Source: a virus. From it: a stretch of DNA of 22,229 nucleotides. The stretch spans positions 1-22,229 of the IMG/VR virus record IMGVR_UViG_3300027851_000136. One strand, 5' to 3'. Position numbers and translations under genes: made by a program. Under the pieces are notes generated by a model. That model did no database searches, was not told the DNA's origin, and saw only the letters and a program-made list of their open reading frames with translations. Below are positions 1 to 22,229 of the stretch, in pieces; within the stretch, counting starts at the first letter, position 1; every line of letters starts with the position of its first letter.

Positions 1-162
1 CGGCCACGGCGAGCGGCGATCAGGGCGCGGCCACGGCGAGCGGCTATCAGGGCGCGGCCACGGCGAGCGGCACTCGGGGCGCGGCCACGGCGAGCGGCAC
101 TCGGGGCGCGGCCACGGCGAGCGGCTATCAGGGCGCGGCCACGGCGAGCGGCACTCGGGGCG
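1..162 (+). repeat. Six tandem 27-bp repeats
   Basis: Six consecutive 27-bp units start at 1, 28, 55, 82, 109 and 136, followed by a degenerate start of a seventh unit. The units are identical except at the two codons encoding residues 6 and 7 of the nine-residue peptide (gatcag, tatcag or actcgg). The array runs to the window edge, so its full length is unknown. The 27-bp period keeps the reading frame, so gain or loss of copies would change protein length without a frameshift. Confidence 0.95.
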
Positions 163-359
163 CGGCAATGTCCCCCGGATACGGCGGGACGGTCATGGGT
201 GCGGAGGGCTGCGTTTTGTTCGCGGTCGAGCGCGGCGAATGGGATGGGCGCGGATATCCCGCCCTGTCCACTGCCTCGGGCATTGTCGGCAAGAAGGGCC
301 TGAAACCCGACACCTGGTATCGCGCCAAGGCCGGAAAGCTGGTGGAGGTGAGCCAATGA
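3..359 (+). CDS. Tandem 9-residue repeat protein, 5' partial
   Basis: The gene is open from the window edge, so its start lies upstream; 118 residues are visible. Residues 1 to about 54 are six copies of a nine-residue unit of the form ATASGxxGA, where the two x positions are DQ, YQ or TR. The C-terminal 50 residues form a non-repetitive module with a KPDTWY motif near the end. I recall phage and prophage proteins with similar Ala/Thr/Ser/Gly repeats followed by a KPDTWY-type C-terminus; their function is not known to me. Such short Gly/Ala-rich repeats could stack as a beta-roll or beta-helix, as in YadA-type heads, but that is speculation. The stop codon overlaps the ATG of the next gene (ATGA), so the two are probably co-translated. 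Confidence is high that this is coding and low for any role. Confidence 0.8.
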
Positions 360-1003
360 ACGCTGTATTTTCCGCCGACCTGTTCGCTCGCGCCGCCTAT
401 GCCATGAGCGCTGACCCACACCGTTACTATCTCTCGGGCGTCGCAGTGCAGCCCTGCGCAGAAGGCGGCGTCATCCTGGTCGCGACCAACGGCACGTACC
501 TGCTGGCTTTCCACGACCCGCACGCTTTTTACGACGGGGCCGAAACCAGCACGATCGTCCAGCCGAGCGTTGCCACACTGAAAGCGTGCCGAGCCGCCAA
601 GGATTACGGCCGCGTGGTCGTAATCACGGGGAGCCGGCTGGAGGTCGTGGAAGCCGCGCCCAAGACGGCGGAAGAGCGCAGCTCTGCGTTGGTCGGCGAA
701 GGGCTGCGCTCGCACATTCAAGCCGAACCGTGCCTTGTGGACGGGTCGTTTCCAGAGTGGCGGCGCGTCTTGGCAAAGGGCGACCTGGTTGAAGGCACCC
801 GCGCCGCACTCGACGCTAAAGCCCTCGCCGTCATGGGCAAGGCGCTCAATCTCGCTACGCCGTTTCTGCGGTTCTGGGTCAACCCTGAAGCTACGGGCGA
901 TCAGATTGTGCACCACGTGCGCGGCACCTACCCCAGCGGCTTCGGCGTGATCATCAGCGGCCGTATTGTCGTCAAGGATCCGTTGGTTCCGACATGGGCG
1001 TGA
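356..1003 (+). CDS. DnaN-like sliding clamp homologue (putative)
   Basis: This 215-residue protein is a candidate DNA polymerase beta-clamp homologue, the ring-shaped processivity factor of replication. The ATG at 356 is chosen over an in-frame upstream codon because a strong GGAGG Shine-Dalgarno sequence lies seven bases before it and it overlaps the upstream stop. The clearest family sign is residues 129-138, [11 protein letters not shown]-like, which matches the 'DGxFPDYxRV' signature of the third DnaN domain. An N-terminal stretch with alternating hydrophobic strands (residues 25-53, [13 protein letters not shown]) also fits a clamp domain. Bacterial DnaN is about 365 residues with three domains, so this protein has room for about two domains per subunit and would need a different oligomer to close a ring. 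A non-clamp role is possible. Its 3' end overlaps the convergent gene by 32 bases. Confidence 0.65.
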
Positions 1004-1259
1004 TGGCCGCTTCGGCTACCCGGGCTTGTGCGTCGGCCTTGGCCTTGCTGCGTTCCTCGAGAGCCTTGGCACCGTACAGCACGCCCGTGCCCGCCCAAGC
1101 TGCCGTGATGAAGGCGGCACCGGCCATCAGGTCAAGGCGCATCCACACGATGCTGACCGTCGCCAGGGCCGACGATCCGCCGGCCGAGAACAGGACGAAC
1201 GGACGCGCGAGGGCACCCAGGGCCGTTACGACGCGCTCGAAACGCGGCGGCAGGGTCAC
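972..1259 (-). CDS. Small two-helix membrane protein, holin-like
   Basis: This is a 95-residue protein with two predicted membrane segments (about residues 14-38 and 43-66) and a charged C-terminal tail rich in Lys, Glu and Ala. The best start is the GTG at 1259, which overlaps the stop of the upstream gene as GTGA, the same coupling seen elsewhere in this operon; an ATG-only search would overextend the gene to 1352. Size, topology and position next to an XhlA-like gene fit a class II holin or a related phage membrane protein. An antiholin or spanin accessory role cannot be excluded. It is the last gene of the - strand operon and runs 32 bases into the 3' end of the convergent clamp gene. Confidence 0.6.
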   Translation of the reverse strand: MTLPPRFERVVTALGALARPFVLFSAGGSSALATVSIVWMRLDLMAGAAFITAAWAGTGVLYGAKALEERSKAKADAQARVAEAAITPMSEPTDP

Positions 1260-1462
1260 AGGCCCAGCGCCTTGAATATGCGCGGCAGGAGATAGGGGCC
1301 GAGAACGACCAGCACTGCGCAGACGCCGGAAAACCAATAGACGATGCGCCACAGGGCCTTGATCTCAGCCTGCAGTTCGCCGACCTGTACCTTAAGGCCG
1401 TGTATGTCGTCTGTGTGGTTTTTGGTTCTTTCGTCCAGTCTTTCCAGCGTTATGTCGCTCAT
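1256..1462 (-). CDS. XhlA-like holin/haemolysin accessory membrane protein
   Basis: This 68-residue protein has an N-terminal amphipathic, heptad-like segment (about residues 5-37, with LERLDERTKNHTDDI and a VQVGELQAEIKAL stretch) followed by one membrane helix (about 40-60) and a short basic C-terminus. That layout is typical of the XhlA family of phage and PBSX-type lysis proteins, which sit in the inner membrane and cooperate with holins and endolysin. Its ATG overlaps the upstream stop (ATGA at 1459-1462), and its own stop overlaps the GTG of the next gene, so the three membrane genes are translationally coupled. No catalytic residues are expected. The family call rests on architecture rather than on a diagnostic motif. 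Confidence 0.6.
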   Translation of the reverse strand: MSDITLERLDERTKNHTDDIHGLKVQVGELQAEIKALWRIVYWFSGVCAVLVVLGPYLLPRIFKALGL

Positions 1463-1950
1463 CGCTGTGCATCCGCATGAGCAGGCGCACGGCGAAGACC
1501 AGCCCGCCAAGAGCGCAGAGAAGCCACAGCATGACCAACTCCCACGCTCCCGACAGCTATTAACTGGACGACGTACGCCCCGTTCAAAAGCACAGCATAG
1601 ACGTACATGCCGCCGCGCGACAGATGGCCGGACTTCCATTCGTAGATTGTGACCACGTGGGCGATCATCTGGAAGACGACGGCCCACATAACCACGACTT
1701 TCCAGCGCTTCGGGTATGCGCGCCAGTTGTGGAAAAGCATGGCGCAGAACGCAATGTCGACGAACGGGAACACGGCGATGGTGTCGGGCCAGCCGACCGT
1801 CTCTGTCAGCACGTTGGACAGAAGGTACGACGCGCAAAGCAACAGGCTGACACCCATGGCGTCAACCAGGCTCTTGTCTCGCATCGCCGCCCAGTGGTTT
1901 ATCGCCCAGACCCCCAGCGTGGCCAGGCCGTAAAACGATACCGCGGACAT
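1459..1950 (-). CDS. Polytopic membrane protein of unknown function
   Basis: This 163-residue protein has about four or five hydrophobic segments (near residues 5-20, 32-46, 58-75, 84-103 and 115-137) and a basic C-terminal tail. I do not recognise a specific family. It begins at an ATG that overlaps the upstream stop by one base (TAATG) and overlaps the XhlA-like gene downstream by four. Position in a cluster of three membrane genes at the end of the late operon suggests a role in lysis or its timing, for example as an antiholin, or in changing the host envelope. It contains no lysozyme or amidase signature, so it is not the endolysin. Confidence 0.6.
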   Translation of the reverse strand: MSAVSFYGLATLGVWAINHWAAMRDKSLVDAMGVSLLLCASYLLSNVLTETVGWPDTIAVFPFVDIAFCAMLFHNWRAYPKRWKVVVMWAVVFQMIAHVVTIYEWKSGHLSRGGMYVYAVLLNGAYVVQLIAVGSVGVGHAVASLRSWRAGLRRAPAHADAQR

Positions 1951-2195
1951 TACGGACCAACCGGCTCGTCGGGGTCGTCAACCGGCGGCTTGTTCGTACC
2001 GCCAGAGAACAGCGTGACCACGCTGTCGGTCGTCGCGTGCTTTTCGGCATAGGCCCGTTGGGCGCGGTCGAGCGTAGCGTGCAGCACCGCTTCCATGCGC
2101 TTGGCTTCGGCTACGGCCGCCTCCATGCCTTCGATCGACGCGCGCAAACGAACCAGCGCAGTGCCGATTTTCTCGATATGCCTCGATGCGTCCAT
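1950..2195 (-). CDS. Small coiled-coil protein, unknown function
   Basis: This is an 81-residue soluble protein. Residues 5-52 are a continuous predicted helix with heptad spacing of Ile, Leu, Val, Met and Ala and many charged residues; the last 20 residues are Pro/Asp-rich and disordered. The ATG at 2195 has an AGGAG Shine-Dalgarno sequence nine bases upstream, lying over the stop of the tail-fibre gene. No known domain is recognised. Its place between the tail fibre and the membrane genes would fit a fibre-assembly chaperone or a lysis-associated accessory protein, but the sequence does not decide between them. Confidence 0.6.
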   Translation of the reverse strand: MDASRHIEKIGTALVRLRASIEGMEAAVAEAKRMEAVLHATLDRAQRAYAEKHATTDSVVTLFSGGTNKPPVDDPDEPVGP

Positions 2196-2207
2196 ACCTG
2201 GGCGCTC

Positions 2208-3719
2208 CTAGTATTTGATGATGGGGAGGTAAAGCTGGTGCTTCGGTGTTGTCTCGCCGCCCGGATTGTGCAGCTCCGTATTGTACGGTGTCAACGTCTC
2301 TCCGATGCCGCTGTTGCCGGTCACGGTGAAACCGGATCCGCCTTCGCTGTTACGCGGCGTCGGGGCCACGAGGTGCAAGTGCTCGCCAACGGTGTCGGCG
2401 TAGTTCGCGCCGTCCGGCGTTCCGGCCCTGTCGAAATAGCCGTCAGTCAGCGCGTCGGGCAGGTTGAACGTCGTCGTGCCGTTGCCCGCACCCCATGTCG
2501 TGCCGATGACGGCGAAGAGCGCGGCGTACGTCGTGCGGGACACTGCGGATCCGTCGCGCACCAACCATCCGTTCGGCGCGCTGCTGCCCGCGGTATGCCC
2601 GATGATGCCCGGGGCCAATGCGACCTGCTGCACCTCCGTAGCTGACGAATAGATGCGGAACCACGGACCGAACGTACCGGCGATGCGGAACCGCTGGTAC
2701 GTCACGGTCGTGGCCTCGCTGCCCCCCGTGACCCCGGTTGCGGTCTGCACGACGTTGTTGGCGTCGGTGGCGGCAACTTCAATGCGCAGCGCGACGGCCG
2801 CCAGGGCGGACGGTCCGTTGGTCACGCCGGCGGCGGCACCGTACCAGCCGTTCGACAAGGCGGTATTCAGGTCCGCGGACGCGGCGACGCTGGCGGTCGT
2901 GGCGGCCAGACGGTCGGGCAGCACAAGCGGGGGCAGCAGTTGCGACGGGAGCGACTGGACGATCAGGAACTTGGACCCGCTGTACTTGGCGGTGTACGTG
3001 CGGTTCGGCTGCAGGTCGCCTGCTGCCGGGTCCGTCTCGGTGTTGGACTGCAGCGGCACCGTCGCCAAGGCGCCGCATTTCATGGTCAGCGGCCCGGCGG
3101 GCGAAGCGTCGGGCACCGTGAACTCGATCGTGCCGCCAACTACGTAGGTGAACGTCGAGCCGGGCAGCGCCAGGCTATAGGCCCCGCCCACGCGAGTGGC
3201 GGCGGCATAGGTCAGGCGCCCCTCGCGCAGCGCAGTGGACAGACGCCCGGGCGATACCAGCAAGCCGTTGCTCGAGGGCGTGATGTAGTCGGCCGCAACA
3301 GCGATCAGCGACAGCGAGAACGGGTCCGCGAGTAGCCATTTTGTCGGGTCAGAACCGGGCAGCACGGTATTGTTGGCCACGAGGGAGCCGTACAGCGCCA
3401 GACCCGCGCCCGCGTCGTACAGGACGAACGCGCCCTTGCCGTACGATACGGGCGTGCCGCCGTTCTGCGCCGTGGTCACGAACTGCGGGTTGCCCCATGT
3501 CTGATACTGCAGCAGGTTCGACGTAATGTCGAAAAACAGCGCGTTCATTTTGTCGCGCTCGATCCGCTTGGCGTCGGGGTCTGTCGCCGGGTCCAGCTCG
3601 TAGTCGATCGGATAGCCGGCCGTGTAGCTCATTGAGCCGTCGACTTGCGCCGGATCCGGAATGGGCGACACGTCGCCGCTGACGGCGAACGGAACCTTGA
3701 AAAACTTTGTGTCAGACAT
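2208..3719 (-). CDS. Tail fibre protein with pyocin-knob-like and tail-collar domains
   Basis: This 503-residue virion protein is likely the receptor-binding fibre attached to the baseplate. The start is taken as the ATG at 3719 (MSDTKFFKVPF), which overlaps the DUF2612 gene by eight bases; an upstream ATG at 3746 would add nine poorly fitting residues. Residues 1-140 look like the baseplate-anchoring part. Residues 284-358 (DLNTALSNGWY to WFRIYSS) resemble a pyocin-knob domain. Residues 368-432 contain a phage tail-collar domain with a DGSAVSRTTYAALFAVIG core and a GTTTFNLPD motif. The C-terminus has a His-rich stretch (GEHLHL) and ends in KHQLYLPIIKY, typical of fibres that trimerise at the tip. 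The host receptor cannot be inferred. Confidence 0.88.
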   Translation of the reverse strand: MSDTKFFKVPFAVSGDVSPIPDPAQVDGSMSYTAGYPIDYELDPATDPDAKRIERDKMNALFFDITSNLLQYQTWGNPQFVTTAQNGGTPVSYGKGAFVLYDAGAGLALYGSLVANNTVLPGSDPTKWLLADPFSLSLIAVAADYITPSSNGLLVSPGRLSTALREGRLTYAAATRVGGAYSLALPGSTFTYVVGGTIEFTVPDASPAGPLTMKCGALATVPLQSNTETDPAAGDLQPNRTYTAKYSGSKFLIVQSLPSQLLPPLVLPDRLAATTASVAASADLNTALSNGWYGAAAGVTNGPSALAAVALRIEVAATDANNVVQTATGVTGGSEATTVTYQRFRIAGTFGPWFRIYSSATEVQQVALAPGIIGHTAGSSAPNGWLVRDGSAVSRTTYAALFAVIGTTWGAGNGTTTFNLPDALTDGYFDRAGTPDGANYADTVGEHLHLVAPTPRNSEGGSGFTVTGNSGIGETLTPYNTELHNPGGETTPKHQLYLPIIKY

Positions 3720-4374
3720 AGGAACCGCCGAAGTTGCTGTTCTCAAAGTTGAGATAATAGGGCGCGAAGCCGAACCGCTCCGCAGGGTTTATCAGGATGG
3801 TGACTTTTACGCCAGCCGGACGCGGCAACAGGTCGAAGTTCTGCAGGACGTACAGCAGCGCGGCGTCGGGCGGGAAGGTGAAAACGTACGTGCACGTCAT
3901 GTCCTGGCCGTCCAGAACGTACACAAGGCCCTGATCGCCGAAGAGGTATTGCAGGAAGGTGTTGATTTCCGGCACCGCCCCGCGCGTCGTCAGTTGGAAG
4001 TACCGCAGCCGAAGCGCCAGACGCCGCTGCGCCGTGGACAGCGACAAAGCGGCGTCGTTGTCACGGCCGAAGTTGCTTTCAAAGAAGTTGAGGTTGAACT
4101 CCCCGAAGCCGAACACCGGGCGGTCGCCGGACGCCGGCGCGTACGCCAGCAACGGCAGGTCCAGAATGTACGCCCACACCGACAAACCGAAATCGTTGGC
4201 GGTCCGCAGGTCGAACACGTCCCTGTACCAGTCGAGCCAAAAAGCGGTCTGGGCCCCGTCGAACCATGCTTGTTTCGCCTCCACGATTGAGCGCAGCCGC
4301 ACGGCCGCCTCGTACTGCCACAGCAGGGCTTGCTCCAGGTCCGCAGACGGGTCGAAGGGCTGGATTGTAACCAT
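3712..4374 (-). CDS. DUF2612 family baseplate protein
   Basis: This 220-residue protein matches the DUF2612 type, found between baseplate J and tail-fibre genes in many myoviruses and taking the place held by gpI in phage P2. It probably closes the baseplate wedge or connects the fibre to it. Residues 10-75 are helical with many aromatic residues (WFDGAQTAFWLDWYRDVFDL). A striking motif of the form FGF-x4-LNF-x2-SNFG occurs twice, at residues 88-103 and 201-216. Its ATG overlaps the stop of the J gene by one base (TGATG) and its stop lies inside the fibre gene. The gene order J, DUF2612, fibre strengthens the assignment. Confidence 0.8.
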   Translation of the reverse strand: MVTIQPFDPSADLEQALLWQYEAAVRLRSIVEAKQAWFDGAQTAFWLDWYRDVFDLRTANDFGLSVWAYILDLPLLAYAPASGDRPVFGFGEFNLNFFESNFGRDNDAALSLSTAQRRLALRLRYFQLTTRGAVPEINTFLQYLFGDQGLVYVLDGQDMTCTYVFTFPPDAALLYVLQNFDLLPRPAGVKVTILINPAERFGFAPYYLNFENSNFGGSYV

Positions 4375-5570
4375 CAGGTGACGTTCACCACGATATTGCC
4401 CGCAATGAGTTGCGCGCGCTCGCTGATGGTGATGGCCACGGGGGTTGTGGCGAGCGTGCCGGGGGCCGTTCCGATTTCGAGGTTGGCGACGTACAGTTCA
4501 GGCGCGGCGCGGTTGACCGCCCCCGCGAGCTCAAAGGCCGAGACGTCTTGACCGATGCCCAGCCCCGCCTCGCCGGCTTGCTCCCCGCTGGCGTACGCCA
4601 CCATGGCCTCGCGCACGACGGTGGCCGGGTCGCCGCCCGCCCCCGTGACCACAACGGTTACGGCCGCATATATCGGCACGGCGTCGGGCCGTTGAAACTG
4701 TACGTCGTAATCCTGGCCGGACGCGGGATCCGTCACGGTCACGGTCGTTGTGCCGTTCCAGCCGCAGCCGAGCGATTTCTTGGCCAGAAGCGCCGCACCC
4801 ACTTCGCTGTCCAACCCGCCGTCCACGCAGACGTATATGCTGTGCGGATCAAGGGTCACGTCCTCGATCGTCAACGGCGCGTCGGTGTAGTTCTCGCGGA
4901 AGACCACGGAGGTGACGTCCGCGACGTTCCAGACGCCCGCCAGGATAGCTTCGGGCAGGGCGACACCCTGCGCGCCAAGGGTCACGCGACGGCGTGCGCG
5001 GGCGTCCTGATCGCTTTCCGTCGCCGCGCCAGGTTCGGCCGGCGTCGGGTTGCTGACGGTTTCCCAGCCCAACACGGGCGTTACGATGGTGTCGAGCGCC
5101 AAGGCCGACGCACCGACCGGGCCGAACTCGACGCTGCGGAACGTGGCGAGGCCGGCGCCCAGACTGTCCAAGGTTACGGCGCCGGTCATTTCAAACAGCG
5201 CGCCCGCTTCGCCGACCCGGGCTTGCGCGCCTTGCGGGATCAGCGCCCCAGGCACGCCGTTGATTTCAACTTCGCGCAGCACCGATCGCGTGGCCTGTAC
5301 CCGCGCGCCGCCGGTCAGCGCCCAGATGGCGTCCAGAAATACACCGCCGGCAAGGTTCGGGTTGATTTGGTTCGCCAGGTCGGCGTTGTTGCGCACCAGG
5401 GCGTCGCGGCCCAGCGTGTCCAGCGTGATCAGCACGCCTTGGGGCGTGTCGGGCGTCGTGATCAGGTCTTGGCCTAGCGCGCCTCTCCATTCCGCTTCGA
5501 CCGTGGCGCGCAGGGTCGCCGTGTCGGGAAAAATGACGCCCGTTTCGGTGATGTATCCGTAATCAGCCAT
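4374..5570 (-). CDS. Baseplate J-like wedge protein
   Basis: This 398-residue protein belongs to the baseplate J / gp47 family. Such proteins form the inner wedge of the contractile baseplate together with the gp25-like protein encoded just upstream. The N-terminus (GVIFPDTATLRATVEAEW, followed by LITLDTLGRDALVRNNADLANQINPN and AGGVFLDAIWALTG) is the characteristic start of the family, and the Asp/Arg-rich segment DQDARARRRVTLGAQG near residue 190 is also conserved. The length is in the normal range of 350-450. The ATG at 5570 overlaps the gp25-like stop by eight bases and the stop overlaps the DUF2612 ATG. The J assignment is among the most secure in this window. Confidence 0.92.
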   Translation of the reverse strand: MADYGYITETGVIFPDTATLRATVEAEWRGALGQDLITTPDTPQGVLITLDTLGRDALVRNNADLANQINPNLAGGVFLDAIWALTGGARVQATRSVLREVEINGVPGALIPQGAQARVGEAGALFEMTGAVTLDSLGAGLATFRSVEFGPVGASALALDTIVTPVLGWETVSNPTPAEPGAATESDQDARARRRVTLGAQGVALPEAILAGVWNVADVTSVVFRENYTDAPLTIEDVTLDPHSIYVCVDGGLDSEVGAALLAKKSLGCGWNGTTTVTVTDPASGQDYDVQFQRPDAVPIYAAVTVVVTGAGGDPATVVREAMVAYASGEQAGEAGLGIGQDVSAFELAGAVNRAAPELYVANLEIGTAPGTLATTPVAITISERAQLIAGNIVVNVT

Positions 5571-5910
5571 TGAAGGTCACGGGTCCGTAGATGGTGCGGA
5601 GGCTTACGGTGTAGCGCAGCGTGTCGCCCGCGCGCCGAATGATCAGCGAAACAATACCCGTCACGCCTTCGACCGCCAATAGCTGCTGGCGCAAAGCCGC
5701 CTCGAAAGCCTGGACGTTCGGCACGCCAGCCCAAGCTGTCGTCTCGAAGGGCATGCCCCGCAGGAAGTCCAGAACGCACTCCGTGCGGCGCGTGCGGGCG
5801 GCATGGATCGACATTTGCAGCACGGCCGGCGCGCCGGACAGCAGCTCCAGCGAGCCGTTGGACCCGACAACCAAATCGTTGTTCGCGTTGACGGCCAGCG
5901 TCAAGGTCAC
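5563..5910 (-). CDS. gp25/gpW-like baseplate wedge protein
   Basis: This 115-residue protein is in the size range and position of the T4 gp25 / P2 gpW / Mu gp46 wedge proteins, which start sheath assembly and pair with baseplate J. It begins at a GTG at 5910 that overlaps the spike stop codon as GTGA; the reading frame is open further upstream, but that part overlaps the spike gene and has a different, Arg-rich composition. Visible features are an N-terminal 'NNDLVVGSNGSLELLSG' strand region, a central helix with WAGVPNVQAFEAALRQQLLAVEGV and a C-terminal beta strand pair ending in YTVSLRTIYGPVTF. This order is typical of the lysozyme-like gp25 fold family. The stop overlaps the J start by eight bases. 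Confidence 0.75.
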   Translation of the reverse strand: MTLTLAVNANNDLVVGSNGSLELLSGAPAVLQMSIHAARTRRTECVLDFLRGMPFETTAWAGVPNVQAFEAALRQQLLAVEGVTGIVSLIIRRAGDTLRYTVSLRTIYGPVTFNG

Positions 5911-6656
5911 GGGGTGGGCCCTCCGGTCGTACCGGCGCCGATGGTGACGCCCGTGTGCCTGTGTGTCTCCAACGATAGACCACCGGACCCCGTGACGCCA
6001 CCCGTGGCGGACAGAGCGCCGTTGACGACGACAGCGCCGTTGATGGTGATCGTCGGCGCTGTCAGGGTGATGCTGGCGCTGGCGGTGATTTCCGCGTCGG
6101 CCACCGTGGCGGTCAGCGACGGGGCGTCCACCGTGACCTCGCCGCCCGTCGTGACCGCAACGACGCCCTGGCCGATGGCGACGCGGGTTTCGCCGTCCGT
6201 GGATTGCAGCACGAGGCGTTCGGCGTCGTCGCCATTGAGCGACCATGAGCGCATAATGTCGGGGTAGAACACGCCGTCTTGGAAACTGTGCGTGCGGGCC
6301 GTGTTGGGGGGTGCGTCACTCAAAGTCTGCAGCGCCAACGACAGGTCGCGGTCGGCGGCCATCAGCCACCCCAAGTCCCCGGGCGCGAGCGGCAAGGAAA
6401 TGACGAAACCGCCGCCCGCGTATTGGAATACCGGCACGCTGGGCACTTGCGCTCGCGTTACCCGTTCGCCCTGCGTCGTGACCATCTGGACAAGGGGCTG
6501 CACGGTGGCGCGGTTCGTTGCCCTGTCGTACGCGATGACCCGAGCAGGCAGCATGACGTCCAGATTTTGCGCCATTTTCTCGCCGAAGATACGCAACAGT
6601 CCCGGCAAGGATCCGTAGTCCGCCGGCGCTGCGCTGGGCGGGGCGTTGTCCGTCAT
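5907..6656 (-). CDS. Baseplate central spike protein (gp138/gpV-like)
   Basis: This 249-residue protein is the likely membrane-piercing spike under the hub. Residues 30-110 (DVMLPARVIAYDRATNRATVQPLVQMV to GDLGWLMAADRDLS) form the OB-fold N-terminal domain seen in phi92 gp138 and P2 gpV. Residues 145-225 are repetitive short beta strands (VAVTTGGEVTVDAPSLTA and similar) that build the trimeric beta-helix needle. Near the end is an HRH motif at residues 232-234; in gpV-type spikes an HxH motif from three chains binds an iron ion at the tip, so the same is inferred here. The ATG overlaps the hub stop (ATGA). No lysozyme domain is present. Confidence 0.87.
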   Translation of the reverse strand: MTDNAPPSAAPADYGSLPGLLRIFGEKMAQNLDVMLPARVIAYDRATNRATVQPLVQMVTTQGERVTRAQVPSVPVFQYAGGGFVISLPLAPGDLGWLMAADRDLSLALQTLSDAPPNTARTHSFQDGVFYPDIMRSWSLNGDDAERLVLQSTDGETRVAIGQGVVAVTTGGEVTVDAPSLTATVADAEITASASITLTAPTITINGAVVVNGALSATGGVTGSGGLSLETHRHTGVTIGAGTTGGPTP

Positions 6657-7510
6657 GCTCCGGCGGCCTCGCTACTTGGGGGCGGCGTGTAGCCGTTGCG
6701 GCTCGCTTCGGCCGTCCAGTAGAACGGCGTGTCGCGGCTGGCGGCCTCGAAACCCAGCTTGAAAATCGTGTAGTTGCCGGTCAACGCCGGGTTCAAGTCG
6801 CTTTGCAGCTCGAGCGCGCCGCCCAGCACGGTGTCCTGGTCAATGAAGAACGCCACCTTCACGCCGCGCTCCGTGGCTTCGGGGACGCCCACCATGCCAC
6901 TGGCGGACGACAGCACTTTCGTGCGCTCCGGCAACGGCGTGCCGCGGTCTTTGACCACAAGGGTGCTGTCGTCAACGTACGCGTCGACACCGCCCGCAAG
7001 CTCCAGATTGTTGACCTGGCGCAGCGCCGGGCCGCTGAAAGACCAGTTGCCGATTTGTTTGTCCGCAGCGCGGAAGTCCAACTGCAGGCCAAGGTCCGCG
7101 GCGACCCTGGCGGCAATCGCGCTCAACGGCTCCTGCGTCAAACCGGACCGGGCGATGATCAGGCCCTTGGCGTAGTTGCCCGTGAGCGCGCGGATCGTCA
7201 GCGCAATGTCCGGCGGTTGCGAGGGCGCCGACAGCGTGATTTCGCCCACGAAAATGCGCGACAGTCCCGTGCTGACCCGGCCAATGTCCACGAACAGGCG
7301 CTTGGGCGTGCGGTTGGCATTAAACGGGCTGGTTTCGGTCAAAATGTAGTTGCGCGTTTCGGCCGTCAGGTTGCTGATGGTGATTTCGCACGTGTTTTGC
7401 TGCGCGGACGCAAACTTTTCCCCCGACACCTTAATGTCGAAGGCTTCGTCGTACACCTTGACTTCGCCGTCAACTTCAATGCCGACGCGGATTAAGCGAG
7501 CGTCCAGCAT
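6653..7510 (-). CDS. Baseplate hub protein (gp27/gpD-like)
   Basis: This 285-residue protein probably forms the trimeric hub that joins the tail tube to the spike. It begins MLDARLIRVGIEVDGEVKVYDE, followed by FDIKVSGEKFASAQQNTCEITISNLTAETR, a start shared by hub proteins of small-genome myoviruses and Mu-like phages. The remainder alternates strands and short helices in the manner of the two tube-like domains of gp27 and gpD (for example GLTQEPLSAIAARVAADLGLQLDF). The last 15 residues are Pro/Ser/Ala-rich and likely disordered. It sits between the plug and spike genes, as expected. The ATG at 7510 lies just two bases after the plug stop, with only a weak ribosome-binding site, suggesting translational coupling. 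Confidence 0.8.
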   Translation of the reverse strand: MLDARLIRVGIEVDGEVKVYDEAFDIKVSGEKFASAQQNTCEITISNLTAETRNYILTETSPFNANRTPKRLFVDIGRVSTGLSRIFVGEITLSAPSQPPDIALTIRALTGNYAKGLIIARSGLTQEPLSAIAARVAADLGLQLDFRAADKQIGNWSFSGPALRQVNNLELAGGVDAYVDDSTLVVKDRGTPLPERTKVLSSASGMVGVPEATERGVKVAFFIDQDTVLGGALELQSDLNPALTGNYTIFKLGFEAASRDTPFYWTAEASRNGYTPPPSSEAAGA

Positions 7511-7511
7511 T

Positions 7512-7808
7512 TCACAGTTCCGCCGCCGACGCGTAGATCAGGCGTTGCGTGACCCCGAACTGCGCATACGTCGGCAGCTCGCCGCCGTCCGTCAGCAGCA
7601 GGAAGTTGCCCGCCCCCGCCAGGTAGCGATACGGGATCAAGGGCGTGCCGGCGACGATGCGCGTGGCGTCCAGAATGCGCACGCCGTCAACCGTCACGTC
7701 GGCCACCATGACGCCCAACGCTTCCTTGATGCGCAGGGTGAATGAATGGTCGTCCAGCCGCAGAGCGAACTCTTGATTGGGGATCGGCTCGAGGGGGATG
7801 GTTTGCAT
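7512..7808 (-). CDS. Small baseplate plug protein (Pam3 gp18-like)
   Basis: This is a 98-residue beta-rich protein beginning MQTIPLEPIPNQEFALRLDDHSFTL. Proteins of this size and N-terminal pattern are found next to Dit-like and hub genes in compact contractile tails; in cyanophage Pam3 the equivalent protein plugs the baseplate hub. The sequence shows alternating strands (FTLRIKEALGVMVADVTVDGVRIL) and a Gly-rich C-terminal half. The family call comes from memory of this pattern and its context. The ATG overlaps the upstream stop by one base (TAATG). Confidence 0.7.
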   Translation of the reverse strand: MQTIPLEPIPNQEFALRLDDHSFTLRIKEALGVMVADVTVDGVRILDATRIVAGTPLIPYRYLAGAGNFLLLTDGGELPTYAQFGVTQRLIYASAAEL

Positions 7809-8389
7809 TAGCCGAACGCCCGGAAAAGAATGGACCCGCGGTCGTTGTCGTTGGACGCGGCCGGCGCGGTCTGCTGCGTGCCGCGACGAGCGGTCGACGT
7901 GCGCGCCTGGCCGGCTGGCGTCGGCGCGACCTGCGCGGGCCCGATAACCGCGCCGCCGTATGTCGTCTGGGCGATGATGACTTCGCGCAGTTGCAGGGTC
8001 ACGGTCAGCGCGTCGAACTCTTCGGGCCGTTCGTCGTGCGGCATGGCGGTAAGCACCATGTTATCGTACGTCTGGGCCCGGGTCTGGACGGTCAGCAGCG
8101 TGGACGCCCGGAACAACTCGCGGATTTCGCCGTACGTCGTGGGCGCTTGGCTTCCCGTGACCATCAACGGCATTTCGATTTCGACGGGCAGAAAAACGAT
8201 GTGGTCGACCACGGACGAGTTGTCTTCCAAGGGGTGCTCGAGGGCCTTGGCGACTTCGTACACATTGGCGGTCATGGGTCGCGCCAGGGCGAAGACTTGT
8301 TCGCCCGTGTCGGCACGGCGTACCATCACCACGTCAGCGACCGTGGCGGTGTTGTCGGTCTGGACGGAGGATCCGGCGGTCAATGCCAT
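7808..8389 (-). CDS. Dit-like tail protein linking tape measure end to baseplate
   Basis: This 193-residue protein resembles the Dit-like N-terminal domain found immediately after the tape-measure gene in many contractile phages. Residues 50-100 (ALEHPLEDNSSVVDHIVFLPVEIEMPLMVTG) carry the family pattern of 'HPVEDG-S-V-DHV-P' followed by a beta strand, then helix and strands up to TVTLQLREVIIAQTTYGG near residue 143. The last 45 residues are Pro/Thr/Ala-rich and probably flexible. The expected role is to form the ring connecting tail tube and hub. Overlaps of one base with both neighbours place it firmly in the tail operon. A LysM domain, present in some relatives, is absent. Confidence 0.75.
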   Translation of the reverse strand: MALTAGSSVQTDNTATVADVVMVRRADTGEQVFALARPMTANVYEVAKALEHPLEDNSSVVDHIVFLPVEIEMPLMVTGSQAPTTYGEIRELFRASTLLTVQTRAQTYDNMVLTAMPHDERPEEFDALTVTLQLREVIIAQTTYGGAVIGPAQVAPTPAGQARTSTARRGTQQTAPAASNDNDRGSILFRAFG

Positions 8390-10128
8390 CAGCGATCAAT
8401 CCCATCATCGAACTGGGCGGCTACGTCGCCGTACCGCTGCGTCAACGCGTTGCCCACGCCGGCCGGGTCGGTGCTGCGCGTGTTCACGGTGACGCCGCCC
8501 ATGTTGATATTCTGCGTGCGGTTCGTTCGGCTGTTGCTGGTGACGCTCGCGGCGGTCTGCGAGGCAAACGGGGACGCGGCGGCGCGAGCGAGCTGGCCCT
8601 GCCCCATCGCAGCGGCGTTGGCGCTGTCGCTGACCGGCAGACCCATCAAACGCCGGGCCCCGTTGACCGCGATGTTTATGCCCTGAATGATTTTGCCGAT
8701 CGTCGCATCCCACCAACGGCCGATCATTCCGAACACCGCGCCGAACACGTCGCCCAGCGAGCGAACGGCCGCAGCGACGCCGCCAAAGACGATGCGCGCC
8801 AAACCGACCCACGGCGTGATCAGGGCGACAAAGACCTTGGCGACAAAGCCGAATACCGCAACGGCGACGTCGCGGAACAAGCCGAAAATGGGCGCGGTCA
8901 GCGAGTACCAGGTGCGGAACGCGCTGACGAGAAAATCCGCCGTCGCTTTTGTGGCACCCACAAGGCCGTTGAAGACTGCGACGGCGACGCGGCCCAGCAC
9001 GCGGAAGGCCACGGCCAAGCCTTCGACCAGCGCCCGGAACCATCCGTACCGCCCCATGAGCGAACCGATCAGGCTGTCTTGCCCGTTCAAGAACGCCATG
9101 ACGTCTTCGTACGCCAAGGCAAAGGCAATGCCCAGCGCTGCAATCGCGGCCACCGCCAGCAGAATGGGCCACGTCGCCGCGATGACGCCCGCCGCAGCAG
9201 ACCAGATGGCGGGGAGAAAGGACGCGGTGATCACGGTGCCCGCGATGGCAAAGGCGATGCCCAGCCCCTCGACAAACTTGGCGTTCTCGCGCATCCATTG
9301 CGCGCCCTTAACCAACCACCCGTTGACCGTGGCCAAGGCCGGCGCAATGGCCGACACCAGCGTAAACTTCCAACCCTGCAGCACGCCCTGGAGCTGTTCG
9401 GAGCTCTCTTTGTACTTGTCGATCCGGTTGGCTTGTTCCTGCGTGATCGCGCCGTTGCGCAGTTGCTCTTCGGACAGGGCCTCAATGGCGGTGCGGCCCT
9501 GCAGCAGCAGCTTTATGGTGCCTTCGTCGGTGATGCCCAGCCGGCGAATGGCCGCCAGTTGTTTGGTCTTTTCCAGCCCCTCGAGCGCGCCCGCCACCTC
9601 CAGCAGCGACGTGCGCACGTCCTTAAGGTTGCCGTCCGCGTCGGTGGCGGACAGGCCCAGCGCCGCCAGGGCTTCCACGCCGCGCTTGCCGATACCCGCC
9701 TGGATCCGGCGCAGCATTGTGTCGTACGCCTCCAGTTGCGCTTCGGCGTCGGCCAGCTCGCCGCCGCTCGCCTTGACCGCCCGACGCCACGTGTCGAAAT
9801 CCTGCGCGCCCAGACGGATGCGCGCGGACGCATCGATCAGCCGGTCGGCTTCCTCCACGGTGCCCTGCAACGCCGCGTTCAAGGCGTACACGCCTGCCGT
9901 AAGCCCCGCCGCCCCGATCAGGCCAATCACGCCCTTGAACGACCGGCCCAACTTGCCCGCGTTGTCTGCGGCTTTGTCAATCGCCGGTGCGAGCTGACGG
10001 GCGCCTTTCACACTGTCGTCAATGGCGTCTGCGGTCTTGGCACTCTCGCCGCGCAGGTCCGCCATTTCCCGTTCCGCCTTTTTGGCGTCGGTGTCGAACA
10101 GGATGTAAAAGGTGTCCAGTATGCTCAT
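8389..10128 (-). CDS. Tape measure protein
   Basis: This 579-residue protein sets tail length. It has a helical N-terminal part (residues 10-60, many Lys/Glu/Ala), a long helical region, then three hydrophobic stretches (about 289-340, 364-390 and 410-460) suited to membrane insertion during DNA entry. The C-terminus carries NINMGGVTVNT (about residues 540-550) followed by a final helix, a common ending in tape-measure proteins. At about 0.15 nm per residue this predicts a tail near 87 nm, which is an inference from the usual rule. The ATG overlaps the chaperone stop (ATGA), and the gene follows the two-frame chaperone as expected. No peptidase or lysozyme domain was seen. Confidence 0.9.
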   Translation of the reverse strand: MSILDTFYILFDTDAKKAEREMADLRGESAKTADAIDDSVKGARQLAPAIDKAADNAGKLGRSFKGVIGLIGAAGLTAGVYALNAALQGTVEEADRLIDASARIRLGAQDFDTWRRAVKASGGELADAEAQLEAYDTMLRRIQAGIGKRGVEALAALGLSATDADGNLKDVRTSLLEVAGALEGLEKTKQLAAIRRLGITDEGTIKLLLQGRTAIEALSEEQLRNGAITQEQANRIDKYKESSEQLQGVLQGWKFTLVSAIAPALATVNGWLVKGAQWMRENAKFVEGLGIAFAIAGTVITASFLPAIWSAAAGVIAATWPILLAVAAIAALGIAFALAYEDVMAFLNGQDSLIGSLMGRYGWFRALVEGLAVAFRVLGRVAVAVFNGLVGATKATADFLVSAFRTWYSLTAPIFGLFRDVAVAVFGFVAKVFVALITPWVGLARIVFGGVAAAVRSLGDVFGAVFGMIGRWWDATIGKIIQGINIAVNGARRLMGLPVSDSANAAAMGQGQLARAAASPFASQTAASVTSNSRTNRTQNINMGGVTVNTRSTDPAGVGNALTQRYGDVAAQFDDGIDR

Positions 10129-10660
10129 TGCTTGCGGTTCGCCGCCAGATACTCGTTAACGCGGGTCGTCATGACGATTTCCCAAAGGTCAAAAGCCTCT
10201 TCCAGCGTATAGACGGTCCCTAGTTCCCGGAGGGTGGCTTGTCCGCTGGCGACAATTGCTCCGATAAAGCCGTCAACATTTGCGAAAGCCACGGCTTCGC
10301 TTTCTCCATAAGCGGCGCGAGGGAAGCGGCACTCACGCCGTTCTCGAAAAAACTGCAGTTGTACTCGATCATGGCCCATTCGAGCCGCGCCAGGGTTTCC
10401 CAGTCTTCTGCGTGGTTGTCCACGAGGGCGCGCGTCGTGAGCATCAGGGGGGCGTCGCGCCCCTCAATCTGGACGCCGACGTGCGACATGAGCTTAAGCA
10501 TGATCGCTTCGCTCACGCCGTAATCGCCCAGCTTCGGCAGATTGGACACCGGGTATTTGGCGACGATTTCGCGCCCGACCGTGGCCGGGAACTTGTGCAA
10601 CACGAACGTCCTGGCGTCACCCGACGCTGTGCGAAGTTCGAGGGGCTTGGGGTGCAACAT
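10125..10660 (-). CDS. Tail assembly chaperone, predicted G-T frameshift product
   Basis: Reading begins at ATG 10660, shifts -1 at the slippery TTTTTTC (10352 to 10346), and continues in the second frame to the stop at 10125-10127. The product would have 105 residues from the first frame plus 73 from the second, 178 in total. The second frame carries an ATLRELGTVYTLEEAFDLWEI stretch, recognisable as the T-like part of phage chaperones. The second frame lies -1 relative to the first, the direction used in lambda G-T. An alternative is a separate 55-residue protein starting at GTG 10292, with GGAG eleven bases upstream. The stop overlaps the tape-measure ATG (ATGA). Confidence 0.6.
10220..10660 (-). 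CDS. Tail assembly chaperone, G-like short product
   Basis: This is the in-frame product of the chaperone locus, 146 residues, lying between the tube and tape-measure genes where lambda gpG-type chaperones occur. The ATG at 10660 is preferred because GGAG lies nine bases upstream; a GTG at 10690 would add ten residues with poor support. Residues 1-65 contain the LELRTASGDARTFVLHKFPATVGREIVAKYP pattern common to phage chaperones of this type, and residues 85-110 are helical. Such proteins coat the tape measure during tail assembly and are absent from the virion. The gene also encodes an extended product by a probable -1 frameshift. Confidence 0.78.
   Translation of the reverse strand: MLHPKPLELRTASGDARTFVLHKFPATVGREIVAKYPVSNLPKLGDYGVSEAIMLKLMSHVGVQIEGRDAPLMLTTRALVDNHAEDWETLARLEWAMIEYNCSFFENGVSAASLAPLMEKAKPWLSQMLTALSEQLSPADKPPSGN
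10314..10352 (-). promoter_or_regulatory. Candidate -1 frameshift signal (slippery site and hairpin)
   Basis: On the - strand the heptamer T-TTT-TTC falls in the correct X-XXY-YYZ phase of the first frame. Six bases later an 8-bp stem (GGCGTGAG with CTCGCGCC, one G-U pair) encloses a ten-base loop. The loop segment CGCTT can pair with AAGCG about 11 bases past the stem, so an H-type pseudoknot is possible. Slippery phase, spacing and stem are all in the range of known frameshift sites. Frameshifting itself is inferred. Confidence 0.6.
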
Positions 10661-10714
10661 GCGGCGCGGCTCCGTAAGGTTTGACCGCACCGTAACGCCT
10701 GGCGGTTATGGCGT

Positions 10715-11158
10715 CTAGGCGCGCGACATGCCCTCAAAGGCAAAAACGTACGCCTTGGACTTAAGGCGCCCAGCGCTCGCCACCGACTGCCCGGGCATGC
10801 CGTCCGTGATCACGCCTTGCGACAGGGTGATGGTGCGGCCGTCCGGGTACGTCGCGGTCATGGTGATGGTGTCGCGAGCTCCGAACTTGCCCTTGCCGGT
10901 CCGGTTGGCCTCGAGAAGCACCGCCAGGTTGCGGTCGTCATCCGACGCCGGAATGATGTTGATGGTCGGCTTGATCGGATTGGCCTTGGACCACGCGATC
11001 AGGTCGCCGTTCAAACCCATGGCCGTGTCGCGCACCTGGATTGACGGCAGGTCGAACGGATCCGCATCGTCGGCAAACTGCGACAACGTGATACCGGCCG
11101 GGAAGGTGGCCGACGCCGTGAGGCGGATGCGGAGGCCGAAGCCGGAAACGTCGTTCAT
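10715..11158 (-). CDS. Tail tube protein (DUF3277-like)
   Basis: This 147-residue protein follows the sheath gene, as tube genes do, and matches the DUF3277 pattern. It begins [36 protein letters not shown], with a later [21 protein letters not shown] segment and a C-terminal half of beta strands ([21 protein letters not shown]). Tube proteins of this group stack as hexameric rings inside the sheath and form the DNA channel. Its length is normal for the family. The gene starts 11 bases after the sheath stop, with AAGGG as a ribosome-binding site. A 54-base gap with no clear promoter or terminator separates it from the chaperone gene. Confidence 0.85.
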
Positions 11159-11169
11159 GCGTCGTACCC

Positions 11170-12672
11170 TTAGACGAGAATGTGTTGGCCTTCGACCTTC
11201 CGGATCGTGTCGTCTTTGCCGTACACCAGCGTATATACGGCGACGTATTCCGTGCGGTCGTCAACGGTGCGCGGCTCGATCGTGCAGTCGATCCAGTAGC
11301 CGATGCTCTGCACCTGCTGGAACGCTTCGGGGTCGCCAGTCACCTGCGTGACGTACAGGCGTTGCGCCGTGGTCAGCGTCTTGCCGACGCTGATGGTGCC
11401 GTTGAAAAGCGCCAGGTTGATCGGGTCTTGAAGGATGGCCAGGATTTGACCGCGGCCGTCTGCGTTTGCCGGAATGCGCGGCAGCGCCAGCAGCAGCGCC
11501 AGAATGGCTGTCGACGCCGCATCCTTGAACCAGATTTCGTTCGCATAGACGTTCATGTCGACGGGGGCTGTGTCGCCGCCCATCATCACGCCGCGTTGGT
11601 AGAAGCTGATTTGCTGACCGGCGGTCTGCGTCTGGCCGTAATAGTTGACGCGCAGGGGGTCGTACAGGTCGGCCAGCGTGTCCGTGGTCACGGAGGGCGT
11701 CAAGTCGCCCTGCTGGTACATGTAGTTCTGCACGGACCCGGGGCGCGTGTAGTCCGTCGCGGCCAGGATGACCATGGGCAGTTGTTCGGGGTATTCCGTG
11801 GTCAGCGGCGCAAGGGTCACGGCGGTGCCGGCCTTGGCGATCACGGCGGCCGACAGCGCCACGGCATTGGCGGCGGTCGTGCGGGCGCTGAAAATGAACT
11901 GCACATTCAGCGCGGCGTTCCAAGTCGCCGCCTCGATCGCCTCGTCAACGGTCAGAGCCGTGGTCACGAAGGCGAACGAGCCGAAGTTATTACTGATGGC
12001 GGTGCTGGCCGTGAGCGCTTCGGTGATGGTCTGGACGGGCGTTGCCGGAGAGAACACTGCGCCAAGCGACCAGCCGAACAGCGTGGCCACGGATCCAGCG
12101 GCGGCGGCGTTGACCGAAATGTCCGCTGCGGCGGTCTGGCCAGACGACGCCACGAAGTTGAAAGCGCCAGCGACCGCATCGTACGTGACGGTGGCGGTCG
12201 TGAACTGCGCGCCGACTGCCGCCTGGATAGCGGTCTGCAGGACGGAAGCGACCCCGGCGAGCGAGACGGCTGCGGCGAAGTTAAGGCCGGTCAGGCTAGC
12301 GGTCTGCGCGCCGATGGTCAGCGACAGCGTGCCGGCCGTGACGGCTTGAAATGCGATCAGCGAGCCGATGGGCACGGCGCCAAAAATGCGCGCCGGCGAG
12401 GCGGTGCGGGCATGTCGCGCGAACGACAGCTTGCGGGGAGCGGTCAGCGATTTGCTGACGAACGCGAAGTAGTCAGCGGCCCGGGCGTACTCGACGGAGC
12501 CGGTGCCGAAATACGCCCCGACGTCGGCAGCGTTCGTGAACTCCAGAATGGCGTTCGTCGGCACCTTCGTGTCTTCGGAGAAAAGACGCCCGATCCGCTC
12601 CCGTTGCGGCACGCCGCCGGTCGCAGCCACCGCCGACGTGATCGCCACATAACGCGAAATGTCGATGCTCAT
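11170..12672 (-). CDS. Tail sheath protein (DUF3383)
   Basis: This 500-residue protein is the contractile sheath. The N-terminus ([20 protein letters not shown] followed by [31 protein letters not shown]) and the segment [27 protein letters not shown] are characteristic of DUF3383 sheath proteins. The middle section (residues 120-250) is Ala/Thr-rich with many strands and probably forms the outward-facing domain. The C-terminal part ([37 protein letters not shown]) includes the sheath handshake region in other families. Its presence shows the tail is contractile. The ATG at 12672 has an AGGG sequence close upstream, and the gene starts four bases after the preceding stop. Confidence 0.92.
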
Positions 12673-12676
12673 TACC

Positions 12677-13228
12677 CTAGACCCTCGCCATGCGGAGTTC
12701 GCCGACCGTCGCGGCTGGCGTACTTGATAGCATAACTTGTTCGTGTGTCACGACCAAATCGAAAGACGGCACGGCTTCGTACTGGTCCCGGTCGTTTTTC
12801 ATGAACGGATTGCGCACCTGCGTAACCCGAAGCACCGCCAGGCCCAGCACGCGCAACGCCGCGATGGCCTTGTCGCCCTGCAGAATGCCGGCGGCCAGGT
12901 TCACGAGGTCAGAGGCCGTTGACGACGGGAGCGCCGCGCCATCTGACGTCGCCGGGGGGCCCAGCGCCTCAATCTGCAACGTGCTTTCGTAAAACTGCGT
13001 TTCGGTGTGGATCATCAGCGTGGCGTCGTCCGGATCCGGGACGTCCGTTCGCTTCGCCCAGCCGTATCGTTTGTCGCCTATTTTCTGGAACAACACGGCC
13101 GGGCCATTCGGCCGCCCCTGGAGCGTCGATTGGTCGAACTGGATAACCGGGACGGTGCTTTGCCCCGCGTCGGTCAAACCGGCCAGCAGAACGGTACGAA
13201 CGGCGGCAAAAAGGGTCAAATCGTTCAT
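12677..13228 (-). CDS. Neck/tail terminator protein (LIC_12616-like)
   Basis: This 183-residue protein resembles the phage neck terminator group found just before the DUF3383 sheath gene. The pattern FDQSTLQGRPNGPAVLFQKIGDKRYGWAKR followed by HTETQFYESTLQIEAL is typical: a strand, a Lys/Arg-rich loop and an ETQ-F-E-T strand. The C-terminal half contains a helix (ASDLVNLAAGIL) and the strand pattern AVPSFDLVVTHEQVML. The family stops tube and sheath polymerisation and joins tail to neck. The ATG overlaps the collar stop (ATGA). The family call has moderate certainty and the structural role higher certainty because of synteny. Confidence 0.72.
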   Translation of the reverse strand: MNDLTLFAAVRTVLLAGLTDAGQSTVPVIQFDQSTLQGRPNGPAVLFQKIGDKRYGWAKRTDVPDPDDATLMIHTETQFYESTLQIEALGPPATSDGAALPSSTASDLVNLAAGILQGDKAIAALRVLGLAVLRVTQVRNPFMKNDRDQYEAVPSFDLVVTHEQVMLSSTPAATVGELRMARV

Positions 13229-13602
13229 GTCGGCGTCGGCCCGCTGTCCACGACCAGCACGCTATCCCATCCGTCCTGCGTGAACCAGTCAACGCCCGTC
13301 ACGGCGACCCAGCGCCGGCCGCCGTAATCGAACGCATCGGGCGCCTGGTCACGGTCGGGCTCGTTGAAGCGCGACGACGCGAAGAACGTCGAGTACCGCT
13401 TGTTCATGTCGAGCCCGTACTGCGACAGCATGTTGGTGTTGACCGCCTGGAACGACCCGTACACCGTGACCGGGGCGGCATAGACGCTGATTTGGCGCCC
13501 CGCGGCGTCCGTCGTGCGCCCCGTGCAGCGCCGCCACACGACCGGCTGCTGCCCTTGGACAGTCAGGGCCAAAGCGAGAAGGTTGGAGCCCGGCGTGCTC
13601 AT
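13225..13602 (-). CDS. Neck/collar protein
   Basis: This 125-residue protein lies between the gp10-like and terminator genes. It contains SFQAVNTNMLSQYGLDMNKRYSTFFASSRF near the middle and a YGGRRWVAVTGVDWFTQDGWDSVLVVD C-terminus. This combination is familiar from collar or head-closure proteins of Bcep781-like and related myoviruses. The protein is mostly beta strands. It most likely forms part of the ring between the connector and the tail terminator. Both ends overlap their neighbours by four bases. An exact match to a characterised protein is not claimed. Confidence 0.6.
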   Translation of the reverse strand: MSTPGSNLLALALTVQGQQPVVWRRCTGRTTDAAGRQISVYAAPVTVYGSFQAVNTNMLSQYGLDMNKRYSTFFASSRFNEPDRDQAPDAFDYGGRRWVAVTGVDWFTQDGWDSVLVVDSGPTPT

Positions 13603-14060
13603 TGCGCGCCTTTCGGCTCGACAACGCCCGTAACGCTGCGCAACATCAACCCCGTGTCCACAAGGGGCTTGGAAAAGCCCTTGCGGGCGATCGTGCGCGG
13701 CGACAGGGCCGGCGTGGTCAGCGCAGCGATGCTGGCGGACACGTCGCCGGCCGCTTTGAGCGTCAACCGCTCGAGCGCGTCGCGGCCGGTCATCTGGCCG
13801 TTCAACGCCGCCTTGGCCCCCTGGCGCATGATTTCCGCCCAGCCCTGGCGCTGCTGGTCGGCGGTCGGGCGCATCGTCGGGCGCGCCGGGATGCCGCCGG
13901 CGGGATAACCGAACTCATGGATCGTTGCGACATAGGCCACGGAGGTGCCGTCCGGATATTTGGACGTCTCGAAATAGCCGGTCTTTCCGACCAACCCGTC
14001 AATGCCTTGCAGCGCGACCGTCAGACGATCGCCGCCGGACGGGTCGCGCCGGACGGTCAC
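13599..14060 (-). CDS. HK97 gp10-like head-tail/tail completion protein
   Basis: This 153-residue protein carries ATIHEFGYPAGGIPARPTMRP at about residues 44-64, the hallmark of the HK97 gp10 / phage virion morphogenesis group (IHEFG followed by IPARPFLRP). The helical middle and the C-terminal PLVDTGLMLRSVTGVV segment, where related proteins have PLxDTGxLxxSIT, also fit. The start is a GTG at 14060 overlapping the upstream stop (GTGA); an ATG-only reading would begin at 14360 within the neighbouring gene and give a wrong N-terminus. The expected role is to complete the head-tail junction. Confidence 0.8.
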   Translation of the reverse strand: MTVRRDPSGGDRLTVALQGIDGLVGKTGYFETSKYPDGTSVAYVATIHEFGYPAGGIPARPTMRPTADQQRQGWAEIMRQGAKAALNGQMTGRDALERLTLKAAGDVSASIAALTTPALSPRTIARKGFSKPLVDTGLMLRSVTGVVEPKGAQ

Positions 14061-14494
14061 AGGAAGCGCCCCAGTACCTTGCGGAACGCCGCACGCTCCG
14101 GGCGCCCGCCGACGTAATAGCCGCCAGCGCTCCGGGCGGACAACAAGGCCCAGAGCTGCAGCCCGTACGGCGTGGTGGATAGCCACCACTGCCAACCCGT
14201 CTTTGCGGGCGGCGGCTGCAGCGAGACGGACACCTTGTCGACCGTCGACCCCGTGACCACGACGGAGGTTTGGCCCTGCGCGATCAGCGTGAACGAGGCG
14301 AGAAGGTGCGCCGTCAGATAGTTGAGCGCCGATTGCAGCCCCACGCCCGACAAAAGGCAACCGTCATACGCCCCGAGAAAGACCGTTGCGTCACCCCAGC
14401 GCAGGGTGATCGTCGCGTCGGGGTATGCGCTCTCGCTGGCGAACGCGGGGAACGCCAAGCGAAATGCCGGAATGTCGAGCGTGTGCTGCGCCAC
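14057..14494 (-). CDS. Head-tail connector/adaptor (DUF4054-like)
   Basis: This 145-residue protein begins with DIPAFRLAFPAFASESAYPDATITLRWGDATVFLG, the typical opening of DUF4054 adaptors that bind under the portal. A helix with SALNYLTAHLLASFTLIAQG follows, and the C-terminal segment has TTPYGLQLWALLSARSAGGYYVGG, also shared by the family (TPYG-Q-W-L). It is normal length. The gene starts three bases after the stop of the preceding gene and overlaps the gp10-like gene by four bases. The assignment rests on these sequence patterns and the gene order. Confidence 0.82.
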   Translation of the reverse strand: MAQHTLDIPAFRLAFPAFASESAYPDATITLRWGDATVFLGAYDGCLLSGVGLQSALNYLTAHLLASFTLIAQGQTSVVVTGSTVDKVSVSLQPPPAKTGWQWWLSTTPYGLQLWALLSARSAGGYYVGGRPERAAFRKVLGRFL

Positions 14495-14497
14495 GGG

Positions 14498-14908
14498 TTA
14501 GGCGCGGCGCGGGTGCGACGGCTTGGCCGGCGTTTCCGTTCCGACCTTGGGCGGTTCCGCGCCGGTCGCCTCGTAGTCTTGCGGGGTCAGCGGGGCCGAA
14601 GCGTCGCGGCTCTTCATGTCACTGGCGACAGCCTCGCCGTCCGCCTGGTGCTCAGACACGCGCAGGAAGCCGTTTTTCTCGTGCTCCAGGAACACGCGGT
14701 CGCCGCGCAGCGCCTCGAGTTGTTCGGCGGTGATGCGGGTGGCCACGGCCCCGGTCGGGGTGATCAGGTTTTTGTTCGCCACGCCAGTGCCGCCGGCGAT
14801 GTTGATGCCGTCCTGCGGAATGGGCAGGTCGTGCCCCTCGCTCTCGACGGCGGCGCAGTAGCGGACGCCGGCAGTCATGGTCGAATAGACGTAGTATTGC
14901 TTGCTCAC
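14498..14908 (-). CDS. Hypothetical head-associated protein
   Basis: This 136-residue protein has no family that I can name. It starts at GTG 14908, chosen because GGAGA lies seven bases upstream and because residues before it do not look coding. Residues 1-85 appear folded (YYVYSTMTAGVRYCA, then LITPTGAVATRITAEQLEALRGDRVFLEHEKNGFLRV), and residues 86-136 are Pro/Glu/Ala/Thr-rich and disordered. It lies between the major capsid gene, from which a hairpin terminator separates it, and the connector gene. That position suggests a minor capsid or head-completion role. Confidence 0.65.
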   Translation of the reverse strand: MSKQYYVYSTMTAGVRYCAAVESEGHDLPIPQDGINIAGGTGVANKNLITPTGAVATRITAEQLEALRGDRVFLEHEKNGFLRVSEHQADGEAVASDMKSRDASAPLTPQDYEATGAEPPKVGTETPAKPSHPRRA

Positions 14909-14924
14909 GGGGTCGTCTCCATGG

Positions 14925-14957
14925 AAAAGGGCTCCCCAGTCGCCCGGGAAGCCCTTT
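14925..14957 (-). terminator. Hairpin terminator/attenuator after the capsid gene
   Basis: About 25 bases past the capsid stop, arms at 14950-14957 and 14926-14933 form an 8-bp stem (AAAGGGCT with AGCCCTTT), extended by three C-G pairs past a bulged A, with a short loop. On the - strand the second arm runs into four T residues. The U-tract is short, so partial termination is more likely than complete stopping; this would give more capsid transcript than downstream transcript. Confidence 0.6.
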
Positions 14958-14981
14958 CGTAGCGCATCAGTGCGACGGTGG

Positions 14982-16115
14982 CTAGATGCCGGTGTAACGC
15001 ACGACGTTGTACGGGCGCTTGACCAGCACGCCGGCTGTGGCGTTGGAATAGTCTTCCACGTACGCCTTGGCCTGTTGATCCACGCCCACCAGCATGAAGC
15101 GCGAGGGCACAATCTGTACCATCGTCTGCCCGCCGTCGTCGGATCCGTTGTCCGGGCCGCTGTCGGCGTACATGTAGAAGACGTTTGCCCCGCCGTTCGC
15201 ACCGTTGAGTTCCGGAGCCGACACGACCCGAACGTTCGGGTAGGTGCCGCGCAGCCAGTCGCGAACAGAGTTGCCGAAGTCGGAAGTCACCGACAGGTAA
15301 TCGACGCGGTTGGACGCGACCGCCAGGGTGATCGGCGTGGTGTTCGGGTCGATCGTGTCGCCGGACTGGGTACGCAGCGCGGCCAGGGCGGTGCGAAGCT
15401 GCGCGGTGATCACAAGGAAGGTGGCCGTAGTCCACGCAGCGCCGGTGACGGCGACATAGTTGGGCAGCGACGGGTCGTTCAAGAAACCGTACGTGCGGTT
15501 GTTCGCGGCGTTGTAACCGTAGAACCCGACGCGGTTACGCTGAATGTCCAGAGCGAGCGCAGCGGCCGAACGCTTCGAAGCGCCGGACGACATGTTGATT
15601 TTGGCGGCGCGGGCTTCCTCGAGCTTGCCGACGCGCAGGCCCTCTTCGAACCGCACGATGGTGCGGCGCTCGAAACCGTAGTTCCACGACGCCAGCGGCA
15701 CGTTGTTGTAGTCGCCGTACGGAATGGCCAGGCCCGTCAGTTCCATGGACCCCTGAATGACCTCCTCGTCGGCCCAGTCGCCCGCCGTGACGTTGCCGAC
15801 CAGCTCATCGATCTTGCGCGCCGTGGTGACGCTGCGAACGAAGCCCGGAAGGAACTTCTGGAGGAACTGGATCGGCGCGCCGACGTTCCCGGCGTAAACG
15901 GTCGGGTTGAGGTCGGGCGCGGCGTCCATTGCGCCGGCCGCAACAGCCATGCGTGACAGGTTGTCGACGACGTTGCGATGATCCGCGCCGAAGTGAACGC
16001 CCAGCAGCGCCAGACCGGCGATGATGGTCTGATCGATTTGATCAGCGCCCAGCGACAGCGGGCCGCGCTTCATGATGGTGGCGCCGTCGAACGCGCTGTG
16101 AACCTTGGAAGACAT
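14982..16115 (-). CDS. Major capsid protein (DUF2184)
   Basis: This 377-residue protein matches the DUF2184 group of HK97-fold capsid proteins. Typical features are the segment FLQKFLPGFVRSVTTARKIDELVGNVTAGDWADEEVIQGSMELTG, a Tyr/Asn/Arg-rich stretch (IPYGDYNNVPLASWNYGFERRTIVRFEEGLRVGKLEE), and a C-terminal domain with VPSRFMLVGVDQQAKAYVEDYSNATAGVLVKRPYNVVRYTGI. It lies after the cement gene and 23 bases separate the two. A hairpin terminator follows the gene, consistent with high expression. The protein has no obvious cleaved scaffold domain, in line with a separate scaffold in the DUF2213 gene. Confidence 0.92.
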   Translation of the reverse strand: MSSKVHSAFDGATIMKRGPLSLGADQIDQTIIAGLALLGVHFGADHRNVVDNLSRMAVAAGAMDAAPDLNPTVYAGNVGAPIQFLQKFLPGFVRSVTTARKIDELVGNVTAGDWADEEVIQGSMELTGLAIPYGDYNNVPLASWNYGFERRTIVRFEEGLRVGKLEEARAAKINMSSGASKRSAAALALDIQRNRVGFYGYNAANNRTYGFLNDPSLPNYVAVTGAAWTTATFLVITAQLRTALAALRTQSGDTIDPNTTPITLAVASNRVDYLSVTSDFGNSVRDWLRGTYPNVRVVSAPELNGANGGANVFYMYADSGPDNGSDDGGQTMVQIVPSRFMLVGVDQQAKAYVEDYSNATAGVLVKRPYNVVRYTGI

Positions 16116-16138
16116 TTTGGTCAGGTCTTTCTGCTGAG

Positions 16139-16720
16139 TTAGACGCCGGGTTCGCCCTGCGGCCCTTGCGGACCCGCGCGACCCAGAGAAATGACCGCGA
16201 GCGAAGCGCCCGCGTTGTCGAAGCGCTCGACCGTGCCGATGGGCGTGGTGTTCGCGCCGACCGGAGCCGCCGCGCCTGGCGCTGTGGTCACGAGGGTGCC
16301 GTCAGCGGTCAGGAAATACACCGTGTCGCCCGGCTCGCTGCTGGCGGGCAGGTCCACGATGATGCCGGCGGTTTCCTGCACGCACTCGACCATGCTGTAG
16401 TTGGGCACGGCCAGCGTCGAAGCGAGGGTGCCGCCAACGGTCGTGCCGGTGCCCGGATAAACCTTCGGGTTGCCGATGATGCCCATGAAGCGACCGGAGC
16501 CGCCCGCCGCCACGACCATGTTGGCCGGGTTGACCGCATCGCCGTTGGCGGTCGGGGATCCGGTGCCGCCCGACGTCCAAGTGACCGCGCGGCCCATGAC
16601 GTTGTTGGCGGCGCTGCCCGAAACGATGCGCGCGGGTTGCGAGCGCAGCGGGCCTTCAAGGGCCAGTTCGCCGACAACGCCGAAGCCGAGATACGGCGAG
16701 ACGGTGGATTGGAAGGCCAT
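16139..16720 (-). CDS. Capsid cement/decoration protein with collagen-like tail
   Basis: This 193-residue beta-rich protein lies directly before the major capsid gene and resembles the structural cement protein group of phage heads (start MAFQSTVSPYLGFGVVGEL, then FMGIIGNPKVYPGTGTT and ETAGIIVDLPASSEPGDTVYFL). Such proteins bind on the capsid surface at symmetry axes and stabilise it. The last 14 residues are GRAGPQGPQGEPGV, four Gly-X-Y triplets plus a fifth Gly, a collagen-like pattern. With so few triplets the tail alone would not make a stable triple helix, but it could help a trimer or form a surface tag. The start ATG is one base after the protease stop region. Confidence 0.82.
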   Translation of the reverse strand: MAFQSTVSPYLGFGVVGELALEGPLRSQPARIVSGSAANNVMGRAVTWTSGGTGSPTANGDAVNPANMVVAAGGSGRFMGIIGNPKVYPGTGTTVGGTLASTLAVPNYSMVECVQETAGIIVDLPASSEPGDTVYFLTADGTLVTTAPGAAAPVGANTTPIGTVERFDNAGASLAVISLGRAGPQGPQGEPGV

Positions 16721-16721
16721 T

Positions 16722-17825
16722 TTATGCGTCTCCGTTGATGTATTTGTCGATGACGCTGCCCTGGGCGGGCGCGGCGTCCATGGCGACCGGGGCGGGCACA
16801 GGCTTGGCGCGCAGGAAGCCGTCGAGCGTCGCGCGCTGCGCGGCTTCCGGCACGTCCTTGATGCCCAGCTTGTCCAGACCGTACGCGACGACCTGCGCGG
16901 CGTTCATGGTGGCGTGGGCCGCGTCGAAGGCCCCGACGTGCGGCGTGAGGCGCTTGATCAGGTCGGCTTTGTCAGCCGCGTCGTGCGCAGCGTCGGCTGC
17001 GTCAACGGTCGGCTTCATGGCCGCGATCTGGGCCTTAAGCGGAGCGGTCGCGGCGTCAATGGCGGCGGCCAGCGCGGCCTTGTCCATGGCGCCCTTGTCC
17101 TCTTCCTTGTCTTCGCCCTCTTCCTCTTCGTCTTCCTTGGCCTTGACGGCTTCGGCGAGGGCGGCGGGCATGGCGTCCGCGACAGCTTTGGTCACGGTGT
17201 CGGGCAGACCGGCCAGGGCCGTGGCGACAGCGGCGTCAATGGCGGCGAGGGTGTCTTTGTCCAGCACGGGCTGCAGCTCCTGCGCGTCCACGTGGTCGTA
17301 CGTGAACCTGTGATCCAAAACGGCGACTTCGGGGCCCATTCGCCCCTGCTTCACCACTGCAACATGATTACCACGCATTTTCCGTTGCACAACGTCATAT
17401 TTTACGCCGTTGTGCTCGCCGGGCGAAAAATCGTACTCGCAGCGATAGCCGCACGACAGTTCTTTCTTGCCGCTGTTGATCTGCCGCGCCAGGGCTTCCG
17501 AAAAAATCTTGATGTTGCTGTACAGCGTGCCGTCGTCGAATACGACGTCATCGCCGGTCACACCGCCCACGCCCTTGCGCTCCACAGGCGTCAAGCCCGC
17601 GTCGATCGACCCGAGCATTTCGTGATCATCAATAATCGGAACGGTGCGGAACGACGCGAGGCATTCCGGATCCGCGAGCTCTTCGGCCGGGCGGTACACC
17701 TGGTACACGCGGTCGGGTTCGTCGGCGCCGATGCTCGAGCCGAGATATGGGAACACGCCGACTTTCGACAGCGGGTTGCGCTTTACGACGAACCATCCAT
17801 TCTGATCGTAAATTCTGGCGCTCAT
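16722..17825 (-). CDS. DUF2213 prohead protease fused to scaffold
   Basis: This 367-residue protein begins with a DUF2213 domain (residues 1 to about 180). Family motifs visible are IDDHEM near residue 68, KELSCGY with Ser124, and GNHVAVV with His154; Ser124 and His154 are the likely catalytic pair by comparison with prohead proteases. Residues 185-300 are Ala-rich helices broken by a very acidic segment (about 228-245, mostly Glu, Asp and Lys), which is typical of a scaffold. The C-terminal 60 residues form a further helix-rich part. It would direct capsid assembly and then be degraded in the maturing prohead. The ATG overlaps the stop of the endonuclease gene (ATGA). Confidence 0.87.
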
Positions 17826-18430
17826 GGTTCCAATCTCTTACCCGCGATCAGCGCCAAACGCGCCGCGCGCATCTTCATCCGTGTTTCTTTTGATCGTGGG
17901 CGTGCGCTACTGGCCGCACCGATGCGAGACTTAGTCTCTTCTGTATGACGGAAGCCTGTAGCTCGCAAGGACAGGTTTCGTCGATATTCTTCCGACCGTA
18001 CCGACCCGGCGGCATTTTTGTTGCCGCGCAACGTCGCGGCTATCTTATCCCGCGTCTCCTGCGTGACCACGCGGCCCGTTTTGTGGGCGTTGATTTTCGC
18101 GCAGTGTTCAGGCGTATACTTGCGCCCCAGTTGGGTTTGCGCCCCGCCGCACCCGATATTCCAACCGATGTTTTCTGCCGGGCGCAGCCGTTGTTCCAGG
18201 TCGAGACAATACGCCGGGTCGCCCACGCACAGCACGCCAAAAACGAGGTTTTCGGGCTTGTATCTGCGGATGGCGTCTTGAAGACGACGGCACGTGTTGG
18301 CACCCTTTTGGGCCTCGCGAACGTGTCGTTTCCACCGATACGCGGGCTTTCCGCTGGTGAAACCGACATAGCCTTGCGTGCGGCAATCGGTGTGTTCGGA
18401 ATGACGGATCCAATAAACGCTCGCCGTCAT
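17822..18430 (-). CDS. GIY-YIG endonuclease with NUMOD3-like repeats
   Basis: This 202-residue protein is a probable free-standing homing endonuclease. The GIY-YIG core has VYW at residues 5-7, YVG at 21-23, Arg32 (RWKRHVREA) and Glu79 in the LDLEQRLRP segment, followed by NIGWN, an order found in Seg-type enzymes. From residue 101 on there are four or five short basic units of the form [19 protein letters not shown] or [15 protein letters not shown], which resemble NUMOD3 DNA-binding motifs. The ATG at 18430 overlaps the MuF stop and its own stop overlaps the protease ATG, both as ATGA. Such genes spread by cutting relatives that lack them. Whether it is active cannot be told from sequence. 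Confidence 0.87.
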
Positions 18431-19296
18431 TGATCTTCGCCAAACTCCAGCACGGGGCGCATGACGCACCGGCAGTTGATCAACTGACCAGGCAGACCCC
18501 GTTCTTTCGTCTTGTCGTCAATGATGGGCGGGTCGTCAAGGCTGTAGATATTGCCGCTCATTTCGACGTGCAGTTTGCGCGGCTCTTTACCGCCGGAGCT
18601 GTGCAGCCATTCGAACTTGCGGATGCCCAGCCCTTTCATGCGCGCGGCATTGAGGTTGGACGTAGCCTTGGACGTCTGGTCGCGGGCGATCAGTTCCGCG
18701 CGCTTCGTGGTCACGACGCCGATATGCTCGATCGCCGCCAGGACGCCGGCCGACCCGTCGCCGCGCTGAATATTGCGCATCACTTCGCCCTGTATTTTCA
18801 AAAAATACTGGTCGGGAATGGACCGAATAAGCGCGACGTTTTCGACGATGCCCGCTTTGGTAATCTCAATCGCGGCCTTGGGGATTGTCCGCGTGGACAG
18901 CGACACGCCGCCCGACATTTCCTTAAGCGATTGGTGCAGTGACGCACTGGACGCGGCGTCAACCTGGGCCTGCATGCGTTCGGCGAGCGGGCGCGATTGG
19001 CGCGAGAAAGCCGCCATGAACCGCTTGCGCAGGGCGTCCGTCAGGATCCGCGCTTGCGAAGCGTACGACGGCGCGTCCTGCGCGATGGCGTCGGTTGCGA
19101 ACTGGCGGTCAAGCCGGCGGAACCCCGTTTCCGTGGCAATGCGCATTTGCCGAACCAGCAGGGTCAGAGCGCGTTGGTATCGGCTCTCGACCGCCGCGCT
19201 GTAGTGCAACGGCGCGCCCTTGAACGTGTGACCCCCGCGCGCTTCGGCGTACGCCTGGCGGCTTTTCGTCAGCGGCGGGCGGGTGTTGCGCGCCAT
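18427..19296 (-). CDS. Mu gpF-like minor head morphogenesis protein
   Basis: This 289-residue protein carries the MuF domain in its C-terminal half: ARDQTSKATSNLNAARMKGLGIRKFEWLHSS, followed by KEPRKLHVEMSGNIYSLDDPP and PGQLINCRCVMRPVLEF. The Cys-Arg-Cys motif and His of LHVEM are conserved in the family. The N-terminal half is helical and basic, suited to binding the portal. The protein is packaged in small copy number and helps head assembly. Some MuF proteins carry a C-terminal toxin, but this one ends right after the domain. The ATG overlaps the portal stop by one base. Confidence 0.88.
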   Translation of the reverse strand: MARNTRPPLTKSRQAYAEARGGHTFKGAPLHYSAAVESRYQRALTLLVRQMRIATETGFRRLDRQFATDAIAQDAPSYASQARILTDALRKRFMAAFSRQSRPLAERMQAQVDAASSASLHQSLKEMSGGVSLSTRTIPKAAIEITKAGIVENVALIRSIPDQYFLKIQGEVMRNIQRGDGSAGVLAAIEHIGVVTTKRAELIARDQTSKATSNLNAARMKGLGIRKFEWLHSSGGKEPRKLHVEMSGNIYSLDDPPIIDDKTKERGLPGQLINCRCVMRPVLEFGEDQ

Positions 19297-21251
19297 CAGT
19301 CGTCCAGCGCCTCAAAAACCTCCGGCCCGAACACCAGCTTGCCGCGGTACGGCTCGACTTTCGCCAAATCGACGTTGCCCAGTTCGTACGTAATGGTCAC
19401 GTGGGGTTGGTATCCCGCGTGGTCCCACGACGCCCCGCGCTCGCGCATTTGCTCGTGGCGATAGGCCAGGGCCGACGAGTTGAACAGCAGGACGATGGCG
19501 CCCTTGTCGCCCAGCGGCTCCACAAGGCGCGCGCCGCCCGGCTCGATCGTCAGGTTGCCGTTCTGGTCGCTCGACCAGTTGTCGCCCATGACCATCCAGT
19601 CAACGGGCGCGCGGCTGTAGGTCACGGTCACGTGCATGTCGTCGGCGGGCGTCGTCACCTTGAAGCCCTGCGCCTTGGCCCATTTGATCAGCTCGCGGGC
19701 GTTGACCAGCTTGCGGCACACATAGAGCGGACGGGGCGCGGCGTCCGCCGTTTCCTGCTGCTGCGCTTCGGCCAATGCGAGGGCTTCCGCTTCCTCTTGC
19801 TCGACGTCTTCCGGCGACACGTCGGGCAGGTCGGTGTAATCGCCGCCCTTGTCGCCCTGCAGCCGGGCGCGCACGTCCATGCCATCGATCGCGCCGGCGT
19901 TGACCAAAACGGCGTCGCGTTCCGCCTTGATCTTTTCGATTTCGGCGTATTCCTTGGCGGACGGGGTGTCCAGCGGGTTCCAGTCCGCGGTCACGTCCAG
20001 CGACCCCGGGGCCTTCCCGTACTTCGGCTCAATCTCCGAACGGGTCAACAGCATCAGGTGACGCTCCAGCAGCGGGTCCAGGTCGTTCGCCTGGATACTT
20101 TCGAGCGTCTGCTGATAGTTTTCCGCGTCGCCTTCGCCCGTAGCGTCGAAGCCCTTGGGCGGCGTGCCCATGAGTTTGGTTACGGGCATGTCGGCAATCG
20201 CCGCGACGATCATGTACTGCGACGCAATGACGTTATCGAGGTCCGCCAGCGACGTCTCCAACTGCGCCACGGTGTCTTCGCTGTCCACCATGTTGACGCC
20301 AAAGTTGTCGCGCATCTCCGTCATGTTCTGCAGGTGCGTGACGGTGCCTTCCTGGTTGGCCAGCTTTTCCGCCAGGTCGGTATTCCACGTCAGCAGACGC
20401 TTCGACATGGCGAGCATCGGCGCTTCGTTGGCGGTGCGCTCCGCAGCGTACACGCGTTCCATGATGCGTTGCGGCAGCGGCACGCCGCCATAGCGGTACG
20501 ACGGTTTCAGAACGTCCGCGACGGGATAGGGGACGCACACGACCAGATGCGACCGATGGTACAGTCGGCCGTTGACTTGCCACCATGTCGGGTCATAGAA
20601 CCCCGGGTTCGCTGGGTCGCTCGCGGCCGCAGCGTCCAAAATCGGCGTGCACCAGTAAGGATCAACCTGCGTCATGCCACGGTAGCTGCCCGGCGTCACG
20701 CCATCCGGATTGAACGGCAGTTCGTAGTACTTCGGGTCCGTGCTCTCGATAAGCGGGATCCACACGCGCACGCCGAACAGACGCGCACGCTGGACAAACT
20801 CTTGCATCTGGGCGTTGAGGCCCATGCGCTTGTTGGCTTTGTGCAGGTCTTTGATCGCGTCGGCCTGTTGGCTTTCGTCCAGACCGTCGATCGTCATGCT
20901 GAAACCGTGGCGCACCGCGTCCCGCGCGGGCGTCGTGCACGCTTTGTCCACGAGCCAATGCTGCGCGACGAACGCCGAGAACTGATACCCAAGAAACCCT
21001 TGCGCCGCGTACCACGCGAAAAGCGCCTCCGGGGCCTGCCCGGCCGTGTCGCCCCATGCGCCCAAAGCCCCCGCCCCACACATAGCGTCCTGACCCGCCC
21101 CTGTGACCACGGGAGCGGCACGACGCACGCCTTCGATGGCGCGAGCGATGACCGCCTTGCGCTGGTCGGGCATCATGCGGTCCGTCGACAGCACGCGCTC
21201 GCGCGGTGCGAGGGCCGAGGCGGCGGGCTTGGGCGACCAGGGCCAACGCAT
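19296..21251 (-). CDS. Portal protein (DUF1073) fused to Acb1-like phosphodiesterase
   Basis: This 651-residue protein has two parts. Residues 1 to about 480 form a DUF1073-type portal: EALFAWYAAQGFLGYQFSAFVAQHWLVDKAC near residue 80, a PYWCTPILD stretch at about 198, and MPVTKLMGTPPKGFDATGEGDAENYQQTLE at 355-385. The portal ring is the DNA gate of the head. Residues 481-507 are an acidic, Gln/Ala-rich linker. Residues 508-651 look like an Acb1-type 2H phosphodiesterase, with HVT at 540-542 and HVT at 617-619, Tyr510 and a C-terminal FGPEVFE with Glu644. Acb1 cleaves the cyclic oligonucleotide signals of CBASS immunity. Activity of this copy is inference. The stop overlaps the MuF start. Confidence 0.88.
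   Translation of the reverse strand: MRWPWSPKPAASALAPRERVLSTDRMMPDQRKAVIARAIEGVRRAAPVVTGAGQDAMCGAGALGAWGDTAGQAPEALFAWYAAQGFLGYQFSAFVAQHWLVDKACTTPARDAVRHGFSMTIDGLDESQQADAIKDLHKANKRMGLNAQMQEFVQRARLFGVRVWIPLIESTDPKYYELPFNPDGVTPGSYRGMTQVDPYWCTPILDAAAASDPANPGFYDPTWWQVNGRLYHRSHLVVCVPYPVADVLKPSYRYGGVPLPQRIMERVYAAERTANEAPMLAMSKRLLTWNTDLAEKLANQEGTVTHLQNMTEMRDNFGVNMVDSEDTVAQLETSLADLDNVIASQYMIVAAIADMPVTKLMGTPPKGFDATGEGDAENYQQTLESIQANDLDPLLERHLMLLTRSEIEPKYGKAPGSLDVTADWNPLDTPSAKEYAEIEKIKAERDAVLVNAGAIDGMDVRARLQGDKGGDYTDLPDVSPEDVEQEEAEALALAEAQQQETADAAPRPLYVCRKLVNARELIKWAKAQGFKVTTPADDMHVTVTYSRAPVDWMVMGDNWSSDQNGNLTIEPGGARLVEPLGDKGAIVLLFNSSALAYRHEQMRERGASWDHAGYQPHVTITYELGNVDLAKVEPYRGKLVFGPEVFEALDD
19299..19730 (-). 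other. Acb1-like 2H phosphodiesterase domain of the portal gene
   Basis: This segment encodes portal residues 508-651. Two HxT motifs lie 77 residues apart (HVTVTYS and HVTITYE), as in 2H phosphoesterases, where both His residues act on the phosphate. The opening LYVCRK and the spacings from Tyr510 to His540 and from His617 to Glu644 resemble what I recall of T4 Acb1, where catalytic histidines are near 44 and 113. I cannot align the two here. Confidence 0.75.
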
Positions 21252-22229
21252 CAGACGGCCTTCGTAATGGTCGCGCGGACCGTGCCGCTCGCCAAGTCGA
21301 TTGTCGCGGCGGGTTTGACGCGAACGGTAAGTGTCCCGGATCCCAAATCGATCGGGCCGCCCGTGTGATTGTGCAGCAGCACCGTGACGGTATTCGCGGA
21401 GCTCACATACGCCGTCATCATGAGGGTCTGCAAATCAAGCGAAAACGCCGCTTCTGCCACGTCGCCCAAAACGGCGCCCGTCACAGTGACGGTAGTCGAA
21501 ACGGTGCTGTTGTCGCTGATGCTGGGCGGGTCGTACGTCGCGGATCCGGTCAGGTCGGCGTCTGGGCGGTAGAAATAGTACGACACGGTGCCCGCCGCGC
21601 TAACCCACGCCTCGATCGCAACGCCTTGCGAGGCGAGACTAAACGACGCTTGCGCAAAGTCCCCGAGCGCCGCGCCCGCCAGGGCGACCGTCTGGGTCGG
21701 GCCGCGCTGGCCGGGCGCGAGGGCGGGCGGGTCATACGTCGCGGACGCAACGGTCACGGCGTCCGCCAAGTACCACCGGGTATTGTAGAACGTCAGCTCG
21801 TAAACGCGGTTTAGCTGCAAAACAACGTCACCGCCCGTATTGGTCACGATGGTGGCGTTGTTTTGCAGCGTGAACGCTGCCTCCGGGAGGAGACGAATAG
21901 TCTTGCCCGAATAGGACCCCAAGATACTCGTTATTGTGACCGGCGTCCCTGTCAGGAACGCAAACGTTGTCCCGTTCATATCGAGCGTTGCGGAACCTTG
22001 CCGCGTCACGATTGGCGCTTCGACCGCCGACGACCCAAGGTAGCCGTCAAAGCTAAACAGGCGGCTCGTGTACGGGCCGGAGCACTGGTAATAGGTGTTG
22101 CGCAGATAGACCTGCAGAGCGGCCGCCGTGTCTTCATAGCCGTAGAGCGGCGTCTTGGCCGTGTTGCCCGGGGTCGCCAGCGCCATGGCGACGGGGCCGA
22201 CCGTTTGCGACGTGTTGACGGTGTACGTC
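21251..22229 (-). CDS. Beta-rich phage protein with duplicated domain, 5' partial
   Basis: The frame is open to the window edge. An ATG at 22186 exists but has no ribosome-binding site, so the gene probably begins further upstream and about 325 residues are visible. The first half (YQCSGPYTSRLFSFDGYLG, later GKTIRLLPEAAFTLQNN and NRVYELTFYNTRWYLAD) has the look of the end of a beta-helix or fibre. The second half contains two copies of a domain with ATYDPP, GAxLGDxAxAxFSL and SxAxTV. I recall similar units as C-terminal modules in many phage proteins, with no known role. Its stop overlaps the portal ATG by one base (TGATG). It may be a head or tail decoration protein. Confidence 0.65.
   Translation of the reverse strand, partial: TYTVNTSQTVGPVAMALATPGNTAKTPLYGYEDTAAALQVYLRNTYYQCSGPYTSRLFSFDGYLGSSAVEAPIVTRQGSATLDMNGTTFAFLTGTPVTITSILGSYSGKTIRLLPEAAFTLQNNATIVTNTGGDVVLQLNRVYELTFYNTRWYLADAVTVASATYDPPALAPGQRGPTQTVALAGAALGDFAQASFSLASQGVAIEAWVSAAGTVSYYFYRPDADLTGSATYDPPSISDNSTVSTTVTVTGAVLGDVAEAAFSLDLQTLMMTAYVSSANTVTVLLHNHTGGPIDLGSGTLTVRVKPAATIDLASGTVRATITKAV
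21317..21742 (-). repeat. Tandem duplicated beta-domain in the partial gene
   Basis: Two units of about 65-75 residues follow each other, beginning with ATYDPPAL and ATYDPPSI (near 21742 and 21541). Both share TV-x-L/V-x-GA-x-LGD, FSL, VSxAxTV and a run of hydrophobic strands. Only the second has a full LGSGTLTVRV ending. The units diverge clearly at DNA level, so the duplication is old. Confidence 0.75.

What the first reader, a model, noticed from the sequence alone, without database searches (positions are those of the whole stretch)
19296..21251. Portal protein carries an Acb1-type anti-CBASS phosphodiesterase domain
One frame encodes a portal and, after an acidic linker, a domain with two HxT motifs and the Tyr and Glu positions expected of Acb1. 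Acb1 hydrolyses cyclic di- and trinucleotides that activate CBASS. Database names for the DUF1073 family already hint at such fusions, so the pairing is not new as such, but the function of an enzyme tied to twelve portal subunits is not settled as far as I know. It could act in the cytoplasm before heads assemble, be packaged in the virion, or be released by cleavage in the linker. The phage's own protease gene lies two genes downstream.
Basis: partly seen in the sequence, partly recalled or inferred. Interest (0 to 1): 0.85.

Follow-up and report, generated by a model that had tools for sequence, protein, structure and literature searches.

The report
Phage portal with built-in anti-CBASS enzyme
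A phage's DNA-gate protein carries at its end what looks like a working enzyme for destroying a bacterial alarm signal; such fusions were already described, but here the enzyme module turns out to be swapped between different head proteins, which suggests that phages want it inside their assembling heads.

Summary
Confirmed. The 651-aa gene on the MINUS strand (19296-21251) encodes a PF06381 portal (residues 90-447), an acidic low-confidence linker and a PF23474 Acb1 domain (508-650, E 2.8e-40). The predicted fold superposes on Acb1 crystals (7t26: Z 16.4, 2.0 A over 132 residues). The HxT/HxT tetrad, Tyr12 and Glu141 equivalents are present; T4's Trp74, Phe107 and lid Trp147 are not, so substrate range is open. 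Prior art is strong: 2H-portal and 2H-MuF fusions with a role against nucleotide-signalling immunity were proposed in 2017 and 2022, and the homologous Pam3 portal is solved, though without its Acb1 part. New here: (1) the cassette is swappable: apart from sister L003, the 14 nearest portals found (44-80% identical) lack it, five carrying a pyrophosphatase there, while the next-nearest Acb1 (79%) sits on a 27%-identical portal; (2) Acb1 is also fused to HK97- and Mu-type portals, MuF proteins and three prohead-protease families; in one portal clade it sits mostly on the protease; (3) it is under portal-like purifying selection. Best reading: an active, prohead-tethered anti-CBASS enzyme acting mainly in late infection; delivery with the virion is the main rival.

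The parts
19296..21251 (-). portal-Acb1 fusion gene, 651 aa
   Evidence: open frame from ATG 21251 to TGA 19296-19298
19911..20984 (-). portal domain, residues 90-447 (PF06381)
   Evidence: E 9.2e-86; model matches the Pa193, E217 and Pam3 portals, Z 30.3, 29.4 and 23.8
19734..19820 (-). acidic low-confidence linker, about residues 478-506
   Evidence: low pLDDT; the Acb1-less sister portal L002 stops at this place
19302..19730 (-). Acb1 domain, residues 508-650 (PF23474)
   Evidence: E 2.8e-40; 7t26 Z 16.4, rmsd 2.0 over 132 residues
19722..19724 (-). Y510, equivalent of T4 Acb1 Tyr12
   Evidence: Tyr in 58 of 59 unique cores of the motif-independent set, 190 of 194 of the full set
19626..19634 (-). 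first HxT motif, H540-T542 (T4 H44, T46)
   Evidence: H and T in 59 of 59 cores of the motif-independent set
19395..19403 (-). second HxT motif, H617-T619 (T4 H113, T115)
   Evidence: H in 59 of 59 and T or S in 59 of 59 cores of the motif-independent set
19311..19313 (-). E647, equivalent by alignment of T4 Glu141 (adenine contact)
   Evidence: Glu in only 33 of 59 and 105 of 194 cores, Ala in sister L003
18427..19296 (-). MuF-like head morphogenesis protein, start codon overlaps the portal stop codon
   Evidence: PF04233 E 1.2e-13; phrog_324
16722..17825 (-). DUF2213 protein, annotated head maturation protease
   Evidence: PF09979 E 1.4e-46; phrog_3778 E 8.9e-107; the same family carries Acb1 in other phages
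14982..16115 (-). major capsid protein
   Evidence: PF09950 E 1.4e-13; phrog_264

Best explanation
The gene makes a portal with a catalytically competent Acb1-type cyclic-oligonucleotide phosphodiesterase at its C-terminus, i.e. on the side of the portal that faces the inside of the head. It is a removable cargo module, not part of the portal machine. Most likely it works in late infection: twelve copies per portal, plus unassembled portal subunits, are made together with the other head proteins, when CBASS signalling is known to set in, and destroy the small, diffusible alarm nucleotides in the cytoplasm and inside the still DNA-free prohead. Shown here: domain, predicted fold, active-site conservation, purifying selection, modularity, recurrent fusion to head proteins. 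Inferred: hydrolysis of CBASS nucleotides, position in the head (from E217), timing.
For: Acb1 profile and fold matches. In 59 unique domain cores that were fetched without using the HxT motifs, exactly five columns of 161 are invariant: H540, T542, H617, R598 and E644; three of the four catalytic columns in the top five has a chance of about 6e-5. dN/dS against sister L003 is 0.16 for Acb1 and 0.15 for the portal. Modularity: L002, 80% identical in the portal to the window and 89% to L003, stops at the linker and has no Acb1 in its 46.9-kb record. In the portal tree the window sits in a 16-row clade (support 100/99) of 9 portals without cargo, 5 with InPase and 2 with Acb1; Acb1-bearing portals as one clade are rejected (p-AU 4e-7 after relabelling L068). 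Partners: 155 of 174 representative Acb1 domains are fused to an identified head protein: 142 to portals of three families, 2 to MuF alone, 11 to three protease families (classes set by local profiles, with Pfam identities of examples). E217's portal C-terminal barrel points into the head (PMC10329688, passage). T4 Acb1 activity appears about 15 min into infection, with the late onset of CBASS (PMC9117128, passage).
Against: Fusion is not needed merely for late expression, so a plain timing role does not explain why the identified partners are head proteins. Three of the four aromatic base contacts of T4 Acb1 are not kept in this copy. CBASS-type cyclases in host genomes were not significantly more frequent within one bacterial family: 3 of 11 Acb1-positive against 21 of 187 other genomes, p 0.13, centre genome left out. 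No activity, position or timing was measured.
Confidence: 0.5

Rival explanations
1. Injected variant: the enzyme is carried in the virion, cut from the portal in the linker by the maturation protease (or otherwise freed), and ejected with the DNA, so that CBASS signals are disarmed at the start of infection. This is the published reading for 2H-MuF and 2H-portal fusions.
For: PMC5512222 and PMC9503650 propose packaging and injection for such proteins (passages). Identified partners are head proteins; one giant Acb1 protein has an SLT transglycosylase domain near its start (L186), and several are large multi-domain proteins. In the Pam3 portal entry 8hds 442 of 621 residues are modelled and the aligned part ends at residue 450, before its Acb1 domain (match at 455-610), as expected if the domain is cut off or mobile.
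Against: The portal stays in the particle (general knowledge), so release needs a cut that is not shown. At most 12 molecules per virion would enter (dodecamer as in E217), against many more made late (inference). A missing domain in an averaged map is also expected from a mobile linker.
Confidence: 0.3
2. The domain is a 2H enzyme for another substrate, for example RNA ends with cyclic phosphate or another nucleotide signal, rather than CBASS di- and trinucleotides. (This question cuts across the late and the injected readings, so the odds do not add up to 1.)
For: W74 to E578, F107 to H611 and no lid tryptophan in this copy; E141 is Glu in only 105 of 194 cores; 2H domains in phage proteins were also proposed to be RNases (PMC5512222, passage); the same portal position carries a pyrophosphatase in E217-like phages, so general nucleotide housekeeping is conceivable.
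Against: Acb1 profile 137.8 bits against 14.1 bits for the 2'-5' RNA ligase family, below its cut-off; nine further Acb1 homologues tested by others all cleaved 3'3'-cGAMP and cAAA (PMC9117128, passage), though I could not see whether any was a portal fusion.
Confidence: 0.25
3. The domain is only structural, a cap or spacer on the portal crown without enzymatic use.
For: It is part of a virion protein.
Against: The catalytic His and Thr columns are invariant in the motif-independent set; a sister portal at 80-89% identity lacks the domain; the same domain sits on proteases and MuF proteins. One copy with a lost catalytic His (to Tyr, L170) was seen among 194 cores.
Confidence: 0.04

Closest known systems
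Acb1 of phages T4 and FBB1 (PDB 7t26, 7t27; PMC9117128)
   Same: fold, HxT/HxT tetrad, Tyr12, Glu141 position, invariant Arg (R598) and Glu (E644)
   Different: here fused to a portal; Trp74 is Glu, Phe107 is His, the C-terminal lid with Trp147 is missing in this copy
Portal of cyanophage Pam3 (PDB 8hds; genome ON014755)
   Same: same architecture, PF06381-type portal plus C-terminal Acb1
   Different: distant portal, outside the window's 16-row clade; its Acb1 part is not modelled
2H-portal and 2H-MuF fusions of the polyvalent-protein papers (PMC5512222, PMC9503650)
   Same: the same pairing, with a proposed role against nucleotide-signalling immunity
   Different: the passages seen do not mention 2H-protease fusions or swapping between portal lineages; the rest of these papers was not read
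Portal of Pseudomonas phage E217 (gp19; PDB 8fvh)
   Same: among the two closest solved portals (43% id, Z 29.4); extra enzyme domain at the same C-terminal place; the window's baseplate hub matches E217_GP41
   Different: the cargo is an inorganic pyrophosphatase, PF18823, outside the modelled part of the virion structure (97-528 of 765)
L003 and L002 (IMG/VR contigs)
   Same: sister phages, portal 81% and 80% identical
   Different: L003 has the Acb1 domain with lid, L002 has none

Membership tests
Acb1 (PF23474) | profile match above the curated cut-off | tested here: met
   137.8 bits against 27
Acb1 (PF23474) | 2H phosphoesterase fold of Acb1 | tested here: met
   predicted model: 7t26 Z 16.4, rmsd 2.0 A over 132 residues; 7t27 Z 16.4, 1.9 A over 131
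Acb1 (PF23474) | HxT/HxT catalytic tetrad | tested here: met
   H540, T542, H617, T619
Acb1 (PF23474) | metal-independent cleavage of CBASS cyclic di- and trinucleotides | not testable with these tools
   needs an enzyme assay
T4/FBB1-type ligand pocket | Tyr12 and Glu141 | tested here: met
   Y510 and E647 by alignment
T4/FBB1-type ligand pocket | aromatic Trp74, Phe107 and lid Trp147 | tested here: not met
   E578, H611, lid absent because the protein ends at LDD. Over 194 cores the Trp74 column is Glu in 152 and Asp in 21, and lid Trp is present in 140. So it is filed in the Acb1 family, not in the T4-type pocket subgroup
PF06381 portal | profile and portal fold | tested here: met
   288 bits against 33.8; portals 9b41, 8fvh and 8hds top the list
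2H-portal fusions (polyvalent-protein literature) | 2H domain in one polypeptide with a portal | tested here: met
   one uninterrupted frame
2H-portal fusions (polyvalent-protein literature) | packaged in the head and injected | not testable with these tools
   needs virion mass spectrometry and ejection tests

The most novel reading that the evidence does not exclude
The inside of the prohead is a place that phages repeatedly use to hold an anti-CBASS enzyme. One Acb1 cassette has been moved among portals of three families, MuF proteins and three prohead-protease families, and within one phage clade between portal and protease, so what is selected is position inside the assembling head rather than any one partner. 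Head assembly, which produces known CBASS triggers, would thereby carry its own silencer.
Probability: 0.35. Interest if true: 0.75.

Novelty: new member of a known kind. Interest (0 to 1): 0.5.

Why it matters
If the enzyme acts from the prohead, phage assembly carries its own counter to an alarm that late phage products can set off: the Bas13 prohead protease, as cited in PMC12409349 (passage), and an RNA from the terminase genes of staphylococcal phages (PMC10686824, abstract passage). The L002/L003/window trio and the portal-or-protease clade give clean natural comparisons, and the question whether head-borne 2H enzymes act late or are injected, proposed in 2017 and for which my searches listed no experimental test, becomes a simple experiment.

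Tried and rejected
Separate Acb1 gene in Synechococcus phage Yong-M3-232 (L068): rejected as a probable assembly artefact. The split comes from an exact 127-bp tandem copy; the near twin Ssp-JY40 has a record 127 bp shorter (45,139 against 45,012) and one fused CDS; a second pair of the same series also differs by 127 bp (58,832 against 58,705). I recounted L068 as fused and recomputed: label changes 20 instead of 21 on the Acb1 tree and 4 instead of 5 on the portal tree, and p-AU against one Acb1 portal clade 4e-7 instead of 2e-89.

Conservation counts on all loci lean on the search: the scans used patterns that hold the first or second HxT motif, so the 194-core counts are not independent of the motifs. 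I therefore recounted on the window, the loci and the named records found by tblastn (65 domains, 59 unique cores) and rest the argument on those.

'Prohead protease' fusions suggested by database names (hits H93, H94, H108, H123-H130): in the three that I opened (H93, H108, H129) the annotated protein is a stand-alone Acb1, so the name misleads; the others were not opened. Acb1-protease fusions were seen in the contig and genome loci.

CBASS cyclases in hosts: SMODS over its cut-off in 14 of 49 Acb1-locus genomes (the genome of L218 was left out) against 15 of 385 of a class sample, p 2e-7, but genome size, sampling and taxonomy differ. Within one family it was 4 of 12 against 21 of 187 (p 0.048), and 3 of 11 without the centre genome (p 0.13). 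Not used as support.

In an even sample of 385 genomes of one class PF06381 was over its cut-off in 7 genomes, and Acb1 lay in the same frame only in the centre genome. In 199 genomes of one family Acb1 was over its cut-off in 12, in frames of 603-879 aa in 11 of them (three of these with one stop codon inside); the partners of these frames were not all checked.

Rows dropped before counts: L001 and L063 (copies of window and L003) and L126 (cut by its contig end), leaving 247 domains, 194 unique cores and 174 representatives under 95% identity within a class. Many loci are overlapping fetches of one contig. Of the two 'MuF alone' cases L184 is cut by its contig end and L059 matches MuF only weakly (E 0.0015, below the Pfam cut-off). 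The Acb1 tree is weakly resolved (25 of 96 inner branches starred, bootstrap not settled), so 20 partner changes is a parsimony count, not a number of proven events; head-fused against not needs 9 and portal against protease 3. Whether L002 lost the domain, or window and L003 gained it separately, is not settled: L002 and L003 are sisters in the portal tree (99/89).

PADLOC gave no match. The Pam3 structure paper is not held, so what its authors say about the domain was not seen.
Full report
What is there. The gene lies on the minus strand, 19296-21251, 651 aa. Residues 90-447 are a PF06381 portal and 508-650 a PF23474 Acb1 domain. The window is a virus record of 22,229 bases; its baseplate hub matches E217_GP41 (E 5e-82), so it is probably a contractile-tailed phage related to E217. 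Downstream on the same strand follow a MuF-like head protein, a NUMOD3 homing endonuclease, a DUF2213 head protease, a virion structural protein and the major capsid protein.

Structure. An AlphaFold2 model from an alignment of 64 fusions has mean pLDDT 80.5; 12 of 14 block means from 511 to 650 are 89 or more, and the linker at 471-500 has block means of 48-56. The portal part matches the Pa193, E217 and Pam3 portals (Z 30.3, 29.4, 23.8). Residues 507-650 match the apo Acb1 crystal structure 7t26 with Z 16.4, rmsd 2.0 A over 132 residues at 30% identity. By sequence the closest PDB chain to the C-terminal part is the Pam3 portal 8hds (E 2e-32), then Acb1 7t26 (E 2.6e-11). The Pam3 chain has 621 residues but 442 are in the structure, with the aligned part from 22 to 450, which leaves no room for the Acb1 domain; E217 gp19 is modelled for 97-528 of 765 (PMC10329688, passage). 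So in both virion structures the C-terminal cargo is mobile, or gone.

Active site. T4 Acb1 uses H44, T46, H113 and T115, stacks bases on Y12, W74, F107 and W147, and reads adenine with E141 (PMC9117128, passage). The window has H540, T542, H617 and T619, and Y510 and E647 for Y12 and E141, but E578, H611 and no lid for W74, F107 and W147. The lid is missing because the stop codon TGA, overlapping the ATG of the next gene, comes right after LDD; sister L003 runs on with a Trp. In 59 unique cores fetched without the HxT motifs, H540, T542, H617, R598 and E644 are the five invariant columns of 161; T619 is Thr or Ser in 59, Y510 Tyr in 58, E647 Glu in 33. In the larger set of 194 cores, partly fetched through the motif, the catalytic positions hold in 194, 194, 193 and 194. 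Between window and L003 dN/dS is 0.160 for Acb1 and 0.154 for the portal. A domain without catalytic use would not look like this.

A removable cassette. The portals nearest to the window are L003 (81% identical over the PF06381 part, with Acb1) and L002 (80%, without); L002 and L003 are 89% identical to each other. In the DNA alignment L002's portal stops at the linker, where L003 and the window run on into Acb1, and no Acb1 is found in L002's 46.9-kb record, nor in those of L006 and L009, the other two Acb1-less relatives tested (such records may be fragments). The next 13 portals in the set (44-54% identity) have no cargo found (L004-L009, L073, L259) or an inorganic pyrophosphatase, PF18823, at the C-terminus (five phages including E217) (L004, L005 and L008 were not Pfam-scanned but have short frames of 481-509 aa). 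All other Acb1-bearing PF06381 portals in the set are at most 27% identical in the portal, yet up to 77-79% in Acb1 (L010: 26.5% against 78.8% aa and 45% against 79% nt identity pairwise; 22% and 77% in the multiple alignments). The portal tree puts window, L003 and L002 together (100/100) inside the 16-row clade of portals without cargo, with InPase and with Acb1 (100/99). One clade of all Acb1 portals is rejected (p-AU 4e-7), and presence or absence needs at least 4 changes. So the cassette moved between distant portals, and this C-terminus is a cargo slot.

Other partners. Among 174 representative domains the partners are PF06381 portal 129, HK97-type portal PF04860 7, Mu-type portal PF06074 3, portal plus MuF in one giant chain 3, MuF alone 2, DUF2213 protease 6, ChaB-Acb1-XkdF-type protease 4, S78 protease 1, ADP-ribosyltransferase 1, other large proteins 7, and stand-alone 11 (classes by local profiles, Pfam identities for examples). 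None of the 25 chains scanned with Pfam had a major capsid, tail or terminase domain as partner. In one portal clade (100/99) six representatives have a portal without Acb1 and carry Acb1 at the N-terminal side of the DUF2213 protease downstream of MuF, whereas the seventh, L145, carries it in the portal. These loci were found through Acb1, so the set cannot say how often it is absent; in an even sample of 385 genomes of one class the PF06381 matches of all genomes but the centre one lacked it.

What is known. PMC5512222 (2017; passages) reports 2H domains fused to MuF or portal and suggests RNase action or degradation of nucleotides of immune systems; PMC9503650 (2022; passage) repeats the fusions, names SMODS systems and proposes packaging and injection. 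PMC9117128 (2022; abstract and passages) established Acb1. My paper searches for Acb1 or anti-CBASS with portal, capsid, prophage or virion terms and for 2H with portal, polyvalent proteins or MuF listed no experimental test of a portal-fused Acb1; I saw listings and passages, and subscription papers and the Pam3 paper were not seen.

How it probably works. The portal C-terminus faces the head interior in E217. Twelve enzymes would therefore sit in the prohead, and more on free subunits, at the time when head proteins are made. T4 Acb1 activity also appears late (about 15 min), with the onset of CBASS. Small nucleotides can reach the enzyme until DNA fills the head (inference). That the identified partners are portals, prohead proteases and MuF proteins fits both this and the published injection idea; for portals, injection needs a cut that is not shown. 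I put the late, prohead-tethered reading first (0.5) and injection second (0.3); a different substrate (0.25) is a question that cuts across both.

Verdict. What adds interest is the evidence that the module is swapped among portals and shared with proteases while its active site stays intact.

Noticed in passing
L294 (G496:C19:47000-62000), 5234-10330: A prophage-like locus has a SMODS nucleotidyltransferase (CBASS-type cyclase) and a protein with a weak SLATT_4 match on the opposite strand directly beside a terminase-like gene and a portal-Acb1 gene: an alarm maker and an alarm breaker side by side. A search of the 296 held loci with this cyclase found it again only in loci fetched for SMODS, none beside another Acb1 fusion.
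   Followed up: partly
L068:1467-1720: Exact 127-bp tandem copy that splits the portal-Acb1 gene in the Yong-M3-232 record; probably an assembly overlap left in, as two record pairs of this series differ by exactly 127 bp.
   Followed up: yes
window 17822-18469 (-): NUMOD3 / group I intron-type homing endonuclease gene between MuF and protease; no such frame is listed at that place in sister L002, so it may be a recent insertion.
   Followed up: no
window 21251-22186 (-): Protein with weak tail-spike matches and, by eye, two similar repeats directly upstream of the portal gene; in L002 a different, longer gene stands there.
   Followed up: no
window 1-166: Tandem array of 27-bp units (6.1 copies, 92% match) at the very start of the record.
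   Followed up: no
L062 and hits H123-H130 (Rhizobium/Agrobacterium plasmids): Acb1 genes on rhizobial plasmids, annotated 'phage prohead protein/protease'; the one opened (K84 plasmid) is stand-alone: a plasmid-borne anti-CBASS candidate under a misleading name.
   Followed up: partly
L010, L032, L095, L145: Portals with stacked cargo: Acb1 plus a PBECR3 nuclease domain (first three; Pfam only for L032), or Acb1 plus an ADP-ribosyltransferase domain (L145).
   Followed up: no
L074, L260-L263: E217-like portals carry an inorganic pyrophosphatase at the same C-terminal position (reported for BcepF1 in PMC5512222); E217's lies outside the modelled part of its virion structure.
   Followed up: partly
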